A stretch of DNA of 64,000 nucleotides, taken from Modestobacter sp. VKM Ac-2986 (lineage in GTDB: Bacteria; Actinomycetota; Actinomycetes; Mycobacteriales; Geodermatophilaceae). Location of the stretch: assembly GCF_026967795.1 (NCBI RefSeq), contig NZ_JAPVBH010000006.1, positions 62,001 through 126,000 on the forward strand. The letters are read 5' to 3'. Of this stretch, positions 1 through 64,000 are shown in pieces. Position 1 is the first letter of the stretch, and every line of letters starts with the position of its first letter. The notes beneath the pieces are model-generated. The model worked only from the letters and a program-made list of their open reading frames with translations, was not told where the DNA came from and did no database searches. The translations under genes were made by a program, and so were the position numbers.

Positions 1-174
1 CTGGGCGTGCTGGAGCAGGTTGTTGGCCTGCTCGCGGTCGCCGGTGGTCAGTGCCGACTCGGCCCGCTCGAGGTCCAGGGCGAGCCGGTCGTAGAGCATC
101 ACCAGCAGGCGCTGGGGCGAGGCGGTGCTGACGGCATCGCCGAGGTAGCGGTTCCGCAGGGTGGCGGCACTCAT
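1..174 (-). CDS. fliS: Flagellar export chaperone FliS (3' part missing)
   Basis: FliS binds unpolymerised flagellin in the cytosol and delivers it to the flagellar export gate. The visible 58 N-terminal residues start MSAATLRNRYL and contain a helix with LLVMLYDRLALDLERAE, the usual FliS pattern of an early YL/RY motif followed by an amphipathic helix ending in ALTTGDREQA. The start is the ATG at 174, with GGAGG seven bases upstream. The gene runs off the left edge, so the C-terminal half cannot be seen. It lies 26 bp downstream of fliD on the same strand, the usual fliD-fliS order, so the two are very probably cotranscribed. Confidence 0.85.
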   Translation of the reverse strand, partial: MSAATLRNRYLGDAVSTASPQRLLVMLYDRLALDLERAESALTTGDREQANNLLQHAQ

Positions 175-200
175 CGGGTTTCCTCCGGGGGAGCGGTGGG

Positions 201-1589
201 TCAGGAGCTCTTCGACAGGGACGCGAGCTGGGAGGACAGCCAGGACGACTTGCTCTGCAGCGTGCCCAGGGCGGTCTCCATGGCGGTGAACCGTGCGGTG
301 ATGCTGGCCTCGCGGAGCTCCAGCCGACGGTCCCAGTCCGAGATCTGGCCGGTCAGGCCGGCGGCCCGCTCGTCCTCGCCCTTGGCCCGCAGGGTCAGGA
401 TGCCGGTCGTGGTGTTGCTCGCCTGCTTGGACAGCTCGAGCAGCCGCTGGGCGACGCCCTGGACGGCGACGGTGTCGTCGGCGTCCCCGGTCGTCCCGTT
501 CGGCCCGGCGGTGGCGTCGGTCCCGTTGACCAGGGCCTGCACCTTCGCCGGGTCGGCGGCGAGCGCGGCGGTGAACTTCGCGGAGTCGAAGGCGAGCTTG
601 CCGTCGCGGGTCAGCGAGATGCCCACGGTGGAGGCCGAGGCGCCGCCGATGGACGTGGAGATGGTCGACAGGACCGAGCTGGTCAGCGAGCGCAGCGTGC
701 TGTCGCCCTTGAGCGCGGCCTTGCTGCCCGCGGCGGTGTCGGTCTGGGTGGCGATCGCGGACAGCACCCCGTTGGCGGCGTCGACGAGCGCCTTCACCTT
801 GTCGGCGACGGCGCTCGGGTCGCTGGCGACGCCGACGGTGACCGTCGAGCCGTCGACCTTGGCGGCGGTGATGGTCACACCGGGCAGCAGGTCGGTGAAC
901 ACGTTGCTGGTGGAGCTGGCCGTCAGGCCGCTGCCCAGCGTGAGCTGGGCGTTGCGCCCCTGGTCGTTGAGCAGGAACCCCGTGGCGGGCCCGGAGCCGG
1001 TGACGTCGAAGGCGCCCGCGGCGCCGCCGGTGCTGGCGGTGAGCTGCAGCCGGAACTCGTTCGCCCCCAGCTGGACGACCGACGCGGTGACGCCGGCCTT
1101 CGCGCCGTTGATGGCGGACGCGGCATCGGCGAGCGTGGCGCCGGCGGGGACGGCGATCGAGGTGGCGGCCTGGGTGGCGGAGTTGGTGACGGTCATCGAC
1201 CACGCGGAGCCGTCGGCGGTGGCCGAGGCGGTCCGGGAGCTCCACTGGCTGCCGCTGACCATGCTGTGCGTGCCGGCGAGCGAGCTGACCGTGAAGGTGA
1301 TGGACGAGCCCGGCGTGGCGGTGGTCCCGGCGGTCGCGACGACGTCGGGGCTGGAGCTGCTCGCCTTCGCGGCGGCGAAGGTGGCCGACCTGGTCATGGC
1401 CTCGGCTGCGCTGCGCAGCGCGTCGAACTTGGTGTTGACGGCGCGGTAGGCGGCGGCGTCGGCCTTGACGTCGACCAGCTTGTTCTGCAGCAGCTTCTGC
1501 GGGTTCGCCTCGATCTGCATCAGCTGGCTGATCATCGTGTCGTAGTTGATGCCCGAGATCAGGCCCGTGCTCACGCTCATGCCGGCCAT
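201..1589 (-). CDS. fliD: Flagellar hook-associated protein 2 / filament cap FliD
   Basis: FliD forms the cap at the filament tip and helps flagellin subunits fold into the growing filament. The 462-residue product opens with MSVSTGLISGINYDTMISQL, the typical FliD N-terminal segment, followed by a helix rich in Q, A and L (FliD_N, about residues 1-105). The centre is a Ser/Thr/Ala/Gly-rich beta region. The C-terminal coiled-coil part carries LTRDGKLAFDSAKFTAAL and ends in LQSKSSWLSSQLASL (FliD_C, about 215-460). The ATG at 1589 has GAGGAA a few bases upstream; a second in-frame ATG three codons on is also possible. It precedes fliS and follows fliC, from which it is separated by a strong hairpin, so it may depend partly on readthrough. 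Confidence 0.93.
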   Translation of the reverse strand: MAGMSVSTGLISGINYDTMISQLMQIEANPQKLLQNKLVDVKADAAAYRAVNTKFDALRSAAEAMTRSATFAAAKASSSSPDVVATAGTTATPGSSITFTVSSLAGTHSMVSGSQWSSRTASATADGSAWSMTVTNSATQAATSIAVPAGATLADAASAINGAKAGVTASVVQLGANEFRLQLTASTGGAAGAFDVTGSGPATGFLLNDQGRNAQLTLGSGLTASSTSNVFTDLLPGVTITAAKVDGSTVTVGVASDPSAVADKVKALVDAANGVLSAIATQTDTAAGSKAALKGDSTLRSLTSSVLSTISTSIGGASASTVGISLTRDGKLAFDSAKFTAALAADPAKVQALVNGTDATAGPNGTTGDADDTVAVQGVAQRLLELSKQASNTTTGILTLRAKGEDERAAGLTGQISDWDRRLELREASITARFTAMETALGTLQSKSSWLSSQLASLSKSS

Positions 1590-1648
1590 GTCGGTTCCTC
1601 TGCTCTCGGGCTCGCGGTGGTGACCTGCGGTGGGGGGGAGGACGCCGA

Positions 1649-1680
1649 TGAGGGGGGAGGCCGTGGGGCCTCCCCCCTCA
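1649..1680 (-). terminator. Hairpin between fliC and fliD
   Basis: A perfect 14-bp inverted repeat (arms 1649-1662 and 1667-1680, loop GTGG) lies 29 bp downstream of the fliC stop and upstream of fliD. There is no clear T-run, as is common for actinobacterial hairpin terminators. The position suggests partial termination that would make flagellin mRNA far more abundant than fliD-fliS mRNA. Confidence 0.7.
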
Positions 1681-1709
1681 CCGGGTGGTGCTCAGGTGGT
1701 GCGGGTCGA

Positions 1710-2534
1710 TCAGCCGCGCAGGAGGGAGAGCAGACCCTGCGTGGACTGGTTCGCCTGGGCCAGCATGGCCGTGCCGGCCTGGCTCAGGATCTGGGTCCGG
1801 GAGAAGTTGGTCATCTCCTGGGCCATGTCGGTGTCGCGGATGCGGCTCTCCGACGCAGACAGGTTCTCGACCGTGGCGTTCAGGTTGTTGATCTTGTGCT
1901 CGAGGCGGTTCTGGGTGGCACCCAGCTTGGCGCGCTCGGTGGAGACGGTGCCGATGGCGGTGTTCACGGCGGTGATGGCCGCCGAGGCGCCGGCGGCGGT
2001 GCCGATGGCCGAGGCGTTGACCGACAGGCCGGAGGCGCCCATGTTGCCGATGGACAGCGACAGGGTCTCGCCGGCGTTGGAGCCGACCTGGAAGTTCTTG
2101 GCCGTGTAGGTGCCGTTGAGCAGGTTGGTGCCGTTGAAGGTGGTCTTCGTGGCGATGTCGTCCAGCTCGGACTTGAGGGCGGTGAACTCCTCGTTGGCCT
2201 TCGCCTTGTCGGTGTCGGACAGCGAGCCGTCGTTGCTGGCCTGCACCGCGAGGTCACGCATGCGCTGCAGGATCGAGTGCGTCTCGGTCAGGGCGCCTTC
2301 TGCGGTCTGCACGACCGAGATGCCGTCCTGGGCGTTGCGGGAGGCGACCTTGAGGCCACCGATCTGCGAGCGGAGACCCTCGGAGATGGCCAGGCCGGCC
2401 GCGTCGTCGGCGGCGCGGTTGATCCGGAACCCGGAGGAGAGCTTCTCCAGGGACTTGCTCATCTGGCCGTCCGTCACCGACAGGTTGCGGTAAGCGTTCA
2501 TGGCGGCGACGTTGGTGTTGACGCTGAGACCCAT
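1710..2534 (-). CDS. fliC: Flagellin FliC, short form
   Basis: Flagellin is the filament subunit. The 274-residue protein has the D0/D1 N-terminal signature (SVNTNVAAMNAYRNL, then LSSGFRINRAADDAAGLAIS at about 33-52) and a C-terminal D1/D0 helix with RIRDTDMAQEMTNFSR and a terminal LLSLLRG. Between them is only about 90 residues of small, Ala/Gly/Ser/Thr-rich sequence, so the surface D2/D3 domains are absent or minimal. The start ATG at 2534 is preceded by GGAGGAAC. A strong hairpin follows the gene. A glycosyltransferase gene is divergently placed upstream, suggesting that the exposed Ser/Thr residues may be glycosylated. Confidence 0.97.
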   Translation of the reverse strand: MGLSVNTNVAAMNAYRNLSVTDGQMSKSLEKLSSGFRINRAADDAAGLAISEGLRSQIGGLKVASRNAQDGISVVQTAEGALTETHSILQRMRDLAVQASNDGSLSDTDKAKANEEFTALKSELDDIATKTTFNGTNLLNGTYTAKNFQVGSNAGETLSLSIGNMGASGLSVNASAIGTAAGASAAITAVNTAIGTVSTERAKLGATQNRLEHKINNLNATVENLSASESRIRDTDMAQEMTNFSRTQILSQAGTAMLAQANQSTQGLLSLLRG

Positions 2535-2856
2535 GGTGTTCCTCCGTGGAAGTGGGTTTTCTGGGTGGTACCCGCTGCATCCGTGCTGCGGGGCGTTGCC
2601 TCACCTGTAACGGCGCCCGGGGCACCGTCCTTGAGCCGAAACGCAGAGATTTCCCGGACTCCCTCGGGCGGGTGGCACGAGCGGGTGTCCGGGCAGGTCG
2701 CAGCGGTCGGCGTGGTGCCGGCGGGTGCGCGCGGTGCCGATACCGGGACCGACGTCTCCTGCGCCGCGTGGCGCGGGCCCACCTCCACGGACCAGGCGGC
2801 AGTCTGGCCGGTGAGGGGAGGTGGGCCGAGGCCCGACCGGGGAGGACCCCGCGACC
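2535..2856. other. Divergent intergenic region fliC / glycosyltransferase
   Basis: This 322-bp stretch separates the divergently transcribed fliC and glycosyltransferase genes. It holds the fliC ribosome-binding site next to 2535, the sigma-28-like promoter candidate at 2607-2634 and the glycosyltransferase ribosome-binding site GGAGG at 2841-2845. Open frames across it look like shadows of the high GC content. No further structure stood out. Confidence 0.5.
2607..2634 (-). promoter_or_regulatory. Candidate FliA/WhiG (sigma-28) promoter of fliC
   Basis: Read on the minus strand there is TCAA, a 16-nt spacer, then GCCGTTAC. The flagellar sigma class (FliA, SigD, WhiG) recognises about TAAA, 15-16 nt, GCCGATAA. 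The element lies about 70 bp upstream of the flagellin start. A FliA/WhiG-type sigma gene is 1.5 kb away, and a second element with the same spacer precedes flgN. The -35 match is imperfect, so this is a candidate only. Confidence 0.5.
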
Positions 2857-3930
2857 GTGAACGTCCTGCTGTGCACCACCGTATTCAGCGGCTCCAAGTA
2901 CCACCGCATGACCGAACCCGCGCGGGCGGTGCAGGAGGCCGGTCTGGGGGTGGACGTCACCCTCAGCCACGGCATCTCCACCACGCTGGTCCAGCGCCCC
3001 GGCGACGCCGAGCTCTCCATCGGCTCAGTCGACGCCCGGGGTGCCGACGTCGTCGTGCTGCAGCTGCCCAAGACGGTGGCGATGCTGCAGATCGTGCGGC
3101 TGCTGCAGGCCCAGGGCGTCGCCGTGGTCGTGGAGATGGACGACCTCTTCTCCGCGGTGCCCTACGGCCACACCGGGCACGACACGCTCGTGCGCGGCGG
3201 CATGGCGAAGCTGGCCCTGGCCTGCGCCCGCGAGGCCGACCTGGTCACGGTGTCCACCCCGGCGCTGCTGGGCGAGTACGCCCCCCGCGGGCGGGGCGTC
3301 GTGGTGCCCAACGCCATCCCGCGCCGGATCGCCGAACTGCCGCCGGCCTACGCACGCGACCCGGAGACGGTCACCATCGGCTGGACCGGGTCGGTCGGGG
3401 TGCACCCCTACGACCTGCAGGTGATGGAGTCCGGGCTGGAGCAGGCGCTGGAGCGGACCAGCGGGCGGAGCCGCTTCCTGGTGGTGGGCGCCGCCGACGA
3501 CGCCCGGGAGCGGCTGCGGCTGACCCGCGACCCGGAGACCGTCCCGTGGGTCGCGGACGTCGAGGAGTACCTGGGGCTGGTGGGGGAGGCGCTCGACATC
3601 GGCATCGCCCCGCTGCGTGACGACCGTTTCAACGCCGCCAAGAGCTGGCTCAAGGTGCTCGAGTACGCCGCCCGCGGGGTCTACGCGGTCCGCTCTCCGA
3701 GCGCGGAGTACGAGCGGCTCGGGCTGGGCCGGCGGGCGAAGTCGCCCCGTGACTGGGCCACGGCCCTCACCGCCGCCGTCAAGGACCCCGACCGCCGGCG
3801 TGAGCTCGCCGAGGCCGACCGCGAGGCGGTGCTGGCCGGTCACCTGACCGAGCACACCGCGCCCCGCTGGGTCGACGCCTGGCGGCAGGCCCGGGAGAAC
3901 CGCACCCGCAGCCAGCGACTCAGCGCCTGA
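2857..3930 (+). CDS. GT4-like glycosyltransferase beside flagellin
   Basis: The 357-residue protein has a GT-B layout. The N-terminal Rossmann-like half begins VNVLLCTTVFSGSKYHR and includes VVVEMDDLFSAVPYG and a VTVSTPALLGEYAPRG segment. The C-terminal half has VTIGWTGSVGVHPYDL, an RFLVVGAADDARERL strand, and DIGIAPLRDDRFNAAKSWLKVLEYAARGV, which resembles the nucleotide-sugar site of GT4 enzymes. The GTG at 2857 is chosen because GGAGG lies 11 bases upstream and it gives the natural N-terminal strand; a GTG at 2821 would add 12 unlikely residues. It is divergent from fliC and inside the flagellar cluster, so flagellin glycosylation is a reasonable inference. Donor and acceptor are unknown. 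Confidence 0.85.
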   Translation: MNVLLCTTVFSGSKYHRMTEPARAVQEAGLGVDVTLSHGISTTLVQRPGDAELSIGSVDARGADVVVLQLPKTVAMLQIVRLLQAQGVAVVVEMDDLFSAVPYGHTGHDTLVRGGMAKLALACAREADLVTVSTPALLGEYAPRGRGVVVPNAIPRRIAELPPAYARDPETVTIGWTGSVGVHPYDLQVMESGLEQALERTSGRSRFLVVGAADDARERLRLTRDPETVPWVADVEEYLGLVGEALDIGIAPLRDDRFNAAKSWLKVLEYAARGVYAVRSPSAEYERLGLGRRAKSPRDWATALTAAVKDPDRRRELAEADREAVLAGHLTEHTAPRWVDAWRQARENRTRSQRLSA

Positions 3931-3937
3931 CCGAACG

Positions 3938-3990
3938 ACGACGACGAAGGCCCTCTCCTCCGCACCGGAGGAGAGGGCCTTCGTCGTCGT
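3938..3990. terminator. Bidirectional terminator, 25-bp stem
   Basis: A perfect 25-bp inverted repeat (arms 3938-3962 and 3966-3990, 3-nt loop) sits between the convergent glycosyltransferase and sigma-factor genes. It begins 7 bp after the glycosyltransferase stop, so it can serve transcripts from both sides. Confidence 0.85.
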
Positions 3991-4083
3991 GTGTGCCGCC
4001 GACCGGGTGGACGTGCGCGTGCCCCCGGCCGACGTCGCCGTCGACCGGGGGCACGGTGGTGCGGGGGTCAGGTGGTGCGGGGG

Positions 4084-5007
4084 TCAGGCGGACTGCACGG
4101 CCGCGTCCCGCTCGGGGAGGATCCAGCGCTGCCGCGAGCGGGGCCGCGGCTGGGGCACCGTCGCAGCCGGCGGGGCTGCGGTCTCGCGGGCGGCCGACTG
4201 GCCGGAGGTGACCCGGTCGACGTAGGCCCGCTGCTGGTTGCGGGCCCGCACCCCGCCGGTCGGGGGCACCACGGTGCCGTCCCAGATCTCGCTCATGGCG
4301 GCGTGCAGCAGGGTCAGTGCCCGGGCCCGCATCTGCGAGACGCGCGACAGCGTGACCCCGAGGGAGTCCGCGATGTCGGTCAGCGACTCGTCACCGAAGA
4401 AGTTGCGCTCGACGACCTCGTCGAGGCGGTCGGGCAGCGCCCGGATCGCCTCGTGCAGGTGCCGGGCCCGCTCGCCGCGCAGCAGGGCGCGCTCGGGGGA
4501 GTCGCCGGTGTCGGGCAGGTCCAGGCTGCCGCCCTCGGTGCCGGTCTCGGCGTCGATGCTCACCATCACCGCCCGGTGCACGTCGATCTGCAGCGAGTCC
4601 AGCTCCGAGCGCGGGACGCCGAGGCTGGTGGCCAGCTCCTCGCGGGTCGGCGGCCGGCCCAGGCTGAGGGTGAGTGCGTCGGCGGCGGCGTCGGTGCGCC
4701 GGGCCGCGGCCCGCACCGACCGGCTCGCCCAGTCCCCGGAGCGGAGCTCGTCGAGGACGGCGCCCTGCAGGCGGGGGAGGGCGTAGGTGGCGAAGGTGGC
4801 GCCGGCGTCGGGGTCGAAGCGCCGGGCGACCTCGACCAGCGCGATGCTCGCGCAGGAGAGCAGGTCGTCCCGGCTCACGTGGCTGGGCAGGGAGATGCGG
4901 GAGGCCACCGCGTTCACCGCGAACTGAGCCAGCGGGAGATGGGTGGTCACCAGCGCGTCGACGTCGGTCGGTCGGCGGTCGAGCACGGCGGAGCGGGCTG
5001 GGGTCAC
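4084..5007 (-). CDS. fliA: Flagellar/sporulation-type sigma factor (FliA/WhiG family)
   Basis: RNA polymerase sigma factor expected to direct late flagellar genes. Region 2 is seen as LPLAQFAVNAVASRISL..VSRDDLLSCASIALVEVARRFD followed by ATFATYALPRLQGAVLDELR (about 20-85). Region 3 has LGRPPTREELATSLGVPRSELDSL. Region 4 has RALPDRLDEVVERNFFGDESLTDIADSLGVTLSRVSQMRARAL, the FliA-like -35-binding helix-turn-helix. An unusual tail of about 60 residues rich in A, P and R follows. The start is uncertain: the GTG at 5007 gives 307 residues and the usual N-terminus, while an in-frame ATG at 5058 would add 17. It is divergent from flgN. Its best candidate targets are the two sigma-28-like elements at 2607 and 5082. 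Confidence 0.88.
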   Translation of the reverse strand: MTPARSAVLDRRPTDVDALVTTHLPLAQFAVNAVASRISLPSHVSRDDLLSCASIALVEVARRFDPDAGATFATYALPRLQGAVLDELRSGDWASRSVRAAARRTDAAADALTLSLGRPPTREELATSLGVPRSELDSLQIDVHRAVMVSIDAETGTEGGSLDLPDTGDSPERALLRGERARHLHEAIRALPDRLDEVVERNFFGDESLTDIADSLGVTLSRVSQMRARALTLLHAAMSEIWDGTVVPPTGGVRARNQQRAYVDRVTSGQSAARETAAPPAATVPQPRPRSRQRWILPERDAAVQSA

Positions 5008-5081
5008 GGCCCTGTACTCGGCTGGTCCGGGCCTGCACGAGACCGGGCTGCGCCACATTTCTCCGCCGGGCAGATCTCGAC

Positions 5082-5109
5082 TTGACCACGCCCGGCGCGA
5101 TGCCGATGC
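5082..5109 (+). promoter_or_regulatory. Candidate FliA/WhiG promoter of flgN-flgK-flgL
   Basis: TTGA, a 16-nt spacer, then GCCGATGC, ending 78 bp before the flgN start. The spacer length and -10 core match the fliC element at 2607 and the known sigma-28 class pattern. The -35 part is weak. Confidence 0.45.
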
Positions 5110-5187
5110 CACATCGACAGCGCCCACCGGACAGGTGGGCCCGGCCTGCACCAGGGCTGCACACGACCACCACGGAAGGCGGCCTGC

Positions 5188-5676
5188 GTGGACCACCAGC
5201 ACCTGTCGACGTTGCTCTGGCGGGAGCAGGAGCTGCTCGACCTCCTGCTGTTCAAGGCCGAGGAGAAGCAGTACCTGATCCTCACCGGCAAGAGCCGGTG
5301 GCTCGCCCGGATCGCCCACGAGATCGAGGTCGTCCTCGAGCAGCTGCGGACCCTCGAGGTGGAGCGCGCCGCGGCCACCGAGCAGATCGCCGGCCGGCTC
5401 GGCCTGGAGGTCAACCCCTCGCTGCGCACCCTCGCGGACGTCGCGCCGGCCCCGTGGAACGACCTCTACACCAAGCACCACGAGGCGCTGCTCGTCCTGG
5501 TCTCGGAGCTGCGCGGGCTGTCCGACGCCAACAAGGAGCTCATCGAGAGCGGCCTGGCGGTCATCGACGACGCGCTCGCCACCAGCCGGCCCGCCGCGTC
5601 GGCCGGCACGTACACGCAGTCGGGCCGGGCCTCCGGCAACGCCTACCGCTCGGTCACCCTGGACGGTTCCCTGTGA
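5188..5676 (+). CDS. flgN: Flagellar chaperone FlgN family protein
   Basis: FlgN-type chaperones guard the hook-filament junction proteins FlgK and FlgL before export. The 162-residue protein is almost all alpha-helical (LSTLLWREQELLDLLLFKAEEK, then IEVVLEQLRTLEVERAAATEQIAGRLG), matching the FlgN fold, and has a loose Ser/Gly-rich tail. The GTG start at 5188 has GGAAGG eight bases upstream. It lies 62 bp upstream of flgK on the same strand, and the gene order flgN-flgK-flgL supports the call. Sequence identity to FlgN proteins is typically low, so the call rests on helix pattern, length and context. Confidence 0.85.
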   Translation: MDHQHLSTLLWREQELLDLLLFKAEEKQYLILTGKSRWLARIAHEIEVVLEQLRTLEVERAAATEQIAGRLGLEVNPSLRTLADVAPAPWNDLYTKHHEALLVLVSELRGLSDANKELIESGLAVIDDALATSRPAASAGTYTQSGRASGNAYRSVTLDGSL

Positions 5677-5738
5677 CCGCCGGCGCACGACCCACTGCGT
5701 CCCCCACCCGCGAGTCCCACACCAGCGAGGAGTCGTAA

Positions 5739-7151
5739 GTGAGCACCTTCTCGGGTCTCAACACCGCGACCACCGCCCTCTGGGCGCAGCAGCGCGGCCT
5801 GGACGTCACCGGTCAGAACATCGCCAACGTCAACACCCCCGGCTACACCCGGCAGCGCGCCGAGCTGCAGTCGGTGGGCGGCAACGTCGTCCCGGCGCTC
5901 TACGCCACCAGCAACCAGGTCGGCCAGGGCGTCGACGCCGACAGCGTCATCCGCATCCGGGACGCCTTCCTGGAGGGACGCGCGCAGCTGGAGAGCGGCG
6001 CCACCGCGCGGCTGACGGTCGCCGACGCCACCCTCGCCCAGGTGGAGCAGGCCTTCCGCGAGCCGGGCACGACCGGCGTCCAGGCCAAGCTGACCGCCGT
6101 CTACACCGCCTGGCAGGACGTCGCCAACCACCCGAACGACAACTCCACGGCCGGCGCCCGCACCGCGGTCCTGCAGTCGACGGCCAGCCTCGTCGGTGAG
6201 CTGCGCACCACCAGCGCCACGCTGGACAAGCAGTGGACCCAGACGCGCGAGAGCCTGTCCGTGCTGTCCGAGGAGGTCAACGCCACCGCCGCCTCGATCG
6301 CCGACCTCAACACCGCGATCAAGCGCGGTGTCCAGGCCGGCCTGCCGGTGAACGAGCTGGCGGACAAGCGTGACGGCCTGGTGCTGGAGCTGTCGGCCGC
6401 CATCGGCGCGACGTCCCGTCCCGGCGACGACGGCCAGGTCGACGTCGTCGTCTCCGGCGCGACGCTGGTCTCGGGCGGCACGTCGGTGGGCCTGACCTTC
6501 CGGGGCGGGCTGGACCGGGTGGCCGCCACCACCGACCCGCCGCGTTTCGTCACGGACCCGGGCGGCACCACGGTGGCCGTGGGCGGCACGGCCGGTGGGA
6601 AGGTGACCGCGCTGACCACCACCATCCCGAAGTACCTGAGCCAGCTCGACGCCGTCGCGCAGAAGATCGCCGACGAGTTCAACACCGCCCAGACCGCCGG
6701 CTACGACCAGGCCGGCGTCCGCGGGCTGGCCCTCCTGGGCGGCCCCGGTGGGTCCGCCACGGTCACCGCGGCCACGATCGAGGTGCTGCTCGGCGACCCG
6801 GCGCAGCTCGCCGCGGCCACGGTCGGCCCCGGGCCGACGTCGGACGGCAGCAACGCCGCCGCGATCGGGAAGCTGCAGAACAAGGCGGGCGGTGCGATGA
6901 GCGCCTACCGGTCGCTGATCGTGGGGCTGGGCGTCGAGGCGTCGGTCGCCACCAGCAGCCTGGCCACCCAGGCCGTGGTCAGCAGCCAGGTCGACGCCGC
7001 CCGCGACTCGGTCTCCGGGGTCAACCTGGACGAGGAGATGACGAACATGATGCAGTTCCAGCACGCCTACTCCGCCGCCGCGCGCATGATCACCACCATC
7101 GACGAGACGCTAGACGTGCTGATCAACCGCACCGGCCGCGTGGGGCTGTGA
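5739..7151 (+). CDS. flgK: Flagellar hook-associated protein 1 FlgK
   Basis: FlgK is the first hook-filament junction protein. The 470-residue product has the N-terminal rod/hook signature LNTATTALWAQQRGLDVTGQNIANVNTPGYTRQRAEL (about 7-43). The D1 helical region includes TAVYTAWQDVANHPND and ADLNTAIKRGVQAGLPVNELADKRDGL. The C-terminal module has SGVNLDEEMTNMMQFQHAYSAAARMITTIDE, the conserved end that packs against the N-terminal helix. The GTG start at 5739 is preceded by GAGGAG. It is four bases upstream of flgL and clearly in one operon with it. Confidence 0.96.
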   Translation: MSTFSGLNTATTALWAQQRGLDVTGQNIANVNTPGYTRQRAELQSVGGNVVPALYATSNQVGQGVDADSVIRIRDAFLEGRAQLESGATARLTVADATLAQVEQAFREPGTTGVQAKLTAVYTAWQDVANHPNDNSTAGARTAVLQSTASLVGELRTTSATLDKQWTQTRESLSVLSEEVNATAASIADLNTAIKRGVQAGLPVNELADKRDGLVLELSAAIGATSRPGDDGQVDVVVSGATLVSGGTSVGLTFRGGLDRVAATTDPPRFVTDPGGTTVAVGGTAGGKVTALTTTIPKYLSQLDAVAQKIADEFNTAQTAGYDQAGVRGLALLGGPGGSATVTAATIEVLLGDPAQLAAATVGPGPTSDGSNAAAIGKLQNKAGGAMSAYRSLIVGLGVEASVATSSLATQAVVSSQVDAARDSVSGVNLDEEMTNMMQFQHAYSAAARMITTIDETLDVLINRTGRVGL

Positions 7152-7155
7152 CCTG

Positions 7156-8088
7156 ATGCGGATCACCCAGCGCTCGATCGCGCTCACCAGCCTGCAGGGT
7201 CTCAACCGCAACATGGAGGCCATCGGCAAGCTGCAGCAGCAGCTGACGTCGGGGCGCACCATCAACAAGCCCTCCGACGACCCGACCGGCACCAACACGG
7301 CGATGCAGACCCGCCAGGAGCTGGCCGGTGCTGTGCAGCACGCGCGGAACATCTCCGACGGGATCAGCGTCCTCGACGCCACGGACTCGGTCCTGCAGAG
7401 CATGATCGCCCAGGTCCACACCGCCAAGGAGCGGGCGCTCAACGGGGTCAACAGCGGCTCGATGTCCGAGGCCGGCCGTGCGGCGGTCGCCGCAGAGCTC
7501 GTCGGCATCCGGGAGAGCCTGCTCGGCCAGGCCAACACGGTCGTGCAGGGGCACCCGCTCTTCGGCGGGGTCACCAGCGGCACGACCGCCTACGACGTGA
7601 CCACCGGCGCCTACCAGGGCTTCCGGGCTCCCACGGGCCCTGCCGACACCGCGGTCATGGTGACCCGGCAGGTGTCCGACGCCGAGGCCGTCCGCGTGGA
7701 CATCACCGGGCCGGAGGCCTTCGGCGTCACCTCGGCGGCCGGGGTCACCCCGGCGACGCGGGACCTCTTCACGATCATCGGCGACCTGGCGGAGAACGTC
7801 GTGGACGACCCGGCCGCGGTGGCCGCCGACCTCGACGCGCTGGACGTCGCGCTCAACTCGATGCTGAAGGCGGTCACGGACATCGGCAGCCGGACCAACC
7901 GGATCGAGACGGCCAAGCAGGTCAACAGCGACCTGCAGCTGACGCTGACCACGCGCTCGGGCGAGATCGAGAACATCGACCTGGCCAAGACGATCATGAA
8001 CCTGGAGATGCAGCGGACCGGCTACCAGGCCGCGCTGGGCGCCACGGCCAAGGCCATCCAGCCCACCCTGCTGGACTTCCTCCGCTGA
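7156..8088 (+). CDS. flgL: Flagellar hook-associated protein 3 FlgL
   Basis: FlgL joins FlgK to the flagellin filament and is homologous to flagellin. The 310-residue product begins MRITQRSIALTSLQGLNRNM and carries LQQQLTSGRTINKPSDDPTGTN, the FlgL/flagellin D0-D1 signature. Its C-terminus has EIENIDLAKTIMNLEMQRTGYQAALGATAK and ends LLDFLR. The ATG start at 7156 directly follows the flgK stop, so translation is probably coupled. A strong hairpin about 50 bp downstream may close the flgN-flgK-flgL transcript before csrA. Confidence 0.95.
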   Translation: MRITQRSIALTSLQGLNRNMEAIGKLQQQLTSGRTINKPSDDPTGTNTAMQTRQELAGAVQHARNISDGISVLDATDSVLQSMIAQVHTAKERALNGVNSGSMSEAGRAAVAAELVGIRESLLGQANTVVQGHPLFGGVTSGTTAYDVTTGAYQGFRAPTGPADTAVMVTRQVSDAEAVRVDITGPEAFGVTSAAGVTPATRDLFTIIGDLAENVVDDPAAVAADLDALDVALNSMLKAVTDIGSRTNRIETAKQVNSDLQLTLTTRSGEIENIDLAKTIMNLEMQRTGYQAALGATAKAIQPTLLDFLR

Positions 8089-8137
8089 TCGCCGGCGGGG
8101 GCGCCCGTTTCGCGCCCGCCCCTGCCGAGAAGAGTGT

Positions 8138-8169
8138 CAGGGCCGCACCACCGCGGTGGTGCGGCCCTG
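8138..8169 (+). terminator. Perfect 16+16 palindrome after flgL
   Basis: The 32 bases form a perfect palindrome (practical stem about 14 bp with a CGCG turn), 50 bp after flgL and 62 bp before csrA. A second hairpin follows at once: arms 8171-8179 and 8183-8191, 9 bp, loop CAG. Either one or both could terminate the flgL transcript or fold in the csrA leader. Confidence 0.6.
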
Positions 8170-8196
8170 CGTCCCGCCGCAGCGGCGGGACCTGCC

Positions 8197-8226
8197 ACGG
8201 ATGGCCCACACGAACCCATGGAGGGG
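8197..8226 (+). promoter_or_regulatory. csrA leader with two CsrA-like GGA sites
   Basis: The csrA leader contains ACGGATG (8197-8203) and ATGGAGG (8218-8224). The second contains the Shine-Dalgarno sequence GGAGGGG, five bases before the ATG. CsrA binds A-N-GGA-N-G motifs, often overlapping ribosome-binding sites, so autoregulation is possible. A 9-bp hairpin lies just upstream. Confidence 0.4.
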
Positions 8227-8231
8227 TACCC

Positions 8232-8483
8232 ATGCTCACTCTCACCCGCAGCGTCGGCGAGAGCATCCGGATCGGCGAGGACATCGAGGTCTACGTCGTC
8301 GAGGTGCGCGGCGGCACCGTGCGGCTGGGCTTCAAGGCCCCCCGCGAGGTCGCCATCCACCGCGAGGAGGTCTACCGCCAGATCGCCGAGGCGAACAGCC
8401 TGGCGGCCGAGGTGGCAGCCGACGCGCTGGGTGCCTTGTCAGCATTCGCACCAGCGCTGGAGCACTCGACTAGCAAAGAGTGA
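8232..8483 (+). CDS. csrA: Carbon storage / translational regulator CsrA
   Basis: CsrA is a small dimeric RNA-binding protein that blocks translation of target mRNAs; in many flagellated Gram-positive bacteria it controls flagellin mRNA. The 83-residue product has the full CsrA fold in its first 55 residues (MLTLTRSVGESIRIG, then EVRGGTVRLGFKAPREVAIHREEVY). The first residues and the VAIHREEV segment that form the RNA-binding face are both present. The ATG at 8232 has GGAGGGG five bases before it. It follows flgL in the flagellar cluster. The CsrA antagonist FliW, often adjacent in other species, is not in this window. Confidence 0.95.
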   Translation: MLTLTRSVGESIRIGEDIEVYVVEVRGGTVRLGFKAPREVAIHREEVYRQIAEANSLAAEVAADALGALSAFAPALEHSTSKE

Positions 8484-8542
8484 CATGACTGTGATCGGTT
8501 CGACTCAATAGTCGTTCACCTCAGTTGCCACAGTAGTCACAG

Positions 8543-8561
8543 GACGGCGAGTCTCGCCGTC
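8543..8561 (+). other. 8-bp hairpin downstream of csrA
   Basis: Perfect 8-bp stem (arms 8543-8550 and 8554-8561, loop GTC) 60 bp after the csrA stop and 62 bp before the next gene. There is no T-tract. It may end the csrA transcript or lie in the leader of the 8623 gene. Confidence 0.35.
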
Positions 8562-8622
8562 AGAGGCATCCTGGGTGCGCAACTCTTCCCCCACAGCGCC
8601 ACCGCTACTGGGGGAGATCGAC

Positions 8623-9222
8623 ATGGCACTCAGCGCATTCGCACCGAACACGACCGCCGGCATCGACCTGCGGATCGACCCGTCCGCTGCCGACGGCCTG
8701 CGCCTCGTCGAGGCCGTCGGCAGCGACGTGGACGCGCTCGGCCCCGCCTGCGCGGAGTCCACGGACGCGACCTGGTCCGAGACCGTCGTCGTCCACGTCC
8801 AGCTGCGCCCCCGGCGCACGGGCACCCGCCGCTGCCTGGCCGCGCTCACCGCGCTGGCCGCCCGGCACGAGCAGGTCTCCTTCTCCCTCACCGGCCTGTC
8901 CGGCGACGACCGCGTCGTCCGGGTCACCGTCGGCGTCGAGCTCGGCCCGCGAGAGCTGATCGCCAAGTTCTCCGACGAGGCCCAGGCCGCCTACGCCTTC
9001 GTCGACGGTCTCTTCACCGACCTCTACGACTTCATGCCGGTCTACGTCGCCGAGCCCAGCGCCGTCGAGCGCAGCGCCGCCGCCGGCGTCCTCGAGGCCG
9101 CCGCCGCCCCCCGCGCCGCCGCCCCGGTCGCCGCCCCCCGCGCCACCGCCGCCCCGCGCATCCCCTCCCCGCGCACGCCCACCGGCGAGTCGCTGCGGCA
9201 CGCCGTGCCCGTGCCCGCCTGA
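8623..9222 (+). CDS. Hypothetical protein, Ala/Pro-rich tail
   Basis: A 199-residue protein of unknown function. The first 145 residues look like a compact alpha/beta domain: VVVHVQLRPRRTGTRRCLAAL, then VSFSLTGLSGDDRVVRVTVGVE and an aromatic end DLYDFMPVYV. The last 50 residues are low-complexity Ala, Pro and Arg. The ATG at 8623 has GGGGAG six bases upstream. There is no signal peptide or membrane segment. It lies between csrA and an unusual sigma-like gene on the same strand, 89 bp upstream of the latter, so the two may form a unit. I do not recognise the family. Confidence 0.7.
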   Translation: MALSAFAPNTTAGIDLRIDPSAADGLRLVEAVGSDVDALGPACAESTDATWSETVVVHVQLRPRRTGTRRCLAALTALAARHEQVSFSLTGLSGDDRVVRVTVGVELGPRELIAKFSDEAQAAYAFVDGLFTDLYDFMPVYVAEPSAVERSAAAGVLEAAAAPRAAAPVAAPRATAAPRIPSPRTPTGESLRHAVPVPA

Positions 9223-9311
9223 TCGACCGCCCCCGGCGCGCCACACCGGCTCGCGCCACCGGCTTCTGCACCCTCACCCCTTCCACCTGCACTTCCCCTC
9301 AGGAGGACCCG

Positions 9312-10454
9312 GTGTCCGAGTTCGTCACCGCCCCGACCGCCGCCCCGACGACGTCCACCCGCCCCGCGGGGCTCGCCCCGGCGAGCGCCCCCGAGGAGCG
9401 CCGCACCCGCGAGCCGCTGGTGTTCGGTGGCATCCCCGAGGCCGACGGCTGGCTCCTGGCCCCCATCACCCCGCGCGACCGGGTGCACTTCCGCACCGAC
9501 CGGGAGCTGCCGCTGGCCGAGTTCCGCGCCGCCTTCCCCGCCGACGTGACCGTCACCTACGACGAGGGCGACGGCCTCTACCGGGTCGACGGGCAGCCGG
9601 GCACCGGGGACGAGATGGCCGCGCTCACCCGCGCCTGGTGCGCCACCCACGGCTACGCGACCGTCGGTCTGCGCCCGGAGACCGGCGTCCGCCGCCGCGC
9701 GCCGCGCGACCTGCCGCCGGCCTTCCTCGACGGGCTGTGCCGCCACTACTGCCGGGTCAGCCTCAAGCGCCTCCAGCGGAACATGAGCACGATCCGTCTG
9801 CACCTGCCCGACAACGACGACGTCGACCAGCAGGTCGCCGAGTGGGTGCTCAAGGCGGTGTCCCAGTACGACGAGGCCAAGGGCGTCCCGTTCGGCGCCT
9901 TCCTGGCCACCCAGCTGTCCAAGTGGGTGCACGACCTCGGGCGCAACGCCTACGGGCGCACCGCGGCCGACACCGAGAACAAGCAGCAGAAGGCCATCGC
10001 CGCCTTCACCGCCGAGCACCAGCGGCGTCCCAGCGAGAAGGAGCTGGCCGCCTACATGGGGCAGAGCGTCGCCACCTTGCGCCGCAACTCCCAGACCGTC
10101 GCCACCCTCAACGGGCTGCGGAACCTGCAGTCGCTGGACGGCGGGGCGGACGCGGTCGAGTTCGTCGTCCCCGACAGCGCCGAGGTGCCCGACGAGATCA
10201 TGGGGGAGGCCGAGCAGACCCTGCTCTCCCACGCCCTCACCTCCGCCTGCGCACCCGACCCGACGGCCCGCCGCGACCAGCGCGCCGCGCAGCCGAACGT
10301 GCTGGGCTGGGCCACCTGGTACCTGACGACCTGGGGCGGTCAGACCAAGACCCAGCTCTCGGCCGACCTCAACACCTCCGTGCGCAACATGAACGTGCAC
10401 GCCGACCGCGCCGAGCAGGCGCTCAAGGCGCGCCTCTCCGAGCTCGGCGGCTGA
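9312..10454 (+). CDS. Divergent sigma-70-like protein with N-terminal extension
   Basis: A 380-residue protein that looks like a sigma factor from about residue 140 onward. A region 2-like helix pair is seen (VDQQVAEWVLKAVSQYDEAKGVPFGAFLATQL, about 171-202). A region 3-like segment has the typical AFTAEHQRRPSEKELAAYMG (231-250). A region 4-like C-terminus contains SADLNTSVRNMNVHADRAEQALKARL (350-375), in place of a canonical helix-turn-helix. Residues 1-140 form an extra domain (VHFRTDRELPLAEFRAAFP, then VTYDEGDGLYRVDG) with no familiar counterpart. The GTG start at 9312 has AGGAGG just upstream. It may be a regulator tied to the flagellar cluster; promoter recognition is unproven. Confidence 0.65.
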   Translation: MSEFVTAPTAAPTTSTRPAGLAPASAPEERRTREPLVFGGIPEADGWLLAPITPRDRVHFRTDRELPLAEFRAAFPADVTVTYDEGDGLYRVDGQPGTGDEMAALTRAWCATHGYATVGLRPETGVRRRAPRDLPPAFLDGLCRHYCRVSLKRLQRNMSTIRLHLPDNDDVDQQVAEWVLKAVSQYDEAKGVPFGAFLATQLSKWVHDLGRNAYGRTAADTENKQQKAIAAFTAEHQRRPSEKELAAYMGQSVATLRRNSQTVATLNGLRNLQSLDGGADAVEFVVPDSAEVPDEIMGEAEQTLLSHALTSACAPDPTARRDQRAAQPNVLGWATWYLTTWGGQTKTQLSADLNTSVRNMNVHADRAEQALKARLSELGG

Positions 10455-10729
10455 ACGGGCGCAACCGTTCGCACGGTGGGCCCCTGCAGCGGTGCCGCCC
10501 GAGCACGTCACCTGCGCCCCGGACCGCCTCGGCGGGCCGGGGCGCAGTCGTGTCCGGGATGCCGGGGGAATCTGGGTCGTTGCACGGGTCCAACCGGTCC
10601 CCGACCTGCCGATATCCATCTCGTGACCACGCCGGACCGCTCCCGCCGCCCCGCGGGGCGGACCGGGACGACGGCCGCTCCGCCCCGGCTGCCGGTGCGT
10701 CCGGGCGACCGCCGGCCGGCGGTCCGCGC

Positions 10730-11077
10730 ATGAGCGTCCCCCCGGCCGTCGAGCCCGACCACGTCGTGCTCGTGCCGCACTGGCTGACCGCCCCCGACCG
10801 TGCGGAGGTCGAGCGTGCCGTCACCGAGGCCCTCGAGGTCGGCCCGGTCCACCCGGTCGCCGCCATCCACCTCGGCGACGTCCTCACCGAGCTGCACGTG
10901 GCCGCCGCGCGCGAGTTCGTGTGGCCGGCACCGGTCGCCCGCGTCCGCCTGGCCACCGGCTGGGGCGCCGACGTCGTCCCCGTCCGGCTGTCGGCGCTCG
11001 AACTGGCCAGCGTCCTGTCGCTGCCCGGCCTGGAGCCGGTCACCCGGGCGGCGCTGACCGGGGGGCGCAGCGCATGA
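10730..11077 (+). CDS. Hypothetical protein, 115 aa
   Basis: A small soluble protein of unknown function (starts MSVPPAVEPDHVVLVPHWL). It has an alpha/beta appearance, with repeated HVVLVPHWL and ARVRLATGWGADVVPVRLSALEL stretches. No signal peptide, membrane span or known motif. The ATG at 10730 was chosen as the first sensible start; no strong ribosome-binding site is visible. It overlaps the next gene by four bases (ATGA), a sign of translational coupling, so the two products probably work together. Confidence 0.6.
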   Translation: MSVPPAVEPDHVVLVPHWLTAPDRAEVERAVTEALEVGPVHPVAAIHLGDVLTELHVAAAREFVWPAPVARVRLATGWGADVVPVRLSALELASVLSLPGLEPVTRAALTGGRSA

Positions 11078-11835
11078 GCGAGACGCTCTTCGGCGCCCCC
11101 GCCGGGCTGTTCGCGCGGCTGAACCGCACCGAGGTGCGGGTGCCCGACGTCCGGGCCGCCCTCGCCCGGCTGACCCCGGCCGACGTCGACCCCGAGCTCC
11201 GGTTCGACGTCTTCGAGGGCACCGGCGCCGGCCCGATGGTCGTCCTCGAGGAGGCCGGCCGGCGCACCCGCGTGCTGCTGGCCGAGCTCGCCACGCAGAT
11301 GACCCGGTCCCGCGTCGCGGCGACCCCGGAGGGGGTCACCGCCGCGGTGGTCGCCTGGCTGGCCCGGCGCCCGGTGCCCGACGAGGTCGCCGCCGCCGCC
11401 GGCACGGCACTGCTCGACTGGTCCGACCCGGGGGAGACCGTCCTCGGCTGGCGGGTGACGGTGACCCGCGGCGCGCTGGTCGTCCCGTGGCGCCCCTCGC
11501 GCACCGCCTCGCTGCCGCTGGTGCACCAGGTGCGCTCCGCGGCTCTGGGCCGGGCCGCCACGGTCGACGCCACGCTCCGCCTGCAGGGCCCGGTCGGGCT
11601 GTGCACCGCCACCGACGCCCCCGGCCTGGACACCGCGGTCCTCGTCCGCCCCGAGTCGCTGCTGCAGGAGATGGCCGACCGCGGGCTGCGGCTGCGCGAC
11701 GGGCACGTGGTCGTCAGCCCCGGCCGCCCGGTGGCCTGCGCCGAGGGCCCGGTCGCCCGCCGGCTGGCCGCCGAGGCGACCGAGCCCTGCGCCACCCTGC
11801 CCTGGCAGACCGTCGCCGACCTCGGCTGGGCCTGA
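11074..11835 (+). CDS. Hypothetical protein, 253 aa
   Basis: Unknown function. The 253-residue product starts MSETLFGAPAGLFARLNRTEV and mixes helices with strands in its second half (VLGWRVTVTRGALVVPW, then LRLRDGHVVVSPG). There is no transmembrane segment or signal peptide. Its start overlaps the stop of the 115-aa gene (ATGA), so the pair is an operon. It ends 25 bp before a convergent cell-wall hydrolase gene. Together with the genes at 8623 and 9312 it forms a block of unfamiliar genes between flagellar and housekeeping functions. Confidence 0.65.
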   Translation: MSETLFGAPAGLFARLNRTEVRVPDVRAALARLTPADVDPELRFDVFEGTGAGPMVVLEEAGRRTRVLLAELATQMTRSRVAATPEGVTAAVVAWLARRPVPDEVAAAAGTALLDWSDPGETVLGWRVTVTRGALVVPWRPSRTASLPLVHQVRSAALGRAATVDATLRLQGPVGLCTATDAPGLDTAVLVRPESLLQEMADRGLRLRDGHVVVSPGRPVACAEGPVARRLAAEATEPCATLPWQTVADLGWA

Positions 11836-11859
11836 CCGACCCGACCGGCCCGGCCCCGC

Positions 11860-13788
11860 TCAGGCGAGGCTGCCGTACTCCCAGTGCCACGGCTCCGGGT
11901 TCTGCCCGCGGGCCTGCGCCCAGTCCGGGTGCACCCAGCCGAAGTGGCCGGCGTTGAGCTGCATCCACGCCGTCTGCGCGGTGCCGAAGACGTTGACCCC
12001 GCCGCACAGGTCCACCGCGAGCCCCCAGCCGTGGTTCGACGTCCCCGGCACCGCGGTGATGCGCGGCTTGCGGGCGTGCGCGTCGACCTGCGCGCCGAAG
12101 GAGCGGTAGGAGTCGGTGATGCACAGCGGCGTGCCGAAGGCGCCCTGGTAGGCCGCCGACATCGCGGTGTACGCGGCGGCCGCGTCGCAGCGCAGCCGGT
12201 GGGACGGGCCGATGCCGCACAGCTGGTCGGCCGGGATCCGGCCGTTGGACCAGCCGCCCCAGGCCGCCTCGGCCGGGCTGGCCGCGGTACCGGGGGCCTG
12301 CGGCGGTGCGCTGCAGGTCACCGGGCCGGCGGCGGGCACCGGCAGCGGGGTCGGGGTCGCCGACGGGACGGTGACCCGGACGGCGGTGCTCAGGTCGCCG
12401 ACCTCGTGCACCGCGACCTGCCAGCGGTCGGCGGAGGCGGACAGCACGCTGGTGCCGCCGAGGTAGAGCCCGACGTCGTCCAGGCCGGCGCCGGCGCGGG
12501 TGCTGAACACCAGGTCACCGACCTGCAGCTGGCCACTGGGCACCGGGGTGCCCTGCGCCCACTGCCCGGCCAGGTCCCCGGCCAGGCCGAGCCCGGCCTG
12601 GGTCCAGGCGGTCGCGGTGAGGCCGGCGCAGTCGTAGCCGTCGGGGCCGCTCTGCCCGGCGAGGTAGGGGCGACCGAGCTGGGCGAAGGCGGCGCTCACC
12701 GCGGCGATCGTCTCCGCGGGCAGCACGGTGAGGGTCTGGCCGTCGGCGTAGGCGGTGGCCACCCCGGGCACCGGGTCGCCGGAGCCGGCGCGCAACGGGG
12801 CCAGCCCGCGGGGCAGGTCGTCGGCGTCGGTCAGCTCGGCCGCGGTGGGCGGGGTGACGTCGGCGGCGACCAGCCGGTCGAGGTAGGACTGCCACCCGGC
12901 GAGGGCGGCCGCGTTGCGCTCCTGCTGCTCGGCCGAGGCCGGGCTGGTCGACAGTGCGGCCCACCGTGCGCTGGTGCCCGGGTGCAGGGTGGCGACGAGG
13001 TCGTGGACCTCGGCCAGGACGGCGGCGGCACGGGTGCGGGCGGCGGCCGCGGCGTCCTCGGCCGCGGCGGCCTCGTCGGTGAACCGCGCCGCGTGGACGG
13101 CGGCCTGCGCGGCCCGCGCCACCTCGGCGTCCCGGTCGTCGGTGAGGTGCTCGACCAGGCCCGCGGCGTGCAGGACGTCGGCGGTGGCCCCCGGGGCGTC
13201 GACCGAGAGCCGGCCCACCGGCCAGCGCTGCGCGGGGGTGCCCTTGTAGGCGGCGGCGGCACGGGTGCCGACGGCGGAGCGGGCGGCGGCCGCGTCGGCC
13301 AGGGCGGCGGTGCCGGCGTCCCGGGCCTGCCGGGCGCGCGTGTCGGCGGCGGCCGCCTCGGCCAGTGCGTCGCGGTGGCGAGCGGTCGCCTCGGCCAGGG
13401 TGGCGGCGGTGGCGTGGGCGTCGTCGGTGGGCGCCTGCGGGACCTGGCCGGCCTCGGTGGGCGGCTGGGTCAGGACGCCGAGCAGGAGCAGGACGGCGAG
13501 CGTGGCGCCGGTGAGCACGCCGAGCCGGTCACGCCACCGTCGCAGCGCCCCGGGAGTGCGGGTCCGCCTGGGTGCGGGACGACGGGCAGCGGGCCGGCGC
13601 GTGCCCGCAGGACGCGGCCGGCCGGTGCCGGAGCCGGTGCGGGCTCGAGGCGTGCCGGACCGGGGCGTCCCGGTGCGGGCGGCGGGGGTGCGGGAGGCGG
13701 GGGTGCGGGTCGTGGCGGCCGGGCGGCGGGTGGTCGACGACGTCGTCCGGGGTCGCTGCGCGGTGACCTGCGCGCGTGGTGCGGTCAC
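11860..13788 (-). CDS. Bifunctional NlpC/P60 endopeptidase and M15 D,D-carboxypeptidase
   Basis: The 642-residue protein is predicted to be secreted or membrane-anchored. An Arg/Thr/Pro-rich cytoplasmic N-terminus is followed by one hydrophobic span (LGVLTGATLAVLLLLGVL) and a long Ala-rich coiled coil. An NlpC/P60-like domain follows, with GPDGYDCAGLTATAW holding the catalytic Cys. The C-terminal VanY-like M15B domain has SYRSFGAQVDAHARK, GTSNHGWGLAVDL (zinc ligands His and Asp) and EPWHWEY (third zinc His). Both peptidoglycan cross-links and stem-peptide ends could be cut by one protein. The GTG at 13788 has GGGGG six bases upstream; a longer start at 13884 lacks this support. Confidence 0.85.
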   Translation of the reverse strand: MTAPRAQVTAQRPRTTSSTTRRPAATTRTPASRTPAARTGTPRSGTPRARTGSGTGRPRPAGTRRPAARRPAPRRTRTPGALRRWRDRLGVLTGATLAVLLLLGVLTQPPTEAGQVPQAPTDDAHATAATLAEATARHRDALAEAAAADTRARQARDAGTAALADAAAARSAVGTRAAAAYKGTPAQRWPVGRLSVDAPGATADVLHAAGLVEHLTDDRDAEVARAAQAAVHAARFTDEAAAAEDAAAAARTRAAAVLAEVHDLVATLHPGTSARWAALSTSPASAEQQERNAAALAGWQSYLDRLVAADVTPPTAAELTDADDLPRGLAPLRAGSGDPVPGVATAYADGQTLTVLPAETIAAVSAAFAQLGRPYLAGQSGPDGYDCAGLTATAWTQAGLGLAGDLAGQWAQGTPVPSGQLQVGDLVFSTRAGAGLDDVGLYLGGTSVLSASADRWQVAVHEVGDLSTAVRVTVPSATPTPLPVPAAGPVTCSAPPQAPGTAASPAEAAWGGWSNGRIPADQLCGIGPSHRLRCDAAAAYTAMSAAYQGAFGTPLCITDSYRSFGAQVDAHARKPRITAVPGTSNHGWGLAVDLCGGVNVFGTAQTAWMQLNAGHFGWVHPDWAQARGQNPEPWHWEYGSLA

Positions 13789-13925
13789 CGTCGTCCCCCG
13801 GGTCCGAGATCGGTCCGGGCGCCAGGTGGCGTCCGGTGTCCTGATCCCATCGACGGAGGCCGGGGGGCGGTGTAGGTCCCTCACCCCACCGGGGGACGAC
13901 GCTCACCCCATGGGGGGAGACGCGA

Positions 13926-13961
13926 CGAGGCCCCGCCGTCCGGGTGGACGGCGGGGCCTCG
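13926..13961 (-). terminator. Terminator of citrate synthase gene
   Basis: Perfect 16-bp stem (arms 13926-13941 and 13946-13961) with a GGGT loop, 18 bp beyond the gltA stop on the minus strand. Confidence 0.75.
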
Positions 13962-13979
13962 GGGAGTGCGGGGTCCTGC

Positions 13980-15281
13980 TCAGCGCTGGGAGAGGTCCAC
14001 GAACTGGCGCTCCGTGGGGCCGGTATAGACCTGCCGCGGACGGCCGATCTTGGTGGCCGGGTCCTCGATCATCTCGCGCCACTGGGCGATCCACCCGGGC
14101 AGCCGGCCCAGGGCGAACAGCACGGTGAACATCTTGGTCGGGAAGCCCATGGCCCGGTAGATCAGGCCCGTGTAGAAGTCGACGTTCGGGTAGAGCTTGC
14201 GCTGGATGAAGTAGTCGTCGTTGAGCGCGATCTCCTCCAGCTGGCGGGCCAGGTCGAGCAGCTCGTTGTTGCCGCCCAGCTTGTTCAGCACGGTGTCGGC
14301 GGTGGCCTTCACCAGCGCGGCGCGCGGGTCGTAGTTCTTGTAGACCCGGTGGCCGAAGCCCATGAGCTTGACGCCGGGCTCCTTGGCCTTGACCCGGTCG
14401 ACGAACCGGCCGATGTCGCCACCGTCGCGCTTGATCGCCTCGAGCATCTCCAGCACCGAGGAGTTGGCCCCGCCGTGCAGCGGGCCCGACAGCGCGTGGA
14501 TCCCGGAGGAGATCGAGGCGAACATGTTGGCCTGCGCCGAGCCGACCAGCCGCACCGTGGAGGTGGAGCAGTTCTGCTCGTGGTCGGCGTGCAGCACGAA
14601 GAGCATGTCCAGGGCCTTGACCAGCTCCGGGTCGGCCTCGTACGGCTCTGCCGGGAACCCGAAGGTCATCCGCAGGAAGTTCTCCACCAGGCCCAGCGAG
14701 TTGTCCGGGTACAGCATCGGCTGGCCGACGGACTTCTTGTAGGCGTAGGCCGCGATGGTGGGCAGCTTGGCCAGCAGTCGCACGGTGGACAGCTCGACCT
14801 GTCGCTGGTCGAAGGGGTCCAGCGAGTCCTGGTAGAAGGTCGACAGCGCGCTGACGGCCGAGGAGAGCACCGGCATGGGGTGCGCGTCCCGGGGGAAGCC
14901 GTTGAAGAACCCCTTGAGGTCCTCGTGCAGCAGCGTGTGCCGCCGGATCCGGTCGTCGAAGGCCGCCAGCTGGTCCGCCGTCGGCAGCTCGCCGTAGATC
15001 AGCAGGTAGGACACCTCGACGAAGCTGGCCTTGCCGGCCAACTGGTCGATCGGGTACCCGCGGTAGCGCAGGATGCCCGCGTCACCGTCGATGTACGTGA
15101 TCGCCGAGGTGCAGGAGGCGGTGTTCACGAAGCCGATGTCCAGGGCGACCTGACCGGTCGTGGCCAGCAGCTTGCTGGTGTCGATGCCCTCGGACCCCTC
15201 CGTGGAGGGGATGACCCGCATGGGCAGTTCGCCGCCGGGCCAGCGCAGGGCGACGTCTGGGGTGCTCGCTGTCTCGCTCAT
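13980..15281 (-). CDS. gltA: Citrate synthase
   Basis: Condenses acetyl-CoA with oxaloacetate at the entry of the TCA cycle. The 433 residues match the type II (hexameric, NADH-sensitive type) length. Active-site elements are visible: the His in SGPLHGGAN, the His in LMGFGHRVYKNYDPR, and the Asp in YPNVDFYTGLIYRAMG. The start ATG at 15281 gives MSETASTPDVALRWPGGEL, typical of actinobacterial citrate synthases; longer reading upstream has no family support. It has its own strong terminator and is monocistronic. Fumarase and succinate dehydrogenase genes of the same cycle are also in the window. Confidence 0.96.
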   Translation of the reverse strand: MSETASTPDVALRWPGGELPMRVIPSTEGSEGIDTSKLLATTGQVALDIGFVNTASCTSAITYIDGDAGILRYRGYPIDQLAGKASFVEVSYLLIYGELPTADQLAAFDDRIRRHTLLHEDLKGFFNGFPRDAHPMPVLSSAVSALSTFYQDSLDPFDQRQVELSTVRLLAKLPTIAAYAYKKSVGQPMLYPDNSLGLVENFLRMTFGFPAEPYEADPELVKALDMLFVLHADHEQNCSTSTVRLVGSAQANMFASISSGIHALSGPLHGGANSSVLEMLEAIKRDGGDIGRFVDRVKAKEPGVKLMGFGHRVYKNYDPRAALVKATADTVLNKLGGNNELLDLARQLEEIALNDDYFIQRKLYPNVDFYTGLIYRAMGFPTKMFTVLFALGRLPGWIAQWREMIEDPATKIGRPRQVYTGPTERQFVDLSQR

Positions 15282-15351
15282 CACTCCGGACGCTACTGCT
15301 TCCGGCGCCGGTTCGGGCGGCAGGGGTCCAGGTGTTCCTCCGGCACGGGTG

Positions 15352-15392
15352 CCGATGGCGGGACCGGTCGCGTGCACCGGTCCCGCCATCGG
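15352..15392 (-). terminator. Terminator of the glycosyltransferase-fusion gene
   Basis: Perfect 17-bp stem (arms 15352-15368 and 15376-15392, 7-nt loop) just past the stop of the 15409 gene on the minus strand and upstream of the gltA start. Confidence 0.75.
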
Positions 15393-15408
15393 CGGGCCAC
15401 CGTCCCGG

Positions 15409-18400
15409 TCAGCCCTGGCCGACGGGCCGCGCGAACACGTTGACCTGGCCCGAGTGCCCGGCCGGCAGCGGGAACGGCAGGACACCCCCGTCGCTCTCGG
15501 AGAGCGCGGTGAACTCGAACTCGCCGGCGCGGCGGAGCAGGGCGACCGCGTCCTCCTGCGTCCACCCGTGGTCGGCGGCGGCCACCGGCGTGTACTCGAA
15601 GACGACCGTGGGCCGGACCGCGGCGATGAAGCCGAGCGCGCCGCGGAGGACGCCGAGCTCGTGGCCCTCGACGTCGATCTTCACCACCGAGACCCCGTCG
15701 AGCTCGCCGGCCGCGTGCAGCGTGTCCAGCCGGACGGCCGGGACGGTGACCGACTCCCACTCGTTGAGCAGGCCGAACTGGTGGCGCCGCGCGGAGGCGA
15801 TGGCGCTGTTGCCCGGGGTCGTGTTGAAGGACAGCGAGCCGTCGGCGTCGCTCACCGCGGCGTCGAGGAGGGTCACGTTGTCCGCGTCGTTGAGGGCGAT
15901 GGTGGCCGCGGCCAGGCGTGCGGTGTCCGGGGACGGCTCGAACGCCAGCACCTGCCCGCCCGGCGCCAGGTGCGCGGCGATGCTCACCGCGAGCACACCG
16001 ATGTTGGTGCCCACGTCGACGAAGTCGCCCGGTCGCCGGGAGAGCTCGGCCCTGAGCGCGTCGATGAGGATGCTGTTGCACCCCGGGTCGACCGCGTGGA
16101 GCGCGGAGGGCCAGTCCCGGGCGTCGCCCAGGAAGCGGACGCCCCCGGCGTGGGTGCCGGTGAAGAAGGGCCGGTCGGCAGGGACGTCGGCCCGGCGCCG
16201 CTCGAAGTCCCGGATGAACTCCTCGCCCACCGTGGTCAGCAGCTCGGTGCGGCGCCCGGACCGCCGGAACTGCGCGTCCACCAGCGCCGTCCACATCGCG
16301 CTGGGGTCACCGATCTCCTCCTGCACGCCGGCGAGGACCTCGCGGCACTCGGCGAGACCGCGCCGGGTCAACGGGGGCACCTCGACGGCGCCCGCGGCCG
16401 GTCCGGCGGTGTGCCCGGCCGGGTCGAAGGTCCACGTGGCGATCGAGCGGCTCTCGTGCCACCGGCCGCCGTGAGGGACCACGGCCAGCCACGGTCCGGT
16501 GAACATCATCGCGGGGGCGTCGGAGGGCACGAGCTCGACGTCGATGTCCGGGCCGGCGGCCAGCGCCGTCTCCAGGAGGGGGATCGCGGCCTCGAGGTCC
16601 GCCGGCGGTACCGCCACCACCGCGAGCTCCGCGACCCCGGCGGCGAGCACCTCGCGGAGGGCCTGCACGGTCGCGTCGACCTCGGCCTGGTCGAGAGCCG
16701 GGACGGCGAGGGCGACGGGGTGCGCCCGGGTCCACACGTCCAGCTCCTGGGCGAGGTGCTCCCGCACGGCGGCGCCGTGCGCCCGCTCGGGCAGCCCCTG
16801 CGTCGGCGTCCCCGCGGTGGGCCGGGTCAGCTCCACCAGCGCGGCGGTGGAGAGGTAGGCGGCCTCGAGGGCGGCGCCGTGGTCGGGGGTGTCGATCAGC
16901 GAGTGCAGGCGGGCCGCGGCCTCCAGCAGTGCCCGGGCCTGGGCGCGCCGCTGCTGACCGGCGTCGAGCAGGAAGCCGTTGCGGGCGCCCCAGTCGATCA
17001 GCCGGGCCCAGTCCCGCTCGCCCCGGCCGACGTAGCGGGGGTTGTGGGAGTTCTGCCCGGCGTGCTGGCGGAAGCGGCTGAGGGTGTTCGGGGTGTAGAA
17101 GGCAGGCCCCTCGGCCAGCAGCTTGAGCCACAGCTGCACGTCGTTGAGCACGTCCACCGTGCGCCCGTCGACGAGCCACAGGTCCTCCGGTGCCACGTCC
17201 TCGCGGCGGAAGAGCACGGTGGTGGGCTCGCCGATCACGTTCGCGCAGTTCACCAGGACGTGGTCACCCAGCGGCCGGCCCTCGATCAGACCGGGGCGGT
17301 CCGCCACCTTGGCGAACTCGTGGCCGGGTACGGGACGGCCGTCCTCGTCGATGAGCACCCGCTGCGAGAAGGCCAGCGTCGCCTCGGGGTAGGACTCCAT
17401 GCCGCGGACCAGTTCGCGGACGCAGTCGGTCGCGAGCACGTCGTCGTGCATGAGGAACTTGACGTACTCACCGCGCGCCTCGGCCAGCAGGCGCCGGGGG
17501 TTCTCCAGCGGGCCGACGTTCGGGTCGAACCGGAGCACCCGGACCCGCGGGTCCTCGGCGGCCACCGCGCGCAGGATCTCCGGCGTCCGGTCGGTCGACC
17601 CGTCGTCGCCCACCAGCACCTCGATGTTGCGGTGGCTCTGGCCGAGCGCCGAGCGCAGCGCCGCCCGGAGGAAGCGCTCACCGTTGTACGTCGGGACGAG
17701 GACGCTCACGAGCGGGTCAGCGCGGACGGCGGTGGTCTGGGCGCGCTCGGGCGTCCGGGCGGCCTCCAGGATGCGGCGCCTCGTCCACAGCTGCGCGTCC
17801 ACCCCGTAGGCGCGTCGCGCGGTCCGGAGTCCCGCCTGCGCGACCCGCTGGAGGCCGCCGGGCTCGGCGACCATGTCCAGGACCCGCTGCGCGACCTCGA
17901 CGGGGTCCGCCGGGGGCATGTGGATGTCGTGGCCGTCGGTGAAGAGGCGGTTCTGTCCCAGCGGGTCGGTGGCCACCAGCGCGACACCGCAGAGGGCGGC
18001 CTCGACGCAGGCGCCCGTGGGGAAGCCGTCGAAGGCGCCGGGGGCCAGTCGCCCCGCGGCCGTCGGGGAGAGGACGACGTCCATGCCCGCGTAGAAGGCG
18101 CGCAGCTCGGGCGTGCTCAGCGTGCTGGCGAAGGTCAGCGGCAGGTGCGCGTGCTCCGCGTCGACGTCAGCGGGGCCGAACCCACCCACGACGTGGCCAC
18201 GCACGGGGAGGCCGGCGTCCGTGAGCAGGCGCAGGGTCTGGAGGAAGACGGGCCAGCCCTTGTCCGAACCGTCGGCGGTGTAGCGATGGGCCACGAAACA
18301 GACGTCCAGGACCGGCTTGCCGGTCCCGAAGTGGTCGGTGCGCAGGCCGGGACCGGGTCGCAGGTAGCCGGGGTCGACGGTGACACCGAGGACCTCCGTC

Positions 18401-19704
18401 ACCGGGACGTCGCTCGAGGACCTGATGAGCTCGGTGACGACCGGCTGCGTGGTGATGACGTGCTCGAGCATCGGGGAGGCCAGGACCCTGCGGAGCATGC
18501 GCTCGGTGCGGGGCGTGCCGGGGTTCAGCCCGCCGCCCGGGTACAGCGTCAGCACGAAGGGCAACCCAGCGCGCTCCAGGTCGGCCACGAAGTGGGCGGC
18601 GTTGTTGAGGAACATCACCGACGCGCACTCGAAGTCCCCCAGCCGACGGGCGTCGTAGGACGACACCTGCCGGTGGGTCTCGGGGTGCAGGGTCGCGTAC
18701 TCGGTGAGCAGCGACGGGAGGTCGGGCACCGTCGTCATCACCTCGGCGACGACGCCCTGCCGCAGCATCCAGTCGAACTCCGCGATCCGGAAGCCGGTCC
18801 CCTTCGTGGGGAAGTAGTCGTCGAGGACGACGACCCCGCGGCGCGCGCCAGGTGTCCTGCCGCCTGCCGTCGCGGCATCCGGTACCGCGGTGGGGACGGC
18901 AGCGGAGCCGGTTCGGTCGGCCACGGGGTCGAGGGCTGCGTCGCCTCGGAGCTGCCGGAGGACGGCCGGCCCGAGCAGGTGACCGTGCTCCGGCAGGAGC
19001 GCGCGGGCGTCCAGCGGCGCCCCGTCCTGGTCCGGTCCCGGACCGCCGCCGGGGTGGACCCGGTGCGACGTGGCGACGTCCGGCACCAGTCCGACGGGTC
19101 CGTACGCCGTGGTCGCGAGGTCGAGCAGACGTCGGCACGCCGACGTCTCGAAGACTCCCGGGTCGAGCCGGTGGAGCACCTCCGACCGGTACACGACGGA
19201 GCTCGACGTCACCGGCCAGCCGCCGTCCGCCAGGTCCGCGGCGGTGGCGCCGCCCTCGGGGAGCTGCGCGTCGAGGGCCGGCACGGTCCGTGACCCGCCG
19301 GTCGTGCTGTCGACGACGAGGGTCCGGGTGGCGGCCATGGACAGGCCGGGGTGCTCGTCCAGCAACCGCACCCGCTGCTGCAGCGCGTCCACCGACAGCC
19401 ACTCGTCGCCGGCGTCGAGCAGTGCGACGTAGGCGCCGCAGCACGCGACGAGCCCGCGGTGGAGCGCGAGCTCGGGCTCCTCGTCCGCCCCTGAGGGCTG
19501 GACGTGGGCCGGGATGCCCACGCGTCGCGACCACGCCGCCACGACGGAGGCTGTGCGGTCGTCCGCGGAGCGGTCGACGACGACCACCTCGATCGTCGAC
19601 TCGAGCACCTGGCTCTCGATCGACGCCAGAGCGGTCGCGAGGTGCTCTGCGGAGTCGCCAGCGACCAGCAACACGCTCACTCGGGGATCTGTCACGAGCT
19701 GCAC
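15409..19704 (-). CDS. Giant GT2-GT4-GT2 glycosyltransferase fused to FkbM methyltransferase
   Basis: The 1431-residue polypeptide shows four modules. A first GT2-like domain (PRVSVLLVAGDSAEHLATAL, about 1-260) has VVVDRSADDR where a DxD-type site is expected and may be degenerate. A GT-B/GT4-like domain (about 285-650) has CFVAHRYTADGSDKGWPVF and GFPTGACVEAALCGVALVATD. A canonical GT2 domain (about 665-900) has VSVLVPTYNGERFLRAAL, VLVGDDGSTDRT and KFLMHDDV. A C-terminal FkbM-type SAM methyltransferase (about 1190-1431) has FVDVGTNIGVLAVSIA, VLAFEPSPDTARL and VVKIDVEGHELGVL. It likely builds and O-methylates a surface or flagellar glycan. The GTG at 19704, or an in-frame GTG three codons later, could be the start. 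Divergent from an acetyltransferase gene. Confidence 0.88.
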   Translation of the reverse strand: MQLVTDPRVSVLLVAGDSAEHLATALASIESQVLESTIEVVVVDRSADDRTASVVAAWSRRVGIPAHVQPSGADEEPELALHRGLVACCGAYVALLDAGDEWLSVDALQQRVRLLDEHPGLSMAATRTLVVDSTTGGSRTVPALDAQLPEGGATAADLADGGWPVTSSSVVYRSEVLHRLDPGVFETSACRRLLDLATTAYGPVGLVPDVATSHRVHPGGGPGPDQDGAPLDARALLPEHGHLLGPAVLRQLRGDAALDPVADRTGSAAVPTAVPDAATAGGRTPGARRGVVVLDDYFPTKGTGFRIAEFDWMLRQGVVAEVMTTVPDLPSLLTEYATLHPETHRQVSSYDARRLGDFECASVMFLNNAAHFVADLERAGLPFVLTLYPGGGLNPGTPRTERMLRRVLASPMLEHVITTQPVVTELIRSSSDVPVTEVLGVTVDPGYLRPGPGLRTDHFGTGKPVLDVCFVAHRYTADGSDKGWPVFLQTLRLLTDAGLPVRGHVVGGFGPADVDAEHAHLPLTFASTLSTPELRAFYAGMDVVLSPTAAGRLAPGAFDGFPTGACVEAALCGVALVATDPLGQNRLFTDGHDIHMPPADPVEVAQRVLDMVAEPGGLQRVAQAGLRTARRAYGVDAQLWTRRRILEAARTPERAQTTAVRADPLVSVLVPTYNGERFLRAALRSALGQSHRNIEVLVGDDGSTDRTPEILRAVAAEDPRVRVLRFDPNVGPLENPRRLLAEARGEYVKFLMHDDVLATDCVRELVRGMESYPEATLAFSQRVLIDEDGRPVPGHEFAKVADRPGLIEGRPLGDHVLVNCANVIGEPTTVLFRREDVAPEDLWLVDGRTVDVLNDVQLWLKLLAEGPAFYTPNTLSRFRQHAGQNSHNPRYVGRGERDWARLIDWGARNGFLLDAGQQRRAQARALLEAAARLHSLIDTPDHGAALEAAYLSTAALVELTRPTAGTPTQGLPERAHGAAVREHLAQELDVWTRAHPVALAVPALDQAEVDATVQALREVLAAGVAELAVVAVPPADLEAAIPLLETALAAGPDIDVELVPSDAPAMMFTGPWLAVVPHGGRWHESRSIATWTFDPAGHTAGPAAGAVEVPPLTRRGLAECREVLAGVQEEIGDPSAMWTALVDAQFRRSGRRTELLTTVGEEFIRDFERRRADVPADRPFFTGTHAGGVRFLGDARDWPSALHAVDPGCNSILIDALRAELSRRPGDFVDVGTNIGVLAVSIAAHLAPGGQVLAFEPSPDTARLAAATIALNDADNVTLLDAAVSDADGSLSFNTTPGNSAIASARRHQFGLLNEWESVTVPAVRLDTLHAAGELDGVSVVKIDVEGHELGVLRGALGFIAAVRPTVVFEYTPVAAADHGWTQEDAVALLRRAGEFEFTALSESDGGVLPFPLPAGHSGQVNVFARPVGQG

Positions 19705-19829
19705 TCGCCTTTCGGGTGGGGACGGAGGAGGAGGGGGCGCCGCTCGGGCCGGTGGCCGGGTCCCGGGGGACGGGGTCGGCCAGGATGGTCCTGTTCCCCC
19801 TCGTGGGGCGGGCGACCTCGGAGGAGCGC

Positions 19830-20474
19830 GTGGTGGTGCGACGACTCGTCGTGATGGGTGCTGGCGGACACGCGCGCGAGGTGCTCGACGTCCTGGAGTC
19901 CCTCCCCGAGGGCACGGCGTGGGAGCGGGTGACCGTCTTCGCCGAGCCGGGTGCGACCACCCCGGGTGCTGCTGCCCTGATCTGGCAGCGAGGCCACGAG
20001 CTGGTCGACGTCCTCCCGACGGACGCCACCCACCACCTGCCCGCGGTCGGCGACCCGGCTCTGCGCCGGCGCTTTGCGGAGCTCGCCGAGCGCCACGGAC
20101 TGCTGCCGGCCGGCGCGGTGAGCCCGTCGAGCACTGTGCCGGAGGCGCTGCGCGGCGTCCCGGGCCTGGTGGTGTTCCCGCGCAGCCACGTCAGCACGAA
20201 CGTGACCCTCGGTGCCCACTGCCACCTGAACACCGGGTGCCAGGTCAGCCACGACGGCCGGCTCGGCGACCGGGTGACGCTCGGCCCGGGGGTCCTGGTC
20301 GCCGGTGGGGTCACGATCGAGGACGACGCGTTCCTGGGCATCGGCGCGGTGGTGCTGCCCGGTCGCCGGATCGGCCGTGCCGCCGTGGTGGGCGCCGGTG
20401 CCGTGGTCGTCCACGACGTCGCCCCGGGGACCACGGTCGCCGGGAACCCCGCCCGCCCGCTGGGCTTGCGCTGA
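19830..20474 (+). CDS. NeuD/PglD-like sugar O/N-acetyltransferase
   Basis: The 214-residue protein has the NeuD/PglD layout. An N-terminal Rossmann-like unit begins RRLVVMGAGGHAREVLDVL. A left-handed beta-helix of hexapeptide repeats follows (VSTNVTLGAHCHLNTGCQV, LGPGVLVAGGVTIEDDAFLGIGA, IGRAAVVGAGAVVVHDV). It ends in the usual GNPARPLG coenzyme-A-site motif. Such enzymes acetylate amino sugars used in glycans and flagellin decoration. The GTG at 19830 has GGAGG five bases upstream; two further in-frame GTG codons follow. It is divergent from the glycosyltransferase fusion and convergent with an aminotransferase gene, so the three probably form one sugar-modification locus. Confidence 0.85.
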   Translation: MVVRRLVVMGAGGHAREVLDVLESLPEGTAWERVTVFAEPGATTPGAAALIWQRGHELVDVLPTDATHHLPAVGDPALRRRFAELAERHGLLPAGAVSPSSTVPEALRGVPGLVVFPRSHVSTNVTLGAHCHLNTGCQVSHDGRLGDRVTLGPGVLVAGGVTIEDDAFLGIGAVVLPGRRIGRAAVVGAGAVVVHDVAPGTTVAGNPARPLGLR

Positions 20475-20533
20475 CCGGGACCCTGCGGCACCGCCGCCGG
20501 TGACCGTCTGCACGCCGCGGTGCGGGTCGGGCC

Positions 20534-21823
20534 TCACAGCGCCGTGGGGGTGCGGACCACCTGGCCGGCCGCGGGGTGGGCCGCCGTGTGCACGGCCGGC
20601 ACCGACGCGCGCGGCGCGGGGATGCCCGCCGCGTGCCCGGCGCTGGTGGCCGGGTCCGCGACAGGGCGGCTGACGGGGCCACGAGGTGGGGTCCGGCTGA
20701 CGCTCAACACGAGGTCCCGGATCCGCTCCAGGGCCGGGGCGGTGAGGTCGTTGGCCATCGGCAGGCCGATGATCCGCTCGGCCAGCGACTCGGTGACCGC
20801 CAGGCCCCCGACCTGTCTGAACCGGCTGAGCGCGGGGAGCTGGTGCATCGGCGGGTCGAAGTAGGCGCGCACCTCGATGCGGGAGTCCGACGCCTTCTGC
20901 AGCAGCCGGTTGCGCATGGCGTGCGTGGGCAGGGCGATCGGCACGAACTGGAAGGTCGACCCGGCCGAGCCGGCCTGGAAGGCGATCCCGCTGGACTGCA
21001 GCTCGTCCCGCAACCAGGCGGCGGCAGCGCGGCGGTGCGCCAGCACGTCGTCGAACCGGTCGAGCACGGCCAGGCCCACGGCACCGGTGAGCTCGGGCAT
21101 CTTCCCGTTGATGCCGAGGTGCCCGGTCACCGACCGGGTCTGGTCGAAGCCGAAGTTGATCAGCTCGGAGAGGGCGTCGAGGACCGCGGCCGAGCGGGCG
21201 GTGACCAGCCCGCCCTCGCCGATCGCGAACGGCTTGGTGGCGTGGAAGCTGAAGACCTCCGCATCGCCCTGGTCGCCGAGCTGGCGGCCGTCCTCGTCGA
21301 CGGCGCCGAAGCCGGCCGCGGAGTCGACGACGACCGGGACGCCCAGGTCGCGCGCGACGGCGGCCAGCGAGGCCCGTCGCGCCCGGCTGGGGGCGGTGCC
21401 GAAGGTGGAGCACTGCAGGACCCCGGCCAGCGAGCCGCCCAGGTCCCGCAGGCGGGCGAGCGAGGCCTCCGAGGGGAGCCAGTCGTGGGGGTCGATGTCG
21501 ATGAACACCGGCTCGAAGCCGGCCCAGACGACGGCGTTGACGCTGGCCACGAAGGTGAAGGAGGGCACGGCCACCAGGCGGGCGCCGTGCGGGGTGCCGA
21601 GGCAGGCGCGCAGCGCGACCATCAGCCCCGACGTCGCGTTGTTGACCGCCACCCCGGGGTGCTCCAGGCCCAGGTGGTCCGCGCAGGCGCGCTCCAGCCG
21701 GGCGACGCACGGGCCGCCGTTGGAGAACCAGCGCAGTCGCTCGGCCTCGGCGAACCAGGGCTCGACCTCGCCGAGGCTGGGCAGCATGGGGGCTTGGAAC
21801 CGGATCAGCTCGTGTGCGACCAC
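20534..21823 (-). CDS. DegT/DnrJ/EryC1-family PLP sugar aminotransferase
   Basis: A 429-residue member of the DegT/DnrJ/EryC1/StrS family, which transfers an amino group to keto-sugars using PLP. Visible landmarks are WFSNGGPCVARLERACA, NNATSGLMVALRA, VPSFTFVASVNAVVWAGFEPVFIDID, the VVVDSAAGFGA strand and SFHATKPFAIGEGG holding the PLP lysine. The last 50 residues are a Pro/Ala-rich tail beyond the normal domain. The start is placed at the GTG at 21823 because AGGAG lies eight bases before it; a GTG at 21832 would overlap that site. Next to a NeuD-like acetyltransferase, it probably makes and acetylates an amino sugar donor. Confidence 0.87.
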   Translation of the reverse strand: MVAHELIRFQAPMLPSLGEVEPWFAEAERLRWFSNGGPCVARLERACADHLGLEHPGVAVNNATSGLMVALRACLGTPHGARLVAVPSFTFVASVNAVVWAGFEPVFIDIDPHDWLPSEASLARLRDLGGSLAGVLQCSTFGTAPSRARRASLAAVARDLGVPVVVDSAAGFGAVDEDGRQLGDQGDAEVFSFHATKPFAIGEGGLVTARSAAVLDALSELINFGFDQTRSVTGHLGINGKMPELTGAVGLAVLDRFDDVLAHRRAAAAWLRDELQSSGIAFQAGSAGSTFQFVPIALPTHAMRNRLLQKASDSRIEVRAYFDPPMHQLPALSRFRQVGGLAVTESLAERIIGLPMANDLTAPALERIRDLVLSVSRTPPRGPVSRPVADPATSAGHAAGIPAPRASVPAVHTAAHPAAGQVVRTPTAL

Positions 21824-22141
21824 CGTGTGCACTCCTCACGTGACAGGACCCGCCCGAGCGTGGGCTCGCAGCGTCCGTCGGTGTGTCGACGGGTGTCCGG
21901 ACCGGATGGGGTGCGCCCCGGCTGGGGTGCGCACCCGGCGGGGTGGTCCCGCCCCGGCTCCGGACAGGACGGATCCTCGCCCGGCCGGCTCCGGGCTGGT
22001 CCTGCGACTCGCCGTCACCGCCGGGCCGGGCAGGGCCCGGGCGGCAGGGGAGTGCACGTGGTCCCCAGGAGCCGCACGAGCCCCAGCCGACGCAGGGCGG
22101 CTGGGGCTCGTGGGACGGCCTGGACGGGTGCTCGCGAGGCG
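21824..22141. other. Intergenic region upstream of the aminotransferase
   Basis: A 318-bp stretch holding the ribosome-binding site and presumably the promoter of the aminotransferase gene, followed by the fumC terminator at 22075-22112. It also has short GC-rich palindromes around 22021-22042. No credible ORF or RNA gene was seen. Confidence 0.4.
22075..22112 (-). terminator. Terminator of fumC
   Basis: Perfect 15-bp stem (arms 22075-22089 and 22098-22112, 8-nt loop) 29 bp beyond the fumC stop on the minus strand. Confidence 0.75.
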
Positions 22142-23545
22142 TTACGGGTGGGTCATCGACAGCACGTCGAGCGCGGCGTCCAGCTGTTCTTCGGTGAGCT
22201 TGCCGGCCTCGACGTAGCCCCGCTCCACCACGACCTCGCGGATCGTCTTCTGCTCCTTGAGCGACTGCTTGGCCACGATCGCAGCCTCCTCGTAGCCGAT
22301 GTACTTGTTCAGCGGCGTGACGATCGAGGGGGAGGACTCGGCGTAGACGCGGCACTGCTCCACGTCGGCGACGATGCCGTCCACGCAGCGGTCGGCCAGG
22401 ATCCGGCTGACGTTGGCCAGCAGCCGGATCGACTCCAGCAGGTTGCGGGCCATCAGCGGCAGCGTCACGTTGAGCTCGAAGACGCCCGTGGTGCCGGCGT
22501 AGGTGATCGCGGCGTCGTTGCCGATGACCTGGGCGCCCACCTGGATGACGGCCTCGGGGATCACCGGGTTGACCTTGCCCGGCATGATCGAGCTGCCCGG
22601 CTGCAGGTCGGGCAGGGCGATCTCGCCCAGACCGGTGCGCGGGCCCGAGCCCATCCAGCGCAGGTCGTTGACGATCTTGATCAGCCCGACGGCGATCGTC
22701 TTGAGCTGGCCGGAGCCCTCGACCAGGGCGTCGCGGGAGCTCTGCGCCTCGAAGTGGTTGCGCGCCTCGGTCAGCGGGAGGCCCTGGTCGGCGGCCAGCC
22801 GCTCGATGATGGCGGCGGCGAAGCCGGGCGGGGTGTTGATGCCGGTGCCCACGGCCGTGCCGCCCAGCGGCAGCTCGCCGATCCGGGGGAGCGAGGCGTG
22901 CAGCCGCTCGATGCCGTAGCGGACGGCCGCCGCGTAGCCGCCGAACTCCTGGCCCAGCGTGACCGGGGTGGCGTCCATCAGGTGCGTGCGGCCGCTCTTG
23001 ACGACGGTCGCGAACTCCTCGGCCTTGCGCTCCAGCGACGCCGCCAGGTGCTCCAGCGCCGGCACCAGGTCGCGGACGATCGCGCCCGTGGCGGCCACGT
23101 GGATCGCCGAGGGGAACACGTCGTTGGACGACTGCGAGGCGTTGACGTGGTCGTTGGGGTGCACCGGCGACCCCAGGGCCTCGGTGGCCAGGGTGGCGAT
23201 GACCTCGTTGGTGTTCATGTTGCTCGAGGTGCCCGAGCCGGTCTGGAAGACGTCGATGGGGAAGTGGTCGTCCCAGTCGCCGCGGGCCACCGCGGCGGCG
23301 GCGGTGGAGACCGCCTCGGCGACGTCGCCGGGCAGGACGCCCAGCGAGGCGTTGACGCCGGCGGCCGCGCCCTTGATCGCGGCCAGCGCGGCGATCAGCT
23401 CGCGTTCGATGGGCGTGCCGGAGATGGGGAAGTTCTCCACGGCCCGCTGGGTCTGGGCCCGCCACTTCGCCCAGGCGGGCACGCGGACCTCGCCCATGGA
23501 GTCGTGCTCGATGCGGTAGTCCCCGCCGGCGGTCTCGGTGGCCAC
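22142..23545 (-). CDS. fumC: Class II fumarate hydratase
   Basis: Interconverts fumarate and malate in the TCA cycle. The 467 residues match FumC length. Family signatures include [54 protein letters not shown] (catalytic His region) and the lyase superfamily signature [11 protein letters not shown]. The GTG at 23545 begins [20 protein letters not shown], a normal FumC start, with GGGAG upstream. It is monocistronic with its own terminator. The iron-independent class II enzyme fits an aerobic lifestyle. Confidence 0.97.
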
Positions 23546-23700
23546 GCTGCGCTCCCGGTGTGGTGTCGATGGTGATGGTGCTGCGGGAGCGACCCTAGAT
23601 CCCTCGAGGGGATGACGCGGCCCGGCCCCGTCGGCCCGGGGAGGCCGCGGGGCGCCCCGGCGGACCTACGCTCCGCGCGACCCCGATCCCAGGAGTGACC

Positions 23701-24294
23701 GTGTCCGGTTCCACGCAGCCCCCGCCCGACGGCGGCGGGTCCCCGTACGTCCAGCCGCCGGCCGGCGCCTGGACGCAGTCGCCCGCGTGGACGCCGTCCT
23801 CCGCCTGGACGCCGTCCGGTGGGTGGGCGCCCGCGGCGGCGGCCGCCGAGCCGGTGCCCGGACGCGGGCGGGCTGTGGTGCTCGTGCTCGCGGGGGCGGC
23901 CGCCGGTGCGCTGGTGGCCGCTCTGGTCGGCGTCGTCCTCCTGCTGGCGGGCGCCCGCGAGATGGTCGTGGAGGCCGGTGCCGTGGCCGGTGAGGGCATC
24001 GCCTCGGGCATGTACGACGACATCGGCGTGTACGAGTACGAGTACGACGAGGAGGGGGCGGTCGACCCCTACGCGATGCCCGAGCCCGAGCAGTTCCCCG
24101 CGGTCGAGCCGGGCGCGCTGGGGCCGGACCCGGTGCTCGACGCCTATGCGCAGGGCTGCTTCGGCGGCGACCTGCAGGACTGCGACGACCTGTTCGTCGA
24201 GTCGCCGCCGCTGTCGCAGTACGAACAGTACGGCGGGACGTGCGGCGGCCGGGTCAAGCTCGGCTCGGTCTACGCCTGCACCGAGCTCGACTGA
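23701..24294 (+). CDS. Membrane-anchored protein with CDDL/TCxGR Cys domain (paralogue 1)
   Basis: A 197-residue protein with a Pro/Gly/Trp-rich cytoplasmic N-terminus, one strong membrane span (VVLVLAGAAAGALVAALVGVVLLLAG, about 60-85) and an acidic extracellular linker. A small C-terminal domain has four Cys: CFGGDLQDCDDLFVES, then YEQYGGTCGGRV and a last YACTEL. The GTG at 23701 has AGGAG five bases upstream. The same Cys pattern recurs in the next gene, so they are tandem paralogues. Function unknown; the spacing suggests two disulfides in an extracytoplasmic module. It is transcribed away from fumC. Confidence 0.75.
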   Translation: MSGSTQPPPDGGGSPYVQPPAGAWTQSPAWTPSSAWTPSGGWAPAAAAAEPVPGRGRAVVLVLAGAAAGALVAALVGVVLLLAGAREMVVEAGAVAGEGIASGMYDDIGVYEYEYDEEGAVDPYAMPEPEQFPAVEPGALGPDPVLDAYAQGCFGGDLQDCDDLFVESPPLSQYEQYGGTCGGRVKLGSVYACTELD

Positions 24295-24311
24295 CCGGCG
24301 GAGGACCCACC

Positions 24312-24824
24312 ATGTCGCAGCCACCGGCCGCACCCCAGCACGCCGGGGAGCCGGGCAACCCGGGGGAGCAGCCCCCGTACGGCCAGCCCCCGTACGGCCC
24401 GCCGGCCTGGGGGCCGCCGCAGTACGCACCGCAGTACGGGCCACCCCAGTCGTGGCCGCCGTACCCCGCCCCACCGCCGAACCGCACCGGCCTGCTCTGG
24501 GGCCTGGTCGCCGCCCTGGCCACGGTCGTCCTCGTGCTGACCGTCCTCCTCGTCGTACGCCCGGCCTCGGGCCCGGGGCCGCTCTCCCTCCCGCCCGTGC
24601 CCGTGCCGGCCCCGGCGGCCACCCTCCCGCCCACCGGGCTGGGCGCGGACGCGGACCTGGACCGGCTGGCGCAGCAGTGCTCCGACGGGCAGATGAACCC
24701 CTGCGACGACCTGTACCAGGAGTCCTTCCCCGGCTCGGACTACGAGGCGTACGGCGACACCTGCGCCGGCCGCCGGACGGCGGGGGAGGACACCTCCTGC
24801 GCCGACGTCTTCTACGACTCCTGA
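24312..24824 (+). CDS. Membrane-anchored protein with CDDL/TCxGR Cys domain (paralogue 2)
   Basis: A 170-residue sister of the preceding gene. A Pro/Tyr/Gly-rich N-terminus with PYG repeats is followed by a membrane span (LLWGLVAALATVVLVLTVLLVV) and a Pro-rich linker. The same C-terminal module appears: QQCSDGQMNPCDDLYQES, YEAYGDTCAGRR and a final SCADVF. The spacing of all four Cys is nearly identical to paralogue 1. The ATG at 24312 has GGAGG eight bases upstream, 17 bp after the previous stop, so they are cotranscribed. Proline-rich tails of this kind are common in actinobacterial envelope proteins. Function unknown. Confidence 0.75.
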   Translation: MSQPPAAPQHAGEPGNPGEQPPYGQPPYGPPAWGPPQYAPQYGPPQSWPPYPAPPPNRTGLLWGLVAALATVVLVLTVLLVVRPASGPGPLSLPPVPVPAPAATLPPTGLGADADLDRLAQQCSDGQMNPCDDLYQESFPGSDYEAYGDTCAGRRTAGEDTSCADVFYDS

Positions 24825-24863
24825 GCTGCCCCGCCGGGCCTGGTGGTCGGGCAGGACCGGCCC

Positions 24864-24980
24864 ATGACGGACGACGCGGGCGGCGCCGACGGGACCGACG
24901 CGCGGGAGTCGCCCGGCCGCTGGCGGGCACTGCTGGACCGGCTGGCCGCCCGCCGCCCCGACTCGCCGCCGCTGCCCTGA
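24864..24980 (+). CDS. Possible 38-aa small protein
   Basis: A short ORF starting MTDDAGGADGT and including GRWRALLDRLAARRP, an amphipathic basic helix. It has AGGA upstream of its ATG and follows the tandem paralogues on the same strand by 39 bp. Coding is plausible from its position and helix, but in DNA this GC-rich a short ORF could arise by chance. Confidence 0.3.
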   Translation: MTDDAGGADGTDARESPGRWRALLDRLAARRPDSPPLP

Positions 24981-25008
24981 GCAGCGGGGGGCCGGGACGG
25001 CGGAGGGC

Positions 25009-26061
25009 TCAGCTCCCCGAGCCGAAGGGGACGGCGGCGTACTGCTCGAGCTTCTCCAGCGAGTGCAGGCTCTCGATCGAGCGGATCGTGCCCGACCGCG
25101 AGCGCATCACCAGCGACTGCGTCGTGCACCCGTCGGCGCGGTACCGCACGCCGCGCAGGAGCTCGCCGTCGGTGATCCCGGTGGCGACGAAGTAGACGTC
25201 GCCGGTGACCAGGTCGTCGATGTGCAGCACCCGGTCGAGGTCGTGGCCGGCGTCCAGCGCCTTCTGCCGCTCGGCGTCGTCCCGCGGCCGGAGCCGGCCC
25301 TGCAGGGCGCCGCCCAGGCACTTGAGCGCGCAGGCGGCGATGATCCCCTCCGGGGTGCCGCCGACGCCCATCAGCAGGTCGATGCCGGTGCCCTCCCGGG
25401 CCGCGGCGATCGCACCGGCGACGTCCCCGTCGGAGATGAAGGTGATCCGGGCGCCGGCGTCGCGCACCTCCTGGACCAGCTGCTCGTGCCGCGGCCGGTC
25501 GAGGATGCAGACGGTGACGTCACGGGGGGCGACCCCCTTGGCCTTGGCGACCCGCCGGACGTTCTCCGCGACCGGCACGGTGATGTCGACGACGTCGGCG
25601 GCGGCCGGACCGGTGGCGATCTTGTCCATGTAGAAGACGGCCGACGGGTCGTACATCGAGCCGCGGTAGGCCACGGCCAGCACCGAGATCGCGTTGGGCA
25701 TGCCCTTGGCCATCAGCGTGGTGCCGTCGACGGGGTCGACGGCGACGTCGAAGGAGCCGCCCTGCCCGTCGCCGACCTCCTCGCCGTTGTAGAGCATCGG
25801 CGCCTCGTCCTTCTCGCCCTCGCCGATGACCACCACGCCGTGCATGCGGACGGTGCCGATCATCGCGCGCATCGCGTCGACGGCGGCGCCGTCCCCGCCG
25901 TTCTTGTCGCCGCGGCCGACCCATCGGCCGGCGGCCATCGCCCCGGCCTCGGTGACCCGGACCAGCTCCATGGCGAGGTTGCGGTCCGGTGGCGGCCGGT
26001 CGGCCGGCCCCCGGTAGTCGGACGGTGCGGGCAGCGGGCCATCGGGGAGCGGCAGGGACAC
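25009..26061 (-). CDS. glpX: Class II fructose-1,6-bisphosphatase GlpX
   Basis: Removes the C1 phosphate of fructose-1,6-bisphosphate in gluconeogenesis. The 350-residue protein has the GlpX hallmarks [34 protein letters not shown], the metal-site [13 protein letters not shown] and [13 protein letters not shown]. The GTG at 26061 has GGAGG just upstream; the first 25 residues are a variable extension common in actinobacteria. It is divergent from a DUF4245 gene, a pairing seen in many actinobacteria where GlpX is the main FBPase. Confidence 0.95.
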
Positions 26062-26129
26062 GAGACCTCCGGGAGGCTGCCCGGCGACGCTGTCGGCGCC
26101 GGGGGGAGCGGTGCTGCGATCCTAGGGGC

Positions 26130-26792
26130 ATGACCGATCCCGGCCGGCCCGCCCAGCACCCCGGCGAGCAGGTCCCCACCCGCCCCTCCGGCGCGACGGC
26201 CGCCGCTGAGCCGGCGACGCCCGAGCAGGCGGTCCAGGCCACGTCGGCCTCGATCAAGCGGATGCAGCGCTTCACTGCGGCCAACATGGTGCGCTCGCTG
26301 CTGCCCCTGATCTTGATCTGCCTGGTCCTGGTGGTCTTCCCGACGCTGCGGCAGAACGCCAGCGACCCGGTCCGCGAGGTCGACCCGACCAGTTCCGAGC
26401 GCGCGGCCGCCGAGCTGGCCGGCTACCCGCTGCAGGTGCCGCGCGGGCTGCCCGACGCGTGGCGGCCCACGAGCGTGCGCACCAACGCCGGGTCGGCCTC
26501 GACCGGTGACCCGGTGACCCTGCAGATCGGCTGGTTCACGCCCGAGGAGGAGTACGCCTCCTACGTGGTCAGCGACGACCCGCGGGACCCCGCCCTGGAC
26601 GACGTCCTCGCCGGGGCCACCGACGCCGGCACCGCGGAGATCGACGGGGAGACCTGGCAGCGGCGCACCACCGAGCGCGGCGAGACCGCCCTGACCCGGG
26701 ACGACGAGGGCGCGACGCTGCTGGTCACCGGCTCGGCCGGGGACGCGGAGCTGACCACCCTCGCCGGCTCGCTGGAGCCCTACGCGCCCTGA
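26130..26792 (+). CDS. DUF4245 membrane-anchored protein
   Basis: A 220-residue protein of the DUF4245 type. A soluble Pro/Ala-rich N-terminus and TSASIKRMQRFTAANMVRSL precede a single membrane span (LLPLILICLVLVVFPTL, about 58-74). An extracytoplasmic domain follows, with YPLQVPRGLPDAWRPTSVR, QIGWFTPEEEYASYVVSD and TLLVTGSAGDAEL. The family is known next to glpX in actinobacteria; its function is not established. The ATG at 26130 lies 68 bp from the divergent glpX start. It converges on the xseB end only 4 bp away. Confidence 0.85.
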   Translation: MTDPGRPAQHPGEQVPTRPSGATAAAEPATPEQAVQATSASIKRMQRFTAANMVRSLLPLILICLVLVVFPTLRQNASDPVREVDPTSSERAAAELAGYPLQVPRGLPDAWRPTSVRTNAGSASTGDPVTLQIGWFTPEEEYASYVVSDDPRDPALDDVLAGATDAGTAEIDGETWQRRTTERGETALTRDDEGATLLVTGSAGDAELTTLAGSLEPYAP

Positions 26793-26796
26793 GGCC

Positions 26797-27015
26797 TCAG
26801 TCCTCGGCGGGGGTGGCCGCGGCCAGGCGCTCGCGGGCGCGGTCCAGCCAGTGCTGGCACACCTCGGCCAGCTGCTCACCGCGCTCCCACAGCGCCAGCG
26901 ACTCCTCGAGGGTCAGCCCGCCGGTCTCCAGCCGGCGCACCACGTCGGCGAGCTCCTCGCGGGCCTGCTCGTAGGTCTGGGTCGGCTCGGCGGACGCGGG
27001 CTCGGGGGTGCTCAC
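26797..27015 (-). CDS. xseB: Exodeoxyribonuclease VII small subunit
   Basis: Helical accessory subunit of exonuclease VII, which degrades single-stranded DNA to oligonucleotides. The 72-residue protein has the family core YEQAREELADVVRRLETGG, then LTLEESLALWERGEQLAEVCQ. The GTG start at 27015 overlaps the xseA stop by four bases, so the subunits are translationally coupled. Confidence 0.95.
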   Translation of the reverse strand: MSTPEPASAEPTQTYEQAREELADVVRRLETGGLTLEESLALWERGEQLAEVCQHWLDRARERLAAATPAED

Positions 27016-28247
27016 GGTGTCCCATCCTCCCCGGTGGCCGCCCGGTCGACGCGCACCGGCAGCCGCCCGCCGGCGACGCGCACCTGCAGCCGCTCGTCGT
27101 CGCCCACCCCGGCGGGGTCGCGGACCAGGGCGCCGTCCGCCCGCTGCACCACCGCGTAGCCGCGCTCGAGGGTGGCGGCCGGCGACAGCGCGGTCACCTG
27201 CGCCCGGGCGTGCACCAGGTCGCGGTCGGCGACCTCGATGCGGTGGGTCAGCGTCCGGGTCGCCCGGGTGCGCAGGCCGGCGACGTCGTCGGCCCGGCCG
27301 GCCAGCAGGCGCTGCGGCTCGGCGAGCACCGGGCGGCTGCGCACCTGCTCCAGCCAGCGCTCCTGCTGGTCCAGCCGGCTGCCCAGCAGGTGCCGGGCGC
27401 GGGCGCGCAGCCCCTCGACCAGCCGCCGCTGCTCGCCGATCTCGGGGACCACCCGGTGCGCGGCGTCGGTCGGGGTGGCCGCCCGGACGTCGGCGACGTG
27501 GTCGACCAGGGTCGTGTCGGTCTCGTGCCCGACGGCGGTGACCACCGGGGTGCGGGTCGCGGCGATCGCGCGCACCAGGCCCTCGTCGGAGAAGGGCAGC
27601 AGGTCCTCGACCGAGCCGCCGCCGCGGGCGATCACGATCACCTCCACGGCCGGGTCGGCGTCCAGCTTGCGCAGGCCGGCGATCACCGACTCGGCGGCGG
27701 TCGGGCCCTGGGTGGCGCAGTTGTGCACGGTGAACCGGACGGCGGGCCAGCGGCGGCGGGCGGTGACCAGCACGTCGCGCTCGGCGGCGCTCTCCCGGCC
27801 GGTGATCACCCCGATCACGGCGGGGGCGAAGGGCAGCGGGCGCTTGCGGGCGGCGTCGAAGAGCCCCTCGGCGGCCAGCAGCCGGCGGATCCGCTCGATC
27901 CGGGCGAGCAGCTCGCCGAGCCCGACGGCGCGGATCTCGGTGGCGCGCAGGGAGAACGAGCCGCGGGCCACGTAGTAGTCGGGGCGGGCCCGCACCACCA
28001 CCCGGGCGCCCTCGGTCAGCTCCAGCCCGGGCCGGTCGGCGACGTCCCGCGGGCAGGTGACCGGGATGGACAGGTCGGCGGCCGGGTCGCGCAGGGTGAG
28101 GAAGACGGTGGCGGCGTTGCCGCGCCGGGACAGCTGGGCGACCTGCCCCTCGACCCAGACCTCACCGAGCCGGCCGATCCACTCGGCCACCTTGCGGGAC
28201 ACCGTGCGCACCGGCCACGGCTGCTCCGGGGAGGAGGGACTCGTCAC
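27012..28247 (-). CDS. xseA: Exodeoxyribonuclease VII large subunit
   Basis: Catalytic subunit of exonuclease VII. The 411 residues include an N-terminal OB fold (VSRKVAEWIGRLGEVWVEGQVAQL with VFLTLRDPAADLSIPVTC) and the catalytic core with VIGVITGRESAAERDVLVT, VIVIARGGGSVEDLLPFSDEGL and TAVGHETDTTLVDHVADVRAATPTDA. A helical C-terminus holds LERGYAVV. Gene order xseA-xseB with a 4-bp overlap is the norm. Length and motifs are complete. Confidence 0.96.
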   Translation of the reverse strand: MTSPSSPEQPWPVRTVSRKVAEWIGRLGEVWVEGQVAQLSRRGNAATVFLTLRDPAADLSIPVTCPRDVADRPGLELTEGARVVVRARPDYYVARGSFSLRATEIRAVGLGELLARIERIRRLLAAEGLFDAARKRPLPFAPAVIGVITGRESAAERDVLVTARRRWPAVRFTVHNCATQGPTAAESVIAGLRKLDADPAVEVIVIARGGGSVEDLLPFSDEGLVRAIAATRTPVVTAVGHETDTTLVDHVADVRAATPTDAAHRVVPEIGEQRRLVEGLRARARHLLGSRLDQQERWLEQVRSRPVLAEPQRLLAGRADDVAGLRTRATRTLTHRIEVADRDLVHARAQVTALSPAATLERGYAVVQRADGALVRDPAGVGDDERLQVRVAGGRLPVRVDRAATGEDGTP

Positions 28248-28278
28248 GCCCCGAGCCTGCCACTGCCGGGGTCGGCCG

Positions 28279-29130
28279 TCAGCCGGGGTAGTCGGGGGCG
28301 GCGGGGAGACCGAAGAACTCCTCCAGGGTCGCGGTGCCGGTGCGCTGCAGCTCGGTGGCCAGCTCGACCCCCACGTACCGCACGTGCCACGGCTCGTACC
28401 GGAAGCCGGTGACCTCGGTCTTCCCCTCCGGGTAGCGGACGACCCAGCCGTACTCGGCGGCGTGGGCGGCCACCCAGCGGCCCTCGTCTATGGCGCCGAA
28501 GCACCGGTCGATGTCGCAGCCGCCGCCCCCGACGTCGGCCGCGAGACCCGTCTGGTGCTCGCTGTGGCCGGGGCGGGCGACCTGGATCTCGGCCTGCGCC
28601 TCCCCGAAGCGCGCGACCTGGGCCCGGAAGACGCCCACCTGGTAGTCGTAGGAGCGGTAGGCGCTCTGCACCGTGATCGTCAGCCCCTCCGCGGCGGCAC
28701 CGGCGAGCATCGCCTGCATGGCCCCCGCGGCCTCGGCGCGCAGCTCGTACCCGCCGCCGACGGGCACCAGGTCGGCGGGGGCGTGGTCGACCGGGGAGAC
28801 CGGGCGGGCCTTGTTGACCACGACCCAGGGGCTGGCCGGGTCGTCGAGGGAGAACCGGGACCGGTCGAAGGCCGGCTCCACCGGTGCGCTGCTGGACGGC
28901 GTGGGCGTCGGCGTCGCGGACGGGGTGGGCGTCGGTGCCGCCGACGGGGAGGTCGGGGCCGTCACGGGCTGGGCGGCGGGTGCCGGGGTGGCCGGGGGTG
29001 AGCGCACCTGCTCGACCACCAGGACGGTGCCGGCCACGAGCGCCACGACCAGCAGGCCGAGCAGCAGCCACAGCCGGGGGCGTCGTCGCCGGGGAGCGGG
29101 CGCGGCGGAGGAGTCCCTGCCGTCGGTCAC
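28279..29130 (-). CDS. M15B D-alanyl-D-alanine carboxypeptidase (VanY-like)
   Basis: Trims the terminal D-Ala of peptidoglycan stem peptides outside the cell. The 283-residue protein has a basic N-terminus, a membrane span or signal anchor (LWLLLGLLVVALVAGTVLVV) and a long Ala/Pro/Thr/Ser linker. The M15B domain carries SAYRSYDYQVGVF, the zinc motif GHSEHQTGLAADV and the final EPWHVRYVG. Catalytic and metal residues (SxHxxGxAxD and HxxH-type region) are present. It is downstream of the xseA start on the same strand with 31 bp between. A second M15 domain occurs in the fusion gene at 11860. Confidence 0.92.
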   Translation of the reverse strand: MTDGRDSSAAPAPRRRRPRLWLLLGLLVVALVAGTVLVVEQVRSPPATPAPAAQPVTAPTSPSAAPTPTPSATPTPTPSSSAPVEPAFDRSRFSLDDPASPWVVVNKARPVSPVDHAPADLVPVGGGYELRAEAAGAMQAMLAGAAAEGLTITVQSAYRSYDYQVGVFRAQVARFGEAQAEIQVARPGHSEHQTGLAADVGGGGCDIDRCFGAIDEGRWVAAHAAEYGWVVRYPEGKTEVTGFRYEPWHVRYVGVELATELQRTGTATLEEFFGLPAAPDYPG

Positions 29131-29201
29131 TGGTGCCTCCTGCTCGGTGGCCGGCGTCGTCTGACCGGACGGTGCCCGATCCTGGCAGCAGGCCGGACGG
29201 G

Positions 29202-29225
29202 CCGACCGCAGGTGGGTGCGGTCGG
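29202..29225 (-). terminator. Terminator after the lipid-droplet-protein gene
   Basis: Perfect 9-bp stem (29202-29210 with 29217-29225, 6-nt loop) 17 bp beyond the stop of the 29243 gene on the minus strand. Confidence 0.55.
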
Positions 29226-29242
29226 TCCGTCGTCCGGGGAGG

Positions 29243-30463
29243 TCAGCCCCGGTCGGCGCTGAGCTTCTCCAGGCGGTTCTGCAGCAGCGTCACGTACGGC
29301 GCGCGGGCCTGGGTGGCCCGCTCGTAGTCGAGCAGGTCGGCCACCGTCTCGGCCGGGTAGGCCCGCAGGTGCCCGCGCAGCGCCGGGATGCTGAAGGTGT
29401 CATAGCCCTCGACCGGGCTGGCCGGCGCCGGCTCGTCCGGTGCCGCCTCGTCGGCCGGCTGCTCGACGGCCTCGTCCGCGCCGTCGGCGGTGGTGAGGAC
29501 GTCGCCGGTGGACGCCGTGTCGGACGCGGCGTCGGCCGGTGCGGAGTCCACCGCCGGGACGGCGGGGACGTCACCGGCGGCCGGGTCCAGCGCAGGCACA
29601 CCGGCCACGGTCTCGTCGGTCACGGTCTCGTCGGCCACGGTGCCGTCCGCGTCCGCCGCGGCGGGGGTCGCGGCGGAGCCGTCGAACAGCGTGGGCGCGT
29701 CCTCCGGCGGGGTGTCGCCGACGGCGGCGTCGGCGACCAACTCGTCGGCGACCGCCGCACCGATCGACTGCTCGTCCTCGGCCAGGTCGGTGACGGCGTC
29801 GGCGGTCAGGTCCTCGAGGACCTCGTCCGGCACGGTGTCGGGCACCTCGGCGGCGACCTCGTCGGCCACCTCCGCGGCCAGCTCGTCGACGGCGGCGGTG
29901 ATCGCGTCGGCCTCGGGGTCGGCGGGGAGCGCGGCGACCTCGGCGGGGGAGAGCTCGGCGTCGTCCTCGGCGATGGCCTCGATGAGCGCCTCGGCGGAGA
30001 CCTCCGCGGGCGGGTCGTCGAAGGAGACCTCCTCGGGGTCGGCGTCGGCCAGCTCGTCGGCGAGCTCCTCGGCCACCAGCTGCTCGTCGACGAGGTCGGC
30101 GTCGGCCAGTTCCTCGGCGTCGAGCTCGGCGGCCTCCTCCGGGTCCTCCTCGACCAGGTCGAAGGGCGAGGTGCGCAGCCCGCCCGACCCGGCGGTCGGC
30201 GCCGGGAGGTCGTCGTCCTCGTCGTCGTCGTCGAAGGTGGCCATGCCACCGCCGACCCCGCCGACGAGGCCGTCGAGCAGTTCGTCGCCCCGGGCGACCA
30301 GGCCGGAGTACTGCTGCTGCAGTCTCAGCGAGGACTGCAGGGCCAGCCCGATGAGCCGCACCGGCAGCCCGGGGAGGGTCTCGGGCAGCTTGCGGGCCTC
30401 GTCCAGGACGGTGGCGGCCAGTCCGGCGGCAGCGCGGACCGCCTCGGGGATCTCTCGAGCCAT
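29243..30463 (-). CDS. Lipid-droplet-associated family protein with long acidic insert
   Basis: The first 65 residues (REIPEAVRAAAGLAATVLDE, ARKLPETLPGLPVRLIGLAL, LRLQQQYSGLVARGDELL) match the actinobacterial lipid-droplet-associated family that sits next to ispH. The last 50 residues (YDTFSIPALRGHLRAYPAE, LLDYERATQARAPYVTLLQN) match its conserved C-terminal helix. Between them is an insert of about 290 residues of Asp, Glu, Ala, Val and Thr repeats, far more acidic than usual, giving 406 residues against about 200 in mycobacterial relatives. The ATG at 30463 is preceded by GGGGG. Divergent from ispH, as in other actinobacteria. Function in lipid coating is inferred from the family name. Confidence 0.75.
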   Translation of the reverse strand: MAREIPEAVRAAAGLAATVLDEARKLPETLPGLPVRLIGLALQSSLRLQQQYSGLVARGDELLDGLVGGVGGGMATFDDDDEDDDLPAPTAGSGGLRTSPFDLVEEDPEEAAELDAEELADADLVDEQLVAEELADELADADPEEVSFDDPPAEVSAEALIEAIAEDDAELSPAEVAALPADPEADAITAAVDELAAEVADEVAAEVPDTVPDEVLEDLTADAVTDLAEDEQSIGAAVADELVADAAVGDTPPEDAPTLFDGSAATPAAADADGTVADETVTDETVAGVPALDPAAGDVPAVPAVDSAPADAASDTASTGDVLTTADGADEAVEQPADEAAPDEPAPASPVEGYDTFSIPALRGHLRAYPAETVADLLDYERATQARAPYVTLLQNRLEKLSADRG

Positions 30464-30563
30464 GCCCCCAGCGTGCCCCACCTGGGCTTCTGCGGCAGCA
30501 CGACGAGACGCCCACCACTCGTACGGGCCGTCGCGGGGCCGCGGACGCAACTAGCATGGGGGC

Positions 30564-31538
30564 ATGGCTGAACCGCGCGGACGCGTCCTGCTGGCCGACC
30601 CCCGGGGCTACTGCGCCGGCGTCGACCGGGCGGTGATCGCGGTCGAGAAGGCGCTGGAGATCCACGGGGCGCCGGTCTACGTCCGCAAGCAGATCGTCCA
30701 CAACAAGCACGTGGTGGCCACGCTCGAGCGCCGCGGCGCGGTGTTCGTCGACGAGACCGACCAGGTCCCCGAGGGCGCGGTCGTCGTCTTCAGCGCGCAC
30801 GGGGTCTCCCCGGCGGTCAAGGAGCAGGCGCGCGAGCGCTCGCTGACCACGATCGACGCGACCTGCCCGCTGGTCACCAAGGTGCACATGGAGGCCAAGC
30901 GGTTCGCCAAGGACGACTACGACATCCTGCTGATCGGCCACCGCGGGCACGAGGAGGTCGAGGGCACGATGGGCGAGGCCCCGGCCCACACCCAGCTCGT
31001 GGACGACGCCGAGGACATCGCCAACGTGCAGGTGCGTGACCCGGAGAAGGTCGTGTGGCTGTCCCAGACCACGCTGTCGGTCGACGAGACGCTGTCGAAG
31101 GTCGACTCGCTCAAGGCCCGGTTCCCCGGTCTGCAGAGCCCGCCGAGCGACGACATCTGCTACGCCACGCAGAACCGCCAGCAGGCCGTGAAGCAGATGG
31201 CCGGCGAGTGCGACCTGGTGCTGGTGGTCGGCTCGACGAACTCCTCGAACTCGGTGCGGCTGGTCGAGGTGGCGCTGGAGGCCGGTGCCCGCTCCTCGTA
31301 CCTGGTCGACTTCGCCTCTGAGATCGACGAGGCCTGGCTCGAGGGCGTGCAGACCGTGGGCCTGAGCAGCGGCGCCTCGGTGCCGGAGATCCTGGTCAGC
31401 GAGGTGCTGGACTGGCTGGCTGCCCGCGGCTTCCCGGACGTCGAGACGGTGAAGGCGGCCGAGGAGCGGCTCGTGTTCGCCCTCCCGCACGAGCTGAAGA
31501 CCCGCCGCGCCACGCTGGCGGTCGACGAGAAGGCCTGA
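30564..31538 (+). CDS. ispH: 4-hydroxy-3-methylbut-2-enyl diphosphate reductase
   Basis: Last enzyme of the MEP isoprenoid route, making IPP and DMAPP with a [4Fe-4S] cluster. The 324-residue protein has the three cluster cysteines in [11 protein letters not shown] (Cys17), [11 protein letters not shown] (Cys101) and [10 protein letters not shown] (Cys199). It also has the [14 protein letters not shown] and [14 protein letters not shown] substrate motifs and [13 protein letters not shown]. The ATG at 30564 starts a family-standard N-terminus. It is divergent from the lipid-droplet protein and followed by a strong bidirectional terminator. Confidence 0.97.
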
Positions 31539-31564
31539 GCCCCCGCCCCCGCACGGGGGCCGGG

Positions 31565-31610
31565 ACGCAGGAAGGGCCGGCACCCCACGGGGTGCCGGCC
31601 CTTCCTGCGT
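31565..31610. terminator. Bidirectional terminator, 22-bp stem
   Basis: Perfect 22-bp inverted repeat (arms 31565-31586 and 31589-31610, tiny loop) between the convergent ispH and DUF6542 genes. Confidence 0.85.
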
Positions 31611-31617
31611 GCGGGGG

Positions 31618-32262
31618 TCAGCGGCGGGCGACGAGCCGGAACAGGCCGAGGACGACGGCGGCGCCGGTGGCCACGCCCATCGCGGGGAAGCCGCGGACGA
31701 GCAGGGTCGCCAGCGACGGCAGGCTCAGCGTGGCCGCGGGGGCCAGCGCGACGTTCACGACCGCCACCGCGACGTAGACCAGCGGCGGGGCGACCACGAC
31801 GGTCAGCAGGTCACGGCGGCGGGTGACCAGCGCGGCGACCGCGGTGCTCGCGGTCAGCGCGACGACGGTGACCAGGCCGAGACCGGAGCTGAGGAACGAG
31901 TCGATCCCGGCGGCGACCAGGGTGACCAGGAAGACGCCGAGGACGGCCAGGGCGCCGTGCACCCGGGGACCCGGGGCGGGCTCGACGCGTCGGACGGTGG
32001 CCGAGGCGCCGGTGCGCCGTCCGTCGCGGGCCGCCGGCGGGGGAGCCGACGAGCGGCGCTGCTCACCGGGGTGGCCGCCGCGGCGGGGGTCGACGGGCAC
32101 GGAGGGGCGGCCCTGCGGTGCGCGGGGACCGCGGTCACGCGGCGGCGGGCCACCGGCGTTGCGCGGGGAGTCGCCCCCGCTGCGCTGGGCGCTGCCCCCG
32201 GCACGGGGCGACGGGTAGCCGCGCCCCGAGACCTGACCGGCCTCGCTGCGTTCTGCACGCAC
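31618..32262 (-). CDS. DUF6542-type membrane protein
   Basis: A 214-residue protein. A disordered Pro/Arg/Gly/Ser-rich N-terminus of about 100 residues precedes four hydrophobic stretches: LAVLGVFLVTLVAAGID, GLGLVTVVALTASTAVAAL, LTVVVAPPLVYVAVAVVNVAL and MGVATGAAVVLGLFRLV. This layout and the position beside ispH fit the actinobacterial DUF6542 family, whose role is unknown. The start is the GTG at 32262 because GGAGG stands five bases upstream; an upstream start at 32343 has no site. Confidence 0.75.
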   Translation of the reverse strand: MRAERSEAGQVSGRGYPSPRAGGSAQRSGGDSPRNAGGPPPRDRGPRAPQGRPSVPVDPRRGGHPGEQRRSSAPPPAARDGRRTGASATVRRVEPAPGPRVHGALAVLGVFLVTLVAAGIDSFLSSGLGLVTVVALTASTAVAALVTRRRDLLTVVVAPPLVYVAVAVVNVALAPAATLSLPSLATLLVRGFPAMGVATGAAVVLGLFRLVARR

Positions 32263-32541
32263 GGCGTCCTCCCGCCTGGCACTGACAGTGACCGGAGCGA
32301 TGGTGCACCTCCTCCTCGACGGCGGAGCACCACAGCGCACCACCGGGTCGGGCCACGGTATCGGCCCTCCCTGAGTAGACGCTGCACCTCGGCCGCGCGG
32401 CGGGTCAGATCTCGCCCATGTCGGCCGGTGCCGGTGTGGGGATGTGCAGAACCGTGTCCCACCTGCCCCACGGACCCCGTGCGGTCGGATCGGCCGACGT
32501 CGGCGGAGGTCCAGGTCACACCGAGGTGCGGCCGACGGGGG

Positions 32542-33792
32542 TCAGTCGGGGAGGCCGCTCCAGCTCGGGACGTGCCGCGCGGGCGCCGGGACGGCGGGCA
32601 GCTCGGTGACCGGGACCGCCCGGCCGGCGAGCGGGGCGGAGACCGGCGGCAGCGGGCCGGAGGTGGCGTGCACCGGCAGCCCCGGCGCCGACAGGCCCGG
32701 CAGGGGGAGCTCCCCGGTCGGCCGGGCACCGGCGTCGGACCCGGTGTCGGGGTCGGTGCCGCCGTCGGCCGCCGAGCGGAGCACGCGCACGGACCCCTCG
32801 ACCGGGGTGGGGGTGGGCACCGGGCTGCCCGCGACGCCGAGGTCGTCGAAGCGCCGGGTCGCCACCAGCACCGACCGCTCGTAGGAGCCGAGGGTCTCGT
32901 TGTAGCGGGTGAGCGTGGCGCCCAGCGCGGAACCCAGCCGGGTCAGGTGGCCGGAGAGGGTGGTCAGCCGGGCGTGCACCGTGCGGCCGACCTCGAGCAC
33001 CGCGGCCGCGTCCTGCGCCAGCCGCTCCTGCCGCCACGAGTAGGCGACGGTGCGCAGCAGCGCCAGCAGCGTGCTGGGGGTGGCGATGATGACGTCGCGG
33101 GCGAAGCCGTGCTCCAGCAGCCCGGGCTCGGCCTCCAGCGCGGTGGTGAGGAACCCGTCGGAGGGGACGAAGAGCACGGTGAAGGGCGCTGAGGAACCGA
33201 ACGCGCTGGGGTACTGCCGGGCGGCGAGCTCGTCGACGTGGGCGCGCAGCTGCCGGGCGTGGTCGGCGACCCGCTGGGCGCGCACGCCCTGATCGGTGGC
33301 CTGCACCGCCTCGATGTAGCCGGTGAAGGGCACCTTGGCGTCGACGATCACCTGGCGGCCGTCGGCGAGGGTGACCACCAGGTCCGGCCGCACCCGGGTG
33401 CCGTCGGGGGTGGTGCCGCCGGGCTGCTCGACGAAGTCGCAGTGCTCCAGCAGCCCGGCGACCTCCACCACCCGGCGCAGCTGCAGCTCACCCCAGCGGC
33501 CGCGCACGTGCGGGGTGCGGAGTGCCGTGACCAGCGCGGCGGTCTCCTGGCGCAGCAGCGCGGAGGTCTGGCCGATGGTGCCGACCTGCTCGCGCAGCTC
33601 GCCGTGCGCGGTGGCCCGGTCGCGCTCGATGCCGGCGAGCACCCGGTGCAGGTGGTCCAGCGACTCGTGCACCGGCTCCAGGGCGTCGGGCGCCGCGGGC
33701 TGCCGGCCGCGCAGCGCGACCACGCCGAGGGTGATCGCCACGCCCAGCAGTGCGCCGACGAGGAGCCCGAGCAGCAGCGAGGCGGCGTCCAT
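32542..33792 (-). CDS. rmuC: DNA recombination protein RmuC
   Basis: RmuC family proteins limit DNA inversions at repeats and contain a nuclease-like core. The 416-residue protein has an N-terminal membrane anchor (LLLGLLVGALLGVAITLGVVAL) and a coiled coil with IERDRATAHGELREQVGTI. The RmuC core has RGRWGELQLRRVVEVAGLLEHCDF, VIVDAKVPFTGYIEAV and FVPSDGFLTTALEAEP, ending near ARFN-type RYNETLGSYERSVL. A Pro/Gly-rich tail of about 100 residues follows. The ATG at 33792 begins the anchor. Divergent from a VOC-family gene. Confidence 0.92.
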   Translation of the reverse strand: MDAASLLLGLLVGALLGVAITLGVVALRGRQPAAPDALEPVHESLDHLHRVLAGIERDRATAHGELREQVGTIGQTSALLRQETAALVTALRTPHVRGRWGELQLRRVVEVAGLLEHCDFVEQPGGTTPDGTRVRPDLVVTLADGRQVIVDAKVPFTGYIEAVQATDQGVRAQRVADHARQLRAHVDELAARQYPSAFGSSAPFTVLFVPSDGFLTTALEAEPGLLEHGFARDVIIATPSTLLALLRTVAYSWRQERLAQDAAAVLEVGRTVHARLTTLSGHLTRLGSALGATLTRYNETLGSYERSVLVATRRFDDLGVAGSPVPTPTPVEGSVRVLRSAADGGTDPDTGSDAGARPTGELPLPGLSAPGLPVHATSGPLPPVSAPLAGRAVPVTELPAVPAPARHVPSWSGLPD

Positions 33793-33864
33793 GGCGACCA
33801 GGGTGCAACAGCCCGCCGACAGTTCCGGTGAGCGCGCGCCGTCCGCGTGGCCGACAGTGCGTGC

Positions 33865-34305
33865 ATGACCGAGCCGCTTGCCCAGCCCCGGGCCATCCAC
33901 CACGTCCGCCTCACCGTGACCGACATCGGCCGGTCCAAGGGGTTCTACCGCTCCCTGCTCGGGCTCGACCCGGCCATCGACACCAGTGACCAGGCGGGTG
34001 AGCCGGGGGTGTCGGAGGACCCGGCCCGCTACTACGGCGGCTGCGTCTTCGACCTCGGCGACCAGCTGCTGGGCCTGCGCCCGGTCGCCGACGCCGGTGA
34101 CCGCTTCTCCTCGACCCGGGTGGGGCTGGACCACCTCAGCCTGGCCGTGGGCTCCCGGGACGAGCTGGTCGCCGCCGCCGCGCGGCTGGACGAGGCCGGG
34201 GTCGAGCACGGCGAGGTCACCGACCTGACCGACGCCGGGCTGGCGATCCTGTCCCTGCAGGACCCCGACGACATCAACCTCGAGCTCACCGCACCGCTGG
34301 CCTGA
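33865..34305 (+). CDS. VOC-family (glyoxalase/dioxygenase-like) protein
   Basis: A 146-residue single-domain VOC protein with two beta-alpha-beta-beta-beta units: IHHVRLTVTDIGRSKGFYRSLLGLDP (about 11-36) and VGLDHLSLAVGSRDELVAAAARL. It ends in FQDPDG-like SLQDPDDINLELT. The His in HHVRL and in DHLSL and the Glu in NLELT are likely metal ligands. Such proteins include glyoxalases, fosfomycin resistance enzymes and ring-cleavage dioxygenases; substrate unknown. The ATG at 33865 is 72 bp from the divergent rmuC start. It converges with ogt 7 bp away. Confidence 0.87.
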   Translation: MTEPLAQPRAIHHVRLTVTDIGRSKGFYRSLLGLDPAIDTSDQAGEPGVSEDPARYYGGCVFDLGDQLLGLRPVADAGDRFSSTRVGLDHLSLAVGSRDELVAAAARLDEAGVEHGEVTDLTDAGLAILSLQDPDDINLELTAPLA

Positions 34306-34312
34306 CGGCGGA

Positions 34313-34849
34313 TCAGCTGCCGGCGTGCGCGGCCTCGTGGTCGAGCAGCCAGCGCTTGACCGGCGTCCCCCAGCGGAAGCCGCCGAGCCCGCCGCTGGAG
34401 GACAGCACCCGGTGGCAGGGCACGAACAGCGCGGCGGCGTTGCGCGCGCACGCCCCGGCGGCGGCGCGCACCGCCGCCGGGCGGCCGCAGCGGGCGGCGA
34501 ACCCGGCGTAGGTGTCGGGCTCGCCCGGCGGCACGGTGCGCAGCACCTCCCACGCGTCGGTGAGGAACGGCCCGGACCGCTGCTGCACCGGCACCGCGTC
34601 GATGGCCGTGAGGTCACCGTCGGCGAAGGCGGTGACCACGTCGAGCACGGGCAACGTGTCCGCCCGCTCCAGGCCGTCGGGCCGCAGCGACCGGTGCACG
34701 ACGGGCAGCAGGTCGCCGACGTCGTCGGTCCAGCCGCTGGCCAGCACGACGTCCTCGCCGTCGGGCCCGGTGGTGACGACGACGGTGAACGGGCCGGGCG
34801 GGGTGGCCACGGTGGCGTAGCGGGCTGTGCTCATCGAGGTGCGGCTCAC
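34313..34849 (-). CDS. ogt: Methylated-DNA-protein-cysteine methyltransferase (Ogt type)
   Basis: Repairs O6-methylguanine by suicidal transfer of the methyl group to a Cys. The 178-residue protein has the DNA-binding winged helix (TYAGFAARCGRPAAVRAAAGACARN) and the active-site FVPCHRVLSSSGGLGGFRWG with the acceptor Cys145. The start is placed at the GTG at 34849: it overlaps the Ada-AlkA stop as GTGA and has GGAG upstream. An in-frame ATG at 34834 is the alternative. Cotranscribed with the gene above, giving an alkylation-damage operon. Confidence 0.93.
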   Translation of the reverse strand: MSRTSMSTARYATVATPPGPFTVVVTTGPDGEDVVLASGWTDDVGDLLPVVHRSLRPDGLERADTLPVLDVVTAFADGDLTAIDAVPVQQRSGPFLTDAWEVLRTVPPGEPDTYAGFAARCGRPAAVRAAAGACARNAAALFVPCHRVLSSSGGLGGFRWGTPVKRWLLDHEAAHAGS

Positions 34850-36324
34850 GACGGGCTCCGATCGACGGGACGGGTGAAGAGGGACGGCACGGCGAGCGCC
34901 CACAGGTGCATCACCGCGTAGGAGCGCCACGGCTGCCAGCGGGCGGCGGCGTCGGCGTCGGAGCTGCCCAGCGTGGCGAGGCTGCGGCGCAGCGCCAGGT
35001 CGCCGGGCAGCCAGACGTCGGGGTCGGCCAGCCCGCGCATGGCGACCAGCGCCGCCGTCCACGGGCCGATCCCGCGCAGGGCCAGCAGCGACCGGCGGGC
35101 CTCGTCCCGGTCGGCGCCGGGGCCCAGCGACACGGTGCCGTCGGCCAGCGCGGTGGCGAGGGTGCCGACGGCCGCCCGCCGGGCACCGGTCAGCCCGACG
35201 TCGGACAGGTCCGCCCCGGCCAGCACCGCCGCGCGGGGGAACGCGTGGGTGAGCGTGCCGACCGGCTCCGGCAGCGGCTGCCCGGCCAGCGGGAGCAGCC
35301 GGGCGGTGAGGGTGCGGGCCCCCGCGACGGACACCTGCTGGCCCAGGACCGCGCGCACGGCGACCTCGTCGGCGTCCACCCCGGTGGGCACCCGGCGGCC
35401 GGGTGCGCCGGCGACCAGGTCGGCGAGGGCGGGGTCGGCGCCGAGCACGGCGTCGACCGCGGCCGGGTCGGCGTCGAGGTCCAGCAGCCGCCGGCAGCGG
35501 GTCACGGCCACGCCGAGGTCGCGCAGCTCGGTCAGCTGCAGCCGGGCGGTGACCGAGGCGCCGGCGCCGGGGGAGAGCCGGACGACGGCCGGCCCGTGCG
35601 GCAGGTCGAGCACCCGGGAGAACGTCGTCCCGTCCCACTCCTCCAGGCCGGGGACCGCGTGCGCGCCCAGGAACAGCAGCACCTCGTCGGCGGCGAAGGG
35701 GGCGCGGGCGGCCAGTCGCAGGGTCAGCCAGCCGGGGGCGCCGCCGTCGGTGCGCGGGGTCGCCGGGCGGAGCGCCGACGGTGTCGTCCCGAAGACCGAC
35801 CGCACCGTGTCGTTGAACTGCCGGATGCTGGCGAAGCCGGCGGCGAAGGCCACGTCGGCCATCGACAGTTGGGTGGTCTCGATCAGCAGCCGGGCGGTCT
35901 GCGCCCGCTGCGCCCGGGCGAGGGCCAGCGGCCCGACGCCGAGCTCGGTGGTGAGCAGCCGGTTGAGCTGGCGCTCGGAGTACCCAAGCCGGGCGGCGAG
36001 CCCGCCGACGCCGGTGCGCTCGACCTCGCCGTCGGCGACCAGCCGCATCGCCCGGGCGACGACGTCGGCGCGCACGTCCCACTCCGGCGACCCCGGGACG
36101 GCGTCGGGGCGGCACCGGCGGCAGGCGCGGAAGCCGGCCGCCTGGGCCGCGGCCGCGGTGCGGTGGAAGGTGACGTTGTGCTCCAGCGGGGTGCGTGCCG
36201 GGCAGGAGGGTCGGCAGTAGATGCCGGTGCTGCGCACCGCGGTGACGAACCAGCCGTCGAAGCGCGGGTCGCGCCCGGCGACGGCGCGGTAGCAGCGCTC
36301 CGCGTCCAGCTCCACCGTCGTCAT
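34846..36324 (-). CDS. Ada-AlkA fusion: adaptive-response regulator and 3-methyladenine glycosylase
   Basis: A 492-residue fusion. The Ada N-domain has a zinc-Cys4 centre with Cys37, Cys41 (GIYCRPSCPART) and Cys68, Cys71 (RACRRCRP); Cys37 is the expected methyl acceptor that turns Ada into an activator. An AraC-type helix-turn-helix follows (LAARLGYSERQLNRLLTTELG, about 90-200). The C-terminal AlkA glycosylase has an HhH-GPD motif in LLALRGIGPWTAALVAMRG and the catalytic Asp region in DVWLPGDLALRRSL. The ATG at 36324 is preceded by no obvious ribosome-binding site. It overlaps ogt by four bases and is divergent from the ABC transporter genes. Confidence 0.93.
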   Translation of the reverse strand: MTTVELDAERCYRAVAGRDPRFDGWFVTAVRSTGIYCRPSCPARTPLEHNVTFHRTAAAAQAAGFRACRRCRPDAVPGSPEWDVRADVVARAMRLVADGEVERTGVGGLAARLGYSERQLNRLLTTELGVGPLALARAQRAQTARLLIETTQLSMADVAFAAGFASIRQFNDTVRSVFGTTPSALRPATPRTDGGAPGWLTLRLAARAPFAADEVLLFLGAHAVPGLEEWDGTTFSRVLDLPHGPAVVRLSPGAGASVTARLQLTELRDLGVAVTRCRRLLDLDADPAAVDAVLGADPALADLVAGAPGRRVPTGVDADEVAVRAVLGQQVSVAGARTLTARLLPLAGQPLPEPVGTLTHAFPRAAVLAGADLSDVGLTGARRAAVGTLATALADGTVSLGPGADRDEARRSLLALRGIGPWTAALVAMRGLADPDVWLPGDLALRRSLATLGSSDADAAARWQPWRSYAVMHLWALAVPSLFTRPVDRSPS

Positions 36325-36385
36325 GACCCGAGCATGGCACCGCGGCGCCACCTCGACCGGCGGCTTTCGGACACGGCGGTGACGC

Positions 36386-36435
36386 CCACCGGTGTCCATC
36401 GACCGGTGGACGGCGGACCCCCGGATCGGGGGTCC
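36386..36435. promoter_or_regulatory. Two inverted repeats in a divergent promoter region
   Basis: Between the divergent Ada-AlkA and ABC genes lie a perfect 8+8 inverted repeat with an 8-nt spacer (arms 36386-36393 and 36402-36409, core ACCGGTGG) and a 9-bp hairpin-like palindrome (36415-36423 with 36427-36435). Both sit within 85 bp of the ABC start. They may be operator sites for Ada or for the response regulator at 39420; which is unknown. Confidence 0.4.
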
Positions 36436-36467
36436 CGCCGGGCGCCGCGCGCCGACAGGCTCGGCGC

Positions 36468-37370
36468 ATGACGACGACAGCGGTGGCCCCGCCGCCCGTG
36501 CGGACCGGCAACGCGCCGGCCGTGACGGTCCGGGGACTGGTCAAGACCTACGGCGGGACGACGGTGCTGGACGGGCTGGACCTGGACGTGCACCGCGGGG
36601 AGTGCTTCGCGCTGCTCGGCCCGAACGGGGCGGGCAAGACCACCACCATCGAGGTGCTCGAGGGCGTGCGGCGCCGCGACGCCGGGACGGTGTCGGTGCT
36701 GGGGGAGGACCCGGCGACCGCCGGCCGCACCTGGCGGGCCCGGCTGGGGGTCGTCAGCCAGGGGGAGGGCGCCGGACAGGCGCTCAGCGTCCGGGAGACC
36801 CTCGACCACTTCGCCCGCTACACCTCGACCCCGCGGCCGGTCGACGAGCTGCTCGCCGCGGTCGGCCTGACCGGGCAGGCCGACGCCCGGGTGGCCGGCC
36901 TCTCCGGCGGCCAGCGGCGCCGGCTCGCCGTGGCCCTCGGCGTCCAGAACCGGCCGGAGCTGGTGTTCCTCGACGAGCCGACCACCGGCATGGACCCGGT
37001 CGCCCGCCGGCAGTTCTGGCAGCTGGTGCGCGACCTGCGTGCCGACGGGACGACGGTGCTGCTCACCACCCACTACCTGGACGAGGCCGCCGAGCTCGCC
37101 GACCGGGTGGGCGTCGTCGCCGGGGGTCGGCTGGTGGAGGTCGCCCCGCCGGCCGAGCTGGGCGCCGGGCTGCGCCGCGAGGCCACCGTCCGCTGGCGGG
37201 AGCCCGGCGGCTGGCGCGAGGTGCGCACCGAACAGCCGGCCGGCGTCCTGCGCGACCTGCTCGCCGCACACCCGTGCGGCGAGGTGCCCGACCTGACCGT
37301 CACCCGCCCCGGACTCGAGGACGTCTACCTCGCCCTGGTCGGCGCCACCCCCGGAGGAGACCCCCGATGA
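36468..37370 (+). CDS. ABC transporter ATP-binding protein
   Basis: A 300-residue single-domain ATPase of an ABC-2-type exporter. It has Walker A GPNGAGKTTT, the Q-loop in LGVVSQGEGAGQ, the signature motif LSGGQRRRLAVALG and Walker B ELVFLDEPTTGMDP, followed by the H-loop in LTTHYLDEA. The family includes antibiotic and lipid exporters such as DrrA- and LnrL-type proteins. The ATG at 36468 starts after two inverted repeats. It overlaps the permease start by four bases (ATGA), and the next two genes are also coupled. Confidence 0.93.
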   Translation: MTTTAVAPPPVRTGNAPAVTVRGLVKTYGGTTVLDGLDLDVHRGECFALLGPNGAGKTTTIEVLEGVRRRDAGTVSVLGEDPATAGRTWRARLGVVSQGEGAGQALSVRETLDHFARYTSTPRPVDELLAAVGLTGQADARVAGLSGGQRRRLAVALGVQNRPELVFLDEPTTGMDPVARRQFWQLVRDLRADGTTVLLTTHYLDEAAELADRVGVVAGGRLVEVAPPAELGAGLRREATVRWREPGGWREVRTEQPAGVLRDLLAAHPCGEVPDLTVTRPGLEDVYLALVGATPGGDPR

Positions 37371-38194
37371 CCAGCACCCTGACGCCCGCCCGCCCGGCGC
37401 CGCCCTCGACCGCGCGGATCGCGCTGGCCCGGGTCGGCCTGGAGCTGCGGCTGTTCGCCCGCGAGCGCCAGCAGGTGGTGTTCTCCTTCGCCTACCCGCT
37501 GGTGATGATGGTGGTCTTCGCGTCGGTGCTGGGCGGTGACGAGCGCCCCGGCGGCATCCCGTTCGCCCAGTACTTCCTGGCCGGGATCGCGGCCACCGGG
37601 ATCATGCTGACCAGCTTCCAGGCCGTCGGGACGGCGATCGCCGCCGAGCGCGAGGCCGGTCTGCTGGGCCGGTTGCAGCTGCTGGGCACCCCGCCCGCGG
37701 CCTACTTCGCGGGCAAGGCCGGCCAGGTGCTGGTCACCACCGCGGTGCAGCTGGCCCTGTTGCTGCCGCTGGCCCGCTACGCCTACGACGTCCCGATGCC
37801 GGCCGACCTCGGGCACTGGCTGACGTTCGGCTGGGTCGCCGCGCTGGGCGCGCTGGCCGGGACGGTGCTGGGGATCGCGGTGTCGGCGCTGCCGGGCAGC
37901 GCGTCCTCGGTCACCACGACGATCTCGGGGTTCGCGATCGTGCTGCAGTTCTTCTCCGGGGTCTTCTTCGGGTTCACCGAGCTGCCCGGCTGGATGCAGC
38001 AGGTGGCCGCGCTGTTCCCGCTGAAGTGGCTGACCCAGGGGATGCGCTCGGCGTTCCTGCCCGAGCAGGCCGGCGCGTTCGAGGTCGCCGGCGGGTGGGA
38101 GCACGGCCGGACCGCCCTGGTGCTGGTCGCATGGGTGATCATCGGCGTCATGGTGTGCACGAGGACCTTTCGCTGGCGTCGGGCCGCCGGGTGA
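37367..38194 (+). CDS. ABC-2-type permease
   Basis: The 275-residue membrane partner of the ATPase. It has about six spans: VVFSFAYPLVMMVVFASVL, FLAGIAATGIMLTSFQAV, VLVTTAVQLALLLPL, WVAALGALAGTVLGIAVSAL, GFAIVLQFFSGVFFGF and ALVLVAWVIIGVMVC. The EREAGLLGRLQLLGTPP loop is typical of ABC-2 permeases. The ATG at 37367 overlaps the ATPase stop, and the stop at 38194 overlaps the histidine kinase start by four bases (GTGA). The four genes form a coupled operon, a layout seen in drug-sensing detoxification systems. Confidence 0.92.
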   Translation: MTSTLTPARPAPPSTARIALARVGLELRLFARERQQVVFSFAYPLVMMVVFASVLGGDERPGGIPFAQYFLAGIAATGIMLTSFQAVGTAIAAEREAGLLGRLQLLGTPPAAYFAGKAGQVLVTTAVQLALLLPLARYAYDVPMPADLGHWLTFGWVAALGALAGTVLGIAVSALPGSASSVTTTISGFAIVLQFFSGVFFGFTELPGWMQQVAALFPLKWLTQGMRSAFLPEQAGAFEVAGGWEHGRTALVLVAWVIIGVMVCTRTFRWRRAAG

Positions 38195-39423
38195 GGTCCC
38201 GGTCCCGGGCCGCCGCCGTCCCCCCGTGGGGGTCCGGCAGCGCCCCGCTGTCCGAGCACGGCTGGCGGACCGCCGTCCGGGTCTGGCACGTCGCGTTCGC
38301 CGCGATGGTCGGGACGGCGCTGGTGCGGGCGGTCGCGGTCGTGGATGCCGAGGGCGGGCCGCGGCCGCTGCTGGTCGGTGCGCTGCTCGCACTGGTGGTG
38401 GGCTGGGTCGTGCTGGGCACCCCGGCGCTGACCAGGCGCGACCCCGCGCGGGCGACGGCGTACCTCGCGCTGCTGGTGCTGGTGATCGGCGTCGTCGCGT
38501 GGATCGAGTCGTCGCTGCTCTTCCTGATGTTCCTGGCCTACCCGCAGGTGTGGTTCGTCGTCCCGACCGTGCCGGGGGGCGTGGTCTGGACGGTGGTGCT
38601 GGCCGCCGCCAGCACCACCGGGCCGTTCGTCGCCTGGGCGCGCGGCGACGAACCGCTGTGGGGGCCGGGGCAGACCCTGGTCGGGATGGTGTTCAGCCTG
38701 GCGATGGGGCTGTGGGTGCACGGCCTGCTGGCGAAGAGCCAGGAGCGGGCCGACCTGATCGAGCAGCTCGAGGCGACCCGCGCCGAGCTGGCCGAGGCCC
38801 ACCACCAGCAGGGGGCGCTGGCCGAGCGGGAGCGGATGGCCCGGGAGGTGCACGACACCCTCGCCCAGGGCTTCACCAGCATCGTCGTGCTGGCCCAGAC
38901 GGCGACGGCCCAGCTGCCGGGCGACCCGGGGGCGGCGGCGGAGCGGGTGGCGCTGATCGAGGAGGTCGCCCGGGAGAACCTCGCCGAGGCCCGGGCGATG
39001 GTGGCCGCCTCCGCCCCGGTGGCGCTGGACTCCGCGACGCTGGTCGAGGCCCTGCAGCGGCTGACCGAGCGTTTCGGCCGGGAGACGGGGCTGGCCACCC
39101 GGCTGGACACCGCGGCGCTCGGCTCGCTGGACCAGGGGCTGAGCCGCAGCCAGGAGATCGTGCTGCTGCGCGGCGCCCAGGAGGCGCTGACCAACGTCCG
39201 CCGGCACGCCTCGGCCAGCGCGGTGGTGCTGCGGATCGGCCGCGTCGGGGACGTCGTCGCGGTGCACGTGGAAGACGACGGCGTGGGCTTCGACCCGGCC
39301 GGGTCGGCGGGCATCGGGCTGGCCGGGCTGCGCGACCGGGCCGAGGAGGCCGGCGGCGCCGTCGACGTGGCGTCGGAGCCCGGCCGGGGCACGCGGGTGA
39401 CCGTCCGGGTGCCGGTCCGGTGA
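38191..39423 (+). CDS. Sensor histidine kinase (HisKA_3 type)
   Basis: A 410-residue membrane sensor. Several N-terminal membrane spans with very short loops (VWHVAFAAMVGTALVRAV, PLLVGALLALVVGWVVLG, YLALLVLVIGVVAWIESSLLFLMFLA) suggest sensing in or at the membrane. The HisKA_3 box is ERERMAREVHDTLAQGFTSIV with the phosphorylated His. The HATPase has RGAQEALTNVRRHASAS (N box), VHVEDDGVGFDP (G1) and GIGLAGLRDRAEEAGG (G2). The GTG at 38191 overlaps the permease stop; its own stop overlaps the response regulator start (GTGA). It is a NarX/LiaS-like partner of the next gene. Confidence 0.93.
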   Translation: MRSRSRAAAVPPWGSGSAPLSEHGWRTAVRVWHVAFAAMVGTALVRAVAVVDAEGGPRPLLVGALLALVVGWVVLGTPALTRRDPARATAYLALLVLVIGVVAWIESSLLFLMFLAYPQVWFVVPTVPGGVVWTVVLAAASTTGPFVAWARGDEPLWGPGQTLVGMVFSLAMGLWVHGLLAKSQERADLIEQLEATRAELAEAHHQQGALAERERMAREVHDTLAQGFTSIVVLAQTATAQLPGDPGAAAERVALIEEVARENLAEARAMVAASAPVALDSATLVEALQRLTERFGRETGLATRLDTAALGSLDQGLSRSQEIVLLRGAQEALTNVRRHASASAVVLRIGRVGDVVAVHVEDDGVGFDPAGSAGIGLAGLRDRAEEAGGAVDVASEPGRGTRVTVRVPVR

Positions 39424-40055
39424 CCCGCGTGCTGGTGGTCGACGACCACCCGGTGGTGCGCGGTGGTCTGGTCGGCTGGCTCGCCGCGCAGCCGGACCTG
39501 GACGTCGTCGCGGAGGCCGGCGACGGGTTGGAGGCGCTGGCCGCAGTGGCCGAGCACGCGCCGGACGTCGTCCTGATGGACCTGCGGATGCCCCGGATGG
39601 ACGGCGTGACGGCGACCGGCCGGATCACCGCCGCGCACCCCGGCGTCCGCGTGCTGGTGCTGACCACCTACGACACCGACGCCGACATCGTGCGGGCGGT
39701 GGAGGCCGGTGCGGCCGGCTACCTGCTCAAGGACACCCCGCTGCCGCAGTTGGCCGACGCCGTGCGGGCCGCGGCCCGCGGCGAGACGGTGCTGGCCCCG
39801 CCGGTGGCGGCGAAGCTGATGTCCCGGATGCGTGCGCCGTCGGTGGAGGCGCCGACCGCGCGGGAGCTGCAGGTGCTCGGCGGGGTGGCGCGCGGGCTGA
39901 CCAACGCCGAGATCGGCCGCGAGCTGTTCATCGGCGAGGCGACGGTGAAGACCCACCTGGTGCGGGTGTTCGCCAAGCTCGGCGTCGACGACCGCACCCG
40001 GGCCGTCATGGTCGCCGTCGAGCGCGGCCTGCTGTCGGGCCCGGGGTCGGCCTGA
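39420..40055 (+). CDS. NarL/LuxR-type response regulator
   Basis: A 211-residue regulator. The receiver domain (VTRVLVVDDHPVVRGGLVGWL) has the phospho-acceptor Asp in DVVLMDLRMPRMDG and the Lys in AGYLLKDTPL. The C-terminal LuxR helix-turn-helix is PTARELQVLGGVARGLTNAE, IGRELFIGEATVKTHLVRVF. The start GTG at 39420 overlaps the kinase stop. It probably controls the ABC exporter upstream, for which the inverted repeats at 36386-36435 are candidate sites. Confidence 0.94.
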   Translation: MTRVLVVDDHPVVRGGLVGWLAAQPDLDVVAEAGDGLEALAAVAEHAPDVVLMDLRMPRMDGVTATGRITAAHPGVRVLVLTTYDTDADIVRAVEAGAAGYLLKDTPLPQLADAVRAAARGETVLAPPVAAKLMSRMRAPSVEAPTARELQVLGGVARGLTNAEIGRELFIGEATVKTHLVRVFAKLGVDDRTRAVMVAVERGLLSGPGSA

Positions 40056-40142
40056 CCCGTTCGTCAAGGGCTCACGGACATCTGTGGACAGGGCTCTGAG
40101 CTGCGCTTTCGTCTTGTCCGGTGCGTTGATTGCCGTTGGACT

Positions 40143-40158
40143 TCGAACACCTGATCGA
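40143..40158 (+). promoter_or_regulatory. LexA-like SOS box upstream of the HNH gene
   Basis: TCGAAC, ACCT, GATCGA: a match in all but one position to the actinobacterial LexA box TCGAAC-N4-GTTCGA. It is embedded in a symmetric TTCGA...TCGAA (40142-40159). It ends 17 bp before the GTG of the DUF222-HNH gene, just upstream of its Shine-Dalgarno sequence. DUF222 (13E12-type) genes are reported SOS-controlled in mycobacteria. Confidence 0.6.
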
Positions 40159-40175
40159 ATGTCCGGGAGGTGTCC

Positions 40176-41393
40176 GTGAGCGAGTTGTGGTCGGCTCTGG
40201 ACGCCCTGGCGGTCGAGGAGCTGCACAGGTTGTCCGAGGGGCAGGTGCTGGACCGGACGGCGTTGCTGGTGCAGATCGGCAACCGGGTGGCCGCTGAGCT
40301 GACGCGCACGGTCCGGCACGGGGAGCTGACGCAGGCTGCCGAGCATGACGGGCTGAAGAGCATGCGGTCGTGGCTGATCGGTCATGCGCGCGTGGCGCCT
40401 GCCGACGCGTCGCGGGTCGTGCGATCCGGTCGGGCGCTGGAGCACTTCCCGGTGCTGGCGGCCGGGTTCGCGGACGGGGACGTGACCGCGGCGCAGGTGG
40501 ACGTCGTTTCCCAGGCGGTCGGCCCGGTGGAGCGGGCGCGGGCCGAGGAGCAGGGCATCGACCTGGCGTCGTTCGACCAGGCGTGGGCGGCGGTGGCGGT
40601 CGAGGCGTCGCACCAGACGCTGGTGACGGCGGTGCGGGCCTTCGAGGACGCCCTGGACCCCGACGGCGCGGAGCCCGACCCGACCGAGGGCCGGCGGCTG
40701 TCGATCGCCAGGCACGCCGACGGCAGCGTGACCGGCCGCTTCGACCTGGACGCGGTGGGCGGGGAGAAGGTGCAGGCCGCGATCGAGTCGATCGTGCAGG
40801 CCGACCGGCCGAAGGGCGACGACCGCACCCGGGCTCAGCAGAACGCCGACGCACTCGTGCAGCTGTGCGACAACCAGCTCGCGTCGGGTCACCTGCCCAC
40901 GCTGCGCACGGTGAAGCCGCAGGTGTTCGTCACCGTCGACGTCGAGGACCTCGTCGACCCCTCGGCCGGTCCAGGTGCTGCCCGGACCGGGTTCGGCGCG
41001 ACGCTGTCGGCGGCTCGCGCCCGATGGGTGGCCTGCGACAGCGCGGTCACCCGGGTGGTGATGGGCCCGGACGGCGTCCCCTTGGACGTGGGCCGCACCC
41101 ACCGGGTGGTGCCGCCGCACCTGCGCAGGGCCGTCGAGCAACGCGACGGGCACTGCGTGTTCGCCGGCTGCGGCGCACCCACGCACTGGTGCGACGTCCA
41201 CCACCTGGTCGAGTGGGCCAACGGCGGCGACACCTCGCTCGGGAACTCGGCGTTGCTCTGCGAACGCCACCACACGAAGGTCCACCACGGGTTCCGGGTC
41301 GCCCGCGACGACGGTGCGCCACCGGGTCACCGATGGCGCACCTGGCGGCCCGACGGCAGCGAGATCCTGATCGGCCCACCGCTGCAGCGGTGA
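40176..41393 (+). CDS. DUF222 / HNH endonuclease protein (13E12 repeat family)
   Basis: A 405-residue protein. The N-terminal DUF222 helical domain includes ELWSALDALAVEELHRLSEG and LIGHARVAPADASRVVRSGRALEHFPVL. The C-terminal HNH domain has HLRRAVEQRDGHCVFAGCGAPTHWCDVHHLVEWANGGDTSLGNSALLCERHHTKVHH (quoted in parts below 20 residues in the family: CVFAGC, WCDVHHLVEW, LLCERHHTKVH). The zinc and HNH residues are intact. The GTG at 40176 is favoured over 40170 because GGAGG lies at 40166-40170. A LexA-like box precedes it. The family is multicopy in many actinobacteria and may be mobile or DNA-damage-related; function unproven. Confidence 0.88.
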   Translation: MSELWSALDALAVEELHRLSEGQVLDRTALLVQIGNRVAAELTRTVRHGELTQAAEHDGLKSMRSWLIGHARVAPADASRVVRSGRALEHFPVLAAGFADGDVTAAQVDVVSQAVGPVERARAEEQGIDLASFDQAWAAVAVEASHQTLVTAVRAFEDALDPDGAEPDPTEGRRLSIARHADGSVTGRFDLDAVGGEKVQAAIESIVQADRPKGDDRTRAQQNADALVQLCDNQLASGHLPTLRTVKPQVFVTVDVEDLVDPSAGPGAARTGFGATLSAARARWVACDSAVTRVVMGPDGVPLDVGRTHRVVPPHLRRAVEQRDGHCVFAGCGAPTHWCDVHHLVEWANGGDTSLGNSALLCERHHTKVHHGFRVARDDGAPPGHRWRTWRPDGSEILIGPPLQR

Positions 41394-41427
41394 GGTCGCG
41401 GTCGCCGCGCCCGTAAGCTCGTCTCTC

Positions 41428-42501
41428 GTGAGTCTCACCATCGGCATCGTCGGCCTGCCCAACGTCGGCAAGTCGACGCTGTTCAACGCCCTGACCAAGA
41501 ACGACGTGCTCGCGGCGAACTACCCGTTCGCCACGATCGAGCCCAACGTCGGGGTGGTGGGCGTGCCCGACCCGCGGCTGGCGAAGCTCGCCGAGGTCTT
41601 CGACTCGAAGAAGACCGTCCCGGCGACGGTGTCGTTCGTGGACATCGCGGGCATCGTGCGCGGCGCCAGCGAGGGGCAGGGCCTGGGCAACAAGTTCCTG
41701 GCCAACATCCGCGAGAGCGACGCCATCTGCCAGGTGATCCGGGTGTTCAGCGACCCCGACGTCGTGCACGTCGAGGGCAAGGTCGACCCGGCCGACGACA
41801 TCGAGACCATCAACACCGAGCTCGTCCTGGCCGACATGCAGACGCTGGAGAAGGCGATCCCGCGGCTGGAGAAGGAGTCGCGCAAGGACAAGGAGCGCAG
41901 GGTCCTGCACGACGCCGCCGTCGCTGCGCAGGAGGTGCTCAACAGCGGGAAGACGCTGTTCGCCGCCGGGGTCGACCCCGAGCCGCTGCGCGAGCTGACG
42001 CTGCTGACGACCAAGCCGTTCCTGTACGTGTTCAACGTCGACGCCGACGAGCTCGGCAACGCCGAGCAGCTCGACCAGCTGCGCGCGCTCGTCGCCCCGG
42101 CCGAGGCGATCTTCCTGGACGCCCAGACCGAGTCCGAGCTGATCGAGCTGCCCGAGGAGGAGGCCGCCGAGCTGCTGGCCTCCATCGGCCAGGACGAGCC
42201 GGGGCTGGACCAGCTGGCCCGCGTCGGCTTCCGAACCCTCGGCCTGCAGACCTACCTGACCGCCGGGCCGCAGGAGTCGCGGGCCTGGACGATCCCGGTC
42301 GGCGCCACCGCGCCCGAGGCCGCCGGCGTCATCCACACCGACTTCCAGCGCGGCTTCATCAAGGCCGAGATCGTCGGCTTCGACCAGCTGATGGAGGCCG
42401 GCTCGATGGCCGTGGCCAAGACCAGGGGCTGGGTGCGGATCGAGGGCAAGGAGTACGTCATGGCCGACGGCGACGTCGTGGAGTTCCGCTTCAACGTCTG
42501 A
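41428..42501 (+). CDS. ychF: Redox-regulated ATPase YchF
   Basis: A conserved Obg-family P-loop protein that prefers ATP, binds ribosomes and is linked to oxidative-stress control. The 357 residues include the G1 loop GLPNVGKSTLFNALT (about 9-23), the switch region PFATIEPNVG and G3 FVDIAGIVRGASEGQGLG. A helical domain and the C-terminal TGS domain are present, the latter with LQTYLTAGPQESRAWTI and IHTDFQRGFIKAEIV. The start is the GTG at 41428. It lies 34 bp after the HNH gene. Complete and typical. Confidence 0.96.
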   Translation: MSLTIGIVGLPNVGKSTLFNALTKNDVLAANYPFATIEPNVGVVGVPDPRLAKLAEVFDSKKTVPATVSFVDIAGIVRGASEGQGLGNKFLANIRESDAICQVIRVFSDPDVVHVEGKVDPADDIETINTELVLADMQTLEKAIPRLEKESRKDKERRVLHDAAVAAQEVLNSGKTLFAAGVDPEPLRELTLLTTKPFLYVFNVDADELGNAEQLDQLRALVAPAEAIFLDAQTESELIELPEEEAAELLASIGQDEPGLDQLARVGFRTLGLQTYLTAGPQESRAWTIPVGATAPEAAGVIHTDFQRGFIKAEIVGFDQLMEAGSMAVAKTRGWVRIEGKEYVMADGDVVEFRFNV

Positions 42502-42815
42502 CGGAGCGGAGACTCCCAGGTCAGTGGCTCGTCAGCGACGTCCAGTCCGCACGGAGTGCGCAGGATCGTCGAGTGCGGCGGACGCCAGGTCGATCGTCGA
42601 TGTCCCGGACCGAGACGCCGCACCTCGGCGTGGTCCGACCGTCCTGTGAGCGAAGGTTCGAGGTCGGCACGATCGCGTGGCGGTACGGTGTGGTGGTCAC
42701 GGGACCTCGTCCCAACGGCCTTGGTGCATCTGACACTGGTGCACCCGTGCTGGGTCACCCCTGGGTGTTGACGCTGAGCGGAGCTCCCGCCCAGTCGTGG
42801 CCAGAAGGGGGCACG
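42502..42815. other. Intergenic region between ychF and the first GAF-ANTAR gene
   Basis: 314 bp without a credible gene. It holds a TTGACG element near 42769 that could be a -35 box, and a duplicated TGGTGCA around 42720-42745. A long in-frame extension of the next gene crosses the region but lacks family support. The promoter of the GAF-ANTAR gene probably lies here. Confidence 0.4.
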
Positions 42816-43544
42816 GTGCCCGACACCGGCAACCCGCCCGTCAGCACGGATGCAGCCGTCGATCAGGTCCACGCGCTGGTCCTGAGCGGACACTCGATGG
42901 ACACCCTCCTGCAAGCGGTCGTCGACACGACCACGAGCAGCCTGCCCGGGCACGTGCAGGCCTCACTCACGGTCGTCGTCGGGTCCCGTCCGGCCACCGC
43001 CGCCTACAGCGGGCAGCTGGCCCTGGACCTGGACGAGACGCAGTACGAGCACGGCCACGGCCCGTGCCTGCACGCGGCGAGGACCGGTGAGCTGATGGAG
43101 ATCACCGACGCACGCACCGACGCACGGTGGCCGGCCTACATGCCCCGGGCCGTCGAGCGCGGCAGCCACAGTTCACTCGCGCTGCCCGTGCCGGTGACCG
43201 GTCTGCACGCTGCACTGAACATCTACAGCACCGCGGACCACGTGTTCGACCGGTCCGACCACGCCGCCGCCGCCCGGTTCGCCCGTGCCGCCGCTCACGC
43301 GGTCACCAACATGCACGCCCTGCAGGCCGCCCGCGACGTCGCGGGGAACCTCGAGGTGGCCCTGCAGTCCCGAGCGGTCATCGACCAGGCCAAGGGCATC
43401 CTGATGGAGCGCGGCAAGCTGACCGCCGAGCAGGCCTTCCAGGCCCTGTCCCAGACCTCGCAGCTCACCAACCGCAAACTGCGCGACGTCGCCGACCACC
43501 TGGTCCGGACCGGGGAGCTGCTGCGGCCGGCCGCTCGCCGCTGA
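42816..43544 (+). CDS. GAF and ANTAR domain transcription antitermination regulator
   Basis: A 242-residue regulator. The N-terminal GAF sensor (about 15-165) includes ASLTVVVGSRPATAAYSGQL and YEHGHGPCLHAARTGELMEI. The C-terminal ANTAR RNA-binding domain (about 185-235) has VIDQAKGILMERGKLTAEQA, FQALSQTSQLTNRKLRDVAD. ANTAR proteins prevent termination by binding paired hexaloop hairpins. The GTG at 42816 has AAGGGGG upstream. It is the first of three ANTAR genes within 3 kb. Confidence 0.88.
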   Translation: MPDTGNPPVSTDAAVDQVHALVLSGHSMDTLLQAVVDTTTSSLPGHVQASLTVVVGSRPATAAYSGQLALDLDETQYEHGHGPCLHAARTGELMEITDARTDARWPAYMPRAVERGSHSSLALPVPVTGLHAALNIYSTADHVFDRSDHAAAARFARAAAHAVTNMHALQAARDVAGNLEVALQSRAVIDQAKGILMERGKLTAEQAFQALSQTSQLTNRKLRDVADHLVRTGELLRPAARR

Positions 43545-43583
43545 CCCACCCAGCGCTCGCCGGAACCCGCTGAGGGGTCGGCC

Positions 43584-43737
43584 TCAGGCGGTCACGCAGG
43601 ACGCGGGGAGGACTGCCGCCCACACGTGCTCGCGGGTGCCGATGACCGCCCAGCCGACGGCGGCGGACAGGCGGGCGATCAGGTGCAGCCCCAGTCCGCC
43701 CGCCCGAGGCCGGGTCGCGGTCGGCGGGCACGCTCAC
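43584..43737 (-). pseudogene. Remnant of an RsbW-like ATPase (frameshifted, N-terminus lost)
   Basis: Downstream of the GAF-ANTAR stop is a fragment encoding the last part of an RsbW/HATPase_c_2 domain. One frame gives a start GTGAGC and PADRDPASG. The other gives GGLGLHLIARLSAAVGWAVIG, then REHVWAAVLPASC. This closely resembles the intact gene at 46213, where DRDPATGGLGLYLITRL, then GWSVSGGRKHVWG, is continuous. Joining the two frames needs a one-base shift near the GGCGGG run, and the first 100 residues are absent. It is probably a decayed anti-sigma kinase; a sequencing indel cannot explain the missing N-terminus. Confidence 0.65.
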
Positions 43738-44477
43738 GGGCCGGCGTCAGCGGGGCCGCAGTCGGGCAGTTCGCCGGTCCCCACGAGACGGGCCGCCACG
43801 TGCTGCACCGTGCTGCCGGCCCGGCCGGCCGCCTCGGTGAGGAGGTGGTGGGCGGCCTCGGCGGACACGTCGTGCCGCTCGATCACCATGCCCTCGGCCT
43901 GGTGGACGACGTCGTCGCGCTCGAGCTCCGTCCGGAGCCGCTCGACCAACGTCTGGGTGGCCTCGTAGTCGCGCACGTTCCGGGCAGCGCCGGCCGCGTA
44001 GGAGGCGAGCCGGACGGCGGCCGAGCGTGCCTCGTCCGTGAAGGCGCCCACCTGCGGGGCGTAGATGTTCAGCGACCCGGCCAGGTCCGTGGAGATGGGC
44101 AGGGGCACCGAGAGGGAGCTCAGCGTGCCGTGGGCCAGTGCCTGCTGCACGAACGCGGCCCAACGGCTCTCGGAGCGGGTGTCGGCGACCTCGATCGGCT
44201 CCCCGGTGACGGCCGAGTGCAGGCAGGGCCCCTGGTCTGATGCGTACTGCGCCTCGTCGAGCGCTGCGGAGAGCGGGCCCGTGGTGGCTGCGGTGGTGGG
44301 ACGCTGCCCGTCCAGGAGGGTGACCGACGCCTCGACGCCCCCGGGAACGACCTGCTGGGTCAGGTCCGCCACCGTCTGCAGCAGCTTCGCGGTCGAGGTG
44401 TCCTGCAGCGGCAGGCCGGCGAGCTGCTCGAGGGCCTGGGCGGTGGACAGGGACGGGCGTCGATCAGCGTGCGGCAT
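43734..44477 (-). CDS. GAF and ANTAR domain regulator (second copy)
   Basis: A 247-residue regulator similar in layout to the one at 42816. Its GAF domain has EASVTLLDGQRPTTAATTG, YASDQGPCLHSAVTGEPIEV and LSVPLPISTDLAGSLNIY. The ANTAR region has DVVHQAEGMVIERHDVSAEA, AHHLLTEAAGRAGSTVQHVA. The helix heads differ from the classical set (GMVIER for GILMER), so RNA specificity may differ. The ATG at 44477 has GGAG upstream. Its stop touches the start of the RsbW-like remnant. Confidence 0.88.
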   Translation of the reverse strand: MPHADRRPSLSTAQALEQLAGLPLQDTSTAKLLQTVADLTQQVVPGGVEASVTLLDGQRPTTAATTGPLSAALDEAQYASDQGPCLHSAVTGEPIEVADTRSESRWAAFVQQALAHGTLSSLSVPLPISTDLAGSLNIYAPQVGAFTDEARSAAVRLASYAAGAARNVRDYEATQTLVERLRTELERDDVVHQAEGMVIERHDVSAEAAHHLLTEAAGRAGSTVQHVAARLVGTGELPDCGPADAGP

Positions 44478-44802
44478 GGCTCAGCTCCGGTGTGACGTGC
44501 ACCGGGGATGAGGGCCTCGGCAGAAATCCCGGACCGGGACTCCGCGAACACGCGCCGTGGGATCGACGCGGCACTTCGCCTCGACCCTACGCCGATCCGT
44601 CTGCGAGGGGGCCGGAGTGCAGTGTCCGTCACGCCAGGAGTGCGGGGTCACCACCATCGACCTGCTGGACCGGGGGCGACACGGAGACAGGACGTCCACA
44701 GGCGAGGACGACAGGTCTCGACCGACGAGGGGGAGCCGCTCACCCTGGCCCTGGCCGTGGACGGCCCTGACTCCAGCTGCCCATGGCGACGCGCGGGGGT
44801 GG
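44478..44802. other. Intergenic region between two minus-strand genes
   Basis: 325 bp upstream of the second GAF-ANTAR gene. It probably carries that gene's promoter. A short symmetric TCCCGGACCGGGA occurs near 44527-44539. ORFs on the plus strand here have no family resemblance. Nothing else noted. Confidence 0.4.
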
Positions 44803-45162
44803 TCACTGGGAGCGGTCCCGGTCCAGCGCCAGGTCCTCGACCGGGACGTCCCGGTCGAGGACCTGCCGGGCGAGTTCGTCGAGGGTCACGCCCTCGGCAC
44901 GGGCGCGGGCGCGGGCGCGGGCGCGCAGCACCGCGAGCGCGTCGCGTCGGGCCGCCCACCGGGAGCCGAGGGGGGCCTCGGCGGCGGCGCGGGCGAGGCG
45001 CTCGGGCAACAGCGCGGCCCCGGGCAGGTCCAGGGCGGAGGAGGCCAGCGCGACGCGGACCTGCTCGATGAGGTCCCTGGCCTCCTGGCCGGCCGATGCG
45101 CCGACGCGAGCGCCAGGTACCACCAGTCGGCTCAGCTCGCCGACCTCATGGAGGTGTCCCAC
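44803..45162 (-). CDS. Hypothetical helical protein, 119 aa
   Basis: A small helix-rich protein of unknown function: EVGELSRLVVPGARVGASAG, LIEQVRVALASSALDLPG, then an Arg/Ala repeat (RARARARARAEGV, from a GGGCGC DNA repeat at about 44903-44927) and EGVTLDELARQVLDRD. The start GTG at 45162 has no good ribosome-binding site and coding is uncertain. It lies between regulatory genes of the ANTAR/RsbW island and contains a perfect 36-bp palindrome near its end. Confidence 0.4.
   Translation of the reverse strand: MGHLHEVGELSRLVVPGARVGASAGQEARDLIEQVRVALASSALDLPGAALLPERLARAAAEAPLGSRWAARRDALAVLRARARARARAEGVTLDELARQVLDRDVPVEDLALDRDRSQ
44830..44865. repeat. Perfect 36-bp palindrome
   Basis: An 18+18 perfect palindrome with no loop (first half starts CAGGTCCTCGACC). 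Both strands read the same 12 residues (QVLDRDVPVEDL) in frame. It falls near the 3' end of the 44803 gene and could fold as a stem or bind a dimer. Confidence 0.6.
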
Positions 45163-45212
45163 CGGATGGTCGGCACACGCGTACGGGCGACGTCCGTCGT
45201 ACGGTGTCCGGC

Positions 45213-45479
45213 GTGAGCCCTGACGAGCTTGTGGACGAGCTGGTCCAGGCCCAGGCGGAGCTGGCCGCTGCCTTGTCCGACGGCGAGGAGCTGCGGCGCG
45301 CGCTGGTGAGCAGCAGGTAGATCGGGATGGCGATGGGCATCCTGATGGAGCGGTACGGGCTCACCGCGGAGCAGGCCTTCGACGGGCTGCGTGACCTGAG
45401 CCAGCGGCGCAACGTGAAACTGCGGGAGGTCGCCGAGCAGCTGGTCTTCACCGGTGAGGCCGACCGACCACGTCCGTGA
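45213..45479 (+). pseudogene. ANTAR-domain gene interrupted by an in-frame TAG codon
   Basis: The frame from the GTG at 45213 gives a helical lead (ELVDELVQAQAELAAALSDG), then LVSSR, an amber TAG at 45318-45320, and continues in frame with IGMAMGILMERYGLTAEQA, FDGLRDLSQRRNVKLREVAEQLV up to the stop at 45479. The second part is a full ANTAR domain. A single base change from CAG, GAG or AAG would create TAG. An ATG at 45327 could restart translation of a bare ANTAR domain of about 50 residues. Either a recent nonsense mutation or an unusual control point. Confidence 0.75.
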
Positions 45480-45518
45480 GCACGCCGAGCAGGACCAGAT
45501 CCCACTGTGGAGGGCACC

Positions 45519-46127
45519 GTGTCAGACCAGGCAGATCAGCAGCCCGACCGCGCGGGCGACGGGCACAGTCCTTGGGCAGGTGAGCAGCGGGCGCGCTCGT
45601 CCTGGCGCAGCGCGGAGCAGCGGGACGACGCAGCCGAGGCCGCCGACCGTCGGGCGCAGGACCGGGACACGGCCGCCCGCGCCCGCGACGACGCGGCCGA
45701 CCACCTCGCTGAGAACGCGCGGACGCGCGAGGAGGAGGCGCACCGACGGATCCGGGAGATGACCCAGCGGCTGAACGCCCTGGACGCCGCCGAGGCCGAC
45801 CAGCACGTGCACCTGCAGCAGGCGGGGCGGGTCATCCAGGACGCGATCGACGCCGGGGCCGACGAGCCATTGGCGGAGCTGTTGCGGGTCGTGCTCCAGC
45901 GGCTGGACGTGCAGTTCGGCGACGTGATCGCCGCCGGGATCCAGCGGTCGACGCTGCGCAACGACCTGCGGCACGCCGACCAGCAGCTGGCGGGCGCGGC
46001 CGATGACCGGACCGCCGCGTCGGCCGATCGGGCCGCGGCCGCCGCGGACCGGGCCGCCAGCGCCGGGGACCGCGCGGACGCACTGACCGCACGCCGGTCC
46101 GCGGCCACCCACCGCGCTCGGGACTGA
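45519..46127 (+). CDS. Charged coiled-coil protein with DRAA repeats
   Basis: A 202-residue, highly charged, mostly helical protein: RSAEQRDDAAEAADRRAQDRDTAARARDDA-type segments (in parts: RDDAAEAADRRAQDRD, ENARTREEEAHRRIREMTQR, LNALDAAEADQHVHLQ). It ends in repeats ADRTAASADRAAAAADRAAS, AGDRADAL. There is no membrane span or enzyme motif. The GTG at 45519 has GGAGG six bases upstream. It follows the broken ANTAR gene on the same strand. Such DRAA repeats also occur in actinobacterial signalling proteins, but the function here is unknown. Confidence 0.65.
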   Translation: MSDQADQQPDRAGDGHSPWAGEQRARSSWRSAEQRDDAAEAADRRAQDRDTAARARDDAADHLAENARTREEEAHRRIREMTQRLNALDAAEADQHVHLQQAGRVIQDAIDAGADEPLAELLRVVLQRLDVQFGDVIAAGIQRSTLRNDLRHADQQLAGAADDRTAASADRAAAAADRAASAGDRADALTARRSAATHRARD

Positions 46128-46212
46128 TCCCGGCCGGGCGCCGGGACGTCGATGCGGTCGACGAGGCCAGGTGCAGGTACCGAGCGGACCGAGGCGGCCG
46201 TACGAGCGGTGG

Positions 46213-46701
46213 TCAGGACGTCGGAGCGAGCCCCAGGTGTCCCCACACGTGCTTGCGGCCTCCGCTGACCGACCAGCCGTAGGCGTCGCACAGCCGGGTG
46301 ATCAGGTAGAGACCCAGGCCGCCGGTGGCCGGGTCCCTGTCCGGTGCCGCGATCGGGGCGTGCTGCACCCCGGCGTCGGTGACGTCGATGAGCCAGCCGC
46401 CGTCGGCGGCGGTCACCTCGGCACGGACCGGTGCCCGTCCGTGCCGGACGCCGTTGGACGCCAGCTCCTCGTAGGCCAGCAGCAGTCGTTCGACGTCGTC
46501 GTCGACGTGTCCCGGTGGGACTCCCGCCTCCAGCACCCTGGTGCGGAGCTCGGTGCGGGAACGGGTCAGGTCGGCTGCCTGCCGCAGCTCCCAGACCCAG
46601 GCGGGGAGTCGCCCGGAGAGCGGTGGGGGCAGCGGTCGTTCCGACCACAGGGGTGCGTCCATGGGTGCGCGGGGATCCCACTCTGCTCGGGGACGGTCCA
46701 T
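46213..46701 (-). CDS. RsbW-like serine-protein kinase / anti-sigma factor
   Basis: A 162-residue HATPase_c_2 domain protein. The N box is ERLLLAYEELASNGVRHGRA, G1 is WLIDVTDAG, and G2 is DRDPATGGLGLYLITRLCDA. All ATP-site residues appear present. RsbW-type proteins bind a stress sigma factor and phosphorylate an STAS antagonist. The start at the ATG 46701 is a choice: no strong ribosome-binding site is seen and longer starts up to 46857 are open. It is divergent from the LOV-PP2C phosphatase, which is expected to reverse the kinase's phosphorylation of an antagonist. No STAS gene is in the window. Confidence 0.82.
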   Translation of the reverse strand: MDRPRAEWDPRAPMDAPLWSERPLPPPLSGRLPAWVWELRQAADLTRSRTELRTRVLEAGVPPGHVDDDVERLLLAYEELASNGVRHGRAPVRAEVTAADGGWLIDVTDAGVQHAPIAAPDRDPATGGLGLYLITRLCDAYGWSVSGGRKHVWGHLGLAPTS

Positions 46702-46974
46702 CGTGCGGAGGTCGACGTCCGGTGTCGAGGGTGTGGGCGGACGTGACCGCAGTTCTGTGGTCAGCGCGCTGACCGTACGTGCCCGGCCGCACATCGGCAG
46801 CCTGGCTGCGGTCGGCGACCAACGGCTCTGCCACCGGCGCACCGGCGCACCGGTCATCGGCCCTCGGCGCAGCGGCCCGGCCCGACCCGTCGACGAACGG
46901 TCCGGCTCGGATCGGGGTGACGCAGGAGAGGTGGTCGCGCTCAGCCCGGTCGTGCGGCCTCCTACGCTGCAGCG

Positions 46975-49158
46975 GTGAACTCACCGGTCGACGGCGCGTC
47001 GATGGCCCTGGCGGCGGAGCTGCCCAGCGTGGCCCACGACTTCCCGGCCGCGGTGCTGTTGATCGACACGGACGCCGAGCAGGTCGTCTTCGCCAACGAC
47101 CTGGCCCTCCAGCTCGCCCCGGACCTGACCCTCCCGGTCCGGGTGGAGGACTGGTCGCGGGCCGCGGGGCTGCAGGTCCTCTCCGGTGGTGAGCTCACCG
47201 ACAGCAGCACCCCGCTGACCGCGATCGCCTCCGGTGACCCGGAGAGCGGGCGGCAGGTCAGTGCCGCCCTGCGCTCGGAGGCCAGCCGCGCCCGGGAGTG
47301 GCTGTGGGCGATCGGCATGCCGCTGCAGGGCGCACCCGAGCCGCTGCGGGCCCGCGCGCTGCTGGTCCTGCTGCCGGTGCGGTTCCCGGAGGCGATCGCC
47401 GGTGCGCAGGCCGCAGCCGCCGACAGCCGTGCCCACCGGTCGGTGCTGGCCAGCGGGCTGACGCTGGCCATCAGCGACCCCACCGCCGACGACGACCCGC
47501 TGATCTGGGTGTCACCGAGCTTCGAGCAGCTCACCGGCTACACCTCGGCGGAGGCGCTGGGCCGCAACTGCCGGTTCCTGCAGGGCCGGGACACCGACCC
47601 CGAGCCGCTGGCCACCCTGCGCGCCGGTCTCGCGCGTGAGGAGACGGTCAGCACGACCGTCCTGAACTACCGCCACGACGGCTCGGCCTTCTACAACCAC
47701 CTCGTCATCTCCCCGGTCTTCGACGCTGAAGGGGTGGTGACCCACCGGGTCAGCGTGCAGAGCGACGTCACCGCGCAGGTGCTGGCCGCGCGGGAGCGGG
47801 ACGTGGCCCGCGCCGCGGTCGAGGAGGCCCGGCGGGCGGAGGCGGCGGCGGAGGAGGCGGGGCGCTTCGGCCGGCTGCTGCTGACCATGAGCGAGGCGCT
47901 GACGGCCACCACGACCCTGCAGGACGTCGCCGCCACCGTCACCGGTGTGCTCGCCCCGGAGCTGGGTGCCTCCAGCGGCGGGCTGCTGATCGCCGACCCG
48001 GCCCGCACCTCCCTGGAGTTCGTCACCACCGTCGCGATGCCGGCCGACCTGGACGCCTCCTGGTCCCGCATCGGCTGGGACGAGGACGCGCCCCTGGCCG
48101 TCGCGGTCCGCACCCGGCAGACGGTCTTCCACCGCGACGTCGCGGCACTCAAGGCCGCCCACCCCGGCGTCACCGCGCACGCCGAGCTGCCGGCGATGGG
48201 CGCCAGCATCAACCTGCCCCTGCTCGCCGGTGCCGACGTCGTCGGCGCGATCGTGCTGATCTGGGACTCGCCGATGGAGCTGCCCCCGCAGCAGCGGACG
48301 GCGCTGCAGGCGTTGGCGCGGTACACGGCCCAGGCCGTGCAGCGCGCCAGCCTCCTGGCCGACCGGCGTTCGGCGGTGGAGGTGCTGCAGCAGTCGCTGC
48401 TGACCCAACTGCCCGAGCCGGACCACCTGGAGCTGCGCTCCCGCTACGTGCCGGCGGCAGTGGGGGAGTCGGTGGGCGGTGACTGGTACGACGCGGTCGT
48501 CCTGCCCGACGGGGCCACCGCGCTGGTCATCGGCGACGTCACCGGTCACGACGTCGCCGCTGCTGCGCACATGGGGCAGCTCCGCGGGCTGCTGCGCGCC
48601 TTCGCCTACGACCGGGTCGACCCGCCGGCCGAGATCGTGGGCCGATTGGACCGGGCGGTCGAGGGCCTGCACGTCGAGGGCCTGGCCACCCTCGTGCTCG
48701 CCCGGATCGAGCAGACGCCGGAGGACGCCGAGCAGGGACTGCGCCGGCTGCGCTGGACCAACGCCGGGCACCCGCCACCGATCCTGCTGCGCCCCGACGG
48801 CAGCACCCAGGTGCTGGAGACGACACCGGAACTGATGATCGGCGTCCGGCCGGATGCCCGACGCAACGACCACACCCAGGTGCTCGCGCCCGGCGCGACG
48901 CTCCTGCTGTACACCGATGGGCTGATCGAGCGCCGCGGCCGCGACCTCGACGAGGGCATCGTCGACCTGCGCCGGACCCTCACCGAGTGCGTGGACTGCA
49001 CGCTGGAGGAGCTCCTGGACCACCTGCTCGCGGAGCTGGTCGGGAGCTCACCGCAGGACGACTGCGCCCTCCTCGCCGTCCGCGCGCACCCGGAGGACCG
49101 CCCGCGCCCAGCCGAGGCCGGGCCGGGCCACACCGCACCGAGGTCCGAGGCGACCTGA
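46975..49158 (+). CDS. LOV-GAF-PP2C (RsbU/RsbP-like) phosphatase, predicted blue-light sensor
   Basis: A 727-residue protein with a PAS-like N-terminus (about 20-145), a LOV domain (about 155-268), a coiled linker, a GAF domain (about 300-460) and a SpoIIE/PP2C phosphatase (about 485-705). The LOV domain has WVSPSFEQLTGYT and GRNCRFLQG, with the photoactive Cys199. Asn198, Arg200 and Gln203 are in that motif. VLNYRHDGSAFYNHLVISPV and SVQSDVT supply the other flavin-site residues. PP2C motifs are GGDWYDA, GDVTGHDV, TNAGHPP, YTDGL and QDDCALL. LOV-PP2C proteins switch stress sigma factors on in light. The GTG start at 46975 lacks a clear ribosome-binding site. Confidence 0.9.
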   Translation: MNSPVDGASMALAAELPSVAHDFPAAVLLIDTDAEQVVFANDLALQLAPDLTLPVRVEDWSRAAGLQVLSGGELTDSSTPLTAIASGDPESGRQVSAALRSEASRAREWLWAIGMPLQGAPEPLRARALLVLLPVRFPEAIAGAQAAAADSRAHRSVLASGLTLAISDPTADDDPLIWVSPSFEQLTGYTSAEALGRNCRFLQGRDTDPEPLATLRAGLAREETVSTTVLNYRHDGSAFYNHLVISPVFDAEGVVTHRVSVQSDVTAQVLAARERDVARAAVEEARRAEAAAEEAGRFGRLLLTMSEALTATTTLQDVAATVTGVLAPELGASSGGLLIADPARTSLEFVTTVAMPADLDASWSRIGWDEDAPLAVAVRTRQTVFHRDVAALKAAHPGVTAHAELPAMGASINLPLLAGADVVGAIVLIWDSPMELPPQQRTALQALARYTAQAVQRASLLADRRSAVEVLQQSLLTQLPEPDHLELRSRYVPAAVGESVGGDWYDAVVLPDGATALVIGDVTGHDVAAAAHMGQLRGLLRAFAYDRVDPPAEIVGRLDRAVEGLHVEGLATLVLARIEQTPEDAEQGLRRLRWTNAGHPPPILLRPDGSTQVLETTPELMIGVRPDARRNDHTQVLAPGATLLLYTDGLIERRGRDLDEGIVDLRRTLTECVDCTLEELLDHLLAELVGSSPQDDCALLAVRAHPEDRPRPAEAGPGHTAPRSEAT

Positions 49159-49553
49159 TCCACCGTCACTGCTGTACCGGGACAACACCCCGTGGCGGGG
49201 TCGTCGCGACTCCGCCTGCCGGAGTCCGGTGGCAGCCGGAGGTCGGAGGTCCGTCCTCCGGGAACGGTGGGCGGCAGCGCTGGCCGCTGTCCGCCGGGAG
49301 GTCGGCGGACCCATCACGGACGACGGCCGGGAGCGGAGGCGAGCAGGTCGCGAGCCGCCCTGACAGAGCGTCCGGTCGGGTGGTCCGTCGGGGGCCGAGG
49401 TCGCGTCGTCCAGCCCGCAAGAGCCCGCAGTACCGCATCGTGGCTGGTCATCGACGTCCGAACACCCCATCGACCTCCCGCTTCGACGTCTGAGCCGGAC
49501 GAGCTGCACGCCTCCACTCGCCGACGACGGTCCAGTGGAGGAGGGTCACGGCC
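49159..49553. other. 395-bp intergenic region
   Basis: No credible gene: the ORFs across it on both strands are Arg/Ser/Pro-rich, lack starts with ribosome-binding sites, and resemble shadow frames. Short direct and inverted GGTCGG/CCGGAG pieces occur but no strong hairpin. The ribosome-binding site of the 49554 gene (GGAGG) lies at its right end. Confidence 0.4.
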
Positions 49554-49832
49554 ATGACGCTCGGCGACGAGCTCTTCGGGGGCAGTCCCGTCTCGCCCAA
49601 GGCCAGGTACGCCGCGACGTGGGTCAGCGGCACCGTCTTCCTGGTCCTCGCCGTGGGCGCGTGGTTCCTCCCGGTCGACCTCGTGCCGGACCCGGCCGGC
49701 AGGTGGGGCATCTGCCTGGTCAGCGGGGCGCTGGTCGCCTCCTGCTGGTGGGGCAACCGCTGGATCCGCGCAGGGATGCGCAGGGATCCCGAGGCCGAGG
49801 GCCGGGACGCCGGGGCGGGTGGACCGGGCTGA
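49554..49832 (+). CDS. Small two-span membrane protein
   Basis: A 92-residue protein. The N-terminal FGGSPVSPKARYAATW segment is followed by two hydrophobic stretches (VSGTVFLVLAVGAWFLPV and ICLVSGALVASCWWG) separated by a short loop, then a basic, charged tail. The ATG at 49554 has GGAGG upstream. Unknown function. Confidence 0.65.
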   Translation: MTLGDELFGGSPVSPKARYAATWVSGTVFLVLAVGAWFLPVDLVPDPAGRWGICLVSGALVASCWWGNRWIRAGMRRDPEAEGRDAGAGGPG

Positions 49833-50015
49833 GCAGCGCCCGGCGCGGAGTGGGTCCACCGCGTCCCCCGGTGGAGGGACGGTCCGCCCGACTGGGATCC
49901 ATCCGGGCCTCGGGGACGTTGGCCTGGAGAACGGCCGCCTGCAGCCGATGTCCGGAGGACGTCACCGGCGGGGACGCCAGGATGACCGGCCGGGCCGCGC
50001 GATCGAGGAGAGTCC

Positions 50016-50213
50016 ATGAACTACCTGCGTCAACTGCAGGCCGAGCGACCCGTGCTGTTCTGGGTCGTCCTGCTGGTCGGCTTCTTCGTCGCCTTCCAGC
50101 TGCTGATCTTCCTGGCCACGCTGATCATCGGGCCGTTCGGGCTGCCGTCCTGGGTGCCGCTCGTCGTGGTGGTCGGCGGTCTGGTCCTCGTCGCCCGGCG
50201 CCAGCAGCGCTGA
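50016..50213 (+). CDS. Small membrane protein, 65 aa
   Basis: A two-span protein (VLFWVVLLVGFFVAFQLLIF and WVPLVVVVGGLVLVA) with short polar ends MNYLRQLQAERP and RRQQR. The ATG at 50016 has GAGGAG upstream. Its length and hydrophobic profile support coding. Function unknown. Confidence 0.65.
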   Translation: MNYLRQLQAERPVLFWVVLLVGFFVAFQLLIFLATLIIGPFGLPSWVPLVVVVGGLVLVARRQQR

Positions 50214-50226
50214 CCCGGGCCCCTGC

Positions 50227-50691
50227 TCACGGGCAGGGGCGCCAGGTGTCCCCGTCCTCCTCCAGCGGCAGCACGGTGGTGGTGTCCAGCCCGCTCGCGG
50301 TCTCGAACACCAGGCGCGCCGCGCCCGACGTGCGGCCGTTGCTGCTGACCACCTCGATGCCCTCCAGCCGGTAGCCGGTGAGGTCGGGCGACGAGTGCTC
50401 CTGCGCCAGCGCGTCCGCGGTGACCACCGACCGGTCGCCCCCGCAGAGCTGACCCTGGGCGTCGTCCCACCGGCCGTCCACCAGCGCCGTCGCGTAGTCC
50501 TCGGCAGCCTGCTGGGCCGGGCCGAGCGAGCCCAGGAACGCGCGGACGCCGAACCAGACCGCGACACCGAGGCAGACGAACACCAGCAGACCGATCGGCA
50601 GGCCGATGGTGAGCCAGCGGGACCGCCGGCGCGGAGGGGCTGGCTGGTACGGGTCGGTCGGCGGGGTCCACGGTCCCTGCGTGTACGTCAT
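50227..50691 (-). CDS. Membrane-anchored protein with NTF2-like C-terminal domain
   Basis: A 154-residue protein. A Pro/Arg-rich start (MTYTQGPWTPPTDPYQPAPP) and a membrane span (WLTIGLPIGLLVFVCLGVAVW) are followed by a soluble domain resembling DUF4878/NTF2-like proteins: GPAQQAAEDYATALVDGRWD, then YRLEGIEVVSSNGRTSGAAR and VLPLEEDGDTWRPCP. The start ATG at 50691 was taken because the sequence upstream has no hydrophobic or family content. Ends 13 bp from the convergent 65-aa gene. Function unknown; probably a lipid- or cell-envelope-located protein. Confidence 0.75.
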   Translation of the reverse strand: MTYTQGPWTPPTDPYQPAPPRRRSRWLTIGLPIGLLVFVCLGVAVWFGVRAFLGSLGPAQQAAEDYATALVDGRWDDAQGQLCGGDRSVVTADALAQEHSSPDLTGYRLEGIEVVSSNGRTSGAARLVFETASGLDTTTVLPLEEDGDTWRPCP

Positions 50692-50856
50692 CGGGCGCGT
50701 GCCTCTCGGTACGGCACCGGTCGTCGCCGGCACCGGCGGGCAGGACGGCGGTCGGCGGCGCCCGGGGGAGGTCCCGTCGGCGTCCGGACCTCGGCCGCCT
50801 GCGGCGCGATGGGGCAGGATCGGCCTCGTCGTCCGACTTCCCGGGGAGCCCCTGCC

Positions 50857-51477
50857 GTGACCGTCCCACCCGCATCCCAGCCCCAGGCCGCCATGGTCGT
50901 CCCGCTGTTCTTCATCCGGCAGCGGATCACGGTGATGGTCAACCGCTACGAGGTCCGCGCGGCCAACCCCGACGGCACCGAGGGGCCGCTGATGGCCCTG
51001 GCCGAGCAGAAGCGGATGAAGCTGAAGGAGGAGGTGGTCTTCTACGCCGACGAGTCCAAGAGCCGCCGGGTGTTCTCCTTCAAGGCCCGTCAGGTGCTCG
51101 ACGTCAACGCGCAGCACGACGTGTTCGACGAGTACGGCGCCCCGCTGGGCATGTTCAGCAAGGAGTTCGGCGCCAGCCTGCTGCGCTCGACCTGGAAGCT
51201 GAGCGCGCCCGGCGTCGAGGCGGTCGGGCAGGAGCGCAAGCTCTCGATCGCCCTGCTGCGCCGGTTCTGGGACCTGATCCCCTACATCGGCGACATCTGG
51301 GTGCCCTTCGTCTTCCACTTCGACTTCCTCGACTCCAAGACCGGGGCGCCGGTGCTCACCAGCGAGCGCAAGATGGCCGTCCGCGACCGCTACACCGTCA
51401 CCGTCCCCGACCCGCGGCTGGACTTCCGCGTCGCCGCCTCCATGGCCGTCGCCCTGGACGCCCTGCAGAGCCGCTAG
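50857..51477 (+). CDS. LURP-one-related (LOR) family protein
   Basis: A 206-residue beta-rich protein of the LURP-one-related type, a tubby-like barrel fold. Visible pieces are FFIRQRITVMVNRYEVRAAN, LKEEVVFYADESKSRRVFSFKAR, VFDEYGAPLGMFSKEFG and a hydrophobic helix in the last third. The GTG at 50857 has GGGGAG upstream. Its TAG stop shares the bases CTAG with the stop of the convergent reverse transcriptase gene. Biological role unknown; membrane-phosphoinositide-like binding is known for tubby relatives only. Confidence 0.8.
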   Translation: MTVPPASQPQAAMVVPLFFIRQRITVMVNRYEVRAANPDGTEGPLMALAEQKRMKLKEEVVFYADESKSRRVFSFKARQVLDVNAQHDVFDEYGAPLGMFSKEFGASLLRSTWKLSAPGVEAVGQERKLSIALLRRFWDLIPYIGDIWVPFVFHFDFLDSKTGAPVLTSERKMAVRDRYTVTVPDPRLDFRVAASMAVALDALQSR

Positions 51478-52817
51478 TCCGCCGCGGCCCAGTCGATCCG
51501 CTCGGCGAGGGCGGCGAGCCGGGCGCCGAACACCGGGTCGAGCGACCCGGCCCAGGCGACGCGGCCCAGCACGTGGTCCCGGAAGGTGCCCGGGTCCCGG
51601 CCGCGCGTCTGGCCGGCCCACCCGTGGGTCGCGCAGTTGTGCAGCAGCGCCCGCAGCGCGTCGCGCTCCCGACGGGGCAGCGCAGGGTGCACGTTGACCA
51701 CCGCGCCGAGCACCGACTGCCGGCGACCCGCGCCGACCGCCGACGTCTTGGCCGGGTTGACCCGGAAGCCCTCCTCGGCCACCACCTCGGCGACCAGCCC
51801 GGCGAATCGCTCCCCGCCCACCGACCTCCCGCCGCTGAAGGTCAGGTCGTCGACGTAGCGGGTGTAGCGGGCGCCGTGCGACGCGGCCAGGGCGGTCAGC
51901 CGCCGGTCCAGCCGGAAGCAGACCAGGTTCGCCAGCGCCGGGGACGTCGGGGCGCCCTGGGGCAGGTGCGCGATCGCGAGGCGGCGGCCCAGCCGGTGGT
52001 GCCGGTCCCGCGCGTCGACGTCCGCGGGGACCGGCAGCGCCCGCCACACCTGCGCCGGGACGACGGTGGTCACCAGCCCGGTGACCACGTGTGCGACCGG
52101 CTCGGGCAGCCCGGCCGCGCCGAGCAGCAGCCCGTGCACCCGCCCGGCGGGGATGCCGGCGAAGAACGCCTCGAGGTCCATCCGCAGGACGACGGCGGAC
52201 CCGGCGTGCGGCGCCACCGCGGTGCGCACCGACCGTCCGGGCACGCACCCGTGCGCAGCGTCGTGGACGGGGACTGGCGCCAGCACGTGCCGCAGCAGCC
52301 GGCGCTGGGCCTCCTTGAGCCGGGGCTTCGGGGCGGCGAGCAGCCGGACGCCGTGCGGGCGGTCGACGGCGTGCCAGCGGTAGTGCCGCAGCGCCTCGCC
52401 CGCCGTGCGCTCCAGCCCCCGGGTGTCGGCGAACCAGGCGAGCTCGCCGGCGTCGACGTCCAGCAGCCGGGCCACCGCGGCCTGGTCGGGCAGGTCGGTG
52501 ACCGGGTGCCGCTGCCAGGCCAGCGTGGTCGGCACCGGCTGCCGGCGCACGACCCGGGGGAGCGGGGGAGCGGCATGACCGCGGGCGAAGCCCTGCGTGG
52601 TCCGGACGAAGCGGGACAGCTCCCGCGGCCGGTCGACCGGCGGGCGCGGGTGGGCGGTCTGCACCTCCCCGACCATCGTGCCGACCCAGGTCTGCGCGCG
52701 GGCCATGCCCAGGGAGACCGCGACCCGCCGGACCATCTCCCGGCGGCGCCACGGGCCGGCCAGCAGCGCGTCGGCGATCCCGGAGGCGGTCGCGGCGAGA
52801 GCGCGTTCGGTGCTCAC
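51474..52817 (-). CDS. Retron-type reverse transcriptase, divergent
   Basis: A 447-residue RT. Residues 1-105 are an extra N-terminal domain of unknown role. The RT core has LKEAQRRLLRHVLAPVPVHDAAHG (168-190), catalytic Asp214 in VLRMDLEAFF, LPQGAPTSPALANL (285-298), the YVDD box 321-324 in YTRYVDDLTFSGG, then EEGFRVNPAKTSA and RRQSVLGAVVN (365-375). These resemble retron enzymes. Two retron hallmarks are altered: the NAxxH motif is AVAPH (200-204) and the VTG triplet is VLG (369-371). Starts at the GTG at 52817, 13 bp from a structured inverted-repeat region, the expected place of an msr-msd RNA. Stop overlaps the LURP-one stop. Confidence 0.87.
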   Translation of the reverse strand: MSTERALAATASGIADALLAGPWRRREMVRRVAVSLGMARAQTWVGTMVGEVQTAHPRPPVDRPRELSRFVRTTQGFARGHAAPPLPRVVRRQPVPTTLAWQRHPVTDLPDQAAVARLLDVDAGELAWFADTRGLERTAGEALRHYRWHAVDRPHGVRLLAAPKPRLKEAQRRLLRHVLAPVPVHDAAHGCVPGRSVRTAVAPHAGSAVVLRMDLEAFFAGIPAGRVHGLLLGAAGLPEPVAHVVTGLVTTVVPAQVWRALPVPADVDARDRHHRLGRRLAIAHLPQGAPTSPALANLVCFRLDRRLTALAASHGARYTRYVDDLTFSGGRSVGGERFAGLVAEVVAEEGFRVNPAKTSAVGAGRRQSVLGAVVNVHPALPRRERDALRALLHNCATHGWAGQTRGRDPGTFRDHVLGRVAWAGSLDPVFGARLAALAERIDWAAAD

Positions 52818-52829
52818 CCGGCGGTGCGG

Positions 52830-52991
52830 GGTGCGCGACGGGGAGACCAGCCAGTCCCTGGGGGACGTGCCACTGGGTGCGCGGAGCGCACTGCATGGCT
52901 CATGACGCTGTGCCTGACCTCTTCACGGGTCCCCGGGGTGACCCCGGGGTGACCGGACGCTGCCGGTCGTCCTGGCCCCCCGTCGCGCACC
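52830..52991 (-). ncRNA. Candidate retron msr-msd RNA with 14-bp a1/a2 repeats
   Basis: A 162-nt segment directly upstream of the RT gene, bounded by perfect 14-nt inverted repeats at 52830-52843 and 52978-52991 (one arm GGTGCGCGACGGGG). Between them, on the minus strand, are a 6-bp hairpin with a 6-nt loop (52951-52968), overlapping copies of CCCCGGGGTGACC in an 11-bp period (52931-52954), a 6-bp hairpin (52877-52891) inside a 4-bp outer stem (52869-52899), and an 8-bp interrupted stem (52851-52876). Order and place match a retron a1-msr-msd-a2 layout. No canonical branch-site AGC right after a1 was seen, so the priming base is unknown. Confidence 0.6.
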
Positions 52992-53023
52992 GGCACACCG
53001 TAGGGGCTGCGGCACCCCGGCGA

Positions 53024-53422
53024 CTACAGGTACCGGCTCTCCAGTTCGGCGAAGAACGCCTTGGCCAGGGCGGTGAACTCCGCCTCCCGGACGGCGATCT
53101 CGTCGCCGACCCGGAGCCGGAGCACCGAGCGGCCGGCGTCGTAGCGGATGTGCCGGTCGGCCAGCAGGGTGCTGCCCTGGGACAGGGACTCGGCGACCAG
53201 CCGCACCTCGGCGCAGGCGGCGCCGTCGATGGTCCCCGGCCCGTGGTCGGGGAACCAGCCGTCCAGCACGATGACGAGGTCGTTGAAGAAGACCGGTTCG
53301 AACTCGTGGACGGCGCCGGGGTCGTTGCCGGCGGCCAGTCGCCGGAAGGCGGCGACCCGGTCGTCGACGGCGGCGCGGCGCTGGTCGATGCGGTGCAGTG
53401 CGCAGGTGCTCTGGGACAACAT
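53024..53422 (-). CDS. Conserved hypothetical protein, 132 aa
   Basis: A 132-residue soluble protein: [57 protein letters not shown], then [18 protein letters not shown] and a C-terminal [15 protein letters not shown]. No membrane span or enzyme motif. The ATG at 53422 has GAGGAG five bases upstream. It ends 32 bp upstream of the candidate retron RNA on the same strand, so it could be cotranscribed with the retron. The sequence looks like a widespread actinobacterial family, so a retron-specific effector role is only a possibility. Confidence 0.7.
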
Positions 53423-53619
53423 GGCGACTCCTCGTGAGAGAACGCCCCGTGGCTGCCGAGGGTCGATCCAGGGTGACACCGGTCACGCCGATGCGCACCG
53501 GGTCCGTGCGCGGGGTCGCACCGGGGACGGCGAGTCGGACGGGACAGGCCGGGCGGGGGACGGGGAAGCCTCACGCCGTCCGGGGCGTTGCAGCCGTCAA
53601 CCGACGTGAAAGGCACCTC

Positions 53620-54609
53620 ATGCGCATCCCGCTGTCCGTCCTCGACCTCGCCCCGATCGCCCGCGGGGAGACCGTCGGCAACAGCATCGCCGCCAGCGTC
53701 GCCCTCGCCCAGCGCGCGGAGGAGCACGGCTACCGGCGTGTCTGGTACGCCGAGCACCACAACATGCCGACCATCGCCTCCTCGGCGACGAGCGTGCTCA
53801 TCTCGCACGTCGGCGCGCACACCAGCACCATCCGGCTGGGCTCGGGCGGCGTGATGCTGCCCAACCACTCGCCGCTCACCATCGCCGAGCAGTTCGGCAC
53901 GCTCGAGGCCATGTACCCCGGGCGCATCGACCTGGGCCTGGGCCGCGCGCCCGGCTCGGACCAGAACACGATGTACGCACTGCGTCGCGACCCGGCCTCG
54001 GCGGAGTCCTTCCCGCAGGACGTGCTGGAGCTGCAGGCCTACCTGGCCGGCCAGACCCGGGTGCCGGGCGTGGACGCCGTCCCGGGCAAGGGCTCGCGCG
54101 TGCCGCTGTACATCTTGGGCTCCTCGCTGTTCGGCGCCCACCTGGCCGCCGCGCTGGGGCTGCCCTACGCCTTCGCCAGCCACTTCGCCCCGCAGGCGCT
54201 GGAGGCCGCGGTGGCCACCTACCGGCGCGAGTTCCAGCCCTCCGCGCAGCTCGAGGAGCCCCACGTGATCGCCGGCGTCAACGTGATCGCCGCCGACACC
54301 GAGGCCCGCGCGCAGGAGAACCTCCAGGCGATGCGCCGCACGATGGCCATCGGGCTGTTCGGCCGTGGCCGCAGCTTCACCGACGCCGAGGCCGACCTGC
54401 TGCTCGAGCAGGGAGCCGGGCACCACGTCGACTCGATGTTCACCCACGTCGCGCTCGGCACGCCCCCGCAGGTCGCCGACCACCTGGAGCGGTTCGTGAA
54501 GACCGCGGACGCCGACGAGCTGATCGTCGCCCACCAGGCCCCGACGACCGAGGACCGGCTGCGCTCGGTCACCCTCACCGCCGAGGCACTGGACTCCGTC
54601 CCCGCCTGA
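53620..54609 (+). CDS. LLM-class flavin-dependent oxidoreductase
   Basis: A 329-residue luciferase-like TIM-barrel protein of the family annotated MsnO8 type. It has [60 protein letters not shown] and [14 protein letters not shown], all typical of LLM monooxygenases or F420/FMN oxidoreductases. Substrate unknown. The ATG at 53620 has GAAAGG upstream. Followed by a 14-bp hairpin terminator. Confidence 0.93.
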
Positions 54610-54612
54610 ACG

Positions 54613-54652
54613 TGACCCAGCCCCCGCCGCGTGAGCGACGGGGGCTGGGTCA
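54613..54652 (+). terminator. Terminator after the LLM oxidoreductase gene
   Basis: Perfect 14-bp stem (arms 54613-54626 and 54639-54652, 12-nt loop) beginning three bases after the stop codon. Confidence 0.75.
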
Positions 54653-54716
54653 TCCGGCCCCGTCGCAGGGCCCCGCCATGAGCTCGCGAGTGGTGGGGGG
54701 CGACGGGGTCCTTCTT

Positions 54717-56081
54717 CTAGGCGGTGGGGCGCGCCCCACCGATGAAGCCGCCCCAGCGCATCGAGGTCTCGCGGATGCGCGAGCCGCTCTGCGGGGCCTC
54801 CAGGATCCGGTCGTCGCCCAGGTAGATGGCCACGTGGTGGATGGTCGCGGGGCTGCTGGTGTTGGTGGCCCAGAAGACCAGGTCACCGCGCTGCAGGTCC
54901 GAGCGCGACACCTTGGGCAGCGCGGCGTACTGGGCGCGGCTGTTGCGCGGGATGGCGACGCCGGCCTGGGCGTAGGCGTAGCGGGTCAGGCCCGAGCAGT
55001 CGAAACCCACGATCCCGGCGTCGATGCCCCAGCCCATGCTGGGCCCGGTCAGCGAGCCGCCGCCCCAGGAGTAGATGACGCCGATGTGCCGGCGGGCCGC
55101 GGCGATCGCGGTCTCGACCGCCGAGGAGTCGCCCGCGCCGGCCGCGGGGCCCACGGGGACGCTCCGGACGGGGGCCTGCACCGGCTGCGTGGTGCCGCGC
55201 GGCGCGGGGGCGGTGGCACGCGGGGCGGGCGCGGCGGCGGCGCGCTGCGCGGCGGCGGCCCGCTCGGACTCGGCCCGTGCGGCGGCGGCACGGGCGGCCG
55301 CGGCCTGCTCGGCGGCGAAGCGCTCGGCCTCGGCGCGGGCGGCCTGCAGGCCCTGCAGGCTCTGTCGGGCCTGGGCCAGCTGCTGCTCGACGGCGTCCTG
55401 CTGGACGGCCAGGGCGGCGGCCTGGGCGCGGGCGCTGGCCTCGTACTGCTCGGCGAGGGCCAGCGCGTCGGCGGCCTCCCGCTCCAGGGCCGCGGCCGCG
55501 GCCAGCGCGGCCTGCGCCTGGCCCTCGGCGGCCCGGGCCTGCTCCTCGGCGGCGGTCACCCGGACGACGACGTCGCCCTGGTGGGCACCCGCGGCCTCCA
55601 GCAGCGCGGCCCGCTCGAGCATCTGCGCCGGGCCGTCGGCGGTGGTGAGCGCCTCGAGGGTGGGGGAGGTGCTGCCCTGCTGGTAGCTCTGCCGGGCGAA
55701 GGCCGCGACGTCGGCCCGGGCCACCTCGAGGTCGCGGGCGGCGGCGTCGGCCGCGGCGGTGGCGGCGTCGGCGGCGACCTCGGCGGCCTCGTGCTCGGCC
55801 TGCTTGCCCTGGAACTCGTCCAGCGCGATGGCCGACTGCTCACGGGCGGAGTCGACGCTGGCCTGGGCGCCGGCGAGCGCGGCGGTGATCGCCTCGACCT
55901 GCTGGGCGGCGGTCTGCGTCTGCTCCTGCGCGGCGTCGATCTGGGCGTCGGAGGGGTTGGTGGGGACGGCCGCGGCGATGCCGGGGGACGCCACCAGGCT
56001 GAGCGCCGCCACGACGGCCACTCCCGCCAGACGGCGCACCGGTCGTCCGGTCCGTCGCTGGGTCGATGCCGTGGTGCCCAT
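54717..56081 (-). CDS. RipA-like NlpC/P60 peptidoglycan endopeptidase
   Basis: A 454-residue secreted hydrolase. A signal peptide (RRLAGVAVVAALSLVASPGIAAAV) precedes a very long Ala/Glu/Gln coiled coil (about 45-290), then a Pro/Ala linker. The C-terminal NlpC/P60 domain has GFDCSGLTRYAYAQAGV (nucleophile Cys), RSDLQRGDLVFWAT and the general-base His in IHHVAIYLGDD. Such proteins cut the D-Glu to diaminopimelate bond in cell-wall stem peptides during division; the coiled coil is autoinhibitory in RipA relatives. The ATG at 56081 has GGAGGGA upstream. It ends convergent with the LLM gene. Confidence 0.92.
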   Translation of the reverse strand: MGTTASTQRRTGRPVRRLAGVAVVAALSLVASPGIAAAVPTNPSDAQIDAAQEQTQTAAQQVEAITAALAGAQASVDSAREQSAIALDEFQGKQAEHEAAEVAADAATAAADAAARDLEVARADVAAFARQSYQQGSTSPTLEALTTADGPAQMLERAALLEAAGAHQGDVVVRVTAAEEQARAAEGQAQAALAAAAALEREAADALALAEQYEASARAQAAALAVQQDAVEQQLAQARQSLQGLQAARAEAERFAAEQAAAARAAAARAESERAAAAQRAAAAPAPRATAPAPRGTTQPVQAPVRSVPVGPAAGAGDSSAVETAIAAARRHIGVIYSWGGGSLTGPSMGWGIDAGIVGFDCSGLTRYAYAQAGVAIPRNSRAQYAALPKVSRSDLQRGDLVFWATNTSSPATIHHVAIYLGDDRILEAPQSGSRIRETSMRWGGFIGGARPTA

Positions 56082-56105
56082 GTCCCGTTCCCTCCGTCGT
56101 GTCCC

Positions 56106-56123
56106 GTCGCCCGATCGGGCGAC
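56106..56123. promoter_or_regulatory. 18-bp palindrome in the NlpC/P60 leader
   Basis: A perfect 9+9 palindrome (GTCGCCCGA then its complement) 25 bp upstream of the NlpC/P60 start. It could be an operator for a dimeric repressor or a leader stem. No c-di-AMP riboswitch was recognised here. Confidence 0.35.
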
Positions 56124-56228
56124 CTGGTACAGAGGTCGGCGCACACAGCGGCGTCCTTGAGCAACGACGCAGAGTGACGTGGTCACCGCGCCCGGCAGTC
56201 GACATGGCGACCGGTGAGGATGAGGGGC

Positions 56229-56426
56229 ATGAACGTCTTCACCGACTACGCCGAGACGCACTGGGTCCCGATCAACGCCGAGATGGTCACGGTGCAGACC
56301 GTCGACGCCGCGGGACGGCGGGAGACCCACGTCCTGTCGGTCCCCGACGCCCTCGCCCAGTTCAAGGTGAAGTACCCCTTCGTCGACGACGCGCAGGCCG
56401 CGGCGCTGTTCGCCCAGGGCGGCTGA
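56229..56426 (+). CDS. Small conserved hypothetical protein, 65 aa
   Basis: A 65-residue soluble protein: MNVFTDYAETHWVPINAEMV, TVQTVDAAGRRETHVLSVPD, ALAQFKVKYPFVDDAQAAAL. The ATG at 56229 has GAGGGG upstream; an earlier start at 56214 is less likely. Divergent from the NlpC/P60 gene. Function unknown. Confidence 0.6.
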   Translation: MNVFTDYAETHWVPINAEMVTVQTVDAAGRRETHVLSVPDALAQFKVKYPFVDDAQAAALFAQGG

Positions 56427-56484
56427 GCCGGCGACGAGGTCCGGATCACGGCACAGCGGCACCACCCGGGTCGTTGTACGGAGC

Positions 56485-57096
56485 GTGACGCTCCGCTTCC
56501 TCGTCCTCGGTGACTCCCTCGCCTACGGCACCGGTGCCGCGAGCCCGCAGGACACCCTCGGTTCCCGGCTGACCCGCGTCCTCCGCGAGTCCGGACGGGC
56601 CACCGAGCTGTCCGTGCTGGCGGTCCCCGGCGCCACCTCCCTCGGCCTGGCCGAGCAGCTGGACCGGGCGGCCTCGGTCGACGCCGACCTCGCCCTGCTC
56701 GTCATCGGCGCCAACGACCTGACCCGTCAGGTGCCCGCCGACCGGTCGGCCGCCGCGCTGGGCAGCGCCGTGCGCACGCTGCGGGAGCGGGGCACCGCCG
56801 TGCTCGTCGTCCCGACGCCGGACCTCTCCTCGGTGGCCTGGGTGCCACCGGCCTTCCGCGCCGTCGTCGCCGGGATCTGCGACCAGCTGCGCGCCCGCCA
56901 GACCCGGGCCGTCGAGGCCGCCGGCGGGGTCGTCGCGCCGGTCGGGCCCGGGCTCGCCGCCCGGTTCAGCGCCGACCCGGCGCTGTTCTCCGCCGACCGC
57001 TTCCACCCCTCCTCGGCCGGCTACGCACTGGTCGCCGAGGCGCTCGCCCCGCACCTGCTCCAGCTGGCGGCCAACCGCCGGGACGCCGCCGCCTAG
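56485..57096 (+). CDS. SGNH/GDSL-family hydrolase
   Basis: A 203-residue esterase/lipase-like protein. The GDSL block I is FLVLGDSLAYGTGA, with the nucleophile Ser. The Gly/Asn of blocks II-III are in LAVPGATSLGLAEQ and LLVIGANDLTR. The catalytic Asp-His pair is in SADRFHPSSAGYALVAEAL. The GTG at 56485 is accepted because it gives the natural start; GGAG stands close upstream. Its stop overlaps the stop of the convergent gene by 4 bp. Substrate unknown. Confidence 0.88.
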   Translation: MTLRFLVLGDSLAYGTGAASPQDTLGSRLTRVLRESGRATELSVLAVPGATSLGLAEQLDRAASVDADLALLVIGANDLTRQVPADRSAAALGSAVRTLRERGTAVLVVPTPDLSSVAWVPPAFRAVVAGICDQLRARQTRAVEAAGGVVAPVGPGLAARFSADPALFSADRFHPSSAGYALVAEALAPHLLQLAANRRDAAA

Positions 57097-57467
57097 TCCC
57101 GGAGCGGCAGGCGGCAGGCCGGCGTACCCCCGGGCAGCCGGTGCCGGTTGGCCGCGATCAGCCGGTAGACCGGCGGCGCCACCCAGCGCAGCGGCGGCAG
57201 CGAGATCAGCACGCCGAGCACCGACAGCGGCAGCCCCGCGGCACGCAGCAGCCGGGCGACGGCCGCGGCCCCGCCGGAGACGGTGCCGTCGGCGTCGACC
57301 CACAGCACCTCCTGCTGCGCGCGCCCGGCGGTGGTGCCCAGGGCCGCCAGGTCGGCGAACTGCCAGGCCACCACCGTCACGGAGGCGGGCAGGACCCGGC
57401 GGGCGACGCCGACGGCGCTGGTGCAGAAGGCGCAGTCGCCGTCGAAGACGAGCGTGGGGGAGGGCAC
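57093..57467 (-). CDS. DCC-family (DUF393) thiol-disulfide-like protein
   Basis: A 124-residue protein of the DUF393 (DCC) family. The DCC motif is TLVFDGDCAFCTSAVGVARR, with the CxxC-like pair. A predicted thioredoxin-like fold continues with VVAWQFADLAALGTTAG and VDADGTVSGGAAAVARLL, then VLISLPPLRWVAPPVYRLIA. Such proteins are thought to be redox-active; partners unknown. The GTG at 57467 is used because no ATG is available in frame. Ends convergent with the SGNH hydrolase. Confidence 0.85.
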   Translation of the reverse strand: MPSPTLVFDGDCAFCTSAVGVARRVLPASVTVVAWQFADLAALGTTAGRAQQEVLWVDADGTVSGGAAAVARLLRAAGLPLSVLGVLISLPPLRWVAPPVYRLIAANRHRLPGGTPACRLPLRD

Positions 57468-57484
57468 GCCCCCATGGTCCCCGT

Positions 57485-58246
57485 TCAGCCGATGTCGACG
57501 GTGAGCGCCCGGTGGTCCGACAGGGGCAGGGCCGGTGCGGACGTCGCGGTGACCGGGCCGAGTTCCCCGCGCAGCAGCACGTGGTCCAGCTGCCGGTCCG
57601 GGTCCTCCACGGGGAAGGTGAGCCCGTCGGCCAGCGACGTCCACCCGGTGACCCGCGCCGGTGTCGGCGGGGTCATGTTCAGGTCGCCCATCAGCACCAG
57701 CGGCCCGGGGAACGTCGTCAGGTCCCGCTGCAGTCGGCGCAGCTGCCGCCGGTTCCAGCCCGGCACGAACGACAGGTGGGTGTTCACCACGGTCAGCGGG
57801 CCGGTCGGCGTCTCGACCACCGCGACGACGGCGGCCCGCGGCTCCTCGTGCACCACGATCACCTTGCGCGGGCCGGGCAGCCACAGCGGGAAGCGGAACG
57901 GGATCGGGGAGAGCCGGACGACCTGCCAGGAGCGCACCGGGTACCGCGACAGCAAGGCGATGCCGTACTCCGCCGTCCCGGGCTGCTCCCGCCCGGTGGC
58001 GGCCATCCAGGTCGCACCCGGTGTGCCGGAGATGGCGGCGACGAACCGGTGCGCGACCGCGCCCATCGCCTCGGCGGCGACGGCGGTGAGGTCGGCGTGG
58101 TTCGACCGCTCCTGCCCCCGGTCCACCTCCTGCAGCGCGAGGACGTTGGCGTCCAGGTGCCGGACGGCCGCGGCGAAGCGGTCGACGTCGACCCGGTCGT
58201 CGGCGGGGGAGCGGCCGTGGAGGATGTTGAAGGTCGCGAGGCGCAC
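57485..58246 (-). CDS. Endonuclease/exonuclease/phosphatase family protein
   Basis: A 253-residue EEP-fold protein. Visible motifs are RLATFNILHGRSPADDRVD, VLALQEVDRGQERSNHADL, VVNTHLSFVPGWNRRQLRRL (Asn/His), LVLMGDLNMTPPTPARVTG and LPLSDHRALTVDI (Asp/His). Metal and catalytic residues are all present. The GTG at 58246 starts directly on the first strand. Substrate (nucleic acid, lipid or inositol phosphate) cannot be told. 17 bp upstream of the DCC gene on the same strand, so likely cotranscribed. Confidence 0.88.
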   Translation of the reverse strand: MRLATFNILHGRSPADDRVDVDRFAAAVRHLDANVLALQEVDRGQERSNHADLTAVAAEAMGAVAHRFVAAISGTPGATWMAATGREQPGTAEYGIALLSRYPVRSWQVVRLSPIPFRFPLWLPGPRKVIVVHEEPRAAVVAVVETPTGPLTVVNTHLSFVPGWNRRQLRRLQRDLTTFPGPLVLMGDLNMTPPTPARVTGWTSLADGLTFPVEDPDRQLDHVLLRGELGPVTATSAPALPLSDHRALTVDIG

Positions 58247-58310
58247 GGGTGACCGACTACCCGCCCGGGTAGGCGCACACCCGATCTGCCCACGGAACAG
58301 AGGAGACCGC

Positions 58311-58862
58311 GTGCCTGCCGACCGGGACGCCCTGCGCGGGGCCCTCAAGCGCACCGCCTCCGCCCTCAAGCACGACGGCGTCCCGTTCGCCCTGGCCGGC
58401 GGGTACGCGCTGTGGGCCCACGGGGCGCCGGAGTCGGAGAACGACGTCGACTTCGTGGTGGCCGAGGACGACGTCGAGAAGGCGGCCGCCGTGCTGGACG
58501 CCGCCGGGTTCGAGGTGGTCCGCCCGCCCGAGGACTGGCTGTTCAAGGCGTGCACCGACGGCGTCGTGGTCGACCTGCTGCACCGGGTCGTCGGGGAGCC
58601 GGTGACCGCCGACCTGCTGGGCCGCTCCGAGGAGATGGACCTGCTGGGCGTCCGGCTCCCGGTGCTGCCGACCACCGACCTGCTCAGCAGCAAGCTGCGC
58701 GCGATGACCGAGCACTACTGCGACTTCGGCGCCCTGCTGCCGCACGTGCGGGCGGTGCGCGAGCAGGTCGACTGGACGCGGCTGCGCAGCGAGACCGCGG
58801 ACAACGACTTCGCCGTGTCCTTCCTGTTCCTGGTCGACCGGCTGGGCATCACCCCGGCCTGA
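58311..58862 (+). CDS. Nucleotidyltransferase-like protein
   Basis: A 183-residue protein with a nucleotidyltransferase-fold core: HDGVPFALAGGYALWAHGAP (GG motif), then SENDVDFVVAEDDVEKAAAV (D-x-D metal pair), and VVVDLLHRVVGEPVT. The family includes AbiEii-like toxins and other MNT enzymes. The GTG at 58311 has AGAGGAG upstream. No toxin partner lies beside it, so a toxin-antitoxin role is not supported. Convergent with sdhB across a strong terminator. Confidence 0.75.
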   Translation: MPADRDALRGALKRTASALKHDGVPFALAGGYALWAHGAPESENDVDFVVAEDDVEKAAAVLDAAGFEVVRPPEDWLFKACTDGVVVDLLHRVVGEPVTADLLGRSEEMDLLGVRLPVLPTTDLLSSKLRAMTEHYCDFGALLPHVRAVREQVDWTRLRSETADNDFAVSFLFLVDRLGITPA

Positions 58863-58868
58863 CGCAGA

Positions 58869-58901
58869 CCGGGCCGGCACCCACGAGGGGTGCCGGCCCG
58901 G
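58869..58901. terminator. Bidirectional terminator between nucleotidyltransferase and sdhB
   Basis: Perfect 14-bp stem (arms 58869-58882 and 58888-58901) with a 5-nt loop, between the two convergent genes. Confidence 0.75.
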
Positions 58902-58925
58902 GCCGGTGGTGCGGGGGTCCTTCTG

Positions 58926-59701
58926 TCAGCTGGACGGGACCGCGCCGGCGCGGAGGGCGCCGAGCAGGTCGTGGTTCAGCCGCGAGATGGTCTCCATCGA
59001 GATGCCCTTCGGGCAGACCGCGGAGCACTCGCCGATGTTGCTGCAGCCACCGAAGTCCTCGGCGTCCTGCTGGGCGACCATCTTCAGCACCCGGCTGTCG
59101 CGCTCGGGCTGGCCCTGCGGCATGAGACCGAGGTGGGCGACCTTGGCGGCGGTGAACAGCATCGCCGAGCCGTTCGGGCAGGCGGCGACGCAGGCGCCGC
59201 AGCCGATGCAGGTCGCGGCGTCGAACGCGGCGTCGGAGTCGTTCTTGGGCACCGGGGTGGCGTGTGCGTCCGGGGCCGTGCCGGTCGGGGCGCTGATGAA
59301 CCCGGCGGCGGAGATGATCCGGTCGAAGGCCGACCGGTCGACCGCGAGGTCCTTGACCACCGGGAAGCCGCCGGAGCGCCACGGCTCGATGTCCAGCACG
59401 TCACCGTCCTTGAAGGACCGCATGTGCAGCTGGCAGGTGGCGGTCTGCTCGGGGCCGTGCGCGATGCCGTCGATCATGACACCGCACGAGCCGCAGATGC
59501 CCTCACGGCAGTCGTGGTCGAAGGCGATCGGGTCGTCGTCCTCGAGGATCAGCTTCTCGTTGAGCACGTCGAGCATCTCGAGGAAGGACATGTCGGGCGA
59601 GACGTCGGTGACGTGGTAGGTCACCATCTTGCCCTTCTTGGTGCGGTCCCGCTGCCGCCAGATGTTCAGCGTCAGGCTCATCGTGCGGGTCTCGGTGCTG
59701 G

Positions 59702-59705
<4 letters not shown>
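58926..59705 (-). CDS. sdhB: Succinate dehydrogenase iron-sulfur subunit
   Basis: Electron-transfer subunit between SdhA flavin and the quinone site. The 259-residue protein has a [2Fe-2S] site [17 protein letters not shown] with a further Cys in TATCQLHMR. Two Cys-rich blocks for [4Fe-4S] and [3Fe-4S] are [16 protein letters not shown] and [17 protein letters not shown]. The start at 59705 overlaps the sdhA stop by four bases, so translation is coupled. Its end sits 25 bp from the bidirectional terminator. Confidence 0.97.
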
Positions 59706-61648
<1,943 letters not shown>

Positions 61649-61664
61649 GGCTGGGGCTCCTGTC

Positions 61665-62384
61665 TCAGTCGATCAGGCCGAAGGCGATGGACAGCGGCAC
61701 GAGCAGGAAGCCCGCGGTGAGCAGGGTGGCGACGACGTAGGCGATGGCGTTGACCGCGCGCTCGCGCTTCTTGTTCGTCTGGCCGAGGGTCTGCGTGGCG
61801 GCGAAGACGCCGTGCCGGATGTGCCAGCCCAGGATCAGCATCGAGGCCACGTAGAACAGCGTGATCGGGATGTTGGAGAAGCTGGCGATCAGCCGGTCGT
61901 AGGGGGTGGTCCCCGTGCCGGCCGGGTTCACGACCCCGAAGGTGAGGTCGAGGATGTGCCAGATGATGAACAGCGCCAGGATGACGCCGCCCCAGCGGAC
62001 GGTGCGCGAGGCGAAGCTCTGCTGCACCCGCTTCTTGGTCACGTAGGGCACCGGGCGGGCCCGGCGGGCCTGGCGCCAGAGCGAGATGGCCGCCCAGAAG
62101 TGCAGCACCACCGAGGCCAGCAGGACGAGCCGGATGATCCACAGCGTCGTCTGCTCCGGCACGGCGGGCTCGCCGATCGTGCGGATCCAGTGCGAGTAGC
62201 CGTTGAACTCCTCGGCTCCACCGAAGGCGTGGAGGTTGCCCACCATGTGGGCCAGCAAGTACAGGATCATGATGATCCCGGAGACCGCCATGACGGTCTT
62301 CTTCACGACCGAGTTGCTGAACCGCCCGGTCTTCGGGGCCCTGCGCTGGGCCGGTTGCGTCGTCACTGTCGCCACGGAGGCCAC
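61665..62384 (-). CDS. sdhC: Succinate dehydrogenase cytochrome b subunit
   Basis: The single large membrane anchor with heme and quinone sites. About five spans are visible: [80 protein letters not shown] and [19 protein letters not shown]. Heme-ligand His residues sit in [23 protein letters not shown] and ILGWHIRHG, a two-heme type like Bacillus. The start is chosen at the GTG 62384 (239 aa); 62366, 62375 and an ATG at 62438 are alternatives. First gene of the sdhCAB operon. Confidence 0.93.
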
Positions 62385-62584
62385 GGTAGGCCCACTCCAC
62401 ACGTGACACGCAGGTGAACCCGCCGTGACGGTCGTCATGTAAGGGCGTACTTCCTCCGGCAGCTGGGCAACACCGCGAGCCGACCGGGCTGTTCCCGGCC
62501 CTCCGGTGCCGTTGGACGGCCGTGTGCGCGGTGGAGGAAGATCGGCCCGCCCCGACCCGTGCAGTGCCCCGAGAGGACGACGCC

Positions 62585-63199
62585 GTGCCCGGACCCACCC
62601 GCGGTTTCCTCGGCCGCCGACGCAGCGCCGGCGACCCCCGGCTGCCACCCGGCCAGTACGACGCCGGCTCCGACTGGCCGGTGCTGACCGCCGAGCCCAC
62701 GCCGCGGATCACCCCCGAGACGTGGTCGATCACCGTCGACGGCGCGGTGGAGAACCCGACGACCTGGACCTGGGACGAGGCGCACGCGCTCCCGGGGGCC
62801 GAGTACCGCGGTGACATCCACTGCGTGACGACCTGGTCGAAGTTCGACACCCACTTCGGCGGCGTCAGCGTCGACTCGCTGCTGGAGGTCGCCCGGCCGA
62901 AGCCCGAGGGCCGGTTCGTCATGGAGACGGCCAAGACCGGCTACACGACCAACCTGCCGATCGAGGACGTCACCGGCGGCAAGGCGTGGCTGGTCTGGGA
63001 GTTCGACGGCAAGCCGCTCGCCGTCGAGCACGGTGGTCCGGTGCGGATGCTGGTGCCGCACCTGTACTTCTGGAAGAGCACCAAGTGGATCAGCCGGATC
63101 ACGGTCATGGAGCGCGACCAGCCCGGCTTCTGGGAGCAGAACGGCTACCACGACCGCGGCGACCCGTGGAAGCAGCAGCGTTACCAGGGCGACGCGTGA
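62585..63199 (+). CDS. Molybdopterin-dependent sulfite-oxidase-like oxidoreductase
   Basis: A 204-residue Mo-pterin domain protein. It has WSITVDGAVENPTTWTWDEA, a Cys ligand in YRGDIHCVTTWSKFDTHFGG (the metal-binding Cys of the family) and MLVPHLYFWKSTKWISRITV near the end. It lacks a Tat signal peptide, so it is probably cytoplasmic. The GTG at 62585 has GAGG upstream. It overlaps the next gene by four bases (GTGA), so it forms a two-gene electron-transfer unit. Substrate unknown. Confidence 0.9.
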   Translation: MPGPTRGFLGRRRSAGDPRLPPGQYDAGSDWPVLTAEPTPRITPETWSITVDGAVENPTTWTWDEAHALPGAEYRGDIHCVTTWSKFDTHFGGVSVDSLLEVARPKPEGRFVMETAKTGYTTNLPIEDVTGGKAWLVWEFDGKPLAVEHGGPVRMLVPHLYFWKSTKWISRITVMERDQPGFWEQNGYHDRGDPWKQQRYQGDA

Positions 63200-63957
63200 G
63201 CGACCCGGGCCCGAACTCGGGCGCGACCGGCCTCACCGCCGGAGGCGGCGCACCGGCGGGCGGCTGGACGACCGCGACCGTCTCCGGCGTCCGCCGCCCG
63301 ATCCCGAGGTCGGTGGAGCTGCGCCTGGACGTGCACGACCGCGTCGACCACCTGCCCGGTCAGCACTACGTAGTCCGGCTGACCGCCGAGGACGGCTACA
63401 CCGCGCAGCGGTCCTACTCGGTGGCCTCGCCGCCGGGTGACCCGCTGGTCGAGCTGTTCGTCGAGCGGCTGGACGACGGCGAGGTGTCGACCTACCTCGC
63501 CGACGTCGTCGAGCCCGGTGACGAGCTGGAGGTGCGCGGACCGATCGGCGGCTGGTTCGTCTGGGACGGCGTCACGCCCGCGCTGCTGGTCGGCGGCGGC
63601 AGCGGCGTCGTCCCGCTGGTGGCGATGGTGCGGCACGCCCGCGACATCGGGCGGCTGGACCTGCTGCGGGTCGCGGTCTCCGCCCGCACCCTGGCCGCGC
63701 TGCCCTACGCCGACGAGCTGGCCGAGGCCGGTGCGCAGATCGTGCTGACCCGTGAGGCGCGGGGCATCCGGCCGGCGTCCCGGCTGACCGGGATGGACCT
63801 CTTCCCGCTGGTCGAGCCGGGGCAGACGGTGTTCGTGTGCGGCTCGACCGGCTTCGCCACCACGGCCACCCAGCTGCTGGTCGAGCTCGGTGTGCCGACG
63901 ACGGCGATCCGGGTGGAGCAGTTCGGCCCGTCGGCGCTGGAGCTGCCGAAGCGCTGA
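63196..63957 (+). CDS. Ferredoxin-reductase-like FAD/NAD(P) oxidoreductase
   Basis: A 253-residue FNR-family protein. The FAD domain has LPGQHYVVRLTAEDGYTAQR, SYSVASPPGD (an RxYS motif) and GPIGGWFVWDG. The NAD(P) domain has ALLVGGGSGVVPLVAMVRHAR, and the end has VFVCGSTGFATTATQLLVELG. Coupled by GTGA to the molybdopterin gene, for which it likely feeds electrons. A short hairpin follows at 63962-63977. Confidence 0.92.
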   Translation: MSDPGPNSGATGLTAGGGAPAGGWTTATVSGVRRPIPRSVELRLDVHDRVDHLPGQHYVVRLTAEDGYTAQRSYSVASPPGDPLVELFVERLDDGEVSTYLADVVEPGDELEVRGPIGGWFVWDGVTPALLVGGGSGVVPLVAMVRHARDIGRLDLLRVAVSARTLAALPYADELAEAGAQIVLTREARGIRPASRLTGMDLFPLVEPGQTVFVCGSTGFATTATQLLVELGVPTTAIRVEQFGPSALELPKR

Positions 63958-63961
63958 CGGG

Positions 63962-63977
63962 CACCCCCTGCGGGGTG
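63962..63977 (+). terminator. Short hairpin after the ferredoxin-reductase gene
   Basis: 6-bp stem (63962-63967 with 63972-63977, loop CTGC) four bases beyond the stop codon. Weak, but well placed. Confidence 0.45.
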
Positions 63978-63981
63978 TGGG

Positions 63982-64000
63982 TAAGGACAGGCTAACCTCT
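63982..64000. promoter_or_regulatory. DtxR/IdeR-like iron box at the window edge
   Basis: TAAGGACAGGCTAACCTCT matches 14 of 19 positions of the DtxR/IdeR consensus TTAGGTTAGGCTAACCTAA, including the core AGGCTAACCT. It lies at the right edge, so the regulated gene (probably an iron-uptake or siderophore gene) is outside the window. The match is by eye. Confidence 0.55.

Follow-up and report, generated by a model that had tools for sequence, protein, structure and literature searches.

A structured RNA region on the minus strand of the window (i.e., the whole 64,000-nt stretch of Modestobacter sp. VKM Ac-2986 DNA analysed here) and the reverse transcriptase (RT) encoded next to it very probably make up a retron, which is the best explanation of the unit as described in whole and a kind of system that is already known. 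Observed for this unit are the RNA structure, its conservation through compensatory changes, a promoter-like box, the link to the RT and the retron-like predicted fold of the latter. The a1/a2 layout of retron msr-msd RNAs, which the original prediction had read from the letters of the region, is supported both by the conserved pairing and by the match of the RT in profile, sequence and predicted fold.

Inverted repeat and fold of the RNA

The order of the elements on the minus strand is a1, 134 nt, a2, 12 nt and the GTG of the 447-aa RT (Table 1). The two 14-nt arms of the inverted repeat on which the original prediction rested are indeed fully complementary, with 134 nt between them, whereas the gap between a2 and the RT, given there as 13 bp, measures 12 bases (from 52830, the last base of a2, to the GTG at 52817). 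The repeat had also been estimated as unlikely to have arisen by chance, and this held when put into numbers: dinucleotide shuffling of the 305-nt upstream region never gave 14 bp, whether in 2000 shuffles at spans of 140-180 nt or in 1000 at any span of 40-305 nt, and three of the 1826 high-GC control tiles cut from the loci compared contain a perfect repeat of at least 14 bp at spans of 140-180 nt. The description of the region as structured likewise agrees with the folding energy of its minus strand, -125 kcal/mol (z = -3.8), which was equalled by none of 200 shuffles. The a1/a2 helix, moreover, exceeds the 14 bp originally reported, as it continues past a one-base bulge into the inner parts of both arms in the window genome, and in one relative (L071) amounts to 21 uninterrupted bp.

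Table 1. Coordinates of the retron-like unit within the window, in ascending order.
Feature	Position	Strand	Basis or remark
Retron-type RT, 447 aa, RYVDD active site, helical N-terminal domain	51474..52817	-	PADLOC, RVT_1, predicted fold
a2 arm, 14-bp part of the original prediction	52830..52843	-	exact repeat; covariation in A1
a2 inner part CTGGTC	52845..52850	-	pairs with 52972-52977
Small hairpin GTCCC CCA GGGAC beside a2	52854..52866	-	predicted DNA-template start
Predicted msd hairpin GCCA...TGGC, inner GTGCGC TCC GCGCAC	52869..52899	-	covariation, A1 and A2
msr stem-loop 2, CCCCGGGG TCA CCCCGGGG	52931..52949	-	98.2% of cells paired in A1
msr stem-loop 1, GACCGG...CCGGTC	52951..52968	-	all cells (100%) paired in A1, with a change on both sides in one pair
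Predicted priming (branch) guanosine, last G of CAG before GACG	52972	-	homology; 52971 as the alternative
a1 inner part GGCCAG, conserved AG at its end	52972..52977	-	pairs with 52845-52850
a1 arm, 14-bp part of the original prediction	52978..52991	-	exact repeat; covariation in A1
-10-like promoter box TACGGT	52997..53002	-	TANNNT conserved; transcription predicted to begin at the first a1 base or beside it

Conservation and covariation in relatives

Support for the retron reading had been expected to come from a1/a2 pairing that is conserved with compensatory changes in relatives, and precisely this was found in two alignments and with a covariance model (see below). A perfect repeat of at least 12 bp at spans of 140-180 nt lies upstream of 34 of the 54 homologous RTs (60 loci minus L033, a duplicate of L108, and the distant L102-L106) vs. 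11 of the 1826 control tiles, and broken loci and interrupted helices are among the 20 homologues having no such repeat.

Alignment A1 consists of 28 Geodermatophilaceae RNAs (leaving out the broken-RT loci L032, L036 and L107-L109, as well as the duplicate L033), while alignment A2 consists of 16 more distant RNAs, including those of two Nocardioides loci and of three loci placed with these in the RT tree (leaving out L089, L091-L093, L110 and the plasmid loci). In A1, 94.6% of the cells are paired, and 12 pairs (eight of them in a1/a2) are changed on both sides, which amounts to 48 such cells; both counts were matched by none of 500 shuffles, and the count of “further standard pair types” was reached in 12 of the 500. 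A2 has 90.2% of its cells paired, with 22 pairs and 65 cells changed on both sides, and none of 500 shuffles came up to it in any measure. The shuffle control ignores the relatedness of the sequences, whereas a control in which the pairing partner is slid by 1-3 columns keeps it; pairing then falls from 94.6% to 40-48% in A1 and from 90.2% to 36-46% in A2, a comparison in which the structure, being derived from these same alignments, is favoured against the slides.

The individual elements differ in how many of their pairs have changed on both sides: none in A1 and one in A2 for msr stem-loop 2, one of four in A1 and six of eight in A2 for the outer stem of the predicted msd hairpin, and two of five in A1 for the small hairpin beside a2, for which just 80.7% of the cells are paired.

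The kinds of mispairs differ between the elements: the msd hairpin in A1 contains 17 A.C cells and no G.U, and the a1/a2 helix together with the msr contains 46 G.U and eight A.C. An A.C in RNA corresponds to a G.T in its DNA copy, so such a bias would fit selection acting on the DNA strand, which we take as a hint only, because 15 of the 17 A.C cells stem from one column pair and the picture is mixed both in the A2 msd (seven G.U, ten A.C) and in the small hairpin in A1 (eight G.U, four A.C). At one msd hairpin position (52890/52878, A1 columns 107/119), 16 of the 28 rows have no standard RNA pair, 15 of these being A.C, and the window itself has U-A. A Nocardioides RNA (L034:4757-4923) has its msd hairpin shortened by 10 nt that are kept in four close relatives, and this gap is, judging by comparison of the sequences, a natural deletion within the predicted template.

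Covariance model of the RNA

A covariance model (R1) built from A1 gave one match each in 38 of the 112 family genomes, 37 of which belong to the 50 RT-positive ones; the match within the RT-negative list is in a 73% complete assembly (G104). Training sequences account for 28 of these 38 genome matches and ten are independent (G016, G020, G063, G065, G070, G071, G085, G093, G099 and G104). When 36 loci outside the training set were searched, 26 matched at E <= 0.01, three matched weakly at E 0.02-0.2 (L094, L099 and L100), and no match was obtained in the other seven (L090, L102-L106 and L117). These 36 include neither the A1 rows, whose match is a given, nor L033, L036 and the short duplicates that came up in the genome searches.

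The 26 matches take in four Geodermatophilaceae loci in which the RT gene is broken and the RNA still whole, and reach out to Nocardioides, Tsukamurella (L113), a Dietzia plasmid (L115) and three Burkholderia replicons (L112, L114 and L116). Two of the Burkholderia RNAs (L112 and L116) have arms of 17 bp (14 of them Watson-Crick), a span of 166 and AAGC at the helix end, while their second stem, ACGGGG CTA CCCCGT, resembles the CCCCGGGG CAA CCCCGGGG of A1 in other letters. The RNA at broken-RT relatives (L032, L107, L108, L109 and G016) is nearly intact, scoring 117-155 bits with R1, which may mean that the RT is the first to break and the RNA decays later, or that assembly errors account for some of the breaks.

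Rfam at gathering thresholds had no match anywhere in the window, and no Rfam 15 family matches the RNA; five matches to unrelated families that appeared when E values of up to 10 were allowed on the region are at chance level and were discarded. R1 can be used to find more members.

Predicted transcription start, priming site and mechanism

A TANNNT box is found 4-8 nt upstream of a1 at 38 of 46 loci vs. 86 of 23,000 random places in the same loci, with the eight loci missing it being L090, L093 and L095-L100; no -35 box could be recognised by eye in the sequences upstream of a1. As the -10-like box lies just before a1, the RNA probably starts at a1, which is what a retron needs.

The original prediction had remarked that AGC, the usual branch-site motif, does not follow a1 and that the priming site may differ from those of known retrons. 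AGC is indeed absent; however, a conserved AG occupies the very position at which known retrons have their priming guanosine. CAGGACG is invariant in 28 of the 28 A1 rows, and the A of its AG pairs with a U in all 28, whereas the A2 rows read GAG(A/G) in 15 of 16 cases and GAGC in the remaining one, and the AAGC of the two Burkholderia RNAs contains the usual AGC. According to the accessible portion of PMC6868368, the a1/a2 helix of retrons contains, or ends just before, the priming guanosine, and the known priming motifs are mostly TAGC, with CAGA, CAGC, GAGC and ACGC occurring as well; CAGG is absent from the motifs given in that portion. By analogy of position, the priming base is predicted to be the G at 52972 or, alternatively, at 52971.

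From all this we infer how the unit would be transcribed, primed and copied, where its DNA would end, and what its role might be. A transcript beginning with the first bases of a1 would fold so that a1 pairs with a2, and the RT, which is encoded on that strand and probably translated from that very transcript, would bind the msr stem-loops. DNA synthesis would be primed by the 2' hydroxyl of the guanosine with which a1 ends on its inner side (predicted as 52972), and the RT would then copy the RNA just inside a2 and go on through the msd hairpin, so that a branched RNA-DNA molecule (msDNA) results.

Distribution and inheritance

The RT is present in 16 of the 18 good Modestobacter genomes, 14 of which have one full-length match without stops and two (G016 and G020) only pieces, and in 48 of the 96 good genomes of the family when fragments are counted. 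Among 394 genomes drawn from the class, 18 match the RT, four of these only at 30-35% identity. In the RT tree (41 proteins), three other genera (g2, g3 and g4) each group together, as do 13 of the 14 rows of the window's own genus (g1), with the deeper forks among the four being weakly supported (81/80 and 82/72); a distant branch (L094-L100) is carried by other genera of the family. The exception within g1 (L082, in G008) has a g3-like RT at another genomic place, and its being closest to another genus while sitting at a different location indicates that transfer also happens, in this case likely within the family. The LOR gene is retained in G005 and G022, two genomes in which neither the RT nor the RNA was found and which may thus have a candidate empty site. 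Two loci (L102 in G398 and L106 on contig 5 of G086) have distant RTs of ~33% identity in longer ORFs (691 aa), which suggests a C-terminal extension; G086 also carries the RT type described for the window.

A phage-borne unit was considered and rejected, as the phage and viral-contig matches are all of low identity: of 50,697 phage records searched by tblastn, 14 matched, all below 60% identity and none counted with 80% coverage, and the best 80 of the 164 relatives from viral contigs reach at most 38% identity in their best segment. Plasmid records gave 95 matches, all below 60% identity, and the two of these with at least 80% coverage are both from Burkholderia (41%).

The RT genes of several relatives are broken (e.g., in G016, G020, G065, G070 and G085), and half of the good family genomes have no RT match, both of which would be expected if the unit were a decaying retron relic serving no present function in these genomes. 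We nevertheless regard such a relic as improbable, since dN/dS of the RT lies at 0.16-0.29 for all but one of the 11 pairs (the exception having 0.43), the RNA has undergone compensatory changes, the promoter-like box is conserved, and the gene is full-length and free of stops in 14 of the 18 good genomes of the genus. The dN/dS values indicate that the RT is under purifying selection in Modestobacter, and the pattern of repeated loss and broken copies fits a defence role as well as it fits drift.

Reverse transcriptase

Pfam places RVT_1 in the RT, the NCBIfam retron models match it below their cut-offs, and PADLOC gives RT_other (PDLC02949; 2e-161, 536 bits), RT_outgroup (PDLC03740; 1e-151, 504 bits) and, as the third match, RT_XIII (8e-82, 274 bits, residues 104-441). 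The PADLOC class is accordingly RT_other, i.e., untyped, with the type XIII profile not being the closest, and this class may be a broad one, because within a set of 14 control genomes that of Methanosarcina acetivorans is matched by RT_other too; of the 198 genomes drawn from the phylum, a single one had a match to it at E <= 1e-30, namely the window's own.

With phmmer, the best solved relative is the RT of retron Ec86 (4.5e-23). An AlphaFold2 model from 38 sequences (ten rows of an earlier set and 28 viral-contig RTs) reached a pLDDT of 89.1 and a pTM of 0.75, and replaced an earlier 16-sequence model that was poor (pLDDT 60.7, pTM 0.31) and was set aside. Retron RTs fill the first 18 rows of the Foldseek comparison of this model and the first 14 rows of VIA, where Ec86 (7v9x; Z 26.4, rmsd 4.5 over 294 residues) is followed by Eco2 (9lm3; Z 26.1, rmsd 2.7 over 290 residues); the G2L4 RT leads the non-retron rows (Z 19.3), and one retron chain (9l7p) stands lower, at Z 16.5. 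The predicted fold is thus closest to those of the Ec86, Eco2 and Eco8 RTs, with the match spanning approximately residues 103-447. Residues 1-96 are hardly covered by the fold comparison; the N-terminal helical domain (approximately residues 1-80) is modelled with block pLDDT values of 82-96, and some of its residues (e.g., DRPREL, 62-67) are the same in 16 of 16 aligned RTs.

Two motifs typical of retron RTs are not present in their usual form, as the NAxxH of region X reads AVAPH (residues 200-204) and the VTG of region Y reads VLG (369-371), with H204 and G371 being invariant across the 38 aligned RTs. Each of the two motifs is reported in 14 of 16 validated retrons in the available part of PMC6868368, which makes them typical, not universal, and since some validated retrons do without them, they were not treated as required.

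The RNA might instead be some other kind of template, comparable to those of DRT2/DRT9, in which no branch guanosine would be used for priming and the repeat would merely close the RNA. Such RTs, as described in the accessible parts of the literature, use a structured non-coding RNA too, the DRT2 RT is a weak match to the window RT in both sequence and fold, and the invisibility of an effector (see below) would suit this reading; the top rows of both fold comparisons, however, belong to retron RTs, DRT2 reaches Z 17.1 vs. 26.4 for Ec86 (a gap to be read with the 16.5 of the one low retron chain in mind), and the AG at the inner end of a1 as well as the a1/a2 layout are those of retrons, all of which makes it very unlikely. 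Also very unlikely is that the hairpins are only a leader regulating translation or transcription of the RT, which would agree with a structure that directly precedes the start codon and would belong to the RT message, but not with an a1-a2 span that stays at ~154-171 nt among relatives while the arm letters change, nor with a distance from a2 to the expected RT start that varies (71 nt in L027, 30 nt in L075), nor with an architecture that equals msr-msd beside an enzyme that is a retron-type RT.

Gene neighbourhood and possible role

If the unit is a retron, as we hold, a third component might be expected, as retrons typically consist of an RT, an RNA and a toxic effector (PMC12548924, as far as its available text goes). 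No effector was visible among the genes called within ~6 kb, and the RT is the only gene common across the locus groups. Genes were called in six frames by codon-position GC and clustered by blastp (leaving out L033 and L110), and the RT cluster covered 53 of 58 loci, a count reflecting rough gene calling (L037, L090 and L103-L105 are missing from it); the next largest clusters each comprise 13 loci, which without exception belong to the window's genus. These 13 loci share their flanks, comprising a luciferase-like oxidoreductase, a hypothetical gene and a gene (50890-51477) which, from reading its sequence, we take to be LURP-one-like, and outside the genus the surroundings of the RT differ. 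By Pfam, two of four downstream neighbours are permeases, a third is a nitrite/sulfite reductase-like protein and the fourth has no match; three of these four were scanned in PADLOC and gave zero matches. Within the genus, the LURP-one-like gene follows the RT in some genomes and precedes it in others, so either the retron unit or this gene has moved by one place. SpoIIE-type phosphatase genes occur near six loci at differing distances, a recurrence that was treated as background.

Seeing no linked effector, we would expect either that the RT with its N-terminal helical domain and the msDNA are the whole device, or that a partner is encoded elsewhere in the genome. The former leads to a possible, albeit doubtful, picture of a domesticated two-part retron, consisting of this RT and its msDNA with no toxic effector, inherited chromosomally within Geodermatophilaceae and performing a regular task of the cell and not abortive defence. 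Retrons lacking clear effector genes and, as a separate point, vertical inheritance in myxobacteria are both noted in the consulted part of PMC8867640. The alternative to such a domesticated retron is a defence retron whose partner lies elsewhere or within the N-terminal domain.

Comparison with known systems

No paper on retrons of Modestobacter or Geodermatophilaceae was found; a retron-type polymerase of Rhodococcus ruber Chol-4 is named in a legend (PMC6498646, in the portion seen). The RNA family, its promoter-like box and its reach were likewise not found in the retron literature searched, and the tables of the main classification may list the RNA. The family combines a well-conserved RNA with a promoter-like box before its first base, has relatives in Burkholderia and shows no visible linked effector; it offers concrete sequences for testing what an effector-unlinked retron does and, for genome editing, might serve as a high-GC actinobacterial source of templated single-stranded DNA.

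Among the systems already described, PADLOC RT_other and RT_outgroup are the best profile matches by far, covering nearly the whole protein including its N-terminal part, but these are RT profiles only and supply neither an RNA nor a partner gene. Type XIII, the third-best profile, reaches half the RT_other score (274 vs. 536 bits), and in the blastp gene clustering no gene besides the RT is common across the locus groups. The RT cores of Retron-Eco1 (Ec86) and Retron-Eco2 (Ec67) superpose on the window RT model, and Retron-Eco2 departs from AGC as well, having CAGA (PMC6868368, accessible portion); Eco1, however, was solved with its effector and Eco2 has a fused Toprim, going by the parts of the sources available, whereas no known fused or neighbouring effector is seen in the window, and the modelled window RT has a separate helical N-terminal domain, unlike either of them. 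Likened by description in the same portion of PMC6868368, Mxa1 (Mx162) and Sau1 (Sa163) share with the window an extended RT N-terminus and apparent vertical inheritance, with their priming motif being CAGC where that of the window is CAGG.
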